The translations under genes were made by a program, and so were the position numbers. Source: an uncultured Collinsella sp. (lineage in GTDB: Bacteria > Actinomycetota > Coriobacteriia > Coriobacteriales > Coriobacteriaceae). From it: a DNA stretch of 64,000 nucleotides. Below are positions 1 through 64,000 of this stretch, in pieces. The notes under the pieces were generated by a model. It worked only from the letters and a program-made list of their open reading frames with translations, did not search any database and was not told the DNA's origin. The DNA is taken from contig CAKUON010000011.1 of assembly GCA_934668875.1 (NCBI GenBank), forward strand, positions 1 through 64,000, written 5' to 3'. Position 1 is the stretch's first letter; each line of letters begins with the position of its first letter.

Positions 1-27
1 CGGTGTCCCCTTCCTTTCAAGAAAGGG

Positions 28-53
28 AAGAGGCGGGGCATGCCCCGCCTCTT
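28..53. terminator. Perfect 26-bp palindrome at window edge
   Basis: Two 13-base arms (AAGAGGCGGGGCA and its complement) meet with no loop; a smaller hairpin, CCTTTC-AA-GAAAGG, lies just before it at 13-26. There is no clear T run, so it may be a terminator or an mRNA-end structure of a gene lying outside the window. Nothing else is seen up to 224. Confidence 0.45.
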
Positions 54-224
54 ACACCACATCTCTGCGCGCTACCCATATCTAGGCCGCAAAGAGGTCG
101 TTTGGGGCAGTTTTGGCTGTTATTAAAAAGGTGACAGTACTCATATTTGCCATTTTTTGTCCACGGGGCCTTGAGGGAGGGCGTCAATCAGGTCCCAGAG
201 GAGGCGTTTCGAGGGCCGCAGAAC

Positions 225-263
225 AAAAAACGGGGGCGCAGTTCATTCTGCGCCCCCGTTTTT
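225..263. terminator. Bidirectional rho-independent terminator
   Basis: A GGGGGCGCAG/CTGCGCCCCC stem with a six-base loop is flanked by A6 on the left and T5 on the right, so it can work in both directions. On the minus strand it directly follows the ABC exporter operon. Confidence 0.85.
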
Positions 264-290
264 GGGTATTGCGGTTGTTTGCCGCCGGTT

Positions 291-2147
291 TTACGCCGCT
301 TCGTCGAACTGCGAGTTGTACAGGTCCGCGTAGAAGCCGCCCTGGGCGAGCAGTTCGTCGTGCGTGCCCTTCTCGACGATGTCGCCGTCGCGAATCACCA
401 GGATCACGTCGGCGTTGCGGATCGTGGACAGGCGGTGCGCGATGACAAAGCTCGTGCGCCCCTGCATCAACGCATCCATGGCGCGCTGAATAAGCTCCTC
501 GGTGCGGGTATCGACGTTGGAGGTCGCCTCGTCCAGAATCAGCGCCGGGCGGTCAGCCAAAATGGCGCGGGCGATAGTCACGAGCTGGCGCTGGCCCTGT
601 GAGAGGTTAGTACCCTCCTCGTTGATCATAAAGTCGTAGCCGCCGGCGAGCGTATGGATAAAGTGGTCGCAGCGTGCGGCGCGTGCAGCTGCCTCGACCT
701 CGGCATCGCTCGCGTCGGGACGTCCGTAGCGGATGTTCTCGCGGATCGTGCCGTTAAACAGCCAGGTATCCTGCAGCACCATGGCAAACTCGCCGCGCAG
801 CGCCGCGCGGTCCCAATCGCGCACGTCAATGCCTTCGACGCGCAGCGAACCGCCGTCCACATCGTAGAAGCGCTGCAGCAGCTTGATGAGCGTGGTCTTG
901 CCGGCGCCGGTAGGGCCGACGATGGCGATGGTCTGGCCGGGCGTAGCCTCGCAGCTAAAGTCGTGGATGATGGTCTTGTCGGGCGTGTAGCCAAACTTGA
1001 CGTGGTCGAACTCCACGTGACCGGGGCGCTTCTCGGGGATCTGCGCGTCGGCCTTCTGCTCCTCCTCGGGGGCAGCCAGGAACTCAAAGACGCGTTCGGT
1101 GGCAGCGGCCATCGACTGCATCGTGTTGCTCACGTTGCCCAGCTGCTGCACCGGCTGCGTAAAGTTGCGCACGTACTGGATAAAGCTCTGGATGTCGCCG
1201 GGCGTGGCGTTGCCGGTCAGCGCGAGCTGCGCACCCACCACGACGACGCCCACGTAGCCCATGTTGCCCACCAAGCTCATAAGCGGCATCATCAGGCCCG
1301 ATAGGAACTGCGAGCGCCAGCCACTAATAAAGAGACGGTCGTTTTGACGGTCGAACTCCTCGATCGAGGCCTCGGCGCGGTCGAACACCTGAATGACGTT
1401 CTGACCGGCAAAGTCCTCCTCGATAATTCCGTTGACGGTGCCCAAAACCTGCTGCTGCTCGCGGAAGTACGGCTGCGAGAAGTGAATCATCACGGTCAGG
1501 ATAATCGCGGCGGCCGGCAGCGTGAGCACGGTGACGCCGGTAAGCGGCAGGCTGATCGACAGCATCATGACGAGCACGCCGATAATCTGCGTCACCGACG
1601 TGATGAGCTGCGTCACGCTCTGGTTGAGCGACTGGCCCAGCGTATCGACATCGTTGGTGATGCGGCTGAGCACGTCGCCCTTGCTGTGTCCGTTAAAGTA
1701 GCTCATCGGCACGACGGCGATCTTGGCGGCGATCTCCTTGCGCATGCGGTAGCAGATCTTTTGCGTGACGCCGGTCATGAGCCAGCCCTGGATCAGGCTA
1801 CAGGCAGAGCTTGCCAGATACAGGCAGAGCAAAAAGCCGAGCGTCTTGGCGATCCAATCAAAGTCAACATCGCCGGTGCCGTTGACCTTGGCAACCAGGC
1901 CTTCGAACAGTTTGGTCGTAACCTGGCCGAGCACCTTGGGTCCCACAATGTTAAAGATGACCGAGCACACGGCAAAGGCGACGGCGGCAAACACGGCAAC
2001 CTTGTGTTGACCGATATAGCCGAGCAGCTGCCTCATGGTGCCCTTAAAGTCCTTGGCCTTTTCGCCACGGCCCATGCCGCCCATGCGACCCATGGGGCCA
2101 CGCTGACGGGTGGGTTTGGGAATCCGAGTCTTGGTCTCGTCTGCCAT
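291..2147 (-). CDS. Heterodimeric ABC exporter subunit, consensus-site half
   Basis: 618 residues: an N-terminal Gly/Met/Arg-rich tail (about 1-40), a six-helix type-IV exporter membrane domain (about 45-340) and an ATPase domain (about 375-610). Walker A is GPTGAGKTT, the signature is the variant LSQGQ, Walker B is ALILDEATS with the catalytic Glu, and the H-loop His is present (FVIAHR). It shares one base (TAATG) with the preceding exporter gene, so the two are translationally coupled. The partner has a degenerate ATPase site, which fits a heterodimer of the TM287/288 or LmrCD kind exporting drugs or lipids. The substrate is unknown; the MarR gene at the head of the operon suggests a response to a toxic ligand. 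Confidence 0.9.
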   Translation of the reverse strand: MADETKTRIPKPTRQRGPMGRMGGMGRGEKAKDFKGTMRQLLGYIGQHKVAVFAAVAFAVCSVIFNIVGPKVLGQVTTKLFEGLVAKVNGTGDVDFDWIAKTLGFLLCLYLASSACSLIQGWLMTGVTQKICYRMRKEIAAKIAVVPMSYFNGHSKGDVLSRITNDVDTLGQSLNQSVTQLITSVTQIIGVLVMMLSISLPLTGVTVLTLPAAAIILTVMIHFSQPYFREQQQVLGTVNGIIEEDFAGQNVIQVFDRAEASIEEFDRQNDRLFISGWRSQFLSGLMMPLMSLVGNMGYVGVVVVGAQLALTGNATPGDIQSFIQYVRNFTQPVQQLGNVSNTMQSMAAATERVFEFLAAPEEEQKADAQIPEKRPGHVEFDHVKFGYTPDKTIIHDFSCEATPGQTIAIVGPTGAGKTTLIKLLQRFYDVDGGSLRVEGIDVRDWDRAALRGEFAMVLQDTWLFNGTIRENIRYGRPDASDAEVEAAARAARCDHFIHTLAGGYDFMINEEGTNLSQGQRQLVTIARAILADRPALILDEATSNVDTRTEELIQRAMDALMQGRTSFVIAHRLSTIRNADVILVIRDGDIVEKGTHDELLAQGGFYADLYNSQFDEAA

Positions 2148-4510
2148 TAGCGCTCGCCTCCTTCCGTGATGGCTGCAATTTCTTCTTGGGTAAGCCCCAG
2201 CTCCTCGGCGGAAAGCTGCGACTGTGCGATCTCCAGGTACGCCGGGCAGCTGCGCAGCAGCTCCTCGTGCGTACCGGTGCCCACCACGTGGCCGTCGTCG
2301 AGCACGATGATCTGGTCGGCGTGCATGATGGTCGCGATGCGCTGGGCCACGACCACGAGCGCGGCGTCGGTAACGTTTTTGGCAAGCTCTTCGCGCAGGC
2401 GAGCGTCGGTCTTGTAGTCGAGGGCGCTAAACGAATCATCGAAAACCACGACCTCGGGCTTTTTGGCCAACGCGCGGGCGATGGCCAGGCGCTGGCGCTG
2501 ACCGCCCGAAACATTGGAGCCGCCCTGGCTGATGGGAGAGTCGTAGCCGCCCTCGCGCTCGGCGATAAAGTCCTCGGCCTGGGCGATGCGCGCGGCCTCG
2601 TGCATATCCTCATCGCTCACCATGTCGCCGGCAAACTTGAGGTTGCTCTCGACGGTGCCCGAGAACAGGCGACCCTGTTGCGGAATATAGCCAATGCGGC
2701 GGCGCAGCTCGGAGAGGGTCATGTCACGTACGTCGACGCCGTCGAGCGAAATGCTGCCGCCCGTGACGTCGTACAGACGCGGGATCAGCTGCACGAGCGT
2801 GGACTTGCCCGAGCCCGTGGAGCCGATGATGCCGAGCATCTGGCTGGCATGCGTGGTGAAGTTCACGCCGCTGATCACATCGGCGCGGGCATCGGGGTAC
2901 TGGAAGCTCACGTCGTGGAAGCGCAGTTCGCCGCGTGGCGCGCTGGCTGCGGGCAGCTTGGGCGAGGCAGGGTCGTTAATGCTCGTGGGGCAGGTGATAA
3001 CCTCCTCCACGCGCTCGGCGGCAACCTCGGCGCGGGGTAGAATGACCGAAACCATGGTGAGGATCATAAACGCCATGACGATCTGCATGGTGTAGGAGAT
3101 AAACGCCATCATGTTGCCAACCTGCATCACACCGTCGGACACGCCTTGCGCGCCAAACCAGACAATGAGCACGGTGACGCAGTTCATGACGAGCATCATG
3201 AGCGGCATCATAAAGCTCATGGCGCGGTTGGTGTAGAGCTGCGTGGTCATCAGGTCGAGCGATGCCGCGTCAAATCGCTCGAGTTCGTGCTCCTCGCGGT
3301 TGAACGAGCGGATGGGCATAAGGCCGTCGAGCAGCTCGCGGGCGGTAAGGTTTACGCGGTCCACAAAGCTCTGCATCTTTTTGAACTTGGGCATGGTAAG
3401 GCCCATGAGCACGCCGACGACGGCAGACACTGCGATGATGGCCACGGCGATGGTCCACTCCAAGCCGGTGTGGTTGGCCAGGACGCGCATGACGGCGACG
3501 ATGCCCATAACAGGGGCCATGAGGCACATGCGGATAAACAGGGTCGCAGCCATCTGAATCTGCTGGATATCGTTGGTACAGCGGGTGATGAGCGAGGCCT
3601 GGCTAAACTTTCCCACCTCGGCCGGGGAGAAGTGCATGACCTTGTTGAAGGTCTCGCGGCGCAGGTCGCGGGCGATGGAGCAGGCGGTGCGCGATGCCAC
3701 GGCGCCGGTCAGGATGGTGGCGACGAGCGACACCAGGCACAGGCCGAACATCGTGGTCGCCATGTGGCCCAGGTAGGCGTTCTGCACGTCGGCGGGGTCG
3801 ATGCCCTGCGCCTTGTACTCGTCCCGCACGTAGGTCACGGCGCGCTGAGTCACGATGGAGCCCGACATGGAGCCCATCTTGTCTGCCATCTCGTTGGCAC
3901 CGTCGACAAGCTTGCTCTGGTCGATCAAGCCGCCCTCGATGCCCAGGCGCAGGCTCGCCATGGTGATCTTGCCGCCGTCGGCCTCAATCTGTGCCTGCAT
4001 CTCTTGTGCGGCCGCTGCCTTTTGCTGCATCTCGGCGAGCTGCTCGGGCGTCATAGCAGCCATCTGCTCGGGGGTGGGCATGGACTGCTGGGTGCCGTCG
4101 CCGGTGTCGTTTGTGCCGGTCATGTCGTCCATGGAATCGGCGTCGATACCCTGGTTGAGGGACAGAACGACGGTCTCGGGCAGGCTCATGATGTCGGCGA
4201 GCTTGCTGCCGTCGGCGCGCTCATCCTCGGTGCCCTGGTAGGTGCGGATGCCGTTCTTGTCGGCCTTGCCAAACGCGGCCTCCACCGTCTTGGCGTCCTT
4301 GGCGCTCATAAAGAGCTCAAGGTCGTCGAGCGCGTCGGCGCGGATGGTGTCGGGCACGGGCGAGGCGATGCCGCCTTGCTGCACGCCCACGTCGACGATG
4401 TCGCTCATATAGGTAGGCAGTGCCAGATCGGCGTTGCAGCTGATTACGATAAGTACGATAGCTGCGAACAGTGCTGGGACATGCTTTTTAAAGAGCTTGA
4501 GAATCCTCAC
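2147..4510 (-). CDS. Heterodimeric ABC exporter subunit, degenerate-site half
   Basis: 787 residues, about 200 longer than usual. The extra length lies between the first and second membrane helices (about residues 32-245): an Asp/Met/Gln-rich segment with a Gln/Ala helical stretch, predicted to be outside the cell. Walker A is GSTGSGKST and the signature NVSGGQ is canonical, but Walker B ends VVVFDDSFS (Asp in place of the catalytic Glu) and the H-loop reads VVVAQR (Gln in place of His), marking the non-hydrolysing site of a heterodimer. The start is GTG, overlapping the MarR stop by four bases (GTGA). Gene order is MarR, this gene, consensus half. Confidence 0.9.
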   Translation of the reverse strand: MRILKLFKKHVPALFAAIVLIVISCNADLALPTYMSDIVDVGVQQGGIASPVPDTIRADALDDLELFMSAKDAKTVEAAFGKADKNGIRTYQGTEDERADGSKLADIMSLPETVVLSLNQGIDADSMDDMTGTNDTGDGTQQSMPTPEQMAAMTPEQLAEMQQKAAAAQEMQAQIEADGGKITMASLRLGIEGGLIDQSKLVDGANEMADKMGSMSGSIVTQRAVTYVRDEYKAQGIDPADVQNAYLGHMATTMFGLCLVSLVATILTGAVASRTACSIARDLRRETFNKVMHFSPAEVGKFSQASLITRCTNDIQQIQMAATLFIRMCLMAPVMGIVAVMRVLANHTGLEWTIAVAIIAVSAVVGVLMGLTMPKFKKMQSFVDRVNLTARELLDGLMPIRSFNREEHELERFDAASLDLMTTQLYTNRAMSFMMPLMMLVMNCVTVLIVWFGAQGVSDGVMQVGNMMAFISYTMQIVMAFMILTMVSVILPRAEVAAERVEEVITCPTSINDPASPKLPAASAPRGELRFHDVSFQYPDARADVISGVNFTTHASQMLGIIGSTGSGKSTLVQLIPRLYDVTGGSISLDGVDVRDMTLSELRRRIGYIPQQGRLFSGTVESNLKFAGDMVSDEDMHEAARIAQAEDFIAEREGGYDSPISQGGSNVSGGQRQRLAIARALAKKPEVVVFDDSFSALDYKTDARLREELAKNVTDAALVVVAQRIATIMHADQIIVLDDGHVVGTGTHEELLRSCPAYLEIAQSQLSAEELGLTQEEIAAITEGGER

Positions 4511-4956
4511 TCGGCATCTCTCCTTTCTTGATTGCGGTCGATAATTGCGTTGAAACGCCTTAGAAGGCGCACCATCTCTTGGGTATCTGTTTCGCCGAGC
4601 TGCTCGAGGAAGGCCGCGGTGCGGTCCTCGAGTTCCCGACGCTTGATTTCGAGATCATGGAATCCCTTGTCGGTCACTGTGACGTGCACGCGACGACGGT
4701 CGGTCTTTGAGTGCTCACGCTCGACCCAGCCCTTGGCCTCTAGGGCGCGCAGGATGTTGGCGATGCGGGCGCTCGAGACCCAAGCGCGATCAGCGAGTTC
4801 GCTCGGCGTGAGCGAACCGCCAGCGAGTATGAGGGCGCGCATGACAGCCATCTCGCCGCCGAGAGCTTTGTCCGCAAAGCGCGAAATGCGCTGATGCATG
4901 CTACCAAACTCAGTTAAGAGCTGACGCCCAAGCTCATAGAAATCGGTATCTTCCAC
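4507..4956 (-). CDS. MarR-family transcriptional regulator
   Basis: 149 residues with the winged-helix MarR fold: helices, then the recognition segment SLTPSELADRAWVSSARIANILRALEAKGW cut here as SELADRAWVSSARIANILR (about residues 51-70), and the wing with the DRR motif (KTDRRRVHVTVT). First gene of the operon with the two ABC exporter genes, overlapping the next by four bases, so it is probably a ligand-responsive repressor of the exporter and itself. GTG start, preceded by AGGGG six bases upstream. The AT-rich region just upstream (4957-5000) is the likely promoter and operator, but no clean dyad was identified. Confidence 0.88.
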   Translation of the reverse strand: MEDTDFYELGRQLLTEFGSMHQRISRFADKALGGEMAVMRALILAGGSLTPSELADRAWVSSARIANILRALEAKGWVEREHSKTDRRRVHVTVTDKGFHDLEIKRRELEDRTAAFLEQLGETDTQEMVRLLRRFNAIIDRNQERRDAE

Positions 4957-5030
4957 CGAAAACCCCTAACACTAGAAACTATTTTCAGTAAAAGATGATA
5001 CCCATGTACGCGCGCCCTAACCGGCAGATT

Positions 5031-5056
5031 TTGAGGCATGTCCCAAAAACTACTTG
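5031..5056. repeat. Short hairpin, TTTTGAG-GCATGT-CCCAAAA type
   Basis: The sequence around AGATTTTGAGGCATGTCCCA recurs with few changes at 18447-18476, where the stem is longer and perfect. It lies in the divergent region between marR and the dehydrogenase gene. The rest of 4957-5243 is AT-rich, with the direct repeat AAAGAATT at 5083 and 5118. Confidence 0.5.
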
Positions 5057-5243
5057 GCCGCTAGGCAATATAAAGAGCGCATAAAGAATTAAAATCATTC
5101 AAAAATTGTAGCGTTTCAAAGAATTATCATGCACGCGGTTAGGCGAGGGGTTGTCACCACCATGACGACTGGGACTCATATAGCGCCACGCGCGATGCTC
5201 CAACTTCCCGCAAGGAGACACCTGAATCAAGGGGGTTGGAGTC

Positions 5244-5993
5244 ATGGCATTTGACTTCACGGGCAAAACCGCGATCGTTACCGGTGGCACTCAGGGCATT
5301 GGCCTCGAGATTGCCAAGGGCATCGTTGCGGGCGGCGGACACGTCGCGCTCATCGCAAGGAACGCTGCTAAGGGCGAGGCTGCAGTGGCCGAGCTTGGCG
5401 AGGGCAACAAGTTCTACCAGCTCGATGTTGCCGATGCGCCCAAGGCGCGCGAGACCGTCGAGCAGATTTTCACCGATCTGCCTCAAACCAATATCCTGAT
5501 CAACTGCGCTGGCGTTATCAGCACCAAGAAGTTCGATGAGATCGATGACACCGAGTGGCGTCGCACCATCGACATCAACCTCAACGGTACCTTCACTATG
5601 ATGAACGCCGTGTACCCGCACTTTAAGGCGGCCCATGCCGGCACTATCGTCAACGTGAGTTCTGTTGCTGGCAAGATCGGTGGTGGCCTGCTCGGCACCG
5701 CTGCCTACGCCAGCTCCAAGGCCGGTGTTAACGGTCTAACCAAGGCGGTCGCCAAGGAGGGCGGCAAGTTCGGTGTTCGCTGCAACGCTGTATGCCCGTC
5801 GCTCACCCTTACCGACATGACGTCGATCCTTTCGGACGAAAACTCTCAGCGCATCATCAACGGTATCCCCCTGGGCCGCGCCGCCCAGGCAAGCGAGCCC
5901 GCGCAGATGGTGCTCTTCTTTGCCTCCGACCTTGCCAGCTTCGTGAACGGCGAGATCGGTGACTGCGACGGTGGCATCGTTCTGGACGGGTAA
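5244..5993 (+). CDS. SDR-family oxidoreductase (KduD-like)
   Basis: 249 residues, the length of a classical short-chain dehydrogenase. The NAD(P) glycine motif is TGGTQGIG (13-20), NCAG sits at 87-90, and the catalytic residues are Ser140, Tyr155 and Lys159 in YASSK. It ends with the usual DGG segment (cDCDGGIVLDG). The next gene is a 2-keto-3-deoxygluconate-type permease, so a role in hexuronate or ketodeoxygluconate metabolism, as for KduD, is likely; this rests on context. GGAG precedes the ATG. The segment CTCCAAC at about 5190 can pair with GTTGGAG at the ribosome binding site, so initiation may be structure-dependent. Confidence 0.8.
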   Translation: MAFDFTGKTAIVTGGTQGIGLEIAKGIVAGGGHVALIARNAAKGEAAVAELGEGNKFYQLDVADAPKARETVEQIFTDLPQTNILINCAGVISTKKFDEIDDTEWRRTIDINLNGTFTMMNAVYPHFKAAHAGTIVNVSSVAGKIGGGLLGTAAYASSKAGVNGLTKAVAKEGGKFGVRCNAVCPSLTLTDMTSILSDENSQRIINGIPLGRAAQASEPAQMVLFFASDLASFVNGEIGDCDGGIVLDG

Positions 5994-6012
5994 TACCCCG
6001 CGACGATAATTC

Positions 6013-6050
6013 GGCGACGGCTCCTGCGACTCGGGACCGTCGCCTTCTTT
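6013..6050 (+). terminator. Hairpin with T-rich tail between SDR and permease genes
   Basis: GGCGACGG and CCGTCGCC pair across 16 bases and are followed by TTCTTT. It probably terminates or attenuates readthrough from the dehydrogenase gene into the permease. Confidence 0.65.
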
Positions 6051-6101
6051 CTGACAAAGGCGCGTGCGGCCGTGTGTCACACGCATCAAAAGGAGATATA
6101 A

Positions 6102-7115
6102 ATGAGTGAATCGACTGCGGTGGAGGCGCCGGCGGCAAAGGAGCCGTTCTTTAAGATGTCCTCCATCCCGGGTGCCAATATTTTGGTGCCGCTTTTGTTG
6201 GGCTGCCTGCTCAACACGCTGTTCCCCGACCTGTTCAAAACGCTTGGCAGCTTTACGCTCGGCATGACCCAGCAGGGCGCAGGCCCGCTTGTTGGCGCTT
6301 TTTTGCTCATCGTCGGTACGACGATTTCGTTTAAGAGCGCTCCTGCCGCCGCTGCCCGCGGCGCCATCATCATCGCCGTCAAGCAGATCGCGGTCGTTGC
6401 CGTGTCGCTGCTCATCCTTTATGTGTTCAACGACAACCTGTTTGGTATCTCGGCCATGGTGATGCTGGCCGCTTGCACGGGTGCGAACAACGCTATGTAC
6501 GCTGGACTGATGGGCACCATGGGCAATGAGGCCGAACGTGGTGCCGTCGCAATCACCACGCTGGTTGTCGGCCCTCCGGTCACGATGATCGTGCTCGGCG
6601 CTGCCGGTCAGGCTCCGATCGGCTGGTCGCTCGTGGGCGCCATCCTGCCGATCGTCGTCGGCATTATCCTGGGTAACCTCTTCCCCAGCTTTAAGAAGAT
6701 GATGGCACCGGCACTTTCCGCCGTCATCGTGCTCGTCTTCTTTGCCATGGGCTCGACCATGACCTTTGGCCAGCTGATTAATGGCGGTCTTCCCGGTATT
6801 CTGCTCGGCGTGATCTGCTCGGTGGTCTTTGCAATTCCCGTCATCGCGGTCGATAAGCTCACGGGCGGTACAGGTGTCGCAGGTGCGGCCATTTCGAGCT
6901 GCGCCGGAGCCAATGTGGCCACGCCTGCTGCCATGGCAAGCGTCAACGAGGCCATGTACGGCGGCGCGGTGCTCGCGACGGCTACGGCACAGGTCGCAGC
7001 ATGTGCTATCGTGACGGCCATTTTGACCCCGCTGGTCACCAGCTGGTGCTACAAGCATTTTGAGGGCCAGGGCCACAGCAAGGCAACGACCGACAAGGCC
7101 GCCGCAGCCGCCTAA
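6102..7115 (+). CDS. 2-keto-3-deoxygluconate permease family transporter (KdgT-like)
   Basis: 337 residues, strongly hydrophobic with about ten membrane segments after a short polar N-terminus. The family-typical run ACTGANNAMYAGLMGTMG (about 126-143) and the Gly/Ala-rich SSCAGANVATPAAMASV region near 265-282 support the KdgT family, which imports 2-keto-3-deoxygluconate by proton symport. A strong site AAGGAG precedes the ATG. With the upstream SDR gene it may form a small hexuronate-degradation unit; the kinase and aldolase of that pathway are not in the window. Confidence 0.85.
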   Translation: MSESTAVEAPAAKEPFFKMSSIPGANILVPLLLGCLLNTLFPDLFKTLGSFTLGMTQQGAGPLVGAFLLIVGTTISFKSAPAAAARGAIIIAVKQIAVVAVSLLILYVFNDNLFGISAMVMLAACTGANNAMYAGLMGTMGNEAERGAVAITTLVVGPPVTMIVLGAAGQAPIGWSLVGAILPIVVGIILGNLFPSFKKMMAPALSAVIVLVFFAMGSTMTFGQLINGGLPGILLGVICSVVFAIPVIAVDKLTGGTGVAGAAISSCAGANVATPAAMASVNEAMYGGAVLATATAQVAACAIVTAILTPLVTSWCYKHFEGQGHSKATTDKAAAAA

Positions 7116-7154
7116 TGCCAAGCGGCAATCAAAGCTAAATAACTAGCCATGTCA

Positions 7155-7190
7155 CAGGGCGGCCCCGGGGGAAATCCCGTGGCCGCCCTG
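7155..7190 (+). terminator. Terminator-like hairpin after kdgT
   Basis: CAGGGCGGCC and GGCCGCCCTG pair around a G/C-rich loop, followed by a weak T-rich tail. It sits 40 bases after the permease stop. Confidence 0.7.
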
Positions 7191-7585
7191 CAGTTTCTGT
7201 GGGGTCTCTGGGGCACTTTACCCTGCTAAAGCTGGCATAACAGCTAGAGTGAACGTCGTACAAAGGCAAGGAAAAATACCAAACAAATCGGTGAACGGTA
7301 GTTGTTCGCGCTCGCATTTCCTGCGGATTTGTTAAAAACGCACTAATGGTATAAAAAAAGAAACATATAACAGCCCTGATGAAGGGGGTGGCTATGTTAT
7401 CCTTCTCAAACGGGTGAAATCTTGGGTTTTGGGTTGCAGTTCCAAGGTGGACAAACGTTTTTCCCTGTACCAACGTGTGGTGAAGAACGGAAGAAGCCGG
7501 TAGTGCAAGCCGATAATTCAAGAATTCAATAAGCAGCGGTGTGAGAGAGCGCCGCATTACACGTAACTAGGAGCGTGGTTACACA
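7191..7585 (+). promoter_or_regulatory. Long leader region of pflB
   Basis: This 395-base gap holds no convincing gene. A candidate promoter is TTTGTT-16-TATAAA at 7328-7355, giving a leader of about 225 bases. The leader begins with a hairpin, ATAACAGCC (7367-7375) pairing with GGCTATGTTAT (7390-7400). Near the start codon, GCATT/AATGC and GTAAC/GTTAC arms place the AGGAG site in a loop and the ATG in a stem. No FNR-type site was recognised. Confidence 0.4.
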
Positions 7586-9637
7586 ATGCAGGAGGCATGG
7601 GAAGGCTTCAAGGAAGGCATCTGGACGGGAGAGGTTGACGTCCGAGACTTCATCCAGAAGAACTACACCCCCTACGAGGGCGACGAGTCGTTCCTCGCCG
7701 GCCCGACCGAGCGTACTAAGGAGCTGTGGGGCGAGGTTCTCGATCTGCTGCTCAAGGAGCGCGAGCAGGGCGGCGTCCTCGATATGGACACCAAGACTGT
7801 CACGGGTATCGTGAGCCACCCCGCTGGCTACATCGATAATGCCCATCGCGAGAAGGAGACCATCGTCGGTCTCCAGACTGACAAGCCGCTCAAGCGCGCG
7901 CTGCACGTCAACGGTGGTATCCGCATCGCTTGCCAGGCAGCCAGCCAGCACGGCTATAAGGTCGACGAGAACGTTGTCGAGCGCTACACCTTCGAGCGCA
8001 AGACCCACAACGCCGGCGTCTTCGATGTCTACACCCCCGAGATGCGTGCTTGCCGCTCGGCTCACATCATTACCGGTCTGCCCGATGGCTATGGCCGCGG
8101 CCGCATCATCGGCGACTACCGTCGTGTTGCCCTGTACGGCGTCGACTACCTGATCAAGGACAAGGAGGCCCAGAAGGCTTCCACCCCGACGGTCATGACC
8201 GCCGACAACATCCGCGATCGCGAGGAGCTGCAGGAGCAGATCCGCGCCCTCGGCGAGCTCAAGATGATGGCCGAGACCTATGGTTTCGACATTTCCAACC
8301 CTGCTACCAACACGCAGGAGGCCATCCAGTGGATGTACTTCGCCTACCTCGCTTCCGTTAAGGAGCAGAACGGCGCCGCTATGTCCATCGGCCGTACCTC
8401 TACGTTCATCGACATCTACGCTGAGCGCGATCTTGCCAACGGTACCTTCACCGAGGAGCAGATCCAGGAGTTCGTGGATCACTTCATCATGAAGCTCCGC
8501 ATGGTCAAGTTTGCCCGTACCCCCGAGTACCAGGCCCTGTTCACCGGCGATCCGCAGTGGGTCACCGAGTCCATCGGCGGCATGGGTGTCGACGGCCGTA
8601 CGCTCGTTACCAAGATGAGCTACCGCTACCTGCACACGCTCGAGAACATGGGCACCAGCCCCGAGCCCAACATGACCGTTCTGTGGTCGACCCGTCTGCC
8701 CGAGAACTTCAAGAAGTTCTGCGCCAAGACTTCTGTCGCCAGCTCCTCGATCCAGTACGAGAACGACGACCTCATGCGCGTTTACCACGGCGACGACTAC
8801 GGCATCGCCTGCTGCGTGTCCTCCATGCGCATTGGCAAGGAGATGCAGTTCTTCGGTGCCCGTGCCAACCTGGCCAAGTGCCTGCTCTACGCACTCAACG
8901 GCGGCGTTGACGAGGTTTCCAAGAAGCAGGTCGGCCCCAAGTACCGCGCCGTCGAGGGCGATACGCTCGATTACGACGACGTTGTGGCCAAGTACAACGA
9001 CATGATGAAGTGGCTCGCTGGCGTGTACGTCAACTCCCTCAACATCATTCACTACATGCACGACAAGTATTGCTACGAGCGCATCCAGATGGCTCTGCAC
9101 GACAAGCACGTGCATCGTTGGTTCGCTACGGGCATCGCTGGCCTTTCCGTTGTGGCTGACTCCCTGTCCGCCATCAAGTACGCCAAGGTCCACCCCGTCC
9201 GTGACGAGAACGGCATCATTGTCGACTTTGAGACCGAGGGCGAGTTCCCCAAGTACGGTAACGACGACGACCGCGTCGACCAGATCGCTCACGACGTTGT
9301 GCACCAGTTCATGGAGTACATCCGCATGAACGACACCTACCGCAACTCCGTGCCCACGACCTCGGTTCTGACCATCACCTCTAACGTCGTGTACGGCAAG
9401 AAGACCGGCTCTACGCCCGACGGCCGCAAGGCTGGCCAGCCGTTCGCCCCGGGTGCTAACCCCATGCACAAGCGCGATAGCCACGGCGCCATCGCTTCGC
9501 TGTCTTCGGTTTCCAAGCTCCCGTTCCGCGATGCTCAGGACGGCATCTCCAACACCTTCTCCATCATCCCGGGTGCGCTCGGCAAGGAGGACCAGGTGTT
9601 CTTTGGCGATATCGACCTTGATCAGCTGGGCGAGTAA
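7586..9637 (+). CDS. pflB: Pyruvate formate-lyase catalytic protein lacking the glycyl-radical domain
   Basis: 683 residues against about 760 for the E. coli enzyme. It aligns from the N-terminal EGFKEGIW and [12 protein letters not shown] segments through the active-site pair Cys409-Cys410 (IACCVSSM) to the end of the barrel ([17 protein letters not shown]), then stops at DLDQLGE. The C-terminal domain with the radical glycine is absent here and is encoded as its own gene 86 bases downstream. The enzyme converts pyruvate and CoA to acetyl-CoA and formate without oxygen; it must depend on the separate glycyl-radical protein. The start ATG lies 12-13 bases after AGGAG. No frameshift is seen: the end is clean and followed by a promoter-like dyad. 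Confidence 0.93.
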
Positions 9638-9639
9638 CT

Positions 9640-9662
9640 ATTGTTAGTGCTATACTAACAAT
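9640..9662 (+). promoter_or_regulatory. Extended -10 promoter inside a 23-bp dyad
   Basis: ATTGTTAG and CTAACAAT form perfect 8-bp arms around TGCTATA. The centre holds TGCTATACT, an extended -10 element, so the dyad looks like a repressor operator over a promoter driving the glycyl-radical gene alone. As RNA it would be a short hairpin just after the pflB stop. A Rex-like site was considered, but the spacing is longer than the Rex consensus. Confidence 0.5.
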
Positions 9663-9679
9663 AACGATTACTGATTAGT

Positions 9680-9699
9680 GCGCCGGTTTCGGCCGGCGC
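9680..9699 (+). other. Leader hairpin before the glycyl-radical gene
   Basis: GCGCCGG and CCGGCGC pair around a six-base loop, 23 bases before the ATG and upstream of a GGAG site. It has no T run, so it is more likely an mRNA-stabilising or processing structure than a terminator. Confidence 0.5.
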
Positions 9700-9722
9700 C
9701 TATCAATCGAAGGAGACACATT

Positions 9723-9974
9723 ATGAAGGTTTCTGAAGTTTCCGAGACTCAGGCCGATAACCTGGTCCACATGCTCGACGCTTACGCCGAGAAGGGTGGC
9801 CACCACCTGAACATCAACGTCTTCAACCGTGAGACGCTGCTCGACGCTCAGGCTCACCCCGAGAAGTACCCGCAGCTGACCATTCGCGTTTCCGGCTACG
9901 CCGTGAACTTCCACACGCTCACCAAGGAGCAGCAGGACGAGGTCATTTCGCGTACCTTCCACAACAAGTTCTAA
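9723..9974 (+). CDS. Stand-alone glycyl-radical protein completing pyruvate formate-lyase
   Basis: 83 residues. The second half matches the PFL C-terminus: [33 protein letters not shown] and [14 protein letters not shown], with the radical-bearing glycine at Gly58. It resembles E. coli GrcA (YfiD), the spare radical domain that rescues oxygen-cleaved PFL, but here the neighbouring PflB has no radical domain of its own, so this protein should be an essential subunit. The start at MKVSEVSE is chosen because GAAGGAG lies just upstream. The gene has its own promoter candidate in the 86-base gap. Confidence 0.93.
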
Positions 9975-9997
9975 AGGGATTTAACTCCCGCAGGATC

Positions 9998-10126
9998 GCC
10001 GGGGCTGTTTGGGCTACCTCCCAAAACGTCCTCGGACATGCAAGAAGCCCTCGCTGCGCACTTCGTGCGGCGAGGGCTTCTTGCGTCCTGCGGAATATTT
10101 TGGGAGGTAGCCCAAACAGCCCCGGC
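9998..10126. repeat. Composite inverted repeat, copy A
   Basis: Perfect 29-bp outer arms (9998-10026 and 10098-10126), beginning GCCGGGGCTGTTTGGGCTAC, enclose two 13-base unpaired segments, CGTCCTCGGACAT and GTCCTGCGGAATA. These in turn flank a 15-bp inner stem (10040-10054 and 10070-10084) with its own CGCA-CTTCG-TGCG tip. It follows the glycyl-radical gene and could end its transcript. The internal segments recur in other copies of the family, whose arms differ. From here to 10412 no gene is seen apart from the DegV leader hairpin. Confidence 0.9.
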
Positions 10127-10288
10127 GGGGTCCTGTGTAGTTACCCTTTAGGCGGAACTCTCCTAATGGGTTGAGCGTTCTGGATTCTTGCTTGCTACCG
10201 TTTATCGCGTATAGCTACCGTTTGCGGAATAAGTAACACTCCTTAATAAACCGTGTAGAATCTCAGATAAGCACGGAGTTTTCCAGGG

Positions 10289-10328
10289 AGACGCTGTCCT
10301 TTGTTGTGTGCAAGGGGCGGCGTCTCTT
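10289..10328 (+). other. Leader hairpin upstream of degV
   Basis: GAGACGCTGTCC pairs imperfectly with GGGCGGCGTCTC and is followed by TTTGG. It could be an attenuator or a weak terminator; the T run is short. Confidence 0.35.
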
Positions 10329-10412
10329 TGGCGCTTGGAGGCCGTTCTGCAGCAGGACGGCGGACGTGCGTCACATATTCAAAAGCCAACGTCGAGATGG
10401 GTTGTGATGATA

Positions 10413-11267
10413 ATGGGCAAGTACGTAATCGTGGTTGAGTCTGGTTCGGATGTGACGCCGGAGCTCTGCGAGCGCTATGGCATCGTGCGCGTGCCCATGC
10501 ATGTCACGATTGGTGACGAGACCGTCGAAGACGGATCGATCGACCCGCTTGAGATTTACTCGCGCTGCAACGAGTTTGGTGTGATGCCCAAGACCAGCGG
10601 TTGCTCGCCGGCGGATTTTGCGCATGTGTACGACCGCATCCACGCCGAGCGGCCCGATGCGACCATTTTGCATCTTGCGTATTCCGAGGTTACGACCTGC
10701 TCGCATCAGTCGTCGAAGATTGCGGCAAAGGGCCGCGATTACGTCTTCTCCATGGATACGCGCTTTGTGTCGGTGGGCCAGTCGCTGGTCGCCGTTGAGA
10801 CCGCCAAGTATATCGAAGCCCATCCGGATGCCACCGTCGACGAGATTTTCGCCTTTACCAATTCGGTGATGGACCGCGTGCTGCTGGGCTTTGTTCCTAC
10901 GGACCTTGCCTTCCTTAAGGCGGGTGGTCGCTTGTCCAACGTCGCGTTTCTTGGCGCCCATCTGCTCAAGATTAAGCCCTGCATTGAGGTAACGGGTGGC
11001 AAATTCGTGGCGACCAAGAAGCTCCGCGGCTCTATGCTCAAATGTGCCCGTGCCTTTATTGACCACATGGTTGCGAAGGGCGATATTGATTACTCGCACA
11101 TTGGTTTGGCGTATTCAGTGGGCCTTTCCGAGGAGCTGCGCGACGATATGGAAGTCTATGCGCACGACCTGGGCTTTAAGGACGTTACCTGGACTCAGGT
11201 CGGCGGCGTCATCTCGAGCCACTGCGGCCCGACCGCCTTCGGTGCGGTGCTTACGCTTAAGGCGTAA
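10413..11267 (+). CDS. DegV-family fatty-acid-binding protein
   Basis: 284 residues from MGKYVIVVESGSDV, the usual DegV start (IVTDSGSD in relatives). The second domain carries the family pattern FLKAGGRLSNVAFLGAHLLKIKPC and GAKxxLRGS-like KKLRGS. DegV/FakB proteins bind a fatty acid, and FakB proteins present it to the FakA kinase for phosphorylation; no FakA-like gene is in the window. An in-frame ATG also lies two codons upstream; neither start has a strong ribosome site. It lies between the PFL subunit genes and the PFL activase gene, but no functional link is known. Confidence 0.87.
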   Translation: MGKYVIVVESGSDVTPELCERYGIVRVPMHVTIGDETVEDGSIDPLEIYSRCNEFGVMPKTSGCSPADFAHVYDRIHAERPDATILHLAYSEVTTCSHQSSKIAAKGRDYVFSMDTRFVSVGQSLVAVETAKYIEAHPDATVDEIFAFTNSVMDRVLLGFVPTDLAFLKAGGRLSNVAFLGAHLLKIKPCIEVTGGKFVATKKLRGSMLKCARAFIDHMVAKGDIDYSHIGLAYSVGLSEELRDDMEVYAHDLGFKDVTWTQVGGVISSHCGPTAFGAVLTLKA

Positions 11268-11344
11268 AGGTCGCAGGCGAACGTTCGTCAGCCCGTCCTC
11301 TCAACATAAGCCCCGCCGTTGCGATGGGGAGTAGATTAAAACGT

Positions 11345-11393
11345 GCCATTCTGGCCCGAGACGTTTAAACGCAAACGCATGGGCTAGAATGGC
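11345..11393. other. Inverted repeat upstream of pflA
   Basis: GCCATTCTGGCCC and GGGCTAGAATGGC pair with one mismatch around a 23-base spacer. It lies 48 bases before the pflA start and may be a terminator of degV or a regulatory structure. Confidence 0.4.
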
Positions 11394-11440
11394 TCTGGCA
11401 TTTTAATTGGCTGCATCCAAGGAGAGGCAAGGTAGCGCGA

Positions 11441-12259
11441 ATGGCAGAAATGACGCTTGAGGGTGTGGACGCTCGTCCCGAGGACTCTGCGTTTGCCCTG
11501 GGCCGCGTACACTCGATTGAGACGATGGGAACGGTCGACGGACCCGGCATTCGCTTCGTGGTGTTTGTTCAGGGCTGCCCTATGCGCTGCGCCTATTGCC
11601 ACAATCCCGATACCTGGTCTGTTAACGGCGGCACCATGGTGACCGTCGAGCACCTGATGGACGAATTCCAGAGCAACCATGAGTTCTATCGCAGTGGCGG
11701 CATTACGGTCTCCGGTGGCGAGCCGCTCCTGCAACCCGCGTTTTTGGCCGATCTGTTCCGTGCCATGCACAACAACCCCGACGGTCGCGTGCATACCTGC
11801 CTGGACAGCTGCGGCTATGCGTTTGACCCGCAGCATCCCGAGAAGTTCGATGTCGTGCTCAACGAGACCGATATGGTGCTGCTCGACATTAAGCACGCCG
11901 ATCCGGTCGAACACAAAAAGCTGACCGGCTGCGATCCCGCGCGCATTCTGGCCTTTGGGGACGAGCTGGCACGTCGCAGGATCAAGGTCGTTATCCGCCA
12001 CGTCGTGGTGCCGGGCATTACCGATACCGTGGAGGAGTGCGAGGCACTCGGCCGCCTGATCGCTCCGTGGCATAACGTGGTTGGCCTGGAGATGCTGCCG
12101 TATCACACGATGGGTGTCGTCAAATATGAGCAGCTGGGGATCCCCTATAAGCTCGAGGGCGTGCCCCAGATGGATACCGCGCGCATGCCCGAGCTGCGCA
12201 ACGCCGTCATGGCCGGCATGAAAAAGCGCCGCGCCGAACTCAAAAACGCCATCGGCTAG
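11441..12259 (+). CDS. pflA: Pyruvate formate-lyase-activating enzyme
   Basis: 272 residues, a radical SAM enzyme. The 4Fe-4S ligands are Cys46, Cys50 and Cys53 in GCPMRCAYCHNPDTW. Upstream is the family-typical SIETMGTVDGPGIRF, and downstream ITVSGGEPLLQ and the YHTMGVVKYEQLG segment near the C-terminus match PflA. It abstracts hydrogen from the radical glycine, here Gly58 of the separate small protein, using SAM and reduced flavodoxin or ferredoxin. The N-terminus is about 20 residues longer than in E. coli. It sits 1.5 kb after its substrate gene, separated by degV. Confidence 0.93.
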   Translation: MAEMTLEGVDARPEDSAFALGRVHSIETMGTVDGPGIRFVVFVQGCPMRCAYCHNPDTWSVNGGTMVTVEHLMDEFQSNHEFYRSGGITVSGGEPLLQPAFLADLFRAMHNNPDGRVHTCLDSCGYAFDPQHPEKFDVVLNETDMVLLDIKHADPVEHKKLTGCDPARILAFGDELARRRIKVVIRHVVVPGITDTVEECEALGRLIAPWHNVVGLEMLPYHTMGVVKYEQLGIPYKLEGVPQMDTARMPELRNAVMAGMKKRRAELKNAIG

Positions 12260-12261
12260 CA

Positions 12262-12296
12262 GGGCACTCATTGGGGACAGACTTAAATGAGTGCCC
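12262..12296 (+). repeat. Variable-stem hairpin with GGGACAG loop
   Basis: GGGCACTCATT and AATGAGTGCCC form a perfect 11-bp stem; the loop is GGGGACAGACTTA. It follows the pflA stop by two bases. The loop resembles those of hairpins at 22957, 29091, 36539, 50084 and 50173, whose stems are different. Confidence 0.75.
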
Positions 12297-12331
12297 CCGG
12301 GCACCTAGTTGATTGCTAAAGAGCCCCGTCA

Positions 12332-12398
12332 AGTTGCGGTGGAATAGTTCTTGTTTTTCGGCTTATGCCGCCCAAACAGGAACTATTTCACCGCAACT
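12332..12398. repeat. Inverted repeat with GTTTTTCGGC...GCCGCCCAAAC centre
   Basis: 25-base arms starting AGTTGCGGTGGAATAGTTCT pair with two mismatches to the strand ending ACCGCAACT. The arm ends and the style of the loop match the element at 29860-29928. No gene is seen from 12260 to 12501. Confidence 0.75.
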
Positions 12399-12501
12399 GC
12401 GTTTTGGGCAAAGATGCGCAACGGAATCGGTGCTTTTGCATAGAAACGCCTGTTTATTGTTTAGAGACACCTTAAACGCGACTGAATATCTTTGGAAAGA
12501 A

Positions 12502-12636
12502 ATGCCTGCTATCGACATCGATGGCCGTACCTATGTCATGAGCGTCATGACATCGATGCCGTGGAACGACCGCTCGAGCGAGGTTACGGCCGCGATTGCA
12601 AAGGCGCTGTTTGATACGCGAGCTGCACTGGCTTAG
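12502..12636 (+). pseudogene. 44-codon remnant, possibly of a serine hydrolase
   Basis: MPAIDIDGRTYVMSVMTSMP and following residues read like the very end of a class A beta-lactamase-related or similar serine hydrolase (a beta strand, then a C-terminal helix EVTAAIAKALFDTRAALA). The upstream reading frame has no matching sequence, so this is probably a decayed gene end; a small intact gene is less likely, though GGAAAGAA precedes the ATG. The family guess is weak. Confidence 0.35.
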
Positions 12637-12714
12637 CGTGTTCGTTTGGCGAGGTCAAACAAAATGCTGGTACCATACCGTGGTTGAGAATTTCGTATAG
12701 GTTTGGGGAATGGT

Positions 12715-13455
12715 ATGGCTACCATCGCGATTATCGGTGCGCTCGAAAAAGAGATCATGCAGATTAAGGAAGAGCTGAGCGACGTTTGCGAGGCGCGGGA
12801 GGCAGGCTTGACCGTTGTGAGCGGTGAGCTCGACGGTCTGACAGTTGTCGCCACAACGGCGGGTATGGGCACGGTGAACGCCGCTGCTGCAACACAGCAC
12901 CTCATTAGCAAGTATGCTCCGCAGGCTGTTGTGTTTTCGGGCATTGCGGGCGGTTTGAACCCCAAGCTCCATATCGACGACGTGGTCATTGGCAAACGCC
13001 TACGCTATCTGGATACCGATACCGCGCTTATCGCCGAGTCCGCACCGGGGCTCGAGGAGTTTGGCTCGACACCCGCGCTGGTCGATATTGCCGTCGACGT
13101 GCTTGCTGAGCGTGGGTTTGTTGACGCTTCGACAAATGCAGTCGCTTCGAACGAGGGCACCAAACAGTTCCTGGTCGGCACGATTGCCACGGGTAACCGC
13201 TTTGTGACGGGCGCCGCCATGCGCAACGACGCTATCGAGGCGACGCATGCCGATTGTGTCGGCATGGAGGGCGCGGCAATTGCCCATGTCGCAACCAAAA
13301 ATGGTGTCGATTGCCTGGTGTTGCGCGCTATCAGCGATAATTGTGACGAGGCGTACGATGCAATTTGCGACCGAGAGTTCGATCTGTTCGAGTACGCGCG
13401 TGTCGCAAGTGACATCACGCTCGATATCGTCCGCCGCATTGCCGCTGCGCAATAG
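12715..13455 (+). CDS. mtnN: 5'-methylthioadenosine/S-adenosylhomocysteine nucleosidase
   Basis: 246 residues. IIGALEKEI carries the catalytic Glu13, GMEGAA (183-188) binds the ribose, and the catalytic acid is Asp208 in RAISDNCD. The enzyme removes adenine from methylthioadenosine and S-adenosylhomocysteine, recycling SAM by-products, including those from radical SAM enzymes. The start is set at MATIAIIG, since GGGG lies just upstream; a TTG four codons earlier is less likely. engB follows 38 bases downstream, probably on the same transcript. Confidence 0.93.
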   Translation: MATIAIIGALEKEIMQIKEELSDVCEAREAGLTVVSGELDGLTVVATTAGMGTVNAAAATQHLISKYAPQAVVFSGIAGGLNPKLHIDDVVIGKRLRYLDTDTALIAESAPGLEEFGSTPALVDIAVDVLAERGFVDASTNAVASNEGTKQFLVGTIATGNRFVTGAAMRNDAIEATHADCVGMEGAAIAHVATKNGVDCLVLRAISDNCDEAYDAICDREFDLFEYARVASDITLDIVRRIAAAQ

Positions 13456-13493
13456 CGCGCTCTTTTGTAAGAACCTACGACCAAGGAGTGTCC

Positions 13494-14084
13494 ATGGCCG
13501 ATTCCATTAACTACCAGCTTGCCAAGTTCGTCGCCAGCTACGGCAAGGTTTCGCAGATTCCCGAGTCCACCTGCCCTGAGGTGAGCTTTGTCGGCCGCTC
13601 CAACGTGGGCAAGTCGTCGATTATGAACAAGCTCTTTGGTCGCAAGAACCTGGTCAAGGTTTCCAGTACGCCGGGCAAGACGAGCAACATCAACTTCTTT
13701 GAGGCCGACGACGTGCATTTCGTGGACCTGCCGGGTTACGGTTTCGCCCGTCGCTCCAAGGCCGAGCGTGACCGCTGGGCAGAACTTATCGGCGACTTCT
13801 TCGACTCGGAGCGCAGCTTTAACCTAGTCGTGTCGCTGGTGGATATTCGTCACGACCCGAGCAAGCTCGATCACGACATGATCGACTATCTGCAGGGCAA
13901 CGAGTTCAACTTTATCGTCTGCCTCACCAAAGCCGACAAGCTCAGCCGCACCCAGCAGGCCCGCCAGGCAGCAGCCATCAAAAAGCAGCTCAACGTCCCT
14001 GCCGAAAACGTAATCATCACAAGCTCCCAAACCGGTGTGGGCATCGACGAACTCAAACGCCGCATCGCCGAGGCCTGCCTCTAG
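13494..14084 (+). CDS. engB: Ribosome biogenesis GTPase EngB/YsxC
   Basis: 196 residues, normal for the family. G1 is GRSNVGKSS (34-42), G2 lies in STPGKT, G3 is DLPGYGF (78-84), and G4 is TKADK. This essential GTPase helps assemble the large ribosomal subunit. The ATG is preceded by AAGGAG at six bases; a GTG two codons upstream is too close to that site. Confidence 0.95.
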   Translation: MADSINYQLAKFVASYGKVSQIPESTCPEVSFVGRSNVGKSSIMNKLFGRKNLVKVSSTPGKTSNINFFEADDVHFVDLPGYGFARRSKAERDRWAELIGDFFDSERSFNLVVSLVDIRHDPSKLDHDMIDYLQGNEFNFIVCLTKADKLSRTQQARQAAAIKKQLNVPAENVIITSSQTGVGIDELKRRIAEACL

Positions 14085-14192
14085 TAAGGGTCCCATCCCA
14101 GTAAGGGCCCCCACCAATAAAAAGCCAAACCATCAGCCCGGCGCCCCTTCAAAGCGTGGGTTCCTATAGACATCGTCGACCACGTTGCTGTA

Positions 14193-14318
14193 GGGCCGCC
14201 CAAGGGTATCCCCCTAAAAACATTCCGCACGAGGCCCGCTTATCCGTAGCTCCGAAGGAGCAGGATAAGCGGGCCTCAAGTGCGAAGACGTTTTTAAGGG
14301 GATACCCTTGGGCGGCCC
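14193..14318. repeat. Composite inverted repeat, copy B (reverse orientation)
   Basis: 29-bp outer arms (14193-14221 and 14290-14318, one mismatch), beginning GGGCCGCCCAAGGGTATCCC, enclose the internal segments ATTCCGCACG and CAAGTGCGAAGAC, which are the reverse complements of those in copy A. The inner stem AGGCCCGCTTATCC/GGATAAGCGGGCCT holds a GCTCC-GAA-GGAGC tip. It lies between the convergent genes engB and thrB and may end both transcripts. Confidence 0.9.
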
Positions 14319-14339
14319 GAAGGGATTAACCAGCGATGT

Positions 14340-15221
14340 CTACAGGTACTCGATTTGAGCGCCCTCGGTGTCGCACGTCAGAATGCGCGTGTCACACTTG
14401 GGGAACTGCTCGCGCAGCTTGACCTGCAGGAACTTCGCCACGATGGTATCGTCGGTTACGGCCATGAGGGTCGAGCCGGAGCCGCTGATCCAGATGGTCT
14501 TTGCACCGCCGTTAAGACAGGTGTCGCGCACGGCGTTGTAGTCGGGAATCAGGCGACGGCGATAGGGCTCCTGAATACGGTCGTCATTGGCGGCGGCAAT
14601 CAGGTCCAGATCGCCGGTCTCGAGACCGCGCGTCATGCCGGCGATGCGGCCCATCTGCCATACGGCGGTGGAAAGCGGAATCTCCTGCGGCACGACCTTG
14701 CGCGCCTCACTCGTGTGTACCTCGTAGGGCGGAATCACGGTAATAAAACGCAGGCGATCGCTCACCTCGTAGCGCAGGCACTGGGGGAGCGAATCGGTCG
14801 GCGTAAAGGAGCAGACGGCGCCGCCCAGGATAGCGGGGGCGACGTTATCGGGATGGCCCTCGACCTCGGTGGCAATGCGGACGAGCTCGGCGCGGTCGAC
14901 GGTGTGGCCCGTCAGCGCGGCGGCGGCCATAATGCCGGCGACAACGCAGGTGGAGCTGGAACCCAGGCCACGAGCGACGGGAACGTCAGTCTGAATGTCG
15001 ATGGCGACGGGGAAGGCCGGCTCGCCCCATGCGGCCAGCGCATCCACAAAGCTCACGTAGACTAGGTTGTTCTCGTTTTGGAATTCCTCGGGGCAGCCCG
15101 TGATGCTGAGCTTGTCGGCGCGCTCGAAGGTGAAGTGCGAGTAGAGGCTGACGGCCATGCCGAGGGTATCGTAGCCAATGCCTAGGTTGGCGCTGGTTGC
15201 TGGGACGGTGATTTTGATCAT
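14340..15221 (-). CDS. thrB: Homoserine kinase
   Basis: 293 residues from MIKITVPATSANLGIGYDTL, a GHMP-kinase start. The ATP loop is PVARGLGSSSTC (81-92), and the C-terminal motif region is KTIWISGSGSTLMAV. It phosphorylates homoserine for threonine synthesis. AGGAGG lies six bases before the ATG, so the longer upstream frame, which runs into repeat copy C, is rejected. thrC lies upstream on the same strand, with repeat copy C and a terminator between them, so thrB may have its own promoter or be expressed by readthrough. Confidence 0.94.
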   Translation of the reverse strand: MIKITVPATSANLGIGYDTLGMAVSLYSHFTFERADKLSITGCPEEFQNENNLVYVSFVDALAAWGEPAFPVAIDIQTDVPVARGLGSSSTCVVAGIMAAAALTGHTVDRAELVRIATEVEGHPDNVAPAILGGAVCSFTPTDSLPQCLRYEVSDRLRFITVIPPYEVHTSEARKVVPQEIPLSTAVWQMGRIAGMTRGLETGDLDLIAAANDDRIQEPYRRRLIPDYNAVRDTCLNGGAKTIWISGSGSTLMAVTDDTIVAKFLQVKLREQFPKCDTRILTCDTEGAQIEYL

Positions 15222-15235
15222 GTGGGTCCTCCTGG

Positions 15236-15347
15236 GCGGGTCTGGCCGTTTAGTTCGCTGCTCGGGCAGTCCTGGCTCGCTCGGAAAGCACATTAAGTGC
15301 TTTCCGGCTCGTGCGGAACTCGCGACGAACTAAACGGCCAGACCCGC
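15236..15347. repeat. Composite inverted repeat, copy C
   Basis: Perfect 22-bp arms (15236-15257 and 15326-15347), starting GCGGGTCTGGCCGTTTAGTT, enclose CTGCTCGGGCAG and GCTCGTGCGGAACTCG, which are recognisable but diverged versions of the copy A internal segments. The inner stem CGGAAAGCAC/GTGCTTTCCG has a five-base loop. It lies 15 bases before the thrB start, so a thrB transcript reading from thrC would carry it in its leader. Confidence 0.85.
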
Positions 15348-15378
15348 TCGCATGCTCGTCATCATCCCGAAAGCTTAA

Positions 15379-15410
15379 TAAAAAGAAGGTGCGCCGGCTT
15401 TCGCCGGCGC
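15379..15410 (-). terminator. thrC terminator
   Basis: On the minus strand GCGCCGGC-GAAA-GCCGGCGC, an eight-pair stem closed by a GNRA tetraloop, is followed by ACC and a T-rich run. It lies 14 bases after the thrC stop. Confidence 0.85.
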
Positions 15411-15423
15411 CTAATAAGGGGGT

Positions 15424-16941
15424 TTAGTTGGTGGCTATCTTTTTTGCTGCAGACTCTACGTAGTTGGCCATGTCGGCTACGTCGCAGACGTCTTCGAAGC
15501 GGACGGGCTTGGACTCGAGTTCGGCGAGCTGGGTCGGGGCGACCGTGTTGGTTGCCTGCTCGAGCACGCGCATGGCCTCAAAGTCGTCCTCGGGAACGTT
15601 GAGCCCCAGGGCGTCGCAGCAGGCGCGCGGGAACTTGTAGGGGCTGGCGGTCGAAAGCAGCACGCGGGCCTTGGCGCCCTCGGCGGGGGCGACCTGCTCA
15701 AAGACGTGATAGCCGCAAGCGGTGTGCGGGTCGATCACGTAGCCGTTCGCGTCCCAGCAGCTCTTGATGGCAGCGCGGACCTCGTCCTCGCTGGCCCAGC
15801 CGCAGCCAAACACGCTCTGAATCTTGGCCAGCAGCTCGGCGGGCACCTCGTAACGACCAGTCTGGGCAAGCTGCTCCATAAGGCCGGCAACGAGCTCGCA
15901 GTCGCCATCGGACAGGAAGTAGAGCATGCGTTCCAGGTTGGAGCTGATGAGGATGTCCATCGACGGCGAGATGGTCGTGAAGAACGGGCGGTTACGGTCG
16001 TAAACGCCGGTGGTCAGGAAGTCGGCAAGCACGTTGTTCTTGTCGCTCGCCACGACGAGCTTGGCGACGGGCAGACCCATGCACTTGGCGTAGTAGCCGG
16101 CCAAGATATCGCCAAAGTTGCCGGTGGGCACACAGAACTCTACGGCGTCGCCAGCCTCGATAGCGCCGGCGCGCAGCAGTTGCGTATAGGCGGCAAAGTA
16201 GTAGACGACCTGCGGTACCAGACGGCCGACATTGATGGAGTTGGCGCTCGAAAGCACCGTGCCAGCGGCCTCCAGGCGCTCGGCAAGCTCCTTATCGGCA
16301 AAGATGCGCTTGACGGCGCTCTGGGCGTCGTCAAAGTTGCCGCGGATGCCGCAGACAGCGACGTTGTCGCCCTCCTGAGTGGACATCTGCAGGTTCTGGA
16401 CGCGGCTGACCTTGCCCTCGGGATAAAAGACAGTGATGCCCGTGCCCGGAGCGTCGGCAAAGCCGGCGAGTGCTGCCTTGCCGGTGTCGCCCGACGTGGC
16501 GGTGACGATCATGATGCGCTCGGCGCCGCCGTCCTTGGCAGAGGTGCGGGCCATCAGGCGGGGGAGCATCTGCAGGGCGACGTCCTTAAAGGCGCTCGTG
16601 GGGCCGCCAAAGAGCTCCATCACATAGGTTTGCGGGGCGTCGGCGCCCGGTGCGGCGTCGAGTTTGACGAGCGGCGTGACCTCTTCGCTCGCGAACGTGC
16701 CGCGGTATGCCTCATTCACACAGGCCGAAATTTCTTCGGTCGTGTAATCATTCAGTAACATTCCCAACACATCTTGAGCGATTTCAAAGTACGATTTATC
16801 TGCAAGCGAGCTGATATCGACCTGCTGGGTGCCGAGCTCGTCCGAGACAAACAAACCCCCGTCGGGAGCGATGCCGGTACGGATTGCCACCTTACTTGAG
16901 CACGATAAAGTGCGTCCTCGTGTACTATGATAAGTTCCCAT
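15424..16941 (-). CDS. thrC: Threonine synthase
   Basis: 505 residues from MGTYHSTRG. The PLP lysine is Lys119 in GPTSAFKDVALQ, and the phosphate-binding region is TATSGDTGKAALAGF. The length is that of the longer thrC class (about 500). It converts phosphohomoserine to threonine. The start is placed at 16941 because GAGGAG lies nine bases upstream; the frame extends 15 codons further without support. It is divergent from lysC across 104 bases, which must hold both promoters; no attenuator or T-box was seen there. Confidence 0.94.
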   Translation of the reverse strand: MGTYHSTRGRTLSCSSKVAIRTGIAPDGGLFVSDELGTQQVDISSLADKSYFEIAQDVLGMLLNDYTTEEISACVNEAYRGTFASEEVTPLVKLDAAPGADAPQTYVMELFGGPTSAFKDVALQMLPRLMARTSAKDGGAERIMIVTATSGDTGKAALAGFADAPGTGITVFYPEGKVSRVQNLQMSTQEGDNVAVCGIRGNFDDAQSAVKRIFADKELAERLEAAGTVLSSANSINVGRLVPQVVYYFAAYTQLLRAGAIEAGDAVEFCVPTGNFGDILAGYYAKCMGLPVAKLVVASDKNNVLADFLTTGVYDRNRPFFTTISPSMDILISSNLERMLYFLSDGDCELVAGLMEQLAQTGRYEVPAELLAKIQSVFGCGWASEDEVRAAIKSCWDANGYVIDPHTACGYHVFEQVAPAEGAKARVLLSTASPYKFPRACCDALGLNVPEDDFEAMRVLEQATNTVAPTQLAELESKPVRFEDVCDVADMANYVESAAKKIATN

Positions 16942-17045
16942 ATAACACTGCTCCTCGGATGCCTTGGTCCCAATCGGTGAAACCATGGTATCAGAGCGCG
17001 CAAAGTAGGTTCGCAGAGGCTTTTTAGAAAGGTAACCTCAAGCTC

Positions 17046-18434
17046 ATGATTAAGATTGCCAAGTTTGGCGGCTCGTCGGTCGCCGACGCCGAACACTTCA
17101 AGAAGATTAAGGCCATTGTCGACGCCGACCCTGCCCGCCGTTTTGTGGTGGTTTCTGCCTGCGGTCGCCGCTTTAAGGGCGACACCAAGGTGACCGATCT
17201 GCTCTACTTGGTCAACGCGCACGTCAAGTACCACGTGTCGTGCGAGGAGCTGCTCGAGGACATCGGCCAGCGCTACTTTGATATTGCTGACGAGCTGGAG
17301 CTCACCTATCCCATCCGCGAGGAGTTCGCGGCCTTTGCCGAGCGCGCCCGCTCGGGCGGCTACTCCACCGAGGAGCTCGTGAGCCGTGGCGAGTACTTCA
17401 CCGCTCGCCTGATGGCCGAGTACCTGGGTTTGCCGTTCCTGGACGCCGCGACGGTTGTGGCGTTCCATCACGACGGCACGCTCAGCATGAACCGTACCTC
17501 CGAGCTGGTGCAGGAGTACGGTCAGCGGGGCGGCTTCGTTATGCCTGGCTTCTACGGCGCGACGCGTGAGGGGCAGATCAAGCTGCTCGACCGTGGCGGC
17601 GGCGATATTTCCGGTTCGATCCTGGCCAAGTGCTTGGGCGCCGATCTATACGAGAACTGGACCGACGTCTCGGGCTTCTACTCTGCTGACCCGCGCATCG
17701 TGCCCGAGGCTCAGCCCATTGCGCGCGTTACCTACGAGGAGCTGCGCGAGCTTTCGTACATGGGCGCAAGCGTCCTGCACGAGGAGGCCGTGTTCCCCGT
17801 ACGCGAGGCGGGCATTCCGCTGGTCATCAAGAACACCAACGCGCCGCAGGACCCCGGCACCATCATTAGCGAGACGGCTGACGAGGGTGAGGCAGAGCCC
17901 ATCATTACCGGCGTGACCGGCAAACGCGGTTTTGTCGCCATCAATGTGGCCCGCGACCGCACCAAGCCCCGTGTCGGCTTTATGCGCCGCGCGCTTTCGG
18001 TGTTCGAGCGCTATGACGTTTCCGTTGAGCACATGCCCACCGGCGTCGACCGCTTTGGCGCCGTGGTGCAGGAGCAGGACGTTCACGATTCGCTGTACTC
18101 GCTTGTGGGCGACATTCAGCAGGAGGTCGAGCCGCTCGAGATCGAGGTTGTCGAGGGCTTGGCGCTCATCGCGACCGTCGGCCGTAACCTGCGCGGCCGT
18201 GCAGGTATCTCGGGCCATCTGTTTGGCATGCTTGGCCAGGCCGGCGTGAGCGTGCGCATGATTTCGCAGAGCTGCGACGAGATCAACATCATTATCGGCG
18301 TCGAGGAGAAGGACTTCGACCTGGCGATTCAGACCATTTACCGTGCCTTCTCCGACGAAAACGGCATCGTGAAGGTCTCCGACCTGGAGGCTCCCGCACC
18401 GGTCGATCCCGCCCTGGCCTCGCTCCACAAGTAG
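17046..18434 (+). CDS. lysC: Aspartate kinase
   Basis: 462 residues. The kinase domain starts IAKFGGSSVAD (4-14). GGGDISGSILAKCLGADLYENWTD is the aspartate/ATP site (cut: GGGDISGSILAK, near 181-192). Two ACT domains follow (about 305-460; FVAINVARDRTKPRVGF, then VATVGRNLRGRAGISGHLF), which usually bind lysine or threonine for feedback control. First step of lysine, methionine and threonine synthesis; asd follows on the same strand. The closest ribosome-site match is GAAAGG, about 13 bases upstream of the ATG. Confidence 0.94.
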   Translation: MIKIAKFGGSSVADAEHFKKIKAIVDADPARRFVVVSACGRRFKGDTKVTDLLYLVNAHVKYHVSCEELLEDIGQRYFDIADELELTYPIREEFAAFAERARSGGYSTEELVSRGEYFTARLMAEYLGLPFLDAATVVAFHHDGTLSMNRTSELVQEYGQRGGFVMPGFYGATREGQIKLLDRGGGDISGSILAKCLGADLYENWTDVSGFYSADPRIVPEAQPIARVTYEELRELSYMGASVLHEEAVFPVREAGIPLVIKNTNAPQDPGTIISETADEGEAEPIITGVTGKRGFVAINVARDRTKPRVGFMRRALSVFERYDVSVEHMPTGVDRFGAVVQEQDVHDSLYSLVGDIQQEVEPLEIEVVEGLALIATVGRNLRGRAGISGHLFGMLGQAGVSVRMISQSCDEINIIIGVEEKDFDLAIQTIYRAFSDENGIVKVSDLEAPAPVDPALASLHK

Positions 18435-18446
18435 CTGCTATCTCGC

Positions 18447-18476
18447 TAGATTTTTGAGTCATGTCTCAAAAATCTA
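18447..18476. repeat. 12-bp-stem hairpin, related to 5031
   Basis: TAGATTTTTGAG and CTCAAAAATCTA pair perfectly around TCATGT. The 30 bases closely match the hairpin at about 5031, so the two are copies of one repeat. It lies 13 bases after the lysC stop; with no T run, a terminator role is uncertain. Confidence 0.65.
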
Positions 18477-18609
18477 CAGCGGGGCGTTTCGTTTCGGTTT
18501 CGTTTCGACGGGGCGGGTTTTGTGTCCGCCCCGTTCTTGTATAAACTGGGCAAGAATATCTGGCCTGCTTGGCGTGCGGGCGATAGCCACAACCTTTAAA
18601 GGGGGAAGC

Positions 18610-19635
18610 ATGAAACAGTACACGGTTGCTATTTTGGGCGCGACGGGAGCCGTGGGCACCCAGATGTTCGAGTGTCTCAACGAGCAGGAGTTTCCGGTCG
18701 GCAAGCTCAAACTGCTAGCGAGCGCGCGCTCTGCGGGCAAGACCGTCGAGTTCCGCGGCGAGCAGGTTGTGATCGAAGAGGCTTGCCCCGAGGCCTTTGA
18801 GGGCTGCGACATCGTACTCGGCGCTGCCGGCGACGATATCGCCAAGGAGCTGCTGCCCGAGGCCGTCAAGCGCGGCGCCGTCGTGGTCGACAACAGCCAC
18901 GCCTTCCGCATGGATCCCGAGGTTCCGCTGGTCGTGCCCGAGATCAATGCCGAGGATATCAAGTGGCATCACGGCCTTATCGCCAATCCCAACTGCGCGA
19001 CCATCATCGGCCTGGTTCCCACGTGGCCGCTGCACCAGCTTGCTGGCGTGAAGCGCATGATCGTGTCCACGTATCAGGCAGCTTCGGGCGCCGGTGCCCC
19101 CGGTATGGCCGAGCTCGAGGCTCAGCTGGCCGCCCTGGGCCGCGGCGAGGAGATTCCCGAGCCGCGTGCATTTGTCGCTCAGCTGGCGAGCAACCTGATT
19201 CCGCAGATCGGCGGCGTCAAGGAGGAGGGCTTTACCTCCGAGGAGATGAAGCTGCAAAACGAGGGCCGCAAGATCATGCATCTGCCCGAGCTGCGCGTGA
19301 ACTGCACCTGCGTGCGCGTGCCCGTGCTGCGTTCGCACTCCGAGAGCATTACGCTCGAGTTTGAGCGCGACATTACGGTCGAGGAGGCTCGTGCTGCGCT
19401 GTCTGCCGCTCCGGGCGTCAAGCTGGTTGACGATATGGCTGCCGAGGATGCACACGATCGCTTCCCCATGCCAATGGACACCTCCGACCAGGATTTGATT
19501 TGGGTCGGCCGTGTGCGCCGCGACATCTCGAACCCTGAGGCCGCGCGCGGCATCACCTTCTGGTGCTGCGGCGACCAAATCCGTAAGGGCGCGGCAACCA
19601 ACGCCGTCCAGATTGCTAAGCTGCTCTGCGAGTAG
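18610..19635 (+). CDS. asd: Aspartate-semialdehyde dehydrogenase
   Basis: 341 residues from MKQYTVAILGATGAVG (NADP motif GATGAVG). The active-site Cys129 is in ANPNCATI, and the SGAGAPGMAEL segment follows. It reduces aspartyl phosphate to the semialdehyde, after LysC. AAAGGGGGAA precedes the ATG, so the longer upstream frame is rejected. The 175-base gap from lysC holds a hairpin, so co-transcription is possible but not certain. Confidence 0.95.
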   Translation: MKQYTVAILGATGAVGTQMFECLNEQEFPVGKLKLLASARSAGKTVEFRGEQVVIEEACPEAFEGCDIVLGAAGDDIAKELLPEAVKRGAVVVDNSHAFRMDPEVPLVVPEINAEDIKWHHGLIANPNCATIIGLVPTWPLHQLAGVKRMIVSTYQAASGAGAPGMAELEAQLAALGRGEEIPEPRAFVAQLASNLIPQIGGVKEEGFTSEEMKLQNEGRKIMHLPELRVNCTCVRVPVLRSHSESITLEFERDITVEEARAALSAAPGVKLVDDMAAEDAHDRFPMPMDTSDQDLIWVGRVRRDISNPEAARGITFWCCGDQIRKGAATNAVQIAKLLCE

Positions 19636-19651
19636 TGCGACCTGTCCGGCG

Positions 19652-19773
19652 GGGGCCGGGCTTAGTTTTCAAAACGTCCTCGACCATGTGTGGCGCCTTG
19701 TCCTGCTCCTTCGGAGCCGCGGACAAGGCGCCACACTGGTCTGCGGAGTGTTCTGAAAACTAAGCCCGGCCCC
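19652..19773. repeat. Composite inverted repeat, copy D
   Basis: 24-bp arms (19652-19675 and 19750-19773, one mismatch), starting GGGGCCGGGCTTAGTTTTCA, enclose GTCCTCGACCATG and CTGGTCTGCGGAGT, in the same orientation as copy A. The inner 15-bp stem is TGTGGCGCCTTGTCC and its complement. It follows asd by 16 bases. Confidence 0.9.
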
Positions 19774-19879
19774 TGCCTGCGGTGACTCGGCTGCGAGCGG
19801 CCTGCGATGGGGCCGTTGCTGGTTGGGGCCGCTGGGCTGATGTGGGGGCACGTGGCCGTTGCAGGTCCTGGTCTCGGCG

Positions 19880-20032
19880 GCGGCCCCGGCGCTTCGCGCC
19901 TGCCGCCTTGGGGGACTGCGGAGCGCGGCCGGCAGCTGCGGCGCCTTGGGCCTGCTGCCTGCGGGGACTTTGGGATCGTGCGGCAGCTGCGGCGCTGTCG
20001 CGCCTGCTGCCTTGGGTGACTTTGGGGTCGAT
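19880..20032. repeat. Three imperfect 51-bp tandem repeats
   Basis: Units begin at 19880, 19931 and 19982. Units two and three share GGCAGCTGCGGCGC, CCTGCTGCCT and GGACTTTGGG-like blocks; unit one is more diverged. The region is very G+C-rich. The period is a multiple of three and a minus-strand frame stays open (Pro/Ala/Arg-rich), but there is no start signal or recognisable protein, so it is treated as non-coding. Confidence 0.65.
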
Positions 20033-20089
20033 TGGGGTTGTCTGCACAATTCGCGGTATTATGTTGCGGAGTTTTGAAAGGAGCCGCTG

Positions 20090-20668
20090 GTGGTCACGAC
20101 GACATTTGCCTCGCCTTTGGGCGAAATCTTGCTTGCCGCTGATGGCCGCGGTTTGACGGGGCTTTGGTTTGAGGGGCAGGAGCACTTTGGCTCTACGCTG
20201 CTCAAAGAGAATGCAGAGCATGTCGAGGGTGCCGATGCGGTTTCTGGTGCCGGAGGGATGTCTTCGGCAAATCCCGCGAATGGCGCAGCCTCATCGGTGC
20301 TTGAGCGTTCTTGGGCTTGGCTGAATGCTTATTTTGCTGGTCAGGAGCCTCGGTTTACGCCGCCGTTGCATATGATCGGCACGGCGTTTCAGCGTGAGGT
20401 TTGGTTCGAGCTTCTTTCTATTCCGCGTGGTGAGGTCGCTACGTATGGCGAGATCGCCCAGCGTGTCGCGGCGCGACATCGCGTGCCGGGTAATGAGGCC
20501 CCCGTTGTATCTCCCCGTGCTGTGGGGGCTGCGGTTGCGCGCAATCCTATTTCGATCATCGTGCCGTGCCATCGCGTGGTCGCTGCCGACGGCTCGCTCA
20601 ACGGATATGCCGGCGGTCTCGACCGCAAGGAATGGCTGCTCCGGCTTGAGGGCGCGTACGAGGAATAG
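20090..20668 (+). CDS. ogt: Methylated-DNA--protein-cysteine methyltransferase
   Basis: 192 residues. The acceptor Cys160 is in IIVPCHRVVAADG, with the typical GTAFQREVWFELLSIPRGE and YGEIAQRV before it and GGLDRKEWLL after. It repairs O6-alkylguanine by transferring the alkyl group to itself. An Ala/Gly/Ser-rich segment (about 44-70) is an insertion relative to short relatives, as is a small one near 130-140. GTG start seven bases after GAAAGGAG. Confidence 0.93.
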   Translation: MVTTTFASPLGEILLAADGRGLTGLWFEGQEHFGSTLLKENAEHVEGADAVSGAGGMSSANPANGAASSVLERSWAWLNAYFAGQEPRFTPPLHMIGTAFQREVWFELLSIPRGEVATYGEIAQRVAARHRVPGNEAPVVSPRAVGAAVARNPISIIVPCHRVVAADGSLNGYAGGLDRKEWLLRLEGAYEE

Positions 20669-20670
20669 CG

Positions 20671-20762
20671 CCAGGGCACTTTGCATGACGAAGGCGCCGC
20701 GAAGGGACGAGTCGCTGTCCTTTCGCGCCCGGCATGCGTCAAAGCGCTCGACACGTGCGCCT
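20671..20762. repeat. Decayed composite inverted repeat
   Basis: An imperfect outer pairing (GGGCACTTTGCATGACG with GGCATGCGTCAAAGCGC) encloses an inner stem, GGCGCCGCGAAGGGAC with GTCCTTTCGCGCC. The layout resembles copies A-E, but the internal segments are not clearly conserved. It lies just after ogt. Nothing more is seen up to 20896. Confidence 0.4.
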
Positions 20763-20896
20763 TAAGTTTGGCTAAGCCACATCCTGCGCATTTGAAAACG
20801 CGCAGGTTGAGCAGCTAAGGCTGCGCTAAGGCAGCTAGCGGTGCGCTATCATCGGCAGTATCAAAACCCGTATAGCCATGCGCCAAAGGAGCAACT

Positions 20897-21586
20897 ATGA
20901 AGCTGATGCTTGCCGAGGACGAACCCGGCCTCTCCCGCGCCCTTACCGCGATTCTTCAACATAGCGACTACGAGGTCGACACCGCGCTCGATGGTCTGAC
21001 GGCGCTCGAGTATCTGCTCGCTAACGACTATGACGCCGCGATTCTGGACATCATGATGCCTGGCATGGACGGCATTGAGGTGCTCAAGCGCACACGTGAG
21101 GCCGGTAAACGTCTGCCCATCATCATGCTTACGGCAAAAAGCGAGGTGTCCGATAAGGTCGAGGGCTTGGACGCCGGCGCCAACGATTACCTGACTAAGC
21201 CGTTTGCCGCCAAGGAGCTGCTTGCGCGCATTCGTGCCATGACGCGCGCCGCGACGGCAATTGACGCCACTACGCTCAGCGTGGGCAATGTGCGCCTCGA
21301 CACGGCGGCTTGCACGCTTGTCGGTCCCTTGGGTGAGGAGCACCTGGCCAATCGTGAGTTTCAGCTTATGGAGCTCTTTATGCGCAACGCCGACACGCGT
21401 ATGCCCACCGAACGTCTGATGCTCGAGGTCTGGGGTGAGGACGCGCCTGAGGGTGCCAACGTGGTGTGGGTCTATATCTCGTACCTGCGCAAAAAGCTGA
21501 CGGCGCTGGGTACCAACGTGGCCATCCGCGCATCGCGCAATCAGGGCTATTCGCTTGAGGTGATTGAGGAGGGCGAGCAGGCGTGA
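20897..21586 (+). CDS. OmpR-family response regulator
   Basis: 229 residues. The receiver domain (1-120) has the acidic pair EDE at 7-9, phospho-acceptor Asp51 (ILDIMMPGMDG), Thr and Lys in LTAKSE and TKPF. The C-terminal winged helix (about 130-225) ends in VVWVYISYLRKKL and RNQGYSLEV. The downstream kinase overlaps by four bases, so the pair forms a two-component system. The regulated genes are unknown; no ABC transporter or resistance gene is adjacent. Confidence 0.93.
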   Translation: MKLMLAEDEPGLSRALTAILQHSDYEVDTALDGLTALEYLLANDYDAAILDIMMPGMDGIEVLKRTREAGKRLPIIMLTAKSEVSDKVEGLDAGANDYLTKPFAAKELLARIRAMTRAATAIDATTLSVGNVRLDTAACTLVGPLGEEHLANREFQLMELFMRNADTRMPTERLMLEVWGEDAPEGANVVWVYISYLRKKLTALGTNVAIRASRNQGYSLEVIEEGEQA

Positions 21587-22956
21587 GCGTGCGCGCGTGG
21601 TGGAAGCACGTGACTGAGCGGTTTCGTGCCACCTTTCGTAGTGCGGGGCGGGCAAATTCTGCTGACGCATTGGGCCGCCGCCTGCGTCGCAAGTTTATCC
21701 TCGTTGCCATGGGCGCCGTGACCGTGGTGCTCACGCTCATCATTGTCGGCATCAATGTCGTGAATTACTCGCACGTCTGCAAAATGGCCGATGCGCGCTT
21801 GGACTATATCTTGGCAGGCAAGGGCGGCATCGATTGGACAGATGAGCCTAAGACCGACCCCGGCCAGGATGTGGGCGCCGGTAAGGCCGCTGCAGGTGAC
21901 CGGGTGGCCGTGCGCGCCGGGCATTTTGAAGGTATGACGGCGGAATCTCCCTTCGACACGCGCTACTTTACGGTGACGCTTGTCGATGGACAGGTGGTCG
22001 ATGTCAATACCGCCCGCATTGCCGCGGTGGGCGCCAAGCGTGCCGCCCGTATTGCCATGGGGCTGGATTCCAAGGGATGGACTTCGGGCTTTTCTGGTAA
22101 CTACCGTTATACGGCTACGGTTCAGGGCGACAAGACAACCTATGTGTTCGTGGACTGTTCGCGCGAGCTTGCAAGTTTCCATTCGTTTTTGAGCGCGAGT
22201 GTGGCAATCAGCTGCATTGGCTGGCTGGCGGTGCTGGCAATTGTAACGGCCGCCTCGGGCGCCGTGATTCGACCGATGGTCGAGAGCTACAGCAAGCAAA
22301 AGCGCTTTATTACCGATGCGAGCCACGAGATCAAGACACCGCTGGCTGTGATTGATGCCGCGAACGAGGTGCAAGAGATTGAAAGCGGCGAGAGTGAGTG
22401 GACGCAGAGTATTCACGAGCAGGTGGCGCGACTGACGGCACTTACGGAGCGTCTGGTATTTTTGGCGCGCATGGACGAGGGCTCGGCGGGCTTTACCATG
22501 GCGTCGATCGATCTCTCGGAGGCAGTTGACAAGGCGGCCGCGCCGTTTGAATCGGTGGCGGTCTCGCGCGGCAAGCGCCTGTCGATGTCGGTCGCGACCG
22601 GCGTGCGCGCTCATGCCGATGCTGCGGCGGTGACGCAGGTGGTTGAGTTGCTGCTGGACAACGCCACGCGCTATGCGAGCGAGGGCAGCGTGATCGAGTT
22701 GAGTCTGCGCGCCGTTTCGCGCGGTGCGGGCAAAGGCTCGGCAGAGCTTGTCGTATCGAACGCTGTAAACGAGCTGCCCGAAGGCGACCTGGACCGATTG
22801 TTCGACCGCTTCTATCGTGCGGACGTGTCGCGCAGCTCCAAGACAGGCGGCTCGGGTGTGGGCCTATCCGTCGTGCGCGCCATCGCCGAGGCCCATGGCG
22901 GCTCTGCTACCGTATCTGGCCACGACCATCAGATCACCTTCACCGTCCGCCTCTAA
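21583..22956 (+). CDS. Two-component sensor histidine kinase
   Basis: 457 residues. Membrane helices lie near 37-60 and 205-230, enclosing an extracellular sensor domain of about 145 residues. The phosphorylated His248 is in DASHEIKTPLAV, the N box is LLLDNATRYAS, and the G boxes are in SKTGGSGVGLSVVRAI. The HAMP-like linker is very short. GTG start overlapping the regulator stop (GTGA). The ligand cannot be inferred. Confidence 0.92.
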   Translation: MSVRAWWKHVTERFRATFRSAGRANSADALGRRLRRKFILVAMGAVTVVLTLIIVGINVVNYSHVCKMADARLDYILAGKGGIDWTDEPKTDPGQDVGAGKAAAGDRVAVRAGHFEGMTAESPFDTRYFTVTLVDGQVVDVNTARIAAVGAKRAARIAMGLDSKGWTSGFSGNYRYTATVQGDKTTYVFVDCSRELASFHSFLSASVAISCIGWLAVLAIVTAASGAVIRPMVESYSKQKRFITDASHEIKTPLAVIDAANEVQEIESGESEWTQSIHEQVARLTALTERLVFLARMDEGSAGFTMASIDLSEAVDKAAAPFESVAVSRGKRLSMSVATGVRAHADAAAVTQVVELLLDNATRYASEGSVIELSLRAVSRGAGKGSAELVVSNAVNELPEGDLDRLFDRFYRADVSRSSKTGGSGVGLSVVRAIAEAHGGSATVSGHDHQITFTVRL

Positions 22957-23000
22957 AACCTGCAAAAAGGGACAGGTTTGTTTTGGCAGGTTTTATCTGG
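22956..23000 (+). repeat. Variable-stem hairpin with GGGACAG loop
   Basis: AAACCTGC-AAAA and TTTTGGCAGGTTT pair around AGGGACAGGTTTG. The same 50-base element (hairpin plus a TATCTGGGCAAACG tail) occurs at 29091, 36539 and 50084 and, reversed, at 25531. It starts directly at the kinase stop codon. Confidence 0.8.
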
Positions 23001-23027
23001 GGAAACGTCGACGGAGGAGGCTGTGGG

Positions 23028-23272
23028 CTGAGGGTACGTTCCGGCGTGACACTGTGGAGTGCGACGCACTTTCCTCTTGGGCGCCTGGCGGAAACTGCAT
23101 CCCAGTTTGAGGCTTCAGAACGGGACGCAGTTTCCCCTAGGGGATCGTTTCGGAAACGGTATCCCAGTTTGGACCCTCGGAACGGGATGCGCTTTCCGAA
23201 TGGAGGCTCAGACGGAAACCGTGTCCCGGAATACAGCCTCAGAGTGGCATGCCGTTTCCGGTTGAGACCACC
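23028..23272. repeat. Four imperfect 62-bp tandem palindromic units
   Basis: Units start near 23028 and at 23090, 23152 and 23214, exactly 62 bp apart for the last three. Each unit starts GGAAAC(T/G/C)G and contains an inverted repeat, for example GGAAACTGCATCCCAGTT with AACGGGACGCAGTTTCC. The first unit is the most diverged. No protein frame is supported. The array fills the space between the convergent kinase and CLC genes. Confidence 0.8.
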
Positions 23273-23287
23273 TGCTTGGACATCTTT

Positions 23288-24523
23288 CTACGCCCGCTCC
23301 TGCAGGGCGTAGATCGATTTGTCCATGTTGAACAGATATGCCACAACGCAGACGATGAAGAACGCCGGCAGATTACCGAAACCGAAGACCTCGCAGCCAA
23401 TGAGGATCGGCGCGAGTAGCGTGTTGGTGGCGCTGCCAAAGACGGCGGCGTATCCCAGCGCAGCGCAGAGCTCGACGGGCATGCCGAGAATCCCGGCGAG
23501 CACGACACCCAGGCTTGCTCCGATGGAGAACAGCGGCGTTACCTCACCACCTTGATATCCTGCGGCAAGCGTGGCGATGGTGAGTGTGAATTTGAGCGCC
23601 CAGTCCCAAGGCATGATGGTGACCTTGCCGTCACCGTTGAGCGCCGCCGATATCAGGTTGGTGCCAAGGCCGCAGTATCGCCCCTGCCACAGCACGAACA
23701 GAATCGCCGACAGCGCAAGGCCCATAACGGCAACGCGTATGTAAGGGCTGGGGAGCAGCCGCGCTGCAAGGGTCTTGGCATGGGCAAGGCACCAGGCAAA
23801 AGCTCCACCGACCATACCAAACGCGATACCCAACAGCGCCAGCTGTCTAAGACCGGAGAGGTCGAGCGCGTACGAGGCGGCAACGGCGACTTCGAACTTC
23901 TCGAGCCCCAAGGCGCCGGAGGTCATGCTTGCGGCGAGCGATGCCGTGAGCGCGGGGAATAGCGCGCGGTATTCCATGCGTCCAGCGACCAATACCTCAA
24001 TGGCAAAGACTGTGGCTGCCAGGGGTGTTCGGAAAAGTCCGGCAAAGCCGGCGGCCATACCGATGAGCAAAAACGTGTTGCCGGGGTCGCGGAAGGGCAG
24101 CCGGCGTCCAATCCAATGGGAGACGGTTGCGCCGATCTGTACAGCCACGCCCTCGCGTCCCGCGCTGCCGCCAAAGAGGTGCGTCCCCCACGTGCTCAGC
24201 ATGATGAGCGGCACCAAACGCGGGGAGATGGCGTTCTCGCGTCCATGGCCCACATCGAACACCAAGCTCATGCCACGGTCGGTGCCTTTGCCCCAGGTAC
24301 GGTAGGCGAACACGATGGCGAGGCCCATCAAGGCGAGGAAGGGGAGGAGCAGAGCAACATGTTCGTCGCGAAAGGTGCCGATTGCCAGCAACACGCGGCC
24401 GAAGAGCGCGCAGACAGCACCAACGATAATGCCGACAGGGATTCCGGCAGCACCCATAAGAACGAGGCCGCTATAGGTGTTGAGTAGGCGTTTGGCTTTA
24501 ATTGATATGGCGCTTTCCGGCAT
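23288..24523 (-). CDS. CLC-family anion transporter, probable CLC-F fluoride/proton antiporter
   Basis: 411 residues with about 11 membrane segments. The gating glutamate is Glu124 in GGSAGREGVAVQIG. The position of the chloride-selectivity serine (39 residues before that Glu; 41 in E. coli ClcA) is Met85 in DRGMSL, as in CLC-F antiporters that export fluoride, where Met replaces the Ser. The GREG box followed by Val rather than Pro also fits. A plain chloride CLC is the alternative. No fluoride riboswitch was recognised upstream. Confidence 0.82.
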   Translation of the reverse strand: MPESAISIKAKRLLNTYSGLVLMGAAGIPVGIIVGAVCALFGRVLLAIGTFRDEHVALLLPFLALMGLAIVFAYRTWGKGTDRGMSLVFDVGHGRENAISPRLVPLIMLSTWGTHLFGGSAGREGVAVQIGATVSHWIGRRLPFRDPGNTFLLIGMAAGFAGLFRTPLAATVFAIEVLVAGRMEYRALFPALTASLAASMTSGALGLEKFEVAVAASYALDLSGLRQLALLGIAFGMVGGAFAWCLAHAKTLAARLLPSPYIRVAVMGLALSAILFVLWQGRYCGLGTNLISAALNGDGKVTIMPWDWALKFTLTIATLAAGYQGGEVTPLFSIGASLGVVLAGILGMPVELCAALGYAAVFGSATNTLLAPILIGCEVFGFGNLPAFFIVCVVAYLFNMDKSIYALQERA

Positions 24524-24532
24524 GTTGCTTTC

Positions 24533-24577
24533 CGATGCGAGCTCTCTTGATATAAAAAGAGCTGGAGTTGCGCATCG
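24533..24577 (-). promoter_or_regulatory. Leader stem-loop before the CLC gene
   Basis: On the minus strand CGATGCG (start) pairs with CGCATCG (end) and an inner AGCTCT pairs with AGAGCT. It ends nine bases before the ATG, abutting the GGAAAG ribosome site. A possible promoter, TTGACG with TATATG about 15 bases on, lies further upstream near 24610-24640. Confidence 0.4.
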
Positions 24578-24708
24578 TTGAGAGGCTTTCCAGCTTTAGC
24601 GAAACAAACATATAAGATGTGATGACTCGCGTCAAGAAAACTGCTGGGCGGCTTGGGACCGACTGGCTGGCTGGTGTCAGTGCCTGCTACGTGGCATGAT
24701 GAGCCACG

Positions 24709-25347
24709 TTACTCAGCAAGCTTAATGGGATGGCGAACTACTGTCTTGAGCTTCTCCGGTGCGCATTTGCGTGGGTCGGAGAGGTAGATCTCGTGATGAA
24801 GGCGGGCATTGGAAAAGTCGAGGGCATAGCCCTGCTCTGCCGCAAATTCATGCATGGTGTCTACGGTTGCCGGCTCGCTGTCGTAAGGTCCGGTATGCAT
24901 GCACTGTACGCACAGGCCCTCGTCAACCTTAAGCAGCTCGACTGCGGGAAAGTCCAGTTTCTTTTTGGCGGTAGCTTCCGCGACGGCCCAGTCAAAGTCT
25001 GCCTGGGTGACGAAATCGGGCAAGCGGATGCACGAGATGAAGTTGAAGTCGTCCTTGCGCACATAGTCGATGTCGCTGCTGGGGGAGTCTTGCCACCAGA
25101 AGCCCTCGAGCGGCGGCACCACAAAGTCGAAATAGCCTTCGATGTTTCTTGAACCTTTCTTCGACATCTTTATGGTGTAAGCGACGCCGTAAAGCAATGG
25201 CAGGGTGCTTTGATACTCTCCGTCTTCAGCGTTTGGATCGCCCTTTCCGCGTACGGCGACGTAGCTCATGGGCGGGACGGTTACGATGCTTGGCTTGCCT
25301 GCCGGCCTATAGAGCTCCTTGCATTCCTTCTTGAAGTCGTACGCCAC
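24709..25347 (-). CDS. GyrI-like small-molecule-binding domain protein
   Basis: 212 residues with the GyrI-like fold: a first half with PPMSYVAVRGKGDPN, and a second half with LCVQCMHTGPYDSEPATVD and HHEIYLSDPRK. GyrI/SbmC proteins bind small hydrophobic toxins or shield DNA gyrase. The GTG start lies eight bases after AAAGG. A perfect LexA-type box lies 57 bases upstream, matching the SOS control known for E. coli sbmC, which supports a role in DNA-damage or toxin response. Confidence 0.85.
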   Translation of the reverse strand: MAYDFKKECKELYRPAGKPSIVTVPPMSYVAVRGKGDPNAEDGEYQSTLPLLYGVAYTIKMSKKGSRNIEGYFDFVVPPLEGFWWQDSPSSDIDYVRKDDFNFISCIRLPDFVTQADFDWAVAEATAKKKLDFPAVELLKVDEGLCVQCMHTGPYDSEPATVDTMHEFAAEQGYALDFSNARLHHEIYLSDPRKCAPEKLKTVVRHPIKLAE

Positions 25348-25403
25348 GGTGGTCGCCTTTCTGCGGATGAGCTTGTTTGGACGGTAGCATCATATCATAG
25401 AAA

Positions 25404-25417
25404 CGAACAGCTGTTCG
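25404..25417 (-). promoter_or_regulatory. LexA (SOS) box upstream of the GyrI-like gene
   Basis: CGAACAGCTGTTCG is a perfect palindrome and fits the Gram-positive LexA consensus GAAC-N4-GTTC. On the minus strand it is followed within four bases by TATGATATGAT, a likely -10, so bound LexA would block the promoter. Confidence 0.75.
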
Positions 25418-25530
25418 AAGAACTTGGCTGACAGATTGAGGTGCGTATTATGCGTTTGGCAGGCGGCCTGACTCCGTGGATGGCCCCTCTGTCGCCTCGT
25501 CGCTCTACCAACACCCGCCATTTCCCCATA

Positions 25531-25569
25531 TAAAACCTGCCAAAATGAACCTGTCCCTTTTTGGTAGGT
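25531..25569 (-). repeat. Variable-stem hairpin with GGGACAG loop, reversed copy
   Basis: The minus strand reads ACCTACCAAAAAGGGACAGG and then TTCATTTTGGCAGGTTTTA, the same element as at 29091. It lies 50 bases before the ABC ATPase gene. The rest of 25418-25618 shows no gene. Confidence 0.75.
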
Positions 25570-25618
25570 GCGAAATGGGTAATACTTAAGAGTTATCCGA
25601 CCAGATGGGAACCGATCG

Positions 25619-26320
25619 ATGGCCTATATCGAATTTAAAGACGTCATCAAAGCATACGGTGAGGGCGATGCCCGTATTCACGCCCTCGATGGCGCGAGCT
25701 TTACCGTTGAACGTGGCGAGCTTGCCATTATCCTGGGCGCTTCGGGTGCCGGTAAAACCACGGCGCTCAACATCTTGGGCGGCATGGACACGGCGACCTC
25801 CGGCACCGTGACGGTGGACGGGCGCGACGTGAGCGCCGCCAACGAGGCACAGCTTGTGGAATACCGCCGCGCCGACGTGGGCTTTGTCTTTCAGTTCTAC
25901 AATCTGGTTCCCAACCTGACAGCACTCGAAAACGTCGAGCTCGCGGCGCAGATTTGCCCAGATTCGCTCGATGCCGAGCAAACGCTTCGCCAGGTTGGCC
26001 TGGGTGAGCGCCTCGCCAACTTTCCCGCGCAGCTTTCGGGCGGCGAGCAGCAGCGCGTGTCCATCGCCCGCGCGCTGGCCAAGAACCCCAAGCTGCTCCT
26101 GTGTGACGAGCCCACGGGCGCGCTCGACTACAAAACCGGCAAGCAGATCTTGCAGCTGCTGCAGGATACTTGCCGCAAGCAGGGCATTACGGTCATTATC
26201 ATCACGCATAACTCTGCACTTGCGCCCATGGCCGATCGACTGATCCGCTTTAAGAGTGGCCGCGTGGAAAGCGAGACGGTCCAGCAAAATCCCGTGCCTA
26301 TCGAGACAATCGAGTGGTAG
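25619..26320 (+). CDS. ABC transporter ATP-binding protein (MacB/LolD class)
   Basis: 233 residues. Walker [11 protein letters not shown]-loop in [14 protein letters not shown], signature LSGGEQQR, Walker [13 protein letters not shown] and H-loop ITHN are all canonical. This class pairs with FtsX-type permeases; the permease gene starts five bases after the stop. The pair probably forms a mechanotransmission-type exporter or lipoprotein/peptide-handling machine. The ribosome site is weak. Confidence 0.93.
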
Positions 26321-26325
26321 CGCCC

Positions 26326-29091
26326 ATGGATCAGAATCGCCAGAACAGCCAACGCCGCGATGCGCAGAGCACGGAGCGCGAGCAGGATTTTACGACCTAC
26401 CGCACTGCCCAAAGCTCAAACGACATGGTGCCGACGGTGTTTCGCCGTGGCATCTACCGCACGATTCGCGGCAGCCTTAAACGCTTCTTGTCCATCGTGG
26501 TCATCACGGCGCTCGGCGTGAGCGTGATGTGCGGCCTCAAGGCGGGTTGCGAGGACCTGTGCGATTCGGTCGACGCTTACTTTGACCAGCAGAATATCTA
26601 CGACATCAACGTGCAGTCGACCTATGGCCTGACCGATGATGACCTTGCTGCGATCCAAGAGGTCGATGGCGTCGAGACGGCCGAGGGCATCTATACCGAG
26701 ACCGCCTACACCGCCGTGGGCACGGCGCGCGAGCGCGTGGTCGTGCAGAGCCTCTCGAAAGAGAATATTGACCAGCCGGTGTTGGTGCGCGGCGACTTGC
26801 CCGAGACTTCGGGCGAAGTTGCAGTGACCTCGCGTTTTTTGAAGGCATCGGGCAAGAAAATCGGCGATACGGTGAGCTTTGCCGCCAACGATGCGAGCTC
26901 GTCGAACCAAAGTGCCAAGGATCAATTTGCCGCGGGCGACTACACCATTACGGCTGAGGTCCTCGATCCCACTGATGTGAGCTCCGACTCGACAGTCAAC
27001 GCCTTTCGCGCTGCTTCGACTGCGGACTACAAGTTCTACGTGAGCGAGGATGCCGCGACATCTTCTTCCTACTCCGCTGTCCACGTGGTCGTCGAGGGAG
27101 CCAAGAGCCTCAACTCCTATTCGGATGCCTACTCGGCAAAGATCAATGAGGTCAAAGGCAATATCGAGAAGATTCGCGACGAGCGCGAGAAGGTGCGTGC
27201 CAAGGAGCTGACGGTCGACACGCCAGCGAACTTGGATGCAGCTGAGCGCCAGGCGAATATGGTCTTTGGGATCGAACAGGACAACATCAACCGCATGGCC
27301 GAGGGCAGCGAGGAGCGTGCGCAGGCGCAGGCCGACCTGGACCAGCGTCGCGCCGCCGCCGACCAACAGTTCGCCGATGCCCGCGCCAAGCTTACTGACC
27401 TGGGCGAATGCACCTGGTACATCCAAGACCGCGGCAATATCGCGAGCTACTCGAGCGTCGAGAGCGATAGCTCCTCAATCGAGGCCATCGCCACGGTGTT
27501 CCCGTTCATCTTCTTTATCGTCGCCGTGCTCATCAGCCTTACCACCGCCACGCGCATGGTCGAGGAGGAGCGCACGCTCATCGGCCTGTACAAGGCGCTT
27601 GGCTATTCGCGCGGGCGCATTCTGTCCAAATACGTGGACTACTCGCTGTGGGCCTGTCTGATCGGTGGCGTGCTTGGCAATATCATTGGTTTTGTCGGCC
27701 TGCCGTTGTTCCTGTTTACGGTGTTCGACGACATGTACTCGCTGCCCCAGATGCTGCTTTCATACGACATCGTGTCCTCGATCGTCTCGGTGGCGCTGTT
27801 TGCCGTGGGCGTGGTGGGCGCCACGATTATCGCTTGTCGCCACGAGATGGCCGAGACTCCGGCCTCACTCATGCGTCCCAAGGCCCCGCGCGCCGGCTCG
27901 CGCATTTTCCTCGAGCGCATTGGCTTTATTTGGCGCCGCATGGGCTTTTTGAACAAGGTGGCCGCGCGCAATTTGTTCCGGTACAAAAAACGTGCCTTTA
28001 TGACTATCTTCGGTATTGCGGGCTGCACGGCGCTCGTAATCTGCGGTATGGGTATTCGCGACACGTCGGTGGCGCTTTCGCCCAAGCAGTACGGGCACAT
28101 TACGCGCTATGACCTGCTGGCGGTCGCCAACCCCGATGACTTTACGCAGACGTGCGCGGCGCTGGACGAGCGCAGCGCGGCCAAGGACTCCAACGTGACC
28201 GTGACCTCGACGCTGCCGATTATGACTGACAACGTCACCTTTACGTATGGTGGCAAGAGCGAGACCGTGCAGCTGGTCGTGGTGCCCGATGACCGTACGA
28301 GCGACTTGGGCGACTACGTGTGCCTGGAGGACGAGTCCAAAGAGCCGCTCGCTTTGCGCGACGGAGACGTGTATCTGAGCAAGAGCTCGCAGCTGGTGTT
28401 GGGGATTCATCCAGGCGACACGGCGCAGGTTCAGGATTCGTCGCTTAATGTCGCAAAGGTCAAAGTCAGCGATATCTCACTCAACTACCTGGGCAACACG
28501 CTCTATATGACGCAGAGCACCTATGAGCGTGCGTTTGGCCGAAGCATCCGTCTCAACGGCATCTTTGCGCTGCTCAAGGGCTCATCTGCCGATAAGATTG
28601 CGTTTAGCAAGCAACTCAAAAACGACGGCTGGCTGACGCTTTCGAGTACGGCCGAACATTGGGAGAACTATGAGGCCAACTTCACCATCATCAACTCGGT
28701 TGTGGTGCTCGTGACATTTATGGCGGCGTGCCTGTCGTTTGTGGTGGTGTTTACGCTGTCCAATACGAATATCTCGGAGCGTGAGCGCGAGCTGGCAACC
28801 ATCAAGGTGCTGGGTTTCCGCCGCGGCGAGGTGCACCACTACGTCAACAAGGAGACGTTGATTTTGACGGCGATTGGTGCCGCGCTGGGCGTGCCGCTGG
28901 GCGGCTTGCTAGCCGAGAGCTTTACGTACATCCTGCAGATGCCGTCGCTGTACTTTGACGTTGAGGTCGAACCGTTGAGCTACGTGCTTGCCGTGGTGCT
29001 GGCTTTTGCGTTTACGATCATCGTCAACCTCGCCACCAACCGAACACTCAACAAGATCGACATGGTCGGCGCCCTCAAGAGCGCCGAGTAA
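26326..29091 (+). CDS. FtsX-like ABC transporter permease
   Basis: 921 residues with two FtsX units. A first helix near 50-70 is followed by a large extracellular domain (about 75-385) whose end is a charged coiled coil (KINEVKGNIEKIRDEREKVR onward, about 265-360). Three helices follow (about 388-510, with ATRMVEEERTLIGLYKALGY), then a second helix near 560, a second outer domain, and three C-terminal helices (about 790-915, with SERERELATIKVLGFRRGEV). The coiled coil between membrane and outer domain is typical of the long Gram-positive type. The start ATG at 26326 avoids overlap with the ATPase stop. Confidence 0.9.
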   Translation: MDQNRQNSQRRDAQSTEREQDFTTYRTAQSSNDMVPTVFRRGIYRTIRGSLKRFLSIVVITALGVSVMCGLKAGCEDLCDSVDAYFDQQNIYDINVQSTYGLTDDDLAAIQEVDGVETAEGIYTETAYTAVGTARERVVVQSLSKENIDQPVLVRGDLPETSGEVAVTSRFLKASGKKIGDTVSFAANDASSSNQSAKDQFAAGDYTITAEVLDPTDVSSDSTVNAFRAASTADYKFYVSEDAATSSSYSAVHVVVEGAKSLNSYSDAYSAKINEVKGNIEKIRDEREKVRAKELTVDTPANLDAAERQANMVFGIEQDNINRMAEGSEERAQAQADLDQRRAAADQQFADARAKLTDLGECTWYIQDRGNIASYSSVESDSSSIEAIATVFPFIFFIVAVLISLTTATRMVEEERTLIGLYKALGYSRGRILSKYVDYSLWACLIGGVLGNIIGFVGLPLFLFTVFDDMYSLPQMLLSYDIVSSIVSVALFAVGVVGATIIACRHEMAETPASLMRPKAPRAGSRIFLERIGFIWRRMGFLNKVAARNLFRYKKRAFMTIFGIAGCTALVICGMGIRDTSVALSPKQYGHITRYDLLAVANPDDFTQTCAALDERSAAKDSNVTVTSTLPIMTDNVTFTYGGKSETVQLVVVPDDRTSDLGDYVCLEDESKEPLALRDGDVYLSKSSQLVLGIHPGDTAQVQDSSLNVAKVKVSDISLNYLGNTLYMTQSTYERAFGRSIRLNGIFALLKGSSADKIAFSKQLKNDGWLTLSSTAEHWENYEANFTIINSVVVLVTFMAACLSFVVVFTLSNTNISERERELATIKVLGFRRGEVHHYVNKETLILTAIGAALGVPLGGLLAESFTYILQMPSLYFDVEVEPLSYVLAVVLAFAFTIIVNLATNRTLNKIDMVGALKSAE

Positions 29092-29140
29092 CCTGCCAAA
29101 AAGGGACAGGTTCATTTTGGCAGGTTTTATCTGGGCAAAC
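29091..29140 (+). repeat. Variable-stem hairpin with GGGACAG loop
   Basis: ACCTGCCAAAA and TTTTGGCAGGT pair around AGGGACAGGTTCA, followed by TTTATCTGGGCAAACG. It starts inside the last codons of the FtsX permease gene, replacing the usual intergenic space. Confidence 0.8.
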
Positions 29141-29208
29141 GCCGGAAAACCATTAGGTGGCCCGGCGTTTGCCCCGTTTTGCTGGGGGATGTCTGTCGTT
29201 CAGTGCTC

Positions 29209-29529
29209 TTACTGGCCAATCCAGTGTTGCGCATAGCTCTTAATGTCCTCGGTAAAACCGTCAAGGTCGGCAAGGGTGATCACGCTGTCGATAAGCAAAT
29301 TGGCTATCTCGCGGTGCATTGTGCTGCGGCGAATGTCGTTTGCAATTACGCCTGAGGACAGCTTGTCTCTATTGAGGCGCTCTTCTAGTGCCCAAAATCT
29401 ACTGGACGCTTCGCTGTCATCGTTCAGCATCTCAACGTACTGGCCGATGAGCTTTTCCATATAACGTTCTTGCCATTGAGGAAGCATTTTCTTAAACAGC
29501 TTCCAGTCGCTTTCGGCTACGTCGCGCAT
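29209..29529 (-). CDS. Conserved small protein of unknown function
   Basis: 106 residues from MRDVAESDWKLFKKMLPQWQ, a start I recall from a small family of uncharacterised Firmicutes and Actinobacteria proteins (sometimes mislabelled as multidrug transporters). It is soluble, acidic and helical, with no membrane segment, cysteines or known motif. GGAGG lies four bases before the ATG. It stands alone between repeat elements. Confidence 0.75.
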   Translation of the reverse strand: MRDVAESDWKLFKKMLPQWQERYMEKLIGQYVEMLNDDSEASSRFWALEERLNRDKLSSGVIANDIRRSTMHREIANLLIDSVITLADLDGFTEDIKSYAQHWIGQ

Positions 29530-29859
29530 ATGTCCTCCGCTCGTCAAACGGGCTTTCCATTTGCCTTTCATTCTATTTGGTTTTCGTTTGCAGGCGTGGA
29601 TGAGAGGCTCTCTTTAGTCTTCGAGATTGGGCTTGAATGGGTCGTATGCCACAAAATGGGCCTATCTACTACGTTTGCTACCACACCCTCGACCATGACA
29701 AAGATTATGAAATTAAAACCGCAGGTGGAGGGCTTGTCAATTTTCGGAAAAGGCGGGTATGGTCGGCCCTCTCGAGTTAAACGTAGTAAATAGGCCCTTT
29801 TCTTGGCGCGCGGTCAGCTCAATGCTAATCTCCGTGCCGGAACTGACCCAGTTGTTTGT
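29530..29859. other. Non-coding region with a decayed inverted repeat
   Basis: No gene is supported. GGGCCTATCTACTACGTTT (29660-29678) pairs with AAACGTAGTAAATAGGCCC (about 29779-29797) with one mismatch. Just inside the left arm is CCCTCGACCATG, which matches an internal segment of composite repeat copy D, so this may be a damaged member of that family with an AT-rich insert. Confidence 0.45.
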
Positions 29860-29928
29860 AAGTTGCGGTGATATACGGACTGTTTGGCGCTTTGGAGCCT
29901 CAAAACCGTCCCTATATCACCGCAACTT
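29860..29928. repeat. Inverted repeat, AAGTTGCGGTG type
   Basis: 26-base arms starting AAGTTGCGGTGATATACGGA pair with two mismatches; the centre is GTTTGGCGC...GGAGCCTCAAAA. The arm ends match the element at 12332 and the centre matches that at 41969. Confidence 0.75.
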
Positions 29929-29977
29929 GGAAGGGGCGGGCGGTGTCGGATGAGTGGCGCTGGCTGGTTGGGGTGGT

Positions 29978-30898
29978 TTAGGCCTGTTTGCGGCACTTCC
30001 ATTGTTTGCGGCACCAGTGCATGAGTGCTCCTACGACGGGGATGGTGACGAGGATTACCCATGCGGGATGGGGCTGTCCCAGGCAGAGCCACATGTAGAG
30101 GAACCAGGCAATAGCAGCCGCCGGGTAGACACTGCCGATGAGCTTAGACAGGCGGCGTCGGTCGATAAAGTCGCCAATTGCGTAGTAGACGGGAATCAAA
30201 AAGACGAGAAAGAGTCCCATACCCCACGTGCCGTAAGCAATGCCAAGCGCCAGATAGGCGAGGGCGACAAGCGCGGGGAAGGGAAACTTGTTCCACGCAC
30301 GTCCGAGCTTGGTGTGGAAGTGCTTGCCATGATGGTCGAGCTTGTCGTGCGCCTCTTTCCAGCTGGAAAACGTCTCGCCGTCGATAGTAACGGTGCCGTC
30401 GGCATTGGTGTGCACGCTATGCCCGTCGTCCTCAAGCGTATCAACGTGTACGCCGCCCGGCCCCACATGGACTTCTTCGCCCTTGCGGTCGTTGGTTACG
30501 TGGATTCCATTCCAGCCCACGTGAACCTCTTCGCCTTTATCGGGATCAATAACGTGGATACCGCGCGCGAGGGAAATGTCGACGAGTGGCTTGTCGCTGC
30601 GACTGGTGTTGTCGGCAGAATCCTCATCCTCTTCGGCCTCATCCGACGCCTCGGCTCCAGCATCGCTGTCCTCAGAGCAGTCAGCGTCATCTGCCGCCTC
30701 CCCATACAACAGCTCATCCAGCGACACGCCATACAGCGCGGCAAGCGCAATAAGGTTATCGGTATCGGGCGAGGATTCGCTGCGCTCCCATTTGCTGACA
30801 GCCTGGCGGCTCACGCCCAGCTGGGCAGCAAGCGCCTCCTGAGAAAGCCCGGCAGCCTTGCGGCGATTGACGAGCCGCTGCGCCATTGCAAGATCCAT
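29978..30898 (-). CDS. XRE-type HTH protein with C-terminal membrane helices
   Basis: 306 residues. An N-terminal HTH (LSQEALAAQLGVSRQAVSKW, about 17-36) is followed by an acidic low-complexity linker (about 65-100), then a series of short beta-like repeats built on G(I/V)HV and EEVHVG (about 108-165), a histidine-rich stretch (KLDHHGKHFHTKLG), and three or four membrane helices (about 205-300). The design suggests a membrane-bound regulator or sensor, perhaps metal- or ligand-responsive. AAGGA precedes the ATG at 30898; the longer frame upstream lacks a ribosome site. The target is unknown. Confidence 0.8.
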   Translation of the reverse strand: MDLAMAQRLVNRRKAAGLSQEALAAQLGVSRQAVSKWERSESSPDTDNLIALAALYGVSLDELLYGEAADDADCSEDSDAGAEASDEAEEDEDSADNTSRSDKPLVDISLARGIHVIDPDKGEEVHVGWNGIHVTNDRKGEEVHVGPGGVHVDTLEDDGHSVHTNADGTVTIDGETFSSWKEAHDKLDHHGKHFHTKLGRAWNKFPFPALVALAYLALGIAYGTWGMGLFLVFLIPVYYAIGDFIDRRRLSKLIGSVYPAAAIAWFLYMWLCLGQPHPAWVILVTIPVVGALMHWCRKQWKCRKQA

Positions 30899-31146
30899 GG
30901 TAGTTCCTTTCGCATGGTGATCGAATCGAATGGCTCGAGTATGTCGAGAACAACCGGTAGCGACCACCATTTCTAGTTAGAATCTGCCCCAAACCTACCG
31001 CAACTACCAGTAGCAACCCCCTACGACCAGCCATTTCATGACAAATGTCAGTGCATATAACAGCCAAGAGCCCCCATCATTCCAAATTTTCAGACCAGGC
31101 ACCCGCAGCAAGAAGACGACTAGCCTCGGCCTCCCCAGTTACCGCA
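30899..31146. other. Non-coding upstream region
   Basis: It holds the promoter of the HTH membrane-protein gene and the half-element CCTACCGCAACTACC at about 30985. No gene is seen. ATGACAAATGTCA at 31038-31050 is a weak palindrome. Confidence 0.3.
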
Positions 31147-31267
31147 GGAGGCCCCAGGGCTTACCTCCCAAATCTTTCCGCAGGACGGAAGGACCCCGCC
31201 GCGCGAAGCGCGCAGCGGGGTCCTGACATGTCCGAGGACGATTTGGGAGGTAAGCCCTGGGGCCTCC
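31147..31267. repeat. Composite inverted repeat, copy E (reverse orientation)
   Basis: Perfect 28-bp arms (31147-31174 and 31240-31267), starting GGAGGCCCCAGGGCTTACCT, enclose TTTCCGCAGGACGGA and GACATGTCCGAGGAC, the reverse complements of the copy A internal segments. The inner stem is AGGACCCCGC/GCGGGGTCCT with a GCGCG-AAG-CGCGC-like tip. It lies 24 bases after the pfk stop (minus strand). Confidence 0.9.
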
Positions 31268-31290
31268 GATGGGAGCAGTTCCAGCCGAGG

Positions 31291-32370
31291 CTATTCGTCG
31301 CCGAAGCTGATGCCCAACGATTTGGCCTCGCGCACCAGGTCGCTCTGGGGGTCGACATACTTGAGCTTGCCGGCGACCTCCTCGAGCGGCATGTGGCACA
31401 TCTTACCGTCACGCAGGGCGATCATGTAGCCAAACTCGCCACGCAGGCAGCCGAGTGCCGCCTCGACGCCGCACTGGGTCGCAAAGATGCGGTCCTGGGC
31501 ATCGGGCTGGCCGCCGCGCTGCGTGTGACCGGGGATGGCGACGCGGGTCTCGCGACCGGTCTTGGCCTCGATCTCCTTGGCGATGTCGTAGACGATCGAT
31601 GGGCTCGTGCGCTCGGCGAGCTTTTTCTTGTACTCCTTCTTGGGCAGCGCCGCGTCCTCCTTGGAGATGGCGCCCTCGGCGACGGCCACGATGGTAAAGC
31701 GGCTGCCGGTCTCCATGCGATGCTCGATGGTCTTGATGACGTTGTCCATGTCGTAGGGGATCTCGGGAATCAGGATGACGTCCGCACCGCCCGCAACGCC
31801 AGCGTACAGCGGAATCCAGCCAACCTTGTGACCCATGATCTCGATGACGAACACGCGGCCATGGCTCGAGGCGGTGGTGTGAATGTCGTCGATGCACTTG
31901 GTGGCGACGTCGATGGCACTCGTAAAGCCAAAGGTCATCTCGGTGCCCCAGGTGTCGTTATCGATGGTCTTGGGCAGGGCGATAACGTTGAGGCCCTCCT
32001 GGCGCAGGCGGTTGGCGGTCTTGGTGGAGCCGTTACCGCCCAGCATAAACAGGCAGTCGAGCTGCAGCTTGTGATAGGTGTGGACCATCGCAGGCACCTT
32101 CTCGACGCCATCGGCCTCGGGAATGTCCAGACGCTTGAAGGGCGTGCGGCTCGTGCCCAGAATGGTGCCACCGCGGGTGAGGATACCGCTAAAATCGGCT
32201 GGCGTCATGACGCGGAACCTGCTGTAGATAAGGCCCTGGTAGCCGTCCTCGAAACCGTAGATCTCAATGGGCTCTGCACTATTGGTCATGAGCGTTTTGA
32301 CAATGCCGCGCATGGTGGCGTTGAGCGCTTGGCAGTCGCCGCCACTGGTAAGAAGACCGATCCTAAGCAT
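31291..32370 (-). CDS. pfkA: 6-phosphofructokinase
   Basis: 359 residues. TSGGDCQALNA (8-18) binds nucleotide, LGGNGS (110-115) is at the Mg/phosphoryl-donor loop, and PKTIDND (133-139) carries the catalytic Asp. EVMGHKVGW-like EIMGHKVGWIP and PGHTQRGG follow. In E. coli PfkA the donor loop reads GGDGS and the later motif PGTIDND; the Lys at the latter Gly is typical of the group III / PPi-related lineage, while the Gly in GGNGS favours ATP. The donor is therefore likely ATP but not certain. GGAAGGA precedes the ATG. Confidence 0.9.
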   Translation of the reverse strand: MLRIGLLTSGGDCQALNATMRGIVKTLMTNSAEPIEIYGFEDGYQGLIYSRFRVMTPADFSGILTRGGTILGTSRTPFKRLDIPEADGVEKVPAMVHTYHKLQLDCLFMLGGNGSTKTANRLRQEGLNVIALPKTIDNDTWGTEMTFGFTSAIDVATKCIDDIHTTASSHGRVFVIEIMGHKVGWIPLYAGVAGGADVILIPEIPYDMDNVIKTIEHRMETGSRFTIVAVAEGAISKEDAALPKKEYKKKLAERTSPSIVYDIAKEIEAKTGRETRVAIPGHTQRGGQPDAQDRIFATQCGVEAALGCLRGEFGYMIALRDGKMCHMPLEEVAGKLKYVDPQSDLVREAKSLGISFGDE

Positions 32371-32408
32371 GATGAATCCTTCCGGGCAAGTTATAACATG
32401 CGCATAAG

Positions 32409-32441
32409 TTTACCCCCGCACACTACTGATACGGGGGTAAA
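32409..32441 (-). terminator. Terminator-like hairpin
   Basis: TTTACCCCCG and CGGGGGTAAA pair around 13 bases, with flanking A/T runs on both sides. It lies 70 bases after the amide-hydrolase stop and before pfkA on the minus strand. Confidence 0.75.
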
Positions 32442-32510
32442 ACGTGTTAGCTCAGATGTATAGAAATGTAAGCAACGTCAGGCGAGCGTAAGGCGGGCGG
32501 GCGTCTGTCC

Positions 32511-33596
32511 TTACAGGGCGAAGGCATCGACATCGCCCCAATGTCGGCGCAGCGTAATGGCGGCGGCGGGCTCGGTGTTATCAAAGACGACCGACCACTG
32601 CGTGTTGCTGGTGATGTCGTCCGGATTGGGCTCTTGAGCCGCAGCGCGCAGTGCTTTCCAGGCGACCGCATCGTCTTGCGCACCCACATGGGTGTCGAGC
32701 ACGTCGGCGATGGCGATCGCGCGCTCCTTACCGTGCCCGAGCTCGCCATTCTTTTGGTTGGGCAGCACGTCGTCCTCGTAGCAGGCGTAGAAGTTCGTGA
32801 CCTGGCGCACGGGTGTTGCTGTAAAGGCGCGGTCGGGGTCGCGCGGGTCCCATTCCACCACGCGTGCGTCACCGGCGGCATCGTTGATAAAGAAGTGGTA
32901 ATCGCGCCCGGCCATGGCGTGCATGTCGTAGGCAGAAAGCAGGTCGACGGCCTCCTGCGTGGTGGCTGCGCGGTCGAGTACCAGGCGGATAGCAAGCGAA
33001 GTATTGATAACAGGGCGCTGCGTGTCCTGGTCGCAGGGTTTGGAATCCAAGGTGAGCACGGCGATGGACACACCGCATTCGTTGACGCCGTCGAGCTGGG
33101 CGAAGGGGCCCATGAGTGCGGCGGCGCGTCCGGCAATGGAGTCAAGCGGGGCGTTGTTGCCAAGGTTATTGAGGGCGGCAAAGCCGATGGAGGCGTAGCC
33201 GTCGTGCGGGTGGTTGCGAACGAGCAGCGCCGAGGTATCGTCCTTAAAGTCGTAATTGCGACCGGTACGCACGCGGCCTTCGGCATCCACGGCGGCAAAG
33301 GCACTGCAGGCAAACTGCGGCGCCTGAACATGTGCCGGCACGCCGGGCAATACCTGAGCCACCACGGCATCGATATAGGCCTGATCGTCGCGCACATCGG
33401 CGGCGATGATGCGATCGAGATCATAGTCGTAGGCGATGTCGATCGCGTACAGGTCGAATCCATCCGCATAATCGGTCAAGCGTTTGAGCGACGCGGCGGA
33501 CTTGATTTGCTTGTGGTAAACGATACCGGCGGCAGCGGCAAGGCCGACGGCGACGCCTGCGACACCGCAGGCGATGGCAACATTGCGTGGCTTCAT
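32511..33596 (-). CDS. Membrane-anchored linear-amide C-N hydrolase (Ntn-hydrolase fold)
   Basis: 361 residues. A single N-terminal helix (about 6-27) anchors or exports the protein. The presumed nucleophile is Cys97 in QFACSAFAAVDAEG, followed by GRNYDF (Asn114, Asp116), the pattern of choloylglycine hydrolase, acid-ceramidase-like and C45 acyltransferase relatives; NECGVSIAVLTLD and a C-terminal Asn/Thr segment (DDITSNTQWSVVFDN) complete it. In this fold the Cys becomes N-terminal after self-cleavage. The substrate is unknown: a bile-salt hydrolase is unlikely, since those have Cys2 and no anchor. Confidence 0.78.
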   Translation of the reverse strand: MKPRNVAIACGVAGVAVGLAAAAGIVYHKQIKSAASLKRLTDYADGFDLYAIDIAYDYDLDRIIAADVRDDQAYIDAVVAQVLPGVPAHVQAPQFACSAFAAVDAEGRVRTGRNYDFKDDTSALLVRNHPHDGYASIGFAALNNLGNNAPLDSIAGRAAALMGPFAQLDGVNECGVSIAVLTLDSKPCDQDTQRPVINTSLAIRLVLDRAATTQEAVDLLSAYDMHAMAGRDYHFFINDAAGDARVVEWDPRDPDRAFTATPVRQVTNFYACYEDDVLPNQKNGELGHGKERAIAIADVLDTHVGAQDDAVAWKALRAAAQEPNPDDITSNTQWSVVFDNTEPAAAITLRRHWGDVDAFAL

Positions 33597-33757
33597 GACG
33601 GCTCCTCTCGTCCTGTTACTGCAATTGTCGCAAAAGGTGTGCGGGTTCAGCGGTTCAACTTGGTGAGCGGCACGGGATTAACCATGGAATGAAAGGCATG
33701 GCACCGGCGCGGCGGGGTATGCTGGAGGGGGCCATCAACCCAGCGAAAGGGGAGAGC

Positions 33758-35143
33758 ATGACGGATCAGGAAACGCCCGAGCGCGCGCACGTGACGGCCG
33801 ACGATATCGAGGCGGCCAACGACCTCATTGACTTTATCGAGGCATGCCCCAGCATGTTCCATACGGCGGCGACCATTATGGCCGAGCTCGACGAGGCGGG
33901 CTTTACCTACCTGCCCGAGAACGCGGCATGGGATATCGAGCCGGGCGGTCGCTACTACACGCAGCGCAACACCTCGAGCGTTATCGCCTTTAAGGTGGGC
34001 GAGGACCTGGCCGCAACGTGGGGCGAGGACGGCGTTGCCGGCGACTATCATTTCCAGCTCACGGCATCGCATAGCGATTCTCCGACGTTTAAGGTCAAGG
34101 CTGTGCCCGAGCTCGATGGTGCGGGCGAGACGCTCCGCCTCAACACCGAAGCCTACGGCGGCATGATCGACTACACCTGGTTCGACCGTCCGCTGGCGCT
34201 TGCGGGCCGCGTGCTGGTGCGCGAGGGCAATCGTATCGAGAGCCGCCTGCTCGCCACCGAGCGCGAGGTCGCCATCATTCCGAGCCTCGCCATCCACATG
34301 AACCGTGGCGTTAACGAGAGCTTTGCGCCTAATCGCGCCATTGACCTGTGTCCGCTCATCAGCGCCGGCGAGCTTAAGCAGGGCGACTTTGACGCCCTGA
34401 TTGCCGACGAGCTCGATGTGGAGCCCGAGCAGATCCTGGGCCGCGACCTGTTCTTGGTCAATCGTCAGGATGCACGTATTTGGGGCTGGGCCGACGAGTT
34501 CATCTCGACGCCCAAACTCGACGACCTCGCCTGCGCCTACACCTCGCTGCAGGCGTTTTTGGGTGCCGAGAACGCGCACGACGTCTCGGTCTTCTGCTGC
34601 TTCGATAACGAGGAGGTTGGCTCCGAGACCAAGCAGGGTGCCATGTCGACGTTTTTGGCCGATGCGCTGCGCCGCATTAACGGATCGCTTGGCTTCGACG
34701 ACGAGTCGTACCATCGTGCATTGGCCGCCTCGATGCTTGTGAGCTGCGACAATGCACATGCCGTGCATCCTAACCATGCCGAGAAATGCGATGCCCGCAA
34801 CCAGGTCGTGCTCAACGGCGGCATTGTCATTAAGGAAGCCGCCAACCAGCACTACTGCACCGATGCCTTTAGCCGCGCGGTGTTCCAGGCCATCTGCGAC
34901 GACGCCGATGTGCCCACGCAGGCCTTCGCCAACAAGAGCGATATGGCCGGCGGCTCTACCCTCGGCAACCTGTCCAACATGCAGGCGAGCATGCACGCCG
35001 TGGACGTGGGCCTGCCTCAGCTGGCCATGCACTCAAGCTACGAGACCGGCGGCGTCCGCGACGTCATGTACGCCATCCGCGCCCTCACCGCCTTCTACGA
35101 GCACAACCTAACCATCAACGGCGCCGAAAGCGTAGAGCTGTAA
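33758..35143 (+). CDS. M18-family aminopeptidase
   Basis: 461 residues. Zinc ligands appear in SHSDSPTFKVK (His and Asp), CFDNEEVGSET (Glu-Glu), SCDNAHAVHPN (Asp and His) and MHSSYETGG (His), as in aspartyl aminopeptidases of family M18. It removes N-terminal residues, usually acidic ones, from peptides in the cytoplasm. The start at MTDQETPE follows AAAGGGGAG; the frame's 23 upstream codons lack a ribosome site. Confidence 0.93.
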   Translation: MTDQETPERAHVTADDIEAANDLIDFIEACPSMFHTAATIMAELDEAGFTYLPENAAWDIEPGGRYYTQRNTSSVIAFKVGEDLAATWGEDGVAGDYHFQLTASHSDSPTFKVKAVPELDGAGETLRLNTEAYGGMIDYTWFDRPLALAGRVLVREGNRIESRLLATEREVAIIPSLAIHMNRGVNESFAPNRAIDLCPLISAGELKQGDFDALIADELDVEPEQILGRDLFLVNRQDARIWGWADEFISTPKLDDLACAYTSLQAFLGAENAHDVSVFCCFDNEEVGSETKQGAMSTFLADALRRINGSLGFDDESYHRALAASMLVSCDNAHAVHPNHAEKCDARNQVVLNGGIVIKEAANQHYCTDAFSRAVFQAICDDADVPTQAFANKSDMAGGSTLGNLSNMQASMHAVDVGLPQLAMHSSYETGGVRDVMYAIRALTAFYEHNLTINGAESVEL

Positions 35144-35329
35144 ATGCAAGCCGAAGATATGAAGGCCGAGCGCAGGGCCAAACTTATCGAACAGGGCTCG
35201 CAGCTGTTCGCCACTGCTTGCCATGAGTCAGGGATCGACGTGTCCAGGGCGCAGTCAACTAATGATGAAGAGCTCAAGCACAGAGCCTATTCGGACCGCT
35301 TTGACGAGGAGATGGGCTGGCTCCAATAA
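35144..35329 (+). CDS. Small hypothetical protein abutting the aminopeptidase gene
   Basis: 61 residues, charged and soluble, starting on the base after the M18 stop codon (TAAATG), which would allow translational coupling. No motif is recognised. The N-terminal half is helical (DMKAERRAKLIEQGSQLFAT). It could be a remnant of a longer gene. Confidence 0.45.
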   Translation: MQAEDMKAERRAKLIEQGSQLFATACHESGIDVSRAQSTNDEELKHRAYSDRFDEEMGWLQ

Positions 35330-35378
35330 GCGAAGCATTATCACTTTGACGAGAGTGTCGCAGGCAGAACCAGCGTCA

Positions 35379-35409
35379 TGGTGCAAACAAACCTGACCCC
35401 ATTGCACCA
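35379..35409 (-). repeat. Variable-stem hairpin with GGGTCAGGTTTG loop
   Basis: TGGTGCAA and TTGCACCA form the stem; on the minus strand the loop reads TGGGGTCAGGTTTGT, close to the GGGACAGGTTTG loops of the hairpins at 22956 and 50084 although the stem is unrelated. Confidence 0.6.
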
Positions 35410-35434
35410 AGAGGCCCCACAGGTCGAACAAAAG

Positions 35435-35546
35435 TCAGCGAGAGCCCGCCAGAGCGAGCAAGGTGACGTGAAAGAGGAGGGCATAGGCCTTTTGGCCATG
35501 CCCGACGATTGAACGTCAGATTGCCGCTCTGGTGGGCTCGCAGCGT
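35435..35546. repeat. Decayed composite inverted repeat
   Basis: Imperfect arms (AGCGAGAGCCCGCCAGAGCG with CGCTCTGGTGGGCTCGCAGC) enclose an inner hairpin, GGGCATAGGCC-TTT-TGGCCATGCCC. The nested layout is like copies A-E, but the conserved internal segments are not clear. Confidence 0.5.
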
Positions 35547-35552
35547 CGGGTG

Positions 35553-35580
35553 GTTCCGGCGTTTGGTAAAACGCCGGAAC
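35553..35580 (-). terminator. Terminator of the D-2-hydroxyacid dehydrogenase gene
   Basis: GTTCCGGCGTTT and AAACGCCGGAAC pair perfectly around four bases, directly after the gene's stop on the minus strand. Confidence 0.8.
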
Positions 35581-35583
35581 AAA

Positions 35584-36519
35584 TTAGTGCTCAATCCAGC
35601 AGCGCAGGGTCTCTCCAGCTTGCAGATGACGCAGATTCTCTGCGGCAATGTCGACCACATTGTTGAGCGTGGCGGCCAAGTGGAACCAGCCGGAGATGTG
35701 CGGCGTGATGAGCATGTTGGGCGCATCCCACAGCGGGCTTGTCTCCGGCAGCGGCTCGGGATCGGTGACGTCGACCGCGGCGCCGGCAAGGTGCCCCGAC
35801 TCAAGGGCGGCAACCAGGTCGTCGGCAACTACGAGGTCACCACGGCCACCGTTGGCAAAGAAGGCACCCGGCCTCATTGCGGCAAAGAACTCGGCATTCG
35901 CCAGACCGCGGGTCTCGGGCGTGCTGGGCATAAAGGATGCGACGACGTTGGCCTCGGCCAGGCGCTCGGGCAGGGCGTCCATGCCGTCCATGTCCTCAAA
36001 CACGGTGGGGTAGACGAGGGGATGGCGCTTGATGCCGCGGACGTGCGCGCCCATGCCGCGGCAGAGCGTGGCAAAGTGGGCACCGATGTCGCCCGCGCCC
36101 AGCACCAGCACGTTGGCATTTTTGAGCGAGGTGACCGGCCCCAGGTCCTCCCAGCGATGGTCGCGTTGCAGGTCATGGTAGGCGGGCAGACGTTTCATCA
36201 TAGAAAGGACCATCGCAAACATGTGCTCGCTTACGGCCTGGCCGTAGGCGCCCACCGAGCAGGAGAGTTTTGCCTCGGCCGGCACGGTGCCAGCTGCCAA
36301 GTAATCGTCGTAACCGGCGCTCTGCAGTTGAAGCAGCTGCAAGTGCTCGCATGCCGTGAGCATGGCGGGGTCGATGTTGCCCAAGATTACGTCGGCATCG
36401 GCAACCTGCTCGCGCGTAGCGGCGCCGGCGCTCGTGTAGATAAAGTCCTCGCCCGGAGCACTCGACTCGAGGATCGCACGATGGCGGTCGTTGACGGGCA
36501 GCAAAACCAAGATGTTCAC
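35584..36519 (-). CDS. D-isomer-specific 2-hydroxyacid dehydrogenase
   Basis: 311 residues from a GTG start (VNILVLLPVNDRHR). The nucleotide motif is LGAGDIGAHFA (near 140), then NGGRGDLV, DVTDPEPLPE and the catalytic His in PHISGW. It reduces a 2-ketoacid to the D-hydroxyacid with NAD(P)H, or the reverse; the substrate is not defined by sequence. The start is set after GAGAGGA; the ORF can be extended upstream only by reading through a repeat hairpin. Confidence 0.88.
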   Translation of the reverse strand: MNILVLLPVNDRHRAILESSAPGEDFIYTSAGAATREQVADADVILGNIDPAMLTACEHLQLLQLQSAGYDDYLAAGTVPAEAKLSCSVGAYGQAVSEHMFAMVLSMMKRLPAYHDLQRDHRWEDLGPVTSLKNANVLVLGAGDIGAHFATLCRGMGAHVRGIKRHPLVYPTVFEDMDGMDALPERLAEANVVASFMPSTPETRGLANAEFFAAMRPGAFFANGGRGDLVVADDLVAALESGHLAGAAVDVTDPEPLPETSPLWDAPNMLITPHISGWFHLAATLNNVVDIAAENLRHLQAGETLRCWIEH

Positions 36520-36538
36520 AAGCAATCCTCTCCGCTCA

Positions 36539-36590
36539 ACCTGCCACAAAGGGACGGGTTTATTTTGGCAGGTTTTATCAGGCAAAACGT
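36539..36590 (+). repeat. Variable-stem hairpin with GGGACGG loop
   Basis: ACCTGCCACAA with TATTTTGGCAGGT around AGGGACGGGTT, then TTTTATCAGGCAAAACG. A copy of the 22956/29091/50084 element, placed in the leader of the dehydrogenase gene. Confidence 0.75.
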
Positions 36591-36593
36591 TCA

Positions 36594-36640
36594 AATAAAA
36601 CGCCGGATGCAAGACGGGTGTGCCCGCTAGCATCCGGCGT
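36594..36640 (-). terminator. map terminator
   Basis: ACGCCGGATGC and GCATCCGGCGT pair; on the minus strand they are followed by TTTATTTG. It lies nine bases after the map stop. Confidence 0.85.
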
Positions 36641-36648
36641 CCGTACGG

Positions 36649-37536
36649 CTACCAGCTCAGCAGCTCGTAGCCATCTTCGGTCACGACCAGCTGAACTTCG
36701 CACTGAGCCGAGTCGCTGCCGTCCTTGGTACGTACGCACCAGCCATCGCCCTTGCTGATCTTGATATCGGGCTTGCCGGCGTTGACCATGGGTTCGATGG
36801 TAAAGACCATGCCCGGCACCATGATGGTGTCCACGTCGGGTGCCTCGGTGGTAAAGCCCACGAACGGGTCCTCGTGGAACTCCTTGCCAATGCCGTGTCC
36901 GCCGTACTCGCGCACCACGCTAAAGCCGGCGTCCTCGACCGTCTTTTGCACGGCCTCGGCCATCACGGACAGCGGCAGCCACGGCTTGACGGCGGCAAGG
37001 CCCGCCTCCACGCTCGCACGGGTGACGTCGACCAGGCGCTGGCGCTCGGCCGAAACCTCGCCAATGCAGAACATGCGGCTCGAATCGCTAAAATAGCCGT
37101 CCAGGATCGTGGAGCAGTCCACGTTGATGATGTCGCCCTCGTGCAGTACGTCCGTGTCGCAGGGAATGCCGTGGCAGACGACGTCGTTGATCGAGGTGCA
37201 CACGCTCTTGGGGTAGCCCTCGTAGTTGAGATCGGCCGGCGTGCCGCCATGCTCGACGGTGTAGTCGTAGATCATCTGGTCGATCTGGTTGGTGGTCATG
37301 CCCGCGGCGATGTGCTCGCCTACGTAGTCGAGCACGCCCACGTTGATGGCAGCGGAGCGCTTGATGCTCTCGATGTCGGCGGGCGTCTTGTAGAGCGTAC
37401 GGGGCAGAACCTCCCAGCCCTCCTCCCACAGGCGCTCGAGGCGCTCGTCGAAGGCGCTGTGACATTTCTTATATTTCTTGCCGCTGCCGCACCAGCAAGC
37501 GTCGTTGCGGCCGGGCACAGGTCCTTTGTCATACAT
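36649..37536 (-). CDS. map: Type I methionine aminopeptidase with N-terminal SEC-C zinc motif
   Basis: 295 residues. The N-terminal SEC-C motif is GRNDACWCGSGKKYKKCH (about 9-26), a zinc-binding element that in longer MetAPs aids ribosome association. The catalytic metal ligands lie in INVDCSTILDGYFSD (two Asp), GGHGIGKEFHEDP (His), FTIEPMV (Glu) and AQCEVQLVVTEDG (Glu). It removes the initiator methionine from new proteins. AAAGGAA lies about ten bases before the ATG. Confidence 0.95.
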   Translation of the reverse strand: MYDKGPVPGRNDACWCGSGKKYKKCHSAFDERLERLWEEGWEVLPRTLYKTPADIESIKRSAAINVGVLDYVGEHIAAGMTTNQIDQMIYDYTVEHGGTPADLNYEGYPKSVCTSINDVVCHGIPCDTDVLHEGDIINVDCSTILDGYFSDSSRMFCIGEVSAERQRLVDVTRASVEAGLAAVKPWLPLSVMAEAVQKTVEDAGFSVVREYGGHGIGKEFHEDPFVGFTTEAPDVDTIMVPGMVFTIEPMVNAGKPDIKISKGDGWCVRTKDGSDSAQCEVQLVVTEDGYELLSW

Positions 37537-37628
37537 GGCTAACTTCCTTTCATCCGCAGCTAGTATAGCCCACCCGCAGACCAGCTCATTTGGGATGGGG
37601 CTAATTTAGCTGCTGGCGGGCGGCCGCG

Positions 37629-38405
37629 CTAGTAGCTCACCTGGCAGGGGATGCCGAGGGCTTGGACGCGCGCGGCAATGGCGTCGAGCACCTCGGGCGC
37701 TGCTTTGGCAAGGCCGGCGACTGGTGTCTCGCGCGCGACCGTGTAGATGGTCGCCTCCTGCGGACGAATGCGCTCAAGCGCCGCGAGCCAGGGGGCAACA
37801 TACTCCTCGCCGGTATTGTCGATGAGCTTGTCCTGATACTCGCCGGTCAAAAAGATCGTCTGGATAATAACGTGACCGTCAAAGCTTGCGAACGTCTCGA
37901 TCTGGTGCTCGACGTTGTAGGGGCCAACAGGCTGGTCGAGCAGCTGGATAAACGCCGGGTCGACGGTATCGAGCTTAAGAATGTTGTCGTCGACCATCAT
38001 GAGCGCGTCGTGCACCTCGGGGCGGTCGGCGCGTGTGCCGTTGGAGAGCACGGCGATCTTGGAGTTTGGGGCAAGCTCGTCGCGCAGCGCGACGGCGCCG
38101 GCGATGGCCTGTGGAAACTCCGGTGCGGCGGTGGGCTCGCCGTTGCCTGCGAAGGTGATTACATCGGGGAGCTCGCCCTCGGCTGCCATCTCGCGCAGCT
38201 TTGCCTCGAGCGCTTCGAGTACCACGGCAGCTGTGTTGTACGGCTCATGGCAGGGGCGCTCGGCGTTGAGGCCGTTTTCGCAGTAAATGCAGTCGAACGT
38301 GCAGATTTTGCCGCTGGCCGGCATCATGTTGACGCCGAGTGAGAGACCAAGGCGACGGCTGCGAACGGGCCCAAAGATGGGGCTGGCATTCAAAAACGTA
38401 GACAT
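37629..38405 (-). CDS. Radical SAM protein of unknown substrate
   Basis: 258 residues. The 4Fe-4S ligands are Cys35, Cys39 and Cys42 in CTFDCIYCENGLN, preceded by the family-specific SPIFGPVRSRRLGLSLGVN. The rest forms the usual partial barrel (VITFAGNGEPTAAPEF is the GGEP-like SAM contact). It belongs to a widespread uncharacterised radical SAM group. The ATG at 38405 is nine bases after GAGGAG; an ATG two codons earlier is too close to it. Confidence 0.87.
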   Translation of the reverse strand: MSTFLNASPIFGPVRSRRLGLSLGVNMMPASGKICTFDCIYCENGLNAERPCHEPYNTAAVVLEALEAKLREMAAEGELPDVITFAGNGEPTAAPEFPQAIAGAVALRDELAPNSKIAVLSNGTRADRPEVHDALMMVDDNILKLDTVDPAFIQLLDQPVGPYNVEHQIETFASFDGHVIIQTIFLTGEYQDKLIDNTGEEYVAPWLAALERIRPQEATIYTVARETPVAGLAKAAPEVLDAIAARVQALGIPCQVSY

Positions 38406-38630
38406 AGGCATATGCTCCTCAAGACTATTGCGCCTAAGCATAGCATCGGCTCCAAAGCAAGGCGCGGGCTCTTGCTTTACAAGTTTCGTTTTTTCACGTC
38501 GCTCATGATGCCGTGCCATGAAAAGCCTCAGGTCGGGTACAGTTAATCTGTTAACAAGGCGTAAGGCAATGCGGGTCTATCCAACCGTACTGACGTGCAA
38601 CTGGATGGGCATTGACGATGGGAACACAGT

Positions 38631-39428
38631 ATGGATTTTACGGTCGAGAATGCGGGCACCACGATTGCCTGTCGCGAATATGCCGACCCGGATGTGTCGC
38701 CTGATGCTCCTGCCTTGGTGTGCGTGCACGGCGCTTGTGTCGACGGCACATTTTTCGACAGCATCGCTTGTGAGCTCAGTCGCAACTACCGCGTCATTGC
38801 CTACGACCGACGCGGTTGCGGCGAGAGCGGCGACGCTGTAGACGGATGCTACGACCTCGCCGCCCAGGCCGCCGACCTGCAAGCCGTTATCGAGCATATT
38901 GGCGCTCCGGCAAACGTGCTCGCGCACAGTGCCGGTACGCTGGTGACCCTGGAGCTTCTCCGTGCAAACCCCGCCATAATCTCGCGTGCGATTCTGCATG
39001 AACCCGCCGTGACGGATGAGGGTACCGGCCTGGGCGCGGCCCCGGTTTTGCTCGAGATGATCGCCGCGGGAAAGGTCTCCAGGGCATTACGGGCCTTCCT
39101 GGGCGCCATCGGCGATTCGGACCCCGAGGCCCCCAAGTTAACCGAGGCAGAAGCCAGGCATGCCCTGCGCAACGGCCGCAGTTTCATAGCAAACGAATAC
39201 GGGATTACTATGACCTGCGTTCCCGATTGGAATAGCGTTCGCGCATCGAAAACGGTGGCCGCTGTGCTCCTGGGCGAGCTTTCGATTGGCACGCCCCGCG
39301 AGGCGGGCACGAGGATGGCGGCTGAGCTTTTGGACTGTCCGCTCGTGACGATCCCGGGCGCGCATAACGGTCTGCGCGATCGCCCGGCAGCGGCTGCCCG
39401 GGCTGTCTGTGGCATCCTGGGGCTCTAA
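38631..39428 (+). CDS. Alpha/beta hydrolase
   Basis: 265 residues. CVHGACVDGTFF forms the oxyanion-hole loop, the nucleophile Ser100 is in LAHSAGT (the usual Gly before His is Ala), and the catalytic His lies in PGAHNGL near 243. The cap domain is helical. Substrate unknown: esterase, lactonase or similar. The palindrome GTTAA-TCTG-TTAAC at 38542-38555 lies upstream, in the region shared with the divergent radical SAM gene. Confidence 0.85.
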   Translation: MDFTVENAGTTIACREYADPDVSPDAPALVCVHGACVDGTFFDSIACELSRNYRVIAYDRRGCGESGDAVDGCYDLAAQAADLQAVIEHIGAPANVLAHSAGTLVTLELLRANPAIISRAILHEPAVTDEGTGLGAAPVLLEMIAAGKVSRALRAFLGAIGDSDPEAPKLTEAEARHALRNGRSFIANEYGITMTCVPDWNSVRASKTVAAVLLGELSIGTPREAGTRMAAELLDCPLVTIPGAHNGLRDRPAAAARAVCGILGL

Positions 39429-39639
39429 CACCCGCAATGGCCAAAGCAGGCTTCACTCGCAAACGTTTCGGCCGTGTTAACAAATGTGCTCAAAACCTCA
39501 CGTCTGCGACTTCAATCGCGCCGCCTGTCAACTCATAAAAATGTAACAGCATTCACGTACTTACCTGCATCGACAAGGTGTTACCCTTGTAGCATTTGGA
39601 ACCCACCGCTACCATGCGAAACTATCGAAAGGGCCCCAT

Positions 39640-41520
39640 ATGCTCAATAATCACGAGGTCAATCTAACCGACGAGGAGGCTGCCGCCGAGGTCGCCCGCG
39701 TCGCGAAGACCTACCCCGTGGTGCGTTTGCTGTCGGCCGAGCAGATTAAGAGTGAGCCTAACTGCCTGCTCGCCGGCGATCGCTGCCCTTGTCTGCGTCA
39801 GTCGAGTCTTGAGGCCTTGGCAGATTCGGGTGAGGTGTCGGAGCAGCTGCTCAATGATGGTATTGAGTACCGTGCCCGTCTGCGCCCTCTGAAGGTCGAG
39901 GGCGAGCCTCACGTCTTGCTGATGGTGCGTCCGATCGATGAGCAAGAGGCCGCAGAAGAGGACCTTGTCTACACCGACGTGCTGACGAGTGTGCGCAATC
40001 GCCGATATTACGAGGAAAAGCTCCGAAGCGCCCGCATGAATGCCGGCGTTGCGATGATCGACCTTGATGATTTTAGGGTCTTCAACGATACATGTGGCCG
40101 TCATGCCGGCGACCTTGCGCTCGGTGCTGTGGCGACAGCCATACGCAGCGGAATTCGTTCGACTGACGAGCTTGTGCGCTATGGCTGCGACAAGTTTGTG
40201 GTTGTCATGCCCAATATTCCCTCCGATGACTTCACCCGTCGCCTGCATCAGGTGTCCGATGCCGTTCGTTCCACGATTGTTCCGGGCCATGAGTACGTGA
40301 GCTTGACGGCATGTGTTGGTGGCGTTCGCATTCATGGCGAGACGGTCGATGAGGGCGTTGGCCGCGCTGCCCAGTTATTGAGCCGCGCTAAGGCAAAAGC
40401 CGGTACGGTCGTGACCGATGCCGATTCCATCGAGGCCTTCCAAAGCGAAAAGCCCTTGGTGCTTATTATCGATGACTCCGAGATGAACCGAGCCATTCTC
40501 AGCGAGATGCTCAAGGACGAGTATTGCATCCTCGAGGCCGATAACGGTCGTATAGCGCTCGACATGGTCGACCGCTATGGCGATGAACTATCGCTCGTGC
40601 TGCTCGATATCGTCATGCCGGGCATAAGCGGCTTTGAGGTGCTGGCCGATCTGTCGCGCCGAACGGGTATCGACAATCTGCCTGTCATCATGATTTCGAG
40701 CGAAGATTCCGATGATATGGTTCTGCGCGCGTACGAGCTGGGCGCCTCGGACTATATCAACCGCCCGTTTGACTCCCGTATCGTGCGCCGCCGCGTAAGC
40801 AACACCATCCGCCTGTACGCCAAACAGCGCCGCCTGACGAGCCTGCTGTCCCAGCAGTACAACGAGCGTGTCAAGAACAGTCGCATGCTCATCGACATCA
40901 TGGCCGGCGTTATGGAGCTTCGCAACGGCGAGAGCGGCAGGCACGTTACGAACATCGAGAAGCTGACCGAGCTGCTGCTTGGCTGTCTGGTCCAGCGTAG
41001 CGGCACGGTCTCCCTCGACAATGAGGAACGCTCTACGATCGCCTTGGCTTCGGCGCTGCACGATATCGGCAAGATGTCGATTGACGATGCGATTCTCAAC
41101 AAGCCCGGACGCCTTACGTCCGAGGAGTTCGAGATTATGAAGACGCATACCACGATCGGCGCCGACATGCTGCTTGAGCTGGGTAGCCATCACGCCGGCA
41201 ATGCGCTTATGGAATATGCGTACCAGATTGCGCGTTGGCATCACGAGCGCTGGGACGGCAAGGGTTATCCCGATGGCCTTAAGGGCGACGAAATTCCCAT
41301 TGCCGCGCAGGTGGTTTCGGTGGCTGATGTGTACGATGCGCTGACGAGCGTGCGCGTGTACAAGGACGCTATCCCGCACCAGGAAGCGATTCAGATGATT
41401 CTGGACGGCAAGTGCGGTGAGTTTAACCCGCTGCTGCTCGACTGCCTGCTCGAGGTGCAAGACCAAATTGCCGAGACGTTGGCACGCCCCGCCGACGTCG
41501 TCGCGTTTCCCACGATTTAG
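39640..41520 (+). CDS. Degenerate GGDEF - receiver - HD-GYP protein
   Basis: 626 residues. After a short N-terminal domain (1-110, Cys pair CPC) comes a GGDEF-like domain (about 112-270) whose active site reads GCDKF (182-186), with Lys for the catalytic Glu, so cyclase activity is unlikely. A receiver domain follows (about 275-400; phospho-acceptor Asp323 in LLDIVMPGISG), then an HD-GYP phosphodiesterase domain with HD at 474-475 (HDIGK) and HHERWDGKGYP at 534-544, both intact. It probably degrades cyclic di-GMP under phosphorelay control, perhaps with the dead cyclase as a GTP or nucleotide sensor. The next gene is an Hpt protein. Confidence 0.88.
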   Translation: MLNNHEVNLTDEEAAAEVARVAKTYPVVRLLSAEQIKSEPNCLLAGDRCPCLRQSSLEALADSGEVSEQLLNDGIEYRARLRPLKVEGEPHVLLMVRPIDEQEAAEEDLVYTDVLTSVRNRRYYEEKLRSARMNAGVAMIDLDDFRVFNDTCGRHAGDLALGAVATAIRSGIRSTDELVRYGCDKFVVVMPNIPSDDFTRRLHQVSDAVRSTIVPGHEYVSLTACVGGVRIHGETVDEGVGRAAQLLSRAKAKAGTVVTDADSIEAFQSEKPLVLIIDDSEMNRAILSEMLKDEYCILEADNGRIALDMVDRYGDELSLVLLDIVMPGISGFEVLADLSRRTGIDNLPVIMISSEDSDDMVLRAYELGASDYINRPFDSRIVRRRVSNTIRLYAKQRRLTSLLSQQYNERVKNSRMLIDIMAGVMELRNGESGRHVTNIEKLTELLLGCLVQRSGTVSLDNEERSTIALASALHDIGKMSIDDAILNKPGRLTSEEFEIMKTHTTIGADMLLELGSHHAGNALMEYAYQIARWHHERWDGKGYPDGLKGDEIPIAAQVVSVADVYDALTSVRVYKDAIPHQEAIQMILDGKCGEFNPLLLDCLLEVQDQIAETLARPADVVAFPTI

Positions 41521-41543
41521 TTTGACCAAAGGAGTTTTAATCC

Positions 41544-41900
41544 ATGATTTCCATGCGTGAGGCGTATGAGAAGATCGGCGCTAATTATGATGACGCGTGC
41601 GCTCGGCTGATGGGCGAGGAAATGCTTGCCCGCTTTGCCCTCAAGTTTTTGGATGACGAGAGCATGGACAAGCTGGAGGCCGCCATGGCGGCAGGAGACG
41701 CCGAAGGTGCGTTTATGGCAGCGCACACGCTCAAGGGCGTGAGCCAGAACCTGGGATTCGATAATCTGTACGAGCCGGCGGTCGTGGTGACCGAAGCGCT
41801 GCGCGGCGCCGATGCCGTTGACGGCGCTCGCGAGAGAATGCATGCGCTGCAACAGCAATATGCGGCAACGATGTCGGCCCTGCGCGAGGCGGCTGAGTAA
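41544..41900 (+). CDS. Hpt-domain histidine phosphotransfer protein
   Basis: 118 residues, a four-helix Hpt domain. The phospho-accepting His61 is in AAHTLKGVSQNLGF. Located 23 bases after the receiver/HD-GYP gene with GGAG nine bases before the ATG, it should exchange phosphate with that receiver. No hybrid histidine kinase is nearby, so the upstream kinase must be encoded elsewhere. Confidence 0.88.
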   Translation: MISMREAYEKIGANYDDACARLMGEEMLARFALKFLDDESMDKLEAAMAAGDAEGAFMAAHTLKGVSQNLGFDNLYEPAVVVTEALRGADAVDGARERMHALQQQYAATMSALREAAE

Positions 41901-41968
41901 GGGCTTGCAGGCCTTGTGCCGCCCAGAGTCCGTTGATGTAGACATAAAAGGGCGTCCCCAACAACTAT

Positions 41969-42032
41969 GAGAGTGGATAATCTCCCGTTTTTGGCCCGGT
42001 GGCGGCCTCAAAGTGGGAGATTATCCACTCTC
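41969..42032. repeat. Inverted repeat with GTTTTTGGC...GCCTCAAAG centre
   Basis: GAGAGTGGATAATCTCCC and its complement form perfect 18-bp arms. A partial third copy (ATCCACTCTCACCC) follows at 42052. The centre resembles those at 12332 and 29860 although the arms are unrelated. Confidence 0.75.
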
Positions 42033-42120
42033 GTTCGATACGTGTCCAAAAATCCACTCTCACCCCTTCTGATTAGTGAATGGCCTATGCGCACTGGCCG
42101 GACTTTCCATATGCAACTCA

Positions 42121-42141
42121 TATCGTTGTTCGATAAACTAT
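42121..42141 (+). promoter_or_regulatory. Candidate XRE operator upstream of the DUF2975 gene
   Basis: TATCG-TTGTT-CGATA is a perfect dyad. It continues as TCGATAAACTAT (42130-42141), which matches TCGATAAACAAT at 43169-43180 in front of the ABC operon. Confidence 0.5.
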
Positions 42142-42174
42142 TCGGAAAACGATAGATTCGATGAGGGTGAGTGT

Positions 42175-42735
42175 ATGTCCAACAGCGTCCAGCGTATGGC
42201 CAAGGTGCGCGAAAATGTCAGGAAGCTTGGTTTTTGCATGACGGTCGTTTTCGCTGGAATGCTCGTCGCTTTTGCCGCGTTGGTTGTTTACGTGATCTGG
42301 TATGCGATTGCAAACGTTGCTTCCGTCGATTCTTTCGGTGTTGCGACGCTTCTCGATGGCGGGTGCATCGTTATCCCAAGCGGACTGTGCATGGCGCTTG
42401 TTATGGGTATTTCGCTTGTCGTTCTGTGCGGGATCAGCCGTAACATCTCGCGAGGCGTCTCGCCCTTTACCAAGACGCATGTGCGGCTTATCCGTGTTCT
42501 TGCACTTGCCTTTGCTGTTAATGCCGCGGTTTCGCTTGTTGGTGCCTATGGATCGGTCAGTCTCACCATTGGCGGACTGGAGCTTTACATCGTGCCTCAT
42601 TCCTTCGTTATTGAGATCTGCCAAGGCGCTACCTTTGATGCGGGGTCGTTTATCGGCGCGGTTGTCTGTTTGTTTATCTCGGCGATCTGGAGTTATGCCT
42701 CGCTGCTCCAAGAGCAGTCTGACGAGCTTGTGTAG
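42175..42735 (+). CDS. DUF2975-type four-helix membrane protein
   Basis: 186 residues with four membrane helices (near 19-45, 62-85, 103-125 and 155-175) and short loops, ending in a charged tail. This matches the DUF2975 family, whose members are nearly always followed by a small XRE regulator, as here (next ATG eight bases on). A role as a membrane partner of the regulator is likely but unproven. Start at MSNSVQRMAKV after GAGGGTGAG. The region has lower G+C than its surroundings. Confidence 0.8.
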   Translation: MSNSVQRMAKVRENVRKLGFCMTVVFAGMLVAFAALVVYVIWYAIANVASVDSFGVATLLDGGCIVIPSGLCMALVMGISLVVLCGISRNISRGVSPFTKTHVRLIRVLALAFAVNAAVSLVGAYGSVSLTIGGLELYIVPHSFVIEICQGATFDAGSFIGAVVCLFISAIWSYASLLQEQSDELV

Positions 42736-42743
42736 GAGGAAAC

Positions 42744-43073
42744 ATGAGCTATCTCATCATCGAGCTTGAGACGCAGCTGCTTAAGACCGGAAAGACCAGC
42801 GCCGATCTGATCCGGGCGACGGGACATACTCCGGCAAATATTTCAAAGCTGAGAAACGGAAAAATAAAAGCTATTCGCCTTAAGACGCTTCTCGATATCT
42901 GTGATGAACTTGATTGTCAACCGGGAGATATTATTCGGCGGGTGAGTGAGAAAGAGCTTGAGGAGCTTATTGTTGAGCGCGCAAAAAATGTCGTGAGGCA
43001 GATGCGGGACGGTGGAGGCAATGAGGTGTCGCTTCCGACATCGGTCTTTGCTGTCGATTTGAGCGACGAGTAG
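42744..43073 (+). CDS. XRE-family HTH regulator (DUF2975 partner)
   Basis: 109 residues. The HTH (about 10-70: LLKTGKTSADLIRATGHTPANISK..., cut as KTSADLIRATGHTPANISKL) is of the short HTH_26-like type, with LLDICDELDCQPGDII closing the domain. A helical C-terminal tail of 40 residues follows. AGGAGG lies before the ATG. It probably binds the TCGATAAAC sites found before both its own operon and the ABC operon. Confidence 0.85.
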   Translation: MSYLIIELETQLLKTGKTSADLIRATGHTPANISKLRNGKIKAIRLKTLLDICDELDCQPGDIIRRVSEKELEELIVERAKNVVRQMRDGGGNEVSLPTSVFAVDLSDE

Positions 43074-43151
43074 CATAAGGCGAACAGTTAAAACGAAATA
43101 TCAGTGCGAAGGGGCCTGTGTCTAACACGGGCTCTATCTTTTGAGATTATC

Positions 43152-43180
43152 TTGACAAATATAAGTTATCGATAAACAAT
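43152..43180 (+). promoter_or_regulatory. Promoter and operator of the ABC cassette
   Basis: TTGACA (43152-43157), a 17-base spacer and AACAAT (43175-43180) make a good sigma-70 promoter. The palindrome TTATCGATAA (43166-43175) and the motif TCGATAAACAAT overlap the -10, as expected for repression. Confidence 0.6.
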
Positions 43181-43218
43181 AACTAAAAATAAATACGATA
43201 AGAGAAAGGGGGAACGAT

Positions 43219-43944
43219 ATGAGCGCACCAGCGGTAAAGCTGTCAAAGGTGTCGAAGCGCTATGGGAAACGGCGCGTTTTGCATGACGTTTCCTTCGAGG
43301 TGGATCAGTCTGAGCTTTGCGCCCTTGTTGGTGCAAACGGGGCGGGCAAAAGCACGCTTATTAAAATAGTGCTGGGCCTCTGTGAGCCATCGTCGGGGAG
43401 CGTGGAGCTCTTTGGAGGCAAGTCGAAAAAAGAGCTGAGCCTGATGCGGACGCGTGTCGGCTATGTGCCAGATTCCTGCGGGGCATACCAATCCCTCAGT
43501 GCGGCTGAGAATCTTCGGATCCGATGTGCGGAATGGGGGCTCGATGAGAAACGTGAGGTTCCTCGCGTCTTGGGCCTAGTCGGGCTGGACGTCGATGAGA
43601 AAAAGAGCGTGAGCAGTTTTTCTCTGGGAATGAAACGGCGACTGGATATAGCTACGGCTTTATTGGGCGACACCGACGTACTAATTTTCGATGAGCCGGC
43701 AAATGGATTGGATCCGTTGGGCATCGAGAGTATATGGGCCCTTATCGGTCGATTGAATCGAGAGCGGGGTAAGACCATGCTCATCTCTAGTCATGATTTG
43801 GATGAGTTGGCATCGGTTGCAACAAGCTGCCTGTTTATTCATGACGGTGAACTGCTGAAAAAGGAATCGATGGATGTCATAAGGAATGAAGCGCCGTCCC
43901 TAAAAGAATATTACAGGCGCTTGATGCAGGCGGTCTCGCTATGA
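43219..43944 (+). CDS. ABC transporter ATP-binding protein
   Basis: 241 residues. Walker A GANGAGKST, signature FSLGMKRR, Walker B VLIFDEPANGLDP and H-loop SSHDLDEL are intact. The class is that of bacitracin/lantibiotic-type and NatA-like exporters. GAAAGGGGGAA precedes the ATG. First gene of a three-gene operon; the next gene overlaps by four bases. Confidence 0.92.
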   Translation: MSAPAVKLSKVSKRYGKRRVLHDVSFEVDQSELCALVGANGAGKSTLIKIVLGLCEPSSGSVELFGGKSKKELSLMRTRVGYVPDSCGAYQSLSAAENLRIRCAEWGLDEKREVPRVLGLVGLDVDEKKSVSSFSLGMKRRLDIATALLGDTDVLIFDEPANGLDPLGIESIWALIGRLNRERGKTMLISSHDLDELASVATSCLFIHDGELLKKESMDVIRNEAPSLKEYYRRLMQAVSL

Positions 43945-44765
43945 AGCGGGCGATCCATCCCATAAAGGCAGATATGATGCGTTTGCACAGGATGTTTCCG
44001 GCGAAGTTCGGTCTTGCGCTTATGCTGGCGTTCGGCCTTCTCTTCGGTGTCTTCCTAAAAAAGGGAGCAACGTTGTTAGTCTTTGGCAATGGCGTTTATG
44101 GGGAGGATATTGGTTTCTTCTGGAATGTAATCGATCCTTCTGCGCCTGATGAGACCCTTGCACGCAGTGCTTTCGCCGGTACTTCCCTGCTCGTCCCACT
44201 TATCGTTTGCCTGGTGCTTTTACAGGAGCATGGCTATGAAGAGGGATGCCGAATTTCTTCAGCAAGAGGTCTCGCCCGCTTTAATGGGGCTCTGGCACAT
44301 GTACTTTCGTCTGCTTTAATAGTCGGCGCAGCATATAGCGCACTTTGCCTTCTTCTGTTTGCAATAGCCATAATGCGTGGGGGACAAAACTGCACGCACG
44401 ACATGCTGGCTGCATTTTTGCCCGCGATGTTAATCAACGCCGTATTGGTGATATCGGTTGCGTTGGAGACGGTGACCATCTACCGGATTACAGGCAGCGC
44501 CGTATTGAGCGGGGCTGCGGTAATAATAGGGTTTGTCATGAGCCTGACGCTCTACGGAGCTTACCTTCAGTCGCCCATACCATCCTTGCGATGGATCTTC
44601 TTTCTTCCGGGGCCGTACCTTGGAGTCGGGTGTGCCCTTGGGTATAGCGATATGGGCCAGCTCACGCTTCTGGGGTATGGCGCGGCAGCCGGCTGTCTAT
44701 CGGTATTGATTTACACTCTCGTGACCTGTCATGTCGGAGGTGTGCTCAATGGCTCGTCAGATTAA
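43941..44765 (+). CDS. ABC transporter permease 1 of the XRE-linked cassette
   Basis: 274 residues with about six membrane helices in the ABC-2 or lantibiotic-immunity layout: cytoplasmic N-terminus, a helix at about 28-48, an outer loop, then five helices. No sequence motif specifies substrate. It overlaps the ATPase gene (ATGA) and the next permease by 17 bases. Confidence 0.82.
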   Translation: MKRAIHPIKADMMRLHRMFPAKFGLALMLAFGLLFGVFLKKGATLLVFGNGVYGEDIGFFWNVIDPSAPDETLARSAFAGTSLLVPLIVCLVLLQEHGYEEGCRISSARGLARFNGALAHVLSSALIVGAAYSALCLLLFAIAIMRGGQNCTHDMLAAFLPAMLINAVLVISVALETVTIYRITGSAVLSGAAVIIGFVMSLTLYGAYLQSPIPSLRWIFFLPGPYLGVGCALGYSDMGQLTLLGYGAAAGCLSVLIYTLVTCHVGGVLNGSSD

Positions 44766-45567
44766 AAGGTTCCTCCATTCAGAATTGAAGCATGTGAGCA
44801 AATGGGCATACGCCTTAATCCTGGCAATTTATACGTGCATGGTGGTATTGCAGCTTAATTCTTTCCCGATGTGGTTCTGTAGCCTCCGTGAGAACAGTTT
44901 CTTGGGCTTTTTCCCAGACCCGACGCTTCGGCTATCGGCAGAGGATGTCCTTCTATTTGGTAATGCAGAGGTTTTTCGCGGTCTGCTGTTCAACGTGGCC
45001 CCGTTGGCTCACGCATTGTTCTTTCCGTTCATCGCGGCTTGCATTGTTCCGTGCTTTGTCAGTTCGGGCTTTGTTGAGGAACCGTGGGGGTTGTCGGAGG
45101 CTCGGGGAGGGAAGCGTGTGTGCGCTATCGTTGCCCGAGCGATGTTGTCTTCTCTCGCCCTTTTGGGCGCTTTTGTCTTGTCGAGCGTCGTCTTGTACTG
45201 CCTTAACTGCGCAATCGTTTTGGATGCTCAGCAGTGTTTCAACCTGAATATGTTTTGCGATCGACTTCTTCTGGCGAGTGCGGTCTGCCTTGCATACGTG
45301 GTCTCTTGCGTGATCGTTGTTTCCTATTTTGGGTCCGGCTTCGGTCCTATTGGCATGCTGTTGCTTGTCAATGTCGTAACGATCTACATACAGCTCGGAG
45401 CCAATTCCATGCTTCCGTTTCCGTCCTCGATGCTCATGTGGATTTGCGGCGTGACCCCGTTGGAGGATGGTCAATGCACCTCGATTTTAATTGACTGCCT
45501 GATTAACGTAGCAAGCGTTCTTGCCATTTGCTTTACCGTCGACCAATTGCGGTCGAGATTTCTTTGA
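44749..45567 (+). CDS. ABC transporter permease 2 of the XRE-linked cassette
   Basis: 272 residues with about six membrane helices and many cysteines in them. The layout matches permease 1, so the two probably form a heterodimer with the ATPase. GGAGG lies eight bases before the ATG at 44749, inside the 3' end of permease 1. The cassette may give immunity to a peptide antibiotic; this is inferred from architecture only. Confidence 0.8.
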   Translation: MARQIKRFLHSELKHVSKWAYALILAIYTCMVVLQLNSFPMWFCSLRENSFLGFFPDPTLRLSAEDVLLFGNAEVFRGLLFNVAPLAHALFFPFIAACIVPCFVSSGFVEEPWGLSEARGGKRVCAIVARAMLSSLALLGAFVLSSVVLYCLNCAIVLDAQQCFNLNMFCDRLLLASAVCLAYVVSCVIVVSYFGSGFGPIGMLLLVNVVTIYIQLGANSMLPFPSSMLMWICGVTPLEDGQCTSILIDCLINVASVLAICFTVDQLRSRFL

Positions 45568-45605
45568 CTTTTTGCGAGGGATGATCATACCGAGCATACC
45601 AAATA

Positions 45606-45648
45606 CAGGGGGGGGCGGGCACCGTGGCTGGTGTCCGCCCCCCCCCTG
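45606..45648. terminator. Bidirectional terminator-like hairpin
   Basis: CAGGGGGGGGCGGGCACC pairs with GGTGTCCGCCCCCCCCCTG across a short loop. It separates the convergent ABC operon and the C26 hydrolase gene. Confidence 0.75.
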
Positions 45649-45681
45649 GCTTAGGAGGCTTTAACCTGAGTGGTTTGCGAG

Positions 45682-46491
45682 CTAGCGGGCTCGCTTAACC
45701 TGGGCCGCCGCCTCGACAAACGACTTCCACAGGTTAAAGTCGGTCTCGAGTGTCTGCCAGGTGTACTCAGGGTGCCATTGCACACCCAGACAGAAGGGCT
45801 GGCCCTCGACCTCGATGCACTCGGGCACGCCGTCGGTTGCTTGGGCGACCAGGCGCGTATGCTTGCCCAGGCGATCGACGCAGCAATGGTGCGCCGAGTT
45901 GGTCTGGATGAGCTTGTGCCCGCCGAGCGCGCGCTCCAGCAGCGAACCCGGTACGACCTCGACGGGGTGCACGGGATCGTTGAGTACGTGGGTATGGCGC
46001 CACTGCGTGCGGCCCTCACGCGCGCCCAGGCTCGGCACGTCCATGCACAGGGTGCCGCCGGTGGCGACGTTTAACAGCTGCGTGCCACGGCAGGTGGTAA
46101 AGAGCGGCTTTTTGGCGCGGAGCACCTCGCCGACCAGCTTAAACTCAAAGCTATCGCGGATCTCGCAGCAGAGGGTGGGGTCGTAGGGTCGATCATCGCC
46201 CCAGCGTTTGGGGTTGACATCCGGGCCGCCGGGAATAGCGATACCGTCGGCGATATCGACGTAATGGCGGATGACCTCAATGTCCTCGGTGATGGACATC
46301 TGCAGCGGCAGGCCGCCGGCGGCAAGGATGGCATCGACAAAGACACTTGCGATTTCCTCGTTGGGGGAGAGCGTCTCGCTTAAAAACGGCTTCGCCTCTT
46401 CCCAGCGCGGCGCGACGAGGATGAGCGGGCGGTCGGCGGGATCGACGTCGACGTGCGGGGTGTATGACGATGAAGTGCGAGTTCCGATCAT
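45682..46491 (-). CDS. Gamma-glutamyl-gamma-aminobutyrate hydrolase-like (peptidase C26)
   Basis: 269 residues, a class I glutamine-amidotransferase fold. The nucleophile Cys134 is in LFTTCRGTQLLN, and the catalytic His-Glu pair is in LGVQWHPE near 245. PuuD-type enzymes cleave gamma-glutamyl amides in the cytoplasm. It lies 52 bases after the amino-acid ABC transporter operon on the same strand, so imported gamma-glutamyl compounds or glutamine-like amino acids are plausible substrates. Confidence 0.88.
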   Translation of the reverse strand: MIGTRTSSSYTPHVDVDPADRPLILVAPRWEEAKPFLSETLSPNEEIASVFVDAILAAGGLPLQMSITEDIEVIRHYVDIADGIAIPGGPDVNPKRWGDDRPYDPTLCCEIRDSFEFKLVGEVLRAKKPLFTTCRGTQLLNVATGGTLCMDVPSLGAREGRTQWRHTHVLNDPVHPVEVVPGSLLERALGGHKLIQTNSAHHCCVDRLGKHTRLVAQATDGVPECIEVEGQPFCLGVQWHPEYTWQTLETDFNLWKSFVEAAAQVKRAR

Positions 46492-46543
46492 AGGTGTTGC
46501 TTTCGAGTTTGGATGGTCATGGCGAGCAGATATGGCAATTGGG

Positions 46544-47308
<765 letters not shown>

Positions 47309-47344
47309 GGTGCTCGGCTCCTTATGACTCGAAATAGTAAAGCG

Positions 47345-48178
47345 TTAGCGGATGATGGTCGCGCCGGTCTTGTGCGAAACGTAGACAGCGGCCTTGTTGA
47401 TCGCGACGTTGATGAGGATGTAGATGACCGCGATCACCAGATAGACCGATACGAGCGCGTCGTAGTTGGTAATGAGCACGCGGGCATTTTGCATGAGGTC
47501 GGGGTAGCTCACCACATAGGCGACGGTGGTGTCTTTGACTACGACCACAAGCTGCGAAATCAACGACGGAATGATAAAGCGAATCGCCTGCGGCAACACG
47601 ATTTTAAAGGTGATTTTAGCCTTGGAGAGACCGAGTGCCTGGGCGGCCTCGACCTGACCGCGCGGCACGGCGTTGACGCCGGCACGGAAGATCTCGGCAA
47701 GTACGCCGGCTGCAGCGAGCGCGACGGGAAGCGTGAGCATCCAAAACGACGGCAGCGCGATCTTGTACTGGGGCAGCACCAAAAAGAAGAAGTAGATGAA
47801 CAGTAGGCTCGGCACGCCACGGAAGAAATCGGTGAGCACACGGCAGACCAGCTGCAGCGGCTTGATGTCGCTCGTGCGGCCGAGCATGAGGGCTAAGCCC
47901 AGTACCAGCGCGATGGCGCCGGCGGTGAGTGCGACCTTAACGGTGCCCTCAAAGCCGGCAAGCAAGAACTTCCAGGTGGTGAGGTGCGTAAAGAAATACC
48001 AATAGTGGACCGAAAGCTGACCGGTCACATAAAAGCGCTGCAGTACCAGAGCGATGAGCGCGGCCACGGCAACAAGCGAGATGGCGGTGCCGATGCGAAT
48101 CTTGGCGCGCATCTTGGGGCCGGGAGCCTCGTAGAGCGCATCGCGCATGGTGAGCGCGGGGGAGGAATGCTTGCTCAT
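47345..48178 (-). CDS. Polar amino-acid ABC transporter permease
   Basis: 277 residues. An N-terminal cytoplasmic tail of about 25 residues is followed by a first helix and a HisM/GluD-type permease domain; the EAA loop is EAAQALGLSKAKITFKIVLP cut to EAAQALGLSKAKITF. It overlaps the second permease gene by four bases and forms a heterodimer with it. Confidence 0.91.
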   Translation of the reverse strand: MSKHSSPALTMRDALYEAPGPKMRAKIRIGTAISLVAVAALIALVLQRFYVTGQLSVHYWYFFTHLTTWKFLLAGFEGTVKVALTAGAIALVLGLALMLGRTSDIKPLQLVCRVLTDFFRGVPSLLFIYFFFLVLPQYKIALPSFWMLTLPVALAAAGVLAEIFRAGVNAVPRGQVEAAQALGLSKAKITFKIVLPQAIRFIIPSLISQLVVVVKDTTVAYVVSYPDLMQNARVLITNYDALVSVYLVIAVIYILINVAINKAAVYVSHKTGATIIR

Positions 48179-48834
48179 CGGAGGATCCTCACCTTCTTAT
48201 CGATGTAGTTGCCAATGTGGCTCACCACAAAGGCCGTGCCCAGGTAGCCAAGCGCCGAGATAAAGAACGCGGCGACGCCGCCAAGCGAGCGCGTGTTGAT
48301 GTAGCTCACCACGCCGGTGAGCTCCTGCGGCTTAAGTGGCACCTGACTGCCGAGCGCGGTGGTGAGCATGACGGCGATAAAGAGGTTGGTCATGGGCAGC
48401 ACGCTCGAACGCAGCGCCTGCGGAATCACGATCTTGGCGAGGATGCGGTTAAAGCTCATGCCGAGCGAACGTGCGGCTTCGACCTGACCGACGCCGACGG
48501 TGTTGATGCCGCTCATAAAGTTCTCGGAGCCAAAGGCCGAGCCCAAAAGGACCGTGGCGACGATAACGCAGGTGCGGTAGGGCAGGACGACCTTGAGCGG
48601 CGGCAGCGCGTAGACGACGATAATGAGCAGCGCGATGCCGGGGATGTTACGGAAGACCTGGACATACAGGTCGCCAAAGACGCGCAGCGGCTTGAGCGGC
48701 GACACGCGCATCACGGTGACGGCGACGGCCAGCACCATGGCGATGGCAAACGACTCAAGCGTCATGCCCCAGGTTGCTAGCAGCGCGTCGATATAGTTCT
48801 GGCCATAGAGCGACCAGAGCTCGGAGAGACTCAT
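48175..48834 (-). CDS. Polar amino-acid ABC transporter permease
   Basis: 219 residues, the standard length for GluC/HisQ-type permeases, with five helices. The EAA loop is EAARSLGMSFNRILAKIVIP shortened to EAARSLGMSFNRILAK. GluC/GluD-type pairs carry glutamate or related amino acids. GGGAGGTC precedes the ATG. Confidence 0.92.
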   Translation of the reverse strand: MSLSELWSLYGQNYIDALLATWGMTLESFAIAMVLAVAVTVMRVSPLKPLRVFGDLYVQVFRNIPGIALLIIVVYALPPLKVVLPYRTCVIVATVLLGSAFGSENFMSGINTVGVGQVEAARSLGMSFNRILAKIVIPQALRSSVLPMTNLFIAVMLTTALGSQVPLKPQELTGVVSYINTRSLGGVAAFFISALGYLGTAFVVSHIGNYIDKKVRILR

Positions 48835-48858
48835 GCGGACCTCCCGCCGGTAAGGAAA

Positions 48859-48884
48859 GGGGCTCCCGTGTGTACGGAAGCCCC
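48859..48884 (-). other. Intercistronic hairpin between binding-protein and permease genes
   Basis: GGGGCTCCCGT and ACGGAAGCCCC pair with one mismatch around four bases. Such hairpins after a binding-protein gene commonly protect its mRNA and raise its level over the permeases. Confidence 0.6.
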
Positions 48885-48972
48885 GACAACTCAGTGAGGA
48901 AACAGTTTAGCGCAATAAAGCGCATCGTGCGTTTCCGTATGGTTTCGTAGCGGCCGTTACTAGGCTCGCTGC

Positions 48973-49968
48973 CTAGGCGCCGATCTCGGGCAGCTCGGGA
49001 ACATTGGTGTCGCCCGTACGGTCGCCAATGCAGATCTGCCACAGCTTGGTCCAGGTGCCGTCATCCTCGATCTTCTTGAGGAAGTCGTTGACAAAGGCGA
49101 CACCGTCGGAATCGAGCGGCAGGCCGATACCATAGGGCTCCTTGCTGCCGAAGGGCTTGCCGGCGATCTTGTACTTGCCGGGCTCGCGGACCAGGGCGCT
49201 CTGCTGCATGTTGTTGTCGATGACGTAGGCGTCAACGCGACCCTGCTGGAGTGCCTGGCGGGCCTCCTCGTCGGTCTTGAACTCCTGCTGGCTGGCCTTG
49301 GGAGCGAACTCCTCCAGGATGGCGGGGCCGTTGGAGCCAGACTGGACGGCGACGTTCTTGTCGGCCAGGTCGTCGACGCCCTTGATGTCGTCGTTATCGG
49401 CGAGCACCAGGATAGCCTGCTGGGTGTAGTAGTAGGGGCCGGCGAAGGAGACGAGCTTCTTGCGCTCATCGGTGATGGTGTAGGTGGCAAAGACGGCGTC
49501 GACCTGGCCGTTCTGCAGGACGGACTCGCGCGTGTCCGAGGTCACCTGGGTGATCTCGACCTTGTTCTCGCCCAGAATGTAGTTGGACAGGAGCTGTGCG
49601 ATACCGGCGTCGAAGCCGCGGGTCTGACCGTCTTTCTCGTTGAGGAGGGAGAAGAGCGTGGAGGTCTGAACGCCACCGATCTTAAAGACGCCGGCGTCCT
49701 TGACGGCCGTCGCCCAGGTGCTGGCGGCGATGGCGTCGTCATCGGCCTTGGGGCCGTTGTCGACGAGCTTGTCGAATGCCTTGGCATCGAGCGTGGTGGA
49801 AGCCTCGGTATCCTCGGAGCTCTTGGAGGATCCGGCGGCGGAACCCTTGTCGGCCTCGGCGCTGGTGTCGGAGCAGCCGGCAAGACCAAGGCCGGCGACG
49901 GTTGCGAAGGTGGCGGCGACAAAGCCGCGGCGGTCGAGAACGACCTGCTGGGAGAGGTTCTTGCTCAT
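48973..49968 (-). CDS. Amino-acid ABC transporter substrate-binding lipoprotein
   Basis: 331 residues. The signal has a twin arginine (DRRGFVAATFATVAGLGLAGC), so it may be a Tat-exported lipoprotein with the lipid on the Cys of LAGC. A Ser/Ala/Asp linker leads to the type II periplasmic-binding fold (family 3), with RGFDAGIAQLLSNYILG and GQVDAVFATYTITDERK. The ligand is probably glutamate, glutamine or another polar amino acid. First gene of the operon. Confidence 0.92.
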   Translation of the reverse strand: MSKNLSQQVVLDRRGFVAATFATVAGLGLAGCSDTSAEADKGSAAGSSKSSEDTEASTTLDAKAFDKLVDNGPKADDDAIAASTWATAVKDAGVFKIGGVQTSTLFSLLNEKDGQTRGFDAGIAQLLSNYILGENKVEITQVTSDTRESVLQNGQVDAVFATYTITDERKKLVSFAGPYYYTQQAILVLADNDDIKGVDDLADKNVAVQSGSNGPAILEEFAPKASQQEFKTDEEARQALQQGRVDAYVIDNNMQQSALVREPGKYKIAGKPFGSKEPYGIGLPLDSDGVAFVNDFLKKIEDDGTWTKLWQICIGDRTGDTNVPELPEIGA

Positions 49969-50083
49969 GGTAGAACACCTTTCTCAATAAAATCCCTAGC
50001 GGTTGAGTAGAGTTATACCCTATCGTGCTCAAATGGGTCAACACGAAATAACTCAGAAACATACTTACCTTATGGGTTATTCC

Positions 50084-50134
50084 ACCTACCAAAAAGGGAC
50101 AGGTTTATTTTGGCAGGTTTTATCTGGGCAAACG
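50084..50134 (+). repeat. Variable-stem hairpin with GGGACAG loop
   Basis: ACCTACCAAAA and TTTTGGCAGGT pair with one G-U around AGGGACAGGTTTA, with the tail TTTATCTGGGCAAACG. Same element as at 22956 and 29091. Confidence 0.8.
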
Positions 50135-50172
50135 TCGATTATTGCTGCTGAGATGACGTTTTGCGTGACCTA

Positions 50173-50211
50173 AAACCACCGCAAAGGGGACAGGCACCTT
50201 TGTGGTGGTTT
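50173..50211 (+). repeat. Hairpin with GGGACAGGCA loop and different stem
   Basis: AAACCACCGCAAAGG pairs with CCTTTGTGGTGGTTT (one mismatch) around GGACAGGCA. The loop relates it to the neighbouring element at 50084; the stem does not. Confidence 0.7.
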
Positions 50212-50243
50212 GGGCTGGTACGGCGGCCGGTCTCGTTGTTTTG

Positions 50244-50378
50244 TCTCAATCTGTAACATCTGCAGCCATTTTTGCCGAGTAACTGTTATAGATCGAGATT
50301 TTTTCCTTAGGGGGATTTGAATGTCTCGATTTGTAACAGTTAGACGGGAATTCGGGCCATAGATGTTACAGATTGAGA
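50244..50378. repeat. Nested palindrome from four copies of an 18-bp unit
   Basis: TCTCAATCTGTAACATCT (50244) and its exact complement at 50361 form the outer pair; AACTGTTATAGATCGAGA (50281) and TCTCGATTTGTAACAGTT (50324) form the inner pair with two mismatches. All four are variants of one unit, TCTCRATYTRTAACA, in alternating orientation. No gene is seen from 49969 to 50397. Confidence 0.8.
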
Positions 50379-50397
50379 TAATCGCGCCGCGAAAATA

Positions 50398-50434
50398 AAA
50401 ACCTCCGCAGGGGTGCTTTCCTTGCGGAGGTTTT
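50398..50434 (-). terminator. dxs terminator
   Basis: AAAACCTCCGCA and TGCGGAGGTTTT pair around 13 bases, with T5 and further Ts on the minus strand directly after the dxs stop. Confidence 0.9.
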
Positions 50435-50435
50435 C

Positions 50436-52217
50436 TTACTCGTTGAGTAGCCTTACGGCCTCTGCGGCCATGTTCTCGACTGTCATACCGTTCTGCGCGA
50501 GTAGCTCGTTGGGATCGTAGCGGTCGGGGAAGCCCTTGGCGATGCCAAAGGTGCGGGTGCGCAGCGGCGTGCAAGCCAGGTAACATGCCACGCGCTCGCC
50601 CCAGCCACCGTCCAGGATGCCGTCCTCGATGGTCACGACAACGCGGTGCTCGGCGGCAAGGCTGTCGAGGAATTCGCGGTCGAGCTCGGTTGCGAAACGT
50701 GGGTTGACGAGCGTGGCCTCGATACCATACTCGGCGGCCAAGCGGTTTGCCACGCGCTCTCCCAGCTCATAGAAATCGCCGAGCGCGAGCACGGCCACAT
50801 CGCGGCCCTCGTGCGCCACGTTATAACAGGCGACGCTGTAGTCGGCGTCCTTGGCGGGCGCCAAGTCGGGGCGGCTTACCAAGCCAATGCCCGGCACGCG
50901 AATCGCCACGGGATGCTCGCGGTGATCGAGCGACCAGCTCAGCATGGACAGATATTCCTCCATGCAGACCGGCGCCAGGTAACGCATGTTGGGAAGAGCA
51001 CCCAACATGGAGATATCGAAGAACGAAAGATGCGTCTCGGACGTAGTGCCAAAGATTGACGCACCAAACACCAAAATGGTTGCGGGGGCGTCGTTGAGGC
51101 ACAGGTCGTGCCACAGCTCGTCGTAGGCGCGCTGCAAAAACGTGCCGTACACACCAAAGACTGGCTTGGCGCCCGAGCGCGCAAGCGCGGTGGCAAAGGT
51201 CACGGCGTGCTCCTCGGCAATGCCCACGTCAACAAACTGCTTGCCTGCCGCGGCGCGAAGCTCGGGTGTAAAGCCCATGATGTAGGGCGTGGCAGCCGTG
51301 ATGCCCACAACCTGCGGATCGCGCTCGATGGCAGCGCTCAGGGCCTCGCCCGTAATGTCGGCATAGGTGCGCGGTGCGGGCTCGCTCGGATGACCCGGGC
51401 AGAGCTTGCGGCCGGTCGCCATGTCAAAGGGGCCTACGTGATGCCAGCGCTCGGGGTCGCTCTGGGCCGGCTCAAAGCCCTTGCCCTTGGCGGTGGAGAC
51501 GTGCAGCACGATGGGATGATCGATATCGCGCAGTTCCTGTAGCGCGTCGACTAGGGCCAACACATCGTTGCCGGCGTCCAGATAGCGGTAGTCGAGCCCC
51601 ATCGCGCGGAAAACGTTGCGCTCGCAGGTGCCGTTGCTGGTGCGCAGCTCGGCCAGATTGCGATACAGGCCACCGTGGTTTTCGGCGATGGACTGGTCGT
51701 TGTCATTGACGACGATGATCAAGTTGCTGTCGAGCTCGGCGGCATTGTTAAAGCCCTCAAACGCCAGACCGCCCGAAAGCGAACCGTCGCCAATGATGGT
51801 AATGACGTTGTACGCATCGCCCGCCAGGTCACGAGCGTGCGCCAAGCCGCAGCCCAGGCTCACCGATGTGGAGGTGTGGCCCATGGCGAACAGGTCGTGT
51901 TCGGACTCGTCGGGATTGGCAAAGCCAGAGGCCTCGCCGTAGCGTGCCGGGTCGATATAAGTGTACGCGCGCCCAGTCAGCGCCTTGTGGGCATAGGTCT
52001 GGTGTGACACGTCAAAGACAATTTTGTCGGTGGGAGAGTTAAACACGCGATGGAGCGCGACCGTGAGCTCAACGACGCCCAGGTTGGGGGCAACGTGCCC
52101 GCCGACGGCGGCGGAGCTTTCGAGGATTGCCTGGCGGATCTCGCCGCAGAGCAGCGGAAGCTCGGCGCGGTCGAGAGCCTTGACGTCCTCGGGCGTTGTC
52201 GTTTGCGTAAGCAGCAT
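50436..52217 (-). CDS. dxs: 1-deoxy-D-xylulose-5-phosphate synthase, divergent short type
   Basis: 593 residues against about 620 for E. coli Dxs. The thiamine-diphosphate motif is IIGDGSLSGGLAFEGFNNAA, shortened GDGSLSGGLAFEGFNNA; VFDVSHQTYAHKALTGR corresponds to the E. coli DVGHQAYPHKILTGR His region, and VGIAEEHAVTFATALA carries the catalytic Glu. The domain order matches Dxs. Changes at several usual Dxs positions, such as SHQTYAHK and the NDNDQSIAENHGGLY loop, place it in a divergent clade, so another transketolase-like activity cannot be excluded. It starts isoprenoid synthesis by the MEP pathway; no other MEP gene is in the window. Confidence 0.8.
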   Translation of the reverse strand: MLLTQTTTPEDVKALDRAELPLLCGEIRQAILESSAAVGGHVAPNLGVVELTVALHRVFNSPTDKIVFDVSHQTYAHKALTGRAYTYIDPARYGEASGFANPDESEHDLFAMGHTSTSVSLGCGLAHARDLAGDAYNVITIIGDGSLSGGLAFEGFNNAAELDSNLIIVVNDNDQSIAENHGGLYRNLAELRTSNGTCERNVFRAMGLDYRYLDAGNDVLALVDALQELRDIDHPIVLHVSTAKGKGFEPAQSDPERWHHVGPFDMATGRKLCPGHPSEPAPRTYADITGEALSAAIERDPQVVGITAATPYIMGFTPELRAAAGKQFVDVGIAEEHAVTFATALARSGAKPVFGVYGTFLQRAYDELWHDLCLNDAPATILVFGASIFGTTSETHLSFFDISMLGALPNMRYLAPVCMEEYLSMLSWSLDHREHPVAIRVPGIGLVSRPDLAPAKDADYSVACYNVAHEGRDVAVLALGDFYELGERVANRLAAEYGIEATLVNPRFATELDREFLDSLAAEHRVVVTIEDGILDGGWGERVACYLACTPLRTRTFGIAKGFPDRYDPNELLAQNGMTVENMAAEAVRLLNE

Positions 52218-52445
52218 CGTTGTGGGTTACTCCATGCGAATCGTGCGCCGGCACTCCCTCGGCCGGCACAATTGCACAAGACAGTCTCGCACATTTTGGC
52301 GTTTGATATGTGACGGCGGCGCGGTAATTCGCCAACTGGTGGGGCAAAACGTTTTGTCCGATGCCATACTGGTAGATTCGATGATGATTTTATTCAATGT
52401 GTGCAGGCCGTGGCTTGCCGCCGTGAGCCGCTGGAAGGAGGCAGC

Positions 52446-53003
52446 ATGTCCGATACCGTTCGTGCCGAGAAAATCGCGCGCGATGTAGACCATGCTGCCC
52501 GTCAACTGGCACAGGCGGGCCGTCTGGACATGACGCGCGAGTTTATCCAACATGGCGATGTGACGGTCTATGCGCATGTGACTTCGGTAGCGCGGGCGAG
52601 CCTGTCCTTTGCCGAGCGCCTGGGCCGCGTCGGTGTTTCGGTCGACCGCGCCTCGTTGCTGCGCGGAGCCTTGTTACACGATTACTTTCTCTACGATTGG
52701 CACGACCCCGACCCGAGCCATCGACTGCACGGGTTCCGGCATCCATTTTTTGCTCTGGCGCGTGCCGAAGAGGATTTTGAGCTGACGCCGCGCGAGCGGA
52801 ATATTATCGTACGGCATATGTTTCCGCTGGTACCGGTGCCGCCGACGTGTCGTGAGGCATGGATTGTGTGCCTGGCGGATAAATGGTGCGCGCTGCGCGA
52901 GACGATTGCCGGCCGTCTGCCGCGCAAAGGCGGCGCGAACGATTTGAACGAGGGCTCGAGTGACGGCTCGAGCAAAGAATCGAACGAAAAGAGGAGTGGG
53001 TAG
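52446..53003 (+). CDS. HD-domain phosphohydrolase-like protein
   Basis: 185 residues. The metal His-Asp pair is in GALLHDYFLYDWH, with upstream His in YAHVTSVARAS and later Asp in CLADKWCALRET. This matches a small HD family common in Firmicutes and Actinobacteria. The C-terminus is a Ser/Glu/Lys-rich tail. AGGAGG precedes the ATG. The membrane-protein gene follows after three bases. Confidence 0.82.
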   Translation: MSDTVRAEKIARDVDHAARQLAQAGRLDMTREFIQHGDVTVYAHVTSVARASLSFAERLGRVGVSVDRASLLRGALLHDYFLYDWHDPDPSHRLHGFRHPFFALARAEEDFELTPRERNIIVRHMFPLVPVPPTCREAWIVCLADKWCALRETIAGRLPRKGGANDLNEGSSDGSSKESNEKRSG

Positions 53004-53006
53004 ACG

Positions 53007-54026
53007 GTGGGAACCGCGATCGACATGGCATTTGACGGCGCGACGCTTGCCGCCTGTCCGCTCTCGGCGCTGGTACTCTCGTTTGCCTTCTACGGTTTTT
53101 GCGGCTGGGTATGGGAGTCGACAGTCTGCGCCATGCTCAACCACGGACGCTTTGCCAACAGCGGCTTTTTGCTAGGGCCGTGTTGTCCCATCTACGGTGC
53201 GGGCGGCATCGCGTGCTGGTTGCTGCTGCGTGGAATCCCAGACGCCTCGAGCCAGTTTGTCGCTGCCGCGCTCGTATGCAGCGTGATCGAATATAGCGTG
53301 GGCGTGCTGTTGGAAAAAACGACGGGTGCCCGGTTTTGGGATTACTCGCATCTGCCGTTTAACCTGCACGGACGCATCTGCCTGTACTGGGCCTGCGCGT
53401 TTGGCTTGGGTGCGTTGTGTATTTGCCGTTTAGTGGAGCCGGCATTGCTGGGGCTGCTTGGCCATCTGCCGGTGCTGATTGTGCGGCTGTCCGCCTTTAT
53501 CGTTGCGGTCGCGATGATGGTCGATGCGGTGTGCTCGTTGGCCAGCTGGCGCCGCCTGTCCGATCAGCTTGAGCGTGTGCGCGCCGACCTTGCCGACCGC
53601 ATCAATGAGTCGCTTGCCGACGCCTCCGACTCTATGCTCGAACGTATTCCCGATTCGGCGATCGACTCGGTGGCGCAGACGCATATCCGCGGTCGCGCCG
53701 TTAACGCTTGGCTGGCCGAGCTGGGTGACGCCGCGCTCGATGCCCTGCGCGAGAAGGCTTCGATGCCGACGTTTATCTCGGATGGTGCTCGCGGCCTGGC
53801 GCTCGCTGCCCGCCGCGTGGCCGATGCCGCGCCGAGCGTGCCCCGTCCGTCGCTCACCCGTCTCCGTACCGGCAAGCGCATGAGCCGTCCGGTGCCGAGT
53901 GTGTCGCTCAGCCGTCGTGACCTGCGCTTCTTTAACGCCTTCCCGCGTCTGCGCATCAATCGCTACGAGGGCGTCATCCGAGCTACCGACCTCCGCGACC
54001 GAGCCCGCGAGCTGTTCCGCCGCTAG
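53007..54026 (+). CDS. CmpB-type putative ABC-transporter membrane protein
   Basis: 339 residues. The first 185 hold five or six membrane helices with family signatures SGFLLGPCCPIYGAGG and EKTTGARFWDYS followed by HGRICL. The C-terminal 150 residues are cytoplasmic, helical then Arg/Pro-rich (PRPSLTRLRTGKRMSRP), which is longer than usual. Despite the family name, transport has not been shown. GTG start ten bases after GAGGAG, coupled to the HD gene. An ATG six codons later is an alternative. Confidence 0.82.
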   Translation: MGTAIDMAFDGATLAACPLSALVLSFAFYGFCGWVWESTVCAMLNHGRFANSGFLLGPCCPIYGAGGIACWLLLRGIPDASSQFVAAALVCSVIEYSVGVLLEKTTGARFWDYSHLPFNLHGRICLYWACAFGLGALCICRLVEPALLGLLGHLPVLIVRLSAFIVAVAMMVDAVCSLASWRRLSDQLERVRADLADRINESLADASDSMLERIPDSAIDSVAQTHIRGRAVNAWLAELGDAALDALREKASMPTFISDGARGLALAARRVADAAPSVPRPSLTRLRTGKRMSRPVPSVSLSRRDLRFFNAFPRLRINRYEGVIRATDLRDRARELFRR

Positions 54027-54090
54027 CCGGGACGGGCGTGTTTGCGGCTTCCTTGCTCGCGTATTTCCCGTTCGTTTCGCGCCCGTTGCC

Positions 54091-54156
54091 GCGCCGTTTC
54101 CAAGATTGCGGCACCGTTTCCATTTGACAACGCAGCGTTTAACAACGCCGTATCTG
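54091..54156 (+). promoter_or_regulatory. Direct repeats and -35 upstream of amt
   Basis: GCGCCGTTTCCA (54091) and GCACCGTTTCCA (54111) are spaced by exactly 20 bp, two helix turns, and end just before TTGACA (54124-54129). A -10 is not obvious at 17 bp; TATCTG at 54151 is 21 bp away. The layout suits a positively regulated promoter responding to nitrogen. Confidence 0.5.
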
Positions 54157-54223
54157 GTCTACACCAGTTGCCCCTCGGCCGCATTATGGGCGCCGACAAC
54201 GTTCATGCGACCAAGGGGGACGA

Positions 54224-55501
54224 ATGTACGATACGGGATCGACAACGTTTATGCTCATCTGCACCATGCTCGTGTTTTTAATGACACCGGGCCTGGCGTT
54301 TTTCTATGGCGGTCTGTCTAGACGCAAAAATGTCATCAACACCATGCTTATGTGCTTTGGAGTCATTGGCTTGGTGGGCGTGCTGTGGATTGTTGCCGGC
54401 TGGTCGCTGGCCTACGGCGGCGACGGCTCGAGTCCGTTTATTGGAGGCCTTGACCAGCTGCTGTGCCTGCCGGTGCTCAACCAGGTGCTGCAGGCGGCCG
54501 AGGGCAATGCTGCGGATGGTGCCGTCTACCCTCAGATCATCAACATCGCCTTCCAGATGGCGTTTGCCATGATCACCGCCGCTATCGTTACGGGCAGTCT
54601 GGCAGGCCGCGTTAAGTTTGGTGCCATGACGGCCTTCCTGGGCATTTGGCTGCTCGTGGTCTATGCGCCGCTCGCCCACATGGTTTGGGGCGGCGATGGT
54701 TCCTTTATCGGCGACATCATCGGCGCGCTCGACTTTGCCGGCGGCGACGTGGTACACATTTCGTCCGGTCTCACGGGCCTGATTCTCTGCTTAATGCTCG
54801 GCCGTCGTCGCGGCTTTGGCATGGTGAGCTACCGTCCGCATAACGTGCCGTTTGTGGCGCTGGGCGCCGGTCTACTTTGGTTTGGTTGGTTTGGCTTTAA
54901 CGGCGGCAGCGAGTTTAAGGCCGACGCCGTGGCGGCACTCGCCATCCTCAACACCGTGACGGCCAGCGCGGCGGGTATGGTCTCGTGGCTTGTCGTCGAG
55001 CGCGTGCACACCGGTCGTCCCACGCTGGTGGGTGCTAGCACCGGTTTGGTTGCGGGCCTTGTGGTGGTTACGCCGGGTGCGGGCTTTGTCGAGCCGTGGG
55101 CGGCGCTGGTCATGGGCCTGATCGTATCGCCCGTCTGCTACCTGGCCATCAGCCATCTTAAGACCAAGTTTGGCTACGACGATGCGCTCGATGCGTTTGG
55201 CTGTCACGGTGTCGGCGGCATCTTGGGCGGTGTGCTCACGGGCCTGTTCTGCGTGCCGGAGCTTTCGTGGACCGGTAAGGGCGGCCTGTTCTACACGGGC
55301 GACGTGTCACTGCTCGTCTCGCAGATTCTGGGTATTGTGGTGACGGTCGTTATCGTGCTGGTGCTCGACTTGGTAATCGCCGCGGTGGTCAAGGTGCTGT
55401 TCCACGGCAGCCTGCGTGTGGACGAGGCCGACGAGGCGCTGGGCCTGGATGCAAGTCAACACGGCGAGAGCGCCTATCCTTCTTTCTCCGGACTCGATTA
55501 G
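54224..55501 (+). CDS. amt: Ammonium transporter
   Basis: 425 residues, 11 membrane helices. FFYGGLSRRKN (about 24-34) is the family signature, and the two pore histidines appear in GGDVVHISSGLTGL and AFGCHGVGGILGG. It conducts ammonium or ammonia; the paired P-II protein would plug it when nitrogen is plentiful. The ATG is preceded by AAGGGGG. A decayed inverted repeat separates it from the P-II gene. Confidence 0.94.
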   Translation: MYDTGSTTFMLICTMLVFLMTPGLAFFYGGLSRRKNVINTMLMCFGVIGLVGVLWIVAGWSLAYGGDGSSPFIGGLDQLLCLPVLNQVLQAAEGNAADGAVYPQIINIAFQMAFAMITAAIVTGSLAGRVKFGAMTAFLGIWLLVVYAPLAHMVWGGDGSFIGDIIGALDFAGGDVVHISSGLTGLILCLMLGRRRGFGMVSYRPHNVPFVALGAGLLWFGWFGFNGGSEFKADAVAALAILNTVTASAAGMVSWLVVERVHTGRPTLVGASTGLVAGLVVVTPGAGFVEPWAALVMGLIVSPVCYLAISHLKTKFGYDDALDAFGCHGVGGILGGVLTGLFCVPELSWTGKGGLFYTGDVSLLVSQILGIVVTVVIVLVLDLVIAAVVKVLFHGSLRVDEADEALGLDASQHGESAYPSFSGLD

Positions 55502-55613
55502 CAGCTTCCCCAAGCACCGCACCTTGCCGTTCAATCGTCGCTCACGTACTTAAGTACGCTTCGCTCCTCTTTCACGGCAATCTGCGGCACTTGGGAAACC
55601 TGCTAAGACCTGT
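55501..55613. repeat. Composite inverted repeat, diverged copy
   Basis: About 30-base arms (GCAGCTTCCCCAAGCACCGC with the 3' strand ending TTGGGAAACCTGC) pair with some six mismatches and enclose an inner hairpin, CGTACTTAAGTACG. The repeated CTTGGGAAACC(T/C)GC occurs again at about 55658. It lies between amt and the P-II gene. Confidence 0.6.
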
Positions 55614-55713
55614 TAGTTGCACTTTTTTGATTTGCGGGGTTGGTCTGTGGTGCTTGGGAAACCCGCGTATGTGAATGGCAATTCATTTCTTTTATTTAAG
55701 AGAGGAATTCACT

Positions 55714-56052
55714 ATGAAGAAGATTACGGCGATTGTTCGTGCCGAGAAGCTTGAGGTTCTTAAGGACGCGCTGTTTGCTGCTGATGTTCGCGGCATGACG
55801 ATTAACCAGGTGCAGGGCTGCGGCGCGCAGCACGGCTGGAAGGAGTACGTGCGCGGCAACGAGCTTCTCGTAAACACGATCCCTAAGGTGCAGTTCACCC
55901 TCATCTGTGCTGATGAGCATGTTGACGGTATCGTCGACATCATCTGCAACGCCGCACGCACCGGCGCTGTCGGCGACGGCAAGATCTGGGTCGAGCCGGT
56001 CGAAGAGGTCATCCGCATTCGCACCGGCGAACACGGCCCCGCCGCGGTGTAG
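55714..56052 (+). CDS. P-II nitrogen regulatory protein lacking Tyr51
   Basis: 112 residues, a standard P-II start (MKKITAIVRAEKLEVLKDAL) and end (GKIWVEPVEEVIRIRTGE). In the T-loop, residues 41-52 read GWKEYVRGNELL: position 51, the tyrosine modified by uridylylation or adenylylation in other bacteria, is Leu; a tyrosine sits at 45 instead. Modification at the usual site is therefore impossible, and control may rest on ATP, ADP and 2-oxoglutarate only. GAGGAA precedes the ATG. Linked to amt, it is GlnK-like. Confidence 0.92.
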   Translation: MKKITAIVRAEKLEVLKDALFAADVRGMTINQVQGCGAQHGWKEYVRGNELLVNTIPKVQFTLICADEHVDGIVDIICNAARTGAVGDGKIWVEPVEEVIRIRTGEHGPAAV

Positions 56053-56126
56053 GGCCGTCCACCCGCCATCCGCAACGCTAAAATACTGCAATGAGGCACA
56101 AGACTTGCGTTGCGGATGGGCGGATT

Positions 56127-56789
56127 ATGGGTCGCAATAAATATCCCGAGGAGACGGTCGCGAAGATTCTCGACGCGGCGCTGGAGCTGTTCTGCGCACA
56201 GGGTTATGAGGGGACGAGCATTCAAGATATCGTCGACCGCCTCGATGGCATGACCAAGGGCGCTATCTATCATCACTTCAAGAGCAAAGAAGAGATTTTT
56301 AACGCCGCATTTGATCGGGCGATGGCTCCCGTTGTTGAGCGCCGCCGCGCGACGCTCGGTGCTGGCAATATGACGGGCGCCCAAAAGCTCAGGCGACTTT
56401 ACGCGCCCGAGTCCGTCGTTCCGCAAATTGAGCTATGGGCACGCATGCATCCTGCGGCGGATCCGGTAAAAAGCTCGCGTCTGTTGGCGTTGCAGTATCA
56501 GGGCTCGTTTGACGAGTCGGCAGATGGCTATTTATTGCCGGTGATCGAGGAGGGTATCGCCGATGGCTCCATTGCGTGCGAATGCCCGCGTGAAGCGGCA
56601 GAGGCCGTATCGTTGCTAGCGAATCTTTGGCTGCTACCATTGTTCCGTCCGCTCGAGCCCAAGGAGCGAATGGTCGCTCGCGCGCAATGTTTGGCGCAGA
56701 TGGCGACCGCGGTGGGGCTCGATTTAGGTAATGAAGTGCTTCAGACAACGGCCCAGATTTGGGACGTATGGAAACGAGCCGGGTGGTAA
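56127..56789 (+). CDS. TetR-family regulator of the adjacent MFS pump
   Basis: 220 residues. The HTH (about 10-56: TVAKILDAALELFCAQGYEG then TSIQDIVDRLDGMTKGAIYH) is clearly TetR; the C-terminal ligand domain is unassigned. Two near-identical dyads flank the short gap before the MFS gene, so it probably represses that gene. No strong ribosome site precedes the ATG. G+C is a little lower than in the neighbours. Confidence 0.9.
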   Translation: MGRNKYPEETVAKILDAALELFCAQGYEGTSIQDIVDRLDGMTKGAIYHHFKSKEEIFNAAFDRAMAPVVERRRATLGAGNMTGAQKLRRLYAPESVVPQIELWARMHPAADPVKSSRLLALQYQGSFDESADGYLLPVIEEGIADGSIACECPREAAEAVSLLANLWLLPLFRPLEPKERMVARAQCLAQMATAVGLDLGNEVLQTTAQIWDVWKRAGW

Positions 56790-56793
56790 TATG

Positions 56794-56808
56794 CATACTA
56801 ACGGTATG
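56794..56808. promoter_or_regulatory. TetR operator 1
   Basis: CATACTAACGGTATG, dyad CATAC-N5-GTATG, starts four bases after the tetR stop. It shares the form CATACYAAYRGTATG with operator 2, 66 bp away. Confidence 0.75.
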
Positions 56809-56819
56809 TAAATTGATCT

Positions 56820-56846
56820 AAAAGGGTGGCTACGGCTGCCCTTTTC
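56820..56846 (+). terminator. tetR terminator
   Basis: AAAAGGG and CCCTTTT pair around 12 bases with an internal GGC/GCC-like pairing, followed by CAAGT. It lies between the two operators. Confidence 0.6.
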
Positions 56847-56859
56847 AAGTCATTAAATA

Positions 56860-56874
56860 CATACCAATAGTATG
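56860..56874 (+). promoter_or_regulatory. TetR operator 2
   Basis: CATACCAATAGTATG lies just before the MFS ribosome site (GGAGG at about 56879). Bound repressor would cover the promoter or transcription start. Confidence 0.75.
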
Positions 56875-56890
56875 TATAGGAGGCAAGGCT

Positions 56891-58153
56891 ATGGACGGGA
56901 TGAGAGATTTCGACACCGCGCCAGCTTCAAAGACGGCGCTGTCTATAAGACTCGTCGGTCTTCTCGTTGCGCAGCTGTGCGTGTATTCGACGTTGTCGGC
57001 GCTGTGCTTTGCGTGTCCGCTTTACTTGCTCGATCGCAGTGGCTCGTCGACGTTATATGGTGCCGTCGCGGCGATAGCGTTTATACCGGGCGTGCTTGCG
57101 ACTCCGGCTGGCGGAGTATTAGCTGATCGAGAGGGACATCGCAGCGTTCTAGCAGCTCTCGGTATTGTTTTAATGATTGCAGCGATGCTATTTGTCCCCA
57201 TGAAGCGCTCGTTGCCCCTTGCGGCCGTTGTAGCGGTGATGCTGTGCGTCCAATACGCCGTTCAATCTATTCTGAAGCCGATACTTCAAATCGAGACGCT
57301 GCGCATAGCCGGCAAGGAAAAGGTCGAGCGGGCCACCGCATTAGTGTCGCAGACGACCATGGCGAGCAATATTCTAGGTCCCGTGGTTGGAACAGCCGTC
57401 TACGGACGCTTTGGAATCGATGCCATTTGCGCGATCGCGGCGGCGGCGTTTGCGATGTCGTCGCTGCTGTTTTGGGCCGCACTCAAACGAAATGTCCATT
57501 CTGAAGTGACGGGGGATGGCTCGACTCGCATGGCATGCCAAAGCGATTTTCTGTTGGCGATTCGGTGCCTGCTTCAAAATACCTCGTTGCTCGCTGTGAT
57601 TTTGCTTGCGGCTGTTTTGAATCTTGCGTTGGTTGGGTTAACGATTGGTGCGCCCGTTATTGTTACAAGGCATCTCGGCATGCAATCTTCCTGCGTTGGG
57701 ATTATTGAGGCGGCTATGGGGCTGGGCGGCCTTGTAGGCGGCGGCCTAGTCGGTATTTGGCCGAATCGCTTTTCTTTCAATGGCATATGCCGATATGTTG
57801 CGATGATCTGCCTTGGAGTCGTGCCGGTTATTGTCACGCTACCGATCGGCGTTGACGTAATTGTGTTTGCCGCGCTTACAGTCGGTTCGGCATGGGTCAT
57901 GGTGTGGGCAGGCATTGCGTCGGTCGAAATCGTTGCATTCGTTCAGCGGACGGCGCCGACGGAACTCTGCGGAAAGGTGCTTTCGGTCGTATACATGGCG
58001 CTTTCCTGCGCAACGCCTATTGGCCAATTGGCGTACGGATTCGCATATGATCGATGGGCGCCGGCGGCCGTGTTCGCAGCTATGCTGGTGGTATTGGTGC
58101 TGACGACGGTGCTGTTTTATCGCTTGAAAAGTCGCTCACGACAAACAATGTGA
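56891..58153 (+). CDS. MFS transporter, probable efflux pump
   Basis: 420 residues with 12 predicted helices and a central cytoplasmic loop (about 195-225). The A-like loop after helix 2 is GGVLADREGHRSVL. The layout is that of the DHA1/enterobactin-exporter (MFS_3) group. With the upstream TetR and its operators it forms an inducible efflux unit. AGGAGG lies about nine bases before the ATG. Confidence 0.88.
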   Translation: MDGMRDFDTAPASKTALSIRLVGLLVAQLCVYSTLSALCFACPLYLLDRSGSSTLYGAVAAIAFIPGVLATPAGGVLADREGHRSVLAALGIVLMIAAMLFVPMKRSLPLAAVVAVMLCVQYAVQSILKPILQIETLRIAGKEKVERATALVSQTTMASNILGPVVGTAVYGRFGIDAICAIAAAAFAMSSLLFWAALKRNVHSEVTGDGSTRMACQSDFLLAIRCLLQNTSLLAVILLAAVLNLALVGLTIGAPVIVTRHLGMQSSCVGIIEAAMGLGGLVGGGLVGIWPNRFSFNGICRYVAMICLGVVPVIVTLPIGVDVIVFAALTVGSAWVMVWAGIASVEIVAFVQRTAPTELCGKVLSVVYMALSCATPIGQLAYGFAYDRWAPAAVFAAMLVVLVLTTVLFYRLKSRSRQTM

Positions 58154-58217
58154 CGTTCGCACTGTAGCGGTTTAACAGAAGCAGCCACTGCAGTGCGGGG
58201 CGCCCATACGAGAACGC

Positions 58218-58259
58218 GCCTCTCCTTCGTCTACAATATCGTGCAGACGAAGGAGAGGC
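58218..58259 (+). promoter_or_regulatory. Perfect 15-bp dyad covering the HAD gene ribosome site
   Basis: GCCTCTCCTTCGTCT (58218-58232) and AGACGAAGGAGAGGC (58245-58259) pair perfectly around ACAATATCGTGC. The right arm contains the AAGGAG ribosome site. The centre holds TACAAT, a -10-like hexamer. It is either an RNA switch that hides the ribosome site or an operator around a promoter. Confidence 0.6.
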
Positions 58260-59123
58260 ATGCCCATGATCAAGATGTTTGCGAGTGACCTAGACGGAAC
58301 GCTGCTTAACGCCCTGCACGAGGCCGACGGAACCATCCGCCGCGCTATTCGCGAGTTGACCGAGGCCGGGCTGCACGTGGTTCCCGCGACGGGCCGCTCG
58401 ACGCTGCCGATCGGTGAGCATGGCTTTACAGGTTTGGCGCTCGATGCCTGTTGCTCCAACGGATCCATCGTTCGTGACAGCCACGGCGAGGTGCTTAAGA
58501 CCTGGACCATCGATCCTCAGATTACCGAGGAGCTGCTCAAGGCATTTCCGGGCATTTGCTTTGATTGTTCTACGCCCGACGGCATGTTTTCGAGCGGTTC
58601 GTTTGAGATGCATCAGGCGGGCTTTAAGAAGGACGACCCCATCAAGCGAATTGTGATGCGCGGCATGCGAGCCCGTGGCGGCTATCACGAGGAACAGTAT
58701 TTTGACCAGTCGATCGGAGACATCTTGCGTCATGACGTGTGCAAGATTAACTGCCGCGTGACCTCGCCCGAGTTGGAGCGCGACCTTAAGGCGTATCTTG
58801 CCGAGCGCTCGGACCGCGTGGTCAACGCGCCATTCGACCCGGTGATGTTCGAGATCACGGATGCTTCGTGCAACAAGGGCGAGAGCGTGGCGTGGCTGGC
58901 GGCCTACTACGGCATTGCCGAGGACGAGGTCGCGGTCTACGGCGACGGCGGCAACGACATCGCCATGCTCAAGCGTTTCCGCCACAGCTATGCCACCAAG
59001 AATGGCAGCGATGCAGCCAAGGCCGCCGCGAGCGCGACTATCGGCAGCTGCATGGCCCATGCCGTTCCCAAACACATGTTCACCACCATGCGCAAGCAAA
59101 ACTCCCGCACCGTAATCGAATAA
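58260..59123 (+). CDS. Cof-type HAD hydrolase
   Basis: 287 residues. Motif I is DLDGTLLN (nucleophile Asp10, acid Asp12), motif II ATGRS, motif III the Lys in NKGE, and motif IV GDGGNDIAML. The cap between motifs II and III is of the large C2 type. Members dephosphorylate sugar phosphates, flavin or PLP precursors; substrate unknown. The start is either ATG 58260 or ATG 58266, four and ten bases after AAGGAG. Confidence 0.9.
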   Translation: MPMIKMFASDLDGTLLNALHEADGTIRRAIRELTEAGLHVVPATGRSTLPIGEHGFTGLALDACCSNGSIVRDSHGEVLKTWTIDPQITEELLKAFPGICFDCSTPDGMFSSGSFEMHQAGFKKDDPIKRIVMRGMRARGGYHEEQYFDQSIGDILRHDVCKINCRVTSPELERDLKAYLAERSDRVVNAPFDPVMFEITDASCNKGESVAWLAAYYGIAEDEVAVYGDGGNDIAMLKRFRHSYATKNGSDAAKAAASATIGSCMAHAVPKHMFTTMRKQNSRTVIE

Positions 59124-59152
59124 TGTGACAAAGGGACAGTCCCTTCGTCACA
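59124..59152. repeat. TGTGACAAAGGGAC hairpin
   Basis: TGTGACAAAGGGAC pairs with GTCCCTTCGTCACA. Variants follow at 59436 and 59847, the last two also sharing the flank GCCGAATGTG. It begins right after the HAD stop codon. From here to 59435 no gene is seen. Confidence 0.8.
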
Positions 59153-59435
59153 TGTTGGGCGCCGGCTTTTGGCGCATAGGCCTGTTACGCTTTCGGCCAC
59201 CAACAAAAATCGAGTTATTCGGCCTCTGGGAGGCAGTCAAAAGGCCGTAAATACCGGCTCGAGATTATCTGCGCTCCATATTCTGTTTGATTTTGCGAGG
59301 GTCACACACAAATAGATCAAATAGCGCACAAATAGGAGCAAAATCACTCAAGTTATTTCGGCAGCAGCTGCATGGAATCAGCGAAAGGCCGAACAACTCG
59401 AAAAATGTAGGTGGCGGTTCGACAGCAACGCCGAA

Positions 59436-59464
59436 TGTGGCAAAGGGACTGTCCCTTTGCCACA
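59436..59464. repeat. TGTGGCAAAGGGAC hairpin
   Basis: TGTGGCAAAGGGAC pairs perfectly with GTCCCTTTGCCACA. The G at position five is matched by a C in the other arm, a compensated change relative to the copies at 59124 and 59847. Confidence 0.8.
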
Positions 59465-59535
59465 TGCAAGCATCGATCTCCTGAAATACGAACAGATATT
59501 CGCATATCTAACTGCGCTTTGATAGAATTGATACT

Positions 59536-59783
59536 GTTGACGGCAGTTCCATGTGCCGGGCAGCGCCCTCCATTTGATGGGAGGTGATGCCCATGACCGA
59601 TTTGATTGATTTCGTGAAGTTCCTGACCGCTTTGGTCTCGCTCCTCACGGCGCTCATCGGACTTTCCGAGGCACTCAAGCAGCGCTCGAAGCGTAACAGA
59701 AGGGGTCGCCGCCGCTAAGGCGTTGACCCCTTAAACCGTATAACGGCGCTGCCCAGCTAGCTACAACTTGGGCTGCCGTCGAC
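59536..59783. other. Paired flanking sequences around the toxin-like gene
   Basis: GTTGACGGCAG (59536) pairs with CTGCCGTCGAC (59773) apart from one G-U, and GGGCAGCGCC (59558) pairs perfectly with GGCGCTGCCC (59745). Together they would close the 5' and 3' ends of the mRNA on each other. A terminator-like hairpin, AAGGGGTC/GACCCCTT (59700-59732), overlaps the stop codon. On the minus strand TATACG (59737-59742) could be an antisense -10. Confidence 0.6.
59593..59718 (+). CDS. Small toxin-like membrane peptide
   Basis: 41 residues: MTDLIDFVKFLTALVSLLTA, a hydrophobic helix to about residue 25, then LSEALKQ and a strongly basic tail (RSKRNRRGRRR). This form (short acidic start, one helix, charged tail) is that of type I toxins and holin-like peptides of Gram-positive bacteria. 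GGAGG lies eight bases before this ATG; an in-frame ATG two codons earlier is too close. The gene is flanked by inverted sequence pairs and ends in a hairpin. Chromosomal toxin function is inferred from shape only. Confidence 0.6.
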   Translation: MTDLIDFVKFLTALVSLLTALIGLSEALKQRSKRNRRGRRR

Positions 59784-59846
59784 ACTATTCTACCCACGAA
59801 TGACATTTCGGACAATCGGTAATGCCGATCCAAAAACTAGGCCGAA

Positions 59847-59875
59847 TGTGACAAAGGGACTGCCCCTTTGTCACA
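59847..59875. repeat. TGTGACAAAGGGAC hairpin
   Basis: TGTGACAAAGGGAC pairs with TGCCCCTTTGTCACA. Third copy of the 59124 element. Confidence 0.8.
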
Positions 59876-59901
59876 TCCCAAATATTGCCTTTACGTGTTG
59901 A

Positions 59902-59945
59902 TGCACACGGTGTGCAATAATACTCGCACTGTGCAATAGCGCACA
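59902..59945 (+). promoter_or_regulatory. Candidate operators of the CoA-activase operon
   Basis: TGCACAC-G-GTGTGCA (59902-59916) is a perfect dyad about one odd base, and TGTGC-N6-GCACA (59930-59945) follows 28 bp on. AATAAT/TAATAC at 59916-59923 may be the -10. They lie 23-65 bases before the TetR gene, suggesting autoregulation. Confidence 0.6.
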
Positions 59946-59967
59946 GGTTGAGTAACAAGGAGGACGC

Positions 59968-60678
59968 TTGTCCCAGCTCGAGAAATGCGACCGCCGGTCT
60001 CTTCGCTCGCAGCGTGCCCTTCGCCAGGCACTTGCCAGCGAGCTTGCCGAAGGCGGCGATCTTTCGCGCGTTAACGTCGCGTCGCTTACCGAGCGCGCTG
60101 GCCTCACGCGCCGTACGTTCTATTCGCACTACCGCGATATTCCCGACTTTATCAACCAAATCGAGGACGGCCTGCTGACTGAGATTCGCGAGCGCGTTGA
60201 GCTCATCACCGCAGCTCAACTGCCCGATCTTTACCGCAATATCGATGAGCTCGAGCCGGCACCCGGTTCGGTTGAGTTGCTGCGTTATCTTGCGGCCAAT
60301 CGCGATCTTATCGGTGCCCTGCTGGGCTCTGGCGGCGACCAAGCCTTCATTAAAAAGATCATCGATACCGCACGCGAGGCCGTGGTGCCGCGTGCGCAGA
60401 CAGGCATTTTGGGCCTGGCGCTGGGCACGTTCTTCGATTATTACGTCACCTATGTCGTGAGCGCCGAGGTCGGCATGATCCAGCGTTGGTTTGAGCGCGG
60501 CCTTGCCGAATCACCCGAGACCATGGCACGCATCATGACAGTCATCGCCTTCGTTCGCCCGGGCGACCTGTATGGCCAGCCCATTGATATCAACGTGCCG
60601 GAATACGGCATGAAGCTATTGAATCTGCAGCTCGAGGACGCGGTCGACACCGCCGCAACCGTCGAGTCCAACAACTAA
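59968..60678 (+). CDS. TetR-family regulator of the CoA-activase operon
   Basis: 236 residues. The HTH (about 15-60) has NVASLTERAGLTRRTFYSHY, a typical TetR recognition helix. The C-terminal domain is of the DhaS/TetR_C_7-like kind. TTG start four bases after AAGGAGG. The large activase gene follows after 12 bases, so the two are one operon, and the dyads upstream suggest it controls its own transcription and that of the activase. Confidence 0.88.
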   Translation: MSQLEKCDRRSLRSQRALRQALASELAEGGDLSRVNVASLTERAGLTRRTFYSHYRDIPDFINQIEDGLLTEIRERVELITAAQLPDLYRNIDELEPAPGSVELLRYLAANRDLIGALLGSGGDQAFIKKIIDTAREAVVPRAQTGILGLALGTFFDYYVTYVVSAEVGMIQRWFERGLAESPETMARIMTVIAFVRPGDLYGQPIDINVPEYGMKLLNLQLEDAVDTAATVESNN

Positions 60679-60690
60679 GAGGAGAAACAG

Positions 60691-63600
60691 ATGAGCAAAC
60701 TCGTCGAAGGCATTAAGGACCGCATGGTCGCTGCCGCGCGCGAGGCCGTGCCCGCCGTGGCAGACGCCGCGCAGAAGGCCGCGACCGCCGCTGCCGAGAA
60801 GGTCGCCGAGGCAGTTGCCGAAGCCAAGAATGCGGCGGGGGAGACACTCGCCGCTGACGCAGCCACGTCCAACGCTACCGAGTCCGTAGCCGCCACCACC
60901 GCCCACGCCCCCGAAGGCGCGATCTTCAACCCCGAGAACGCTCGTGGCAACTTGCACCTGGGCATCGACGTGGGCTCCACCACCGTCAAGCTCGCCGTGC
61001 TCAACGACGACAACCAAATCGTATACGCCAAGTACCAGCGTCACCACACCGATGTTCGCGCCTGCGCGCGCGACCTGTTCGAGGGCGCCGCGACCGTGCT
61101 GCCGACGGCCCAGATGACCTGCGCCATCACCGGCTCGGGCGGCCTGCTGCTGTCCCAGTGGCTCGACCTGGAGTTTGTCCAGGAGGTCATCGCTAGCAAG
61201 CGCGCCGTCGAGACCCTCATCCCGGCCACCGACGTCGCCATCGAGCTGGGCGGCGAGGACGCCAAGATCATCTACTTCGATAACGGCATCGAGCAGCGCA
61301 TGAACGGTACCTGCGCCGGCGGCACGGGCGCGTTCATCGACCAGATGGCGACCCTGCTGCACACCGACGCGAGCGGCCTTAACGAGCTCGCGGCTAACGC
61401 CACTACCATCTATCCCATCGCCAGCCGCTGCGGCGTCTTTGCCAAGACCGACGTGCAGCCACTGCTCAACGAGGGCGCCCGCCCCGAGGACGTCGCCGCA
61501 TCCATTTTCCAGGCCGTCGTGACCCAGACCATCTCGGGCCTGGCGTGCGGCCGTCCCATCCGCGGCAATGTTGCCTTCCTGGGCGGTCCGCTGCAGTACC
61601 TTTCCGAGCTGCGCCACCGCTTCTACCTCACGCTCAACCTGGACGAGGAGCACCGCATCGTGCCCCAAAACGCCCACCTGTTTGTGGCGAGCGGCGCCGC
61701 CATGGCGCATGAGTCCAACAAGCTCAGCACGTTCCCGCAGCTCATCGAGGCCATCGACAGCCTGGGCGACACGCAGGGTGCCGAGGTCGAGCGCCTGGAT
61801 CCGCTCTTTGCCACCGATGAGGACTTTGCTGAGTTCAAGAACCGCCACGACACCGAGGTTGTCCCCAAGGGCAAGCTCGACGGCTACACCGGCCGCGTGT
61901 TCATCGGTATCGACGCCGGCTCCACCACCATGAAAGCCGCGCTCGTGGGCGAGGACGGTCAGCTGCTGCACACCTGGTACGGCAACAACAACGGCGACAT
62001 CCTAGGCACGGCCAAGGTCATCATGGCCGATTTCTACAACCACATCCCCGCGGGCTGCACCATCGGCCACGTGACCACCACGGGCTACGGTGAGGCGCTG
62101 CTCATCGAGGCTCTCAAGGCCGACTCCGGCGAGATCGAGACCGTCGCGCACCTGCGCGGCGCCAAGGCGTTCCTGCCCGGCGTCGAGTTCATCCTGGACA
62201 TTGGCGGCCAGGACATGAAGTGCCTGCGCGTCAAGGACGGCGTGATCGAGCACATCATGCTCAACGAGGCCTGCTCGTCGGGTTGCGGTAGCTTTATTGA
62301 GAGCTTCGCCGTCTCTATGAACATGGACGTGCGCGCGTTTGCCGACGCCGCCATCCACGCCAAGGCCCCGGTGGACCTGGGCAGCCGCTGCACGGTCTTT
62401 ATGAACTCGCGCGTTAAGCAGGCGCAAAAGGAAGGCGCCACGGTTGGCGACATCGCGGCCGGTCTGTCCTATTCCGTCATTAAGAATGCCCTGTTCAAGG
62501 TTATTAAGCTGCGCGACCCCAAGGAGATCGGCAGCCAGGTGATCGTCCAAGGCGGCACCTTTATGTCCGATGCCACGCTGCGCGCGTTTGAGCAGCTCAC
62601 CGGCGTTCATGCCGTGCGTCCCGACATTGCCGGCTGCATGGGCGCCTACGGTGCGGCCTTGCTCGCCCGCGATCGCGCCGGCGCCGATGGCACTTCGACC
62701 ATCCTCTCTGCCGAGGACATCGCGCACCTCACCGTGACGCAAAAGCACGTCCGCTGCGGCCGTTGCTCCAACAACTGCCAGCTCACCGTCAACGACTTTG
62801 GCGGCGGCAGGCGCTTCATTACCGGTAACCGCTGCGAGAAGGGTGCCGGCCACAAAAAGCAAAAGACCGAGGCCCCCAACCTCTTCAAAAAGAAAAACGA
62901 GCTGCTCTTTAACCGCGAGGTGCTGAGCCCCGACGAGGCCCCGCGCGGCACCGTCGGCATCCCGCGCGCGCTCAACATGTACGAGAACTACCCCTTCTGG
63001 CACGCGTTCTTTACGCGCCTGGGCTTTAGCGTGCAGCTGTCCGAGCAGTCGAGCAAAAAGACCTATCAGGCGGGCATCGAGTCCATGCCGTCCGAGAGCG
63101 TGTGCTACCCGGCCAAAATGAGCCACGGCCACGTGATGAACCTTATCGACCGCGATGTCGACTTCATTTGGATGCCGTGCGTGCGTTGGGAACGCAAGGA
63201 GGATCCGACCGCCGGCAACTGCTACAACTGCCCCATCGTCATGAGCTACCCCACGGCGCTGGCGCTCAACATTGACGAGATCCGCGAGCAGAACATCGAG
63301 TTCCTGTACCCGTTTGTGCCCTATCACGACAAGACCGAGCTCAAGCGCCGCCTGTACCAGGTGCTCGCCGTCGATCGCGTGGCCGACGCCGAGGCCGGTC
63401 GCGGTCGCGTGCGCGGACCCAAGATCACGCGCTCCGAGGTCGATGCCGCCGTCAACGCCGCCTTTGAGGCCGATGCTCGCTTCCACGAGGACATCCAGAC
63501 CATGGGCGAGGAAGCCCTTAAGTGGGTCGAGGACCACGGCGGTCACGGCATCGTGCTCGCCGGTCGTCCCTACCATAACGACCCCGAGATCAACCACGCC

Positions 63601-64000
63601 CTGCCCGAGCTTATCTCGAGCTTTGGCTTTGCCGTCTTTACCGAGGATTCGCTCGCGCATCTGGTAAAGCCCGAGCGCCCCATCCGCGTCGTCGACCAGT
63701 GGATGTACCACAGCCGCCTGTACGCCGTCGCCCGTTTTGTGACGATGCGCAACGACCTGGACCTGATCCAGCTCAATTCCTTCGGCTGCGGCCTTGATGC
63801 CCTGACCACCGACCAAGTGCAGGAGATTCTGGAAGCCAGCGGCAAGATCTACACCGTGCTCAAGATCGACGAGGTGTCCAACCTGGGCGCCGCGCGCATC
63901 CGCATCCGCTCGCTCATGGCCGCGCTCAAGGACCAGGAGGCCGAGCGCTTGGCCGAGGCCACGGCCGCGGGCGAGGCCTACGAGCAGGGCGATGCCGCGC
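60691..64000 (+). CDS. Acyl-CoA dehydratase activase-like fusion protein, 3' end outside window
   Basis: At least 1,103 residues, open at the window edge. An Ala-rich amphipathic N-terminus (about 1-70) precedes two BadF/BcrA-type ATPase domains starting GIDVGSTTVKLAVL (91) and GIDAGSTTMKAALV (406). Cluster or subunit-contact cysteines lie in NGTCAGGTGAF, ASRCGVF, EACSSGCGSF and GSRCTVF. A DUF2229-like domain with CGRCSNNCQL and SESVCYPAKMSHGH follows. Activators of this kind use ATP to push an electron into 2-hydroxyacyl-CoA dehydratases. This long fused form is widespread in anaerobes, with unknown substrate. GAGGAG precedes the ATG. Confidence 0.88.
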   Translation, partial: MSKLVEGIKDRMVAAAREAVPAVADAAQKAATAAAEKVAEAVAEAKNAAGETLAADAATSNATESVAATTAHAPEGAIFNPENARGNLHLGIDVGSTTVKLAVLNDDNQIVYAKYQRHHTDVRACARDLFEGAATVLPTAQMTCAITGSGGLLLSQWLDLEFVQEVIASKRAVETLIPATDVAIELGGEDAKIIYFDNGIEQRMNGTCAGGTGAFIDQMATLLHTDASGLNELAANATTIYPIASRCGVFAKTDVQPLLNEGARPEDVAASIFQAVVTQTISGLACGRPIRGNVAFLGGPLQYLSELRHRFYLTLNLDEEHRIVPQNAHLFVASGAAMAHESNKLSTFPQLIEAIDSLGDTQGAEVERLDPLFATDEDFAEFKNRHDTEVVPKGKLDGYTGRVFIGIDAGSTTMKAALVGEDGQLLHTWYGNNNGDILGTAKVIMADFYNHIPAGCTIGHVTTTGYGEALLIEALKADSGEIETVAHLRGAKAFLPGVEFILDIGGQDMKCLRVKDGVIEHIMLNEACSSGCGSFIESFAVSMNMDVRAFADAAIHAKAPVDLGSRCTVFMNSRVKQAQKEGATVGDIAAGLSYSVIKNALFKVIKLRDPKEIGSQVIVQGGTFMSDATLRAFEQLTGVHAVRPDIAGCMGAYGAALLARDRAGADGTSTILSAEDIAHLTVTQKHVRCGRCSNNCQLTVNDFGGGRRFITGNRCEKGAGHKKQKTEAPNLFKKKNELLFNREVLSPDEAPRGTVGIPRALNMYENYPFWHAFFTRLGFSVQLSEQSSKKTYQAGIESMPSESVCYPAKMSHGHVMNLIDRDVDFIWMPCVRWERKEDPTAGNCYNCPIVMSYPTALALNIDEIREQNIEFLYPFVPYHDKTELKRRLYQVLAVDRVADAEAGRGRVRGPKITRSEVDAAVNAAFEADARFHEDIQTMGEEALKWVEDHGGHGIVLAGRPYHNDPEINHALPELISSFGFAVFTEDSLAHLVKPERPIRVVDQWMYHSRLYAVARFVTMRNDLDLIQLNSFGCGLDALTTDQVQEILEASGKIYTVLKIDEVSNLGAARIRIRSLMAALKDQEAERLAEATAAGEAYEQGDAA

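Follow-up and report, generated by a model that had tools for sequence, protein, structure and literature searches.

Composite hairpins in the window

The window, a 64,000-nt stretch of Collinsella DNA, contains a gene for a grcA-type glycyl radical protein preceded by a pyruvate formate-lyase-like gene, a GHMP kinase gene, a semialdehyde dehydrogenase family gene and a phosphofructokinase gene, together with five composite inverted repeats, designated copies A to E (Table 1). Gene starts and ends were taken from a simple codon-bias gene finder. The names grcA, asd and pfkA are our presumed assignments from the Pfam families matched, and the GHMP kinase is called thrB because a threonine synthase gene adjoins it. 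Among the named relatives that match the grcA-type protein best are strains of Collinsella aerofaciens (order Coriobacteriales).

Table 1. Positions of the hairpins, their parts and the host genes in the window
Feature	Position	Strand	Details
Copy A, whole hairpin, after grcA	9997..10127	+	arms 9997-10026/10098-10127, 30/30 bp perfect; model R1 120.2 bits
Copy A, 5' loop segment CGTCCTCGGACAT	10027..10039	+	exact match
Copy A, 3' loop segment TGCGGAAT	10089..10096	+	exact match
Copy A, inner stem-loop	10040..10084	+	within 55-nt core
Copy A, basal stem 5' side CTAAAGGG, includes grcA stop codon	9971..9978	+	complementary to 10144-10151 CCCTTTAG; read from sequence
Copy B, hairpin, after thrB	14193..14318	- (motif)	arms 14193-14221/14290-14318, 29 bp, 1 mismatch; R1 76.9 bits
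Copy C, divergent relative, between thrC and thrB, antisense to both	15236..15347	+	arms 15236-15257/15326-15347, 22 bp perfect
Copy D, hairpin, after asd	19648..19777	+	arms 19648-19675/19750-19777, 28 bp, 93%; R1 84.6 bits
Copy D, loop CGTCCTCGACCAT	19675-19687	+	motif search
Copy E, hairpin, after pfkA	31147..31267	- (motif)	arms 31147-31174/31240-31267, 28 bp perfect; R1 107.7 bits
Copy E, loop CGTCCTCGGACAT	31228-31240	-	motif search
Copy E, basal stem	31115..31130	-	partner strand 31284-31299 holds pfkA stop codon
Pyruvate formate-lyase-like gene, ahead of grcA	7586-9637		Pfam PFL-like
grcA-type glycyl radical protein, upstream gene of A	9723..9974	+	Pfam Gly_radical
GHMP kinase, probably thrB, upstream gene of B	14340..15221	-	Pfam
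Semialdehyde dehydrogenase family gene, called asd, upstream gene of D	18610..19635	+	Pfam
Phosphofructokinase, called pfkA, upstream gene of E	31291..32370	-	Pfam

The five repeats, first noticed by reading the sequence, were confirmed by an inverted-repeat search of the window, which found long arms that are perfect or nearly so. Exactly five inverted repeats combine arms of at least 20 bp with a spacing of 60-85 nt, and these are A to E. A covariance model, R1, was derived from copies A, B, D and E together with five copies from the nearest genome (G001, which has 22% of sampled words in common with the window) and is tuned to long inner stems. The earlier note had placed all five copies in one family. 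Copies A, B, D and E match the model and are one family, but C was unmatched at E values up to 1 and is at best a distant relative. The loop of C carries 2+1 mismatches, and the repeat lies 14 nt before the predicted thrB start, the longest ORF start (15293) falling inside it. A second C-type copy is found elsewhere in the nearest genome (L142:6647-6789, GCTCGGGCAGTCCTG...GTGCGGAACTCGCGA, 35/37 arm positions paired).

Copies A, B, D and E, oriented alike, have the layout arm, CGTCCTC, helix, TGCGGAATG and complementary arm, with a second long stem inside. The outer arms are usually 28-29 bp long, and CGTCCTC and TGCGGAATG face each other on opposite sides as an asymmetric internal loop, beyond which lies the inner stem. 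The 3' loop of copy B is shortened to GTGCGGAATG, where the nearest genome reads GTGCTGCGGAATG. On the + strand the motif occurs in either orientation, as the earlier note described, but each of A, B, D and E has the sense orientation when compared with its upstream gene. That the arms mostly differ between copies is largely correct, and extends to the orthologue of copy A in the nearest genome, whose arms differ; the arms are not wholly free, since many have the weak consensus GGG-TTAC-T-CC-AAAAC.

A partly paired loop region and covarying stems

Allowing up to 2 mismatches, the 5' loop segment CGTCCTCGGACAT has 7 matches in the window against 1.85 expected, a number reached by 0 of 100 shuffles, and only 3 of the 7 sit in copies (A, D and E). 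The short loop motif by itself is weak evidence. Long arms were present at 41 of 42 distinct exact-motif matches from the window and loci L127-L290, most of which were chosen for carrying the element, and at 0 of 120 chance motif matches from viral contigs.

The shared segments had been described as unpaired. This holds for TC/TGC, which forms the internal loop, but the flanking TCC/GGA and the adjacent covarying helix of 4-5 bp (GGAC/GTCC, GACCA/TGGTC, GCAC/GTGC) are paired. The presence of TCC..GGA on each strand would also allow a mini-hairpin (four-way junction) reading of the loop. This reading was rejected: the helix beside TCC/GGA covaries across strands, and one continuous hairpin is therefore preferred.

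Covariation, on which the earlier note had staked its reading beforehand, lay far above the shuffled controls. An alignment of nine copies has 31 of 48 pairs varying on both sides, with 92.3% of its cells paired, compared with 75.7% in shuffles. In a larger set, 15 copies drawn from the window and the nearest genome, both sides vary in 39 of 49 pairs (29 of 35 in the outer helix), and 95.3% of cells are paired, compared with 67.6% when shuffled. The 15 copies contain 200 double-change cells, compared with 58.8 in shuffles, and none of 500 shuffles reached 200. Every covariation measure in this set fell when the partner strand was shifted by 1-3 columns.

Searches for a described counterpart gave no match above gathering score in the window (Rfam 15; copy A had a sub-threshold match to a microRNA hairpin, 37.5 vs 90 bits), no Rfam match at the elements of five loci of the nearest genome, and no published description of the Collinsella element in the open-access literature searched.

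Recurrence across genomes and at gene ends

A genome scan for further copies, proposed as a check in the earlier note, found many more. R1 has 21 matches in the nearest genome; 5 are echoes on the opposite strand, and one lacks outer arms. Across the genus, matches at an E value of 1e-5 were found in at least 31 of 43 genomes, with 13-22 matches each (echoes included) in 21 genomes and none in 12; across the family, at 1e-4, they were found in at least 38 of 65 genomes and in 3 of 6 genera. These match counts are lower bounds, as the first pass scored part of the candidates. The simple pattern GTCCTC-N(8-38)-TGCGGAATG was present in 97 of 396 genomes of the class, compared with 12 for a reversed control counted by eye, and many of its matches lack an inner stem and are coding-like. 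When an arm finder was applied to 50 pattern-matched loci, 12 hairpins in 11 loci passed. Fourteen of the remaining 39 loci, chosen for a self-complementary core, were folded, and all 15 of their matches lay in long predicted hairpins, one of them (L434, G362, second family) inside a predicted ORF.

The element is thus found in seven genomes of a second family of the order, f2 (G138, G174, G260, G304, G328, G344 and G347), and in several genomes of other genera or species of the first family, f1. Both in another genus of the first family and in the second family, the same loop is combined with unrelated arms and often with a much shorter inner stem, and some of the short forms show, by eye, a second internal loop ~8 bp further out followed by a single bulge. 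The form that is conserved comprises an outer stem of ~29 bp, the loop TCC-TC / TGC-GGA-AT and an inner stem of ~4 to 25 bp. In family f3, the one pattern match with a self-complementary core that was checked (G232) had no arms and lay inside a predicted gene.

A loop-anchored finder yielded 168 distinct copies at 149 loci, which form 24 clusters by upstream sequence (loci L027-L106 left out). Loop conservation within the 168 copies is inflated, because they were collected by loop patterns; the window itself and the chance control with viral contigs are more independent evidence. The earlier note held that all five copies adjoin gene ends. Among the 168, a sense orientation relative to the upstream gene is shared by 150, of which 148 begin 1-38 nt past the stop codon and two at 256 and 262 nt; in the 72 cases with a next gene on the same strand, that gene is at least 118 nt away. 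The remaining 18 are antisense to the nearest upstream gene and comprise sites of 12 and 5 copies and one odd copy; inspection of five antisense copies revealed no convincing sense ORF just upstream.

Sites are kept across species. Those at asd in G042, at groEL in G029 and at pta in G028 cluster with the sites of aerofaciens-like genomes, and at the groEL ends of three genomes of the second family (G138, G174 and G347) the loop is present with unrelated arms. In the nearest genome, the host genes encode PEPC, a MIP channel, PTA, Cpn60, PFOR, FBA, an aminotransferase IV, an oligopeptide ABC component, a P-type ATPase and an esterase-like protein. Hosts in the f2 and f1 relatives encode Cpn60 (three f2 genomes), Fe-ADH, pyruvate kinase, FTHFS, phosphoketolase, a TPP-enzyme piece, rubrerythrin, an AMP-binding enzyme, DJ-1, amylase, an FtsX-like permease, a DHHA2 protein, PheT, BipA and a glycosyltransferase. 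Judging from these functions, many of the host genes would be highly expressed. The loop, the placement and some of the host genes persist across the two families.

The pfkA locus was found in 22 of 23 genomes and, by eye, 14 have the element, 6 another long hairpin and 2 neither. The six other hairpins have different inner sequences, partly shared flanks and no family loop (e.g. L136:4386-4545 in the nearest genome), and perhaps represent a second loop class. At the grcA end, in loci L028 and L205 an element with a short inner stem immediately precedes what is left of an older one, which is broken at the loop and lacks its 5' arm, and in L029 the element is cut at the 3' loop. At a MAG contig end beside a grcA-type gene (L027:2200-2425), homopolymer-like sequence occupies the expected place of the hairpin, probably an assembly failure at the palindrome.

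Pairing may extend outwards around the stop codon. Such basal pairing was found in 61 of 139 unique gene-end/flank combinations, compared with 145 of 695 swapped-flank controls. It is strong at some sites (A, B and E) and was rejected as a general feature.

Arm turnover and a possible role at transcript ends

Because of the orientation, the distance to the stop codon, the spacing to the next gene and the host genes, a role at the transcript end is suggested, and we consider it probable, from sequence comparison, that the family represents structured 3'-UTR (transcript-end) elements of Coriobacteriales. The combination of variable arms with two short constant inner stretches points to a previously undescribed kind of message-end signal. 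The transcribed hairpin would mark or protect the mRNA end, either by termination without a U-tract or as a barrier to 3' exonucleases after later termination. A conserved asymmetric loop amid free stems suggests recognition, and its reader could be RNA polymerase, a termination factor or an RNase.

An ordinary intrinsic terminator with an unusually long stem, its loop conserved merely by common descent, is an unlikely alternative on these data. Like intrinsic (Rho-independent) terminators, the element is a GC-rich hairpin just past a stop codon, and at the grcA end several relatives (e.g. L033, L035 and L099) instead have, by eye, a plain hairpin followed by a T-run. In contrast to terminators, it has a second stem and a conserved asymmetric loop, and the U-tract is mostly absent after the outer arm: at least 5 T in the following 8 nt were found in 5 of 167 copies. 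A U-tract was accordingly rejected as a defining feature, being absent there in 162 of the 167. T-rich sequence after the inner loop, by the same measure, was found in 26 of 168 copies, and a terminator scan detected a hairpin with a T-rich foot inside the element at 8 of 17 ends, four of them scoring 26-28; part of the copies may therefore contain ordinary terminators. Downstream, canonical terminators (score at least 20) followed 0 of 17 element ends compared with 19 of 86 other ends, a comparison unmatched for operon position, and lower score cut-offs placed them downstream of 2 of the 17. At site B a T-run hairpin (score 19) lies ~50 nt beyond the element, so the element there may not itself terminate.

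Arm pairing is also more perfect than in the ordinary terminators that the scan found. The arms of the 168 copies comprise 4,860 Watson-Crick pairs (97.9%), 38 GU, 33 AC and 31 others, and 43 canonical terminators from the same loci comprise 344 Watson-Crick, 14 GU, 8 AC and 9 others. Non-Watson-Crick pairs thus make up 102 of 4,962 (2.1%) compared with 31 of 375 (8.3%), although the anchoring rules of the two scans differ. Sharing of one loop by two families whose arms look unrelated further argues against ordinary terminators.

In a comparison intended to tell selection on RNA from selection on DNA, GU pairs are not clearly favoured over AC mismatches in the arms (a smaller first count gave 6 GU and 11 AC) or in the control terminators, and there is therefore no clear sign of RNA-level selection. 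At orthologous gene ends of different species the arms, the inner stem or both differ. Along 80 closest-orthologue edges, with 11 saturated edges set aside, 75 changes were compensated and 73 uncompensated. Transversions account for 27 of the 75 compensated changes, and these cannot have passed through a GU pair. Adjacent compensated pairs numbered 12 compared with 5.7 expected (p 0.003). Template switching during replication, which would copy one arm onto the other, probably helps to keep the arms perfect. Copying of this kind would erase the loop, which selection would preserve. The clustered changes could also stem from recombination with an allele that has diverged. Template switching is described as a mechanism for compensated changes in RNA genes (PMC8794818). 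The element resembles the template-switched hairpins of that source in its multi-base compensated changes and perfect stems, but differs from them in the conserved asymmetric loop that persists within its stem.

Template switching might also act alone, making and keeping palindromes near gene ends with nothing selected. Clustered compensated changes that include transversions, the published mechanism and the basal pairing that enters the coding end at several sites are all consistent with such a by-product. Unselected switching should symmetrise loops, by our reasoning, yet two families share the asymmetric TC/TGC loop, and the sense orientation is left unexplained; we regard this origin as very improbable. 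The earlier note had proposed selection for a folded shape with a recognised internal loop. That proposal is supported by the conserved asymmetric loop and the conserved placement, which are better evidence than the covarying arms. Perfect covarying arms are by themselves no proof of shape selection, since template switching in DNA can make them, and recognition is our interpretation of the loop. The many orthologous sites, the arm turnover and the conserved asymmetric loop offer a natural experiment on long perfect stems, in which the loop helps to tell mutation-driven pairing from selection.

Watson-Crick arms without clear GU preference also fit a folded-DNA recombination or transposition site that is read as a single-stranded hairpin, as are attC or REP/RAYT sites. 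The 55-nt core holding the inner stem-loop of copy A recurs unchanged at three sites whose arms differ, one site has arms 96% alike with a different inner stem, and two truncated copies (L028/L205 and L029) are broken at the loop, all of which would suit such an element. Integron attC sites are folded and lie directly behind a gene, with varying arms while pairing and some unpaired bases persist. The element shares the position, the variable arms and the kept pairing but, unlike attC sites, it lies behind core genes at cross-species sites, and no cassette arrays were noticed. Many sites are common to several species and some to both families, which argues against this reading, and recent mobile insertion was set aside as the main view because so many sites are common across species. 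All 6 genomes tested carry Y1 transposase genes. In the four whose coordinates were compared by eye (G001, G002, G007 and G024), a single Y1 gene (G002:C1:96294) comes within 1 kb of an element, and no Y1 gene has elements on both sides. A transposon-like MITE would show sequence-conserved terminal repeats and target duplications; the arms of the element are not conserved in sequence, and no target duplication was noticed at the sites inspected. Overall, a folded-DNA site seems rather unlikely.

REP elements (GTAG-/CGTC-tagged) are dispersed extragenic palindromes that lie mostly close behind coding regions and are thought to be transcribed; their stems are 5-13 bp long, and the CGTC superfamily has a stem of 8-9 bp and a loop of 4-5 nt (PMC3733652). 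The Collinsella element is similar in being dispersed behind coding regions and in having a CGTC tetranucleotide beside a stem. It differs in its outer stems, mostly 28-29 bp rather than 8-9 bp (110 of 168 copies; shortest 18), in conserving an internal loop instead of an end tag, and in its number of ~13-22 model matches per genome, echoes included. Its CGTC lies inside the hairpin, between the stems and opposite TGCGGAATG, whereas that of the REP superfamily is described there as an unpaired tag at one end, the other end having a CCA-type tail.

A last alternative is that the elements are processing sites of RNase III or another 3' UTR enzyme, setting mRNA decay rather than ending transcription. 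Known RNase III substrates resemble a long stem with an asymmetric internal loop, and both the sense orientation and the 28-29 bp arms seen in 110 of the 168 copies would suit such a site. The stems exceed the length that RNase III needs, which is shorter, and we hold this alternative to be highly unlikely.

Within the preferred reading as structured transcript-end elements, a more specific form can be put forward tentatively. The family may be a Coriobacteriales-specific module whose stems need no particular sequence and are rewritten by template switching, and whose sole conserved information is the small asymmetric loop; a dedicated factor would read this loop and either end transcription or set the 3' ends of central-metabolism mRNAs; we think this possible but doubtful. 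If the loop is the signal, it would provide U-tract-independent ending or protection of mRNAs in a major gut lineage, and a handle for finding its factor.

Other hairpins occur in the window. A second dispersed family with conserved outer arms, AGTTGCGGTG...CACCGCAACT, lies at 12332-12398 and 29860-29928; it is also present in the nearest genome (L136:5790, L137:11918) and beside or at the pfkA site elsewhere (e.g. L168). An AT-rich composite inverted repeat, TCTCRATCTGTAACA, at 50241-50381, 3' of a - strand gene (50436-52217), has outer and inner stems that are alike; its nested design is that of the main family and its sequence is different. A hairpin at 41969-42032 (GAGAGTGGATAATCTCCC...) has identical 18-bp arms in the nearest genome (L147:2553-2616), and an inverted repeat at 29658-29797 (GGGCCTATCTACTACGTTT), with 102 nt between its arms, is also found there (L136:5922-6061).
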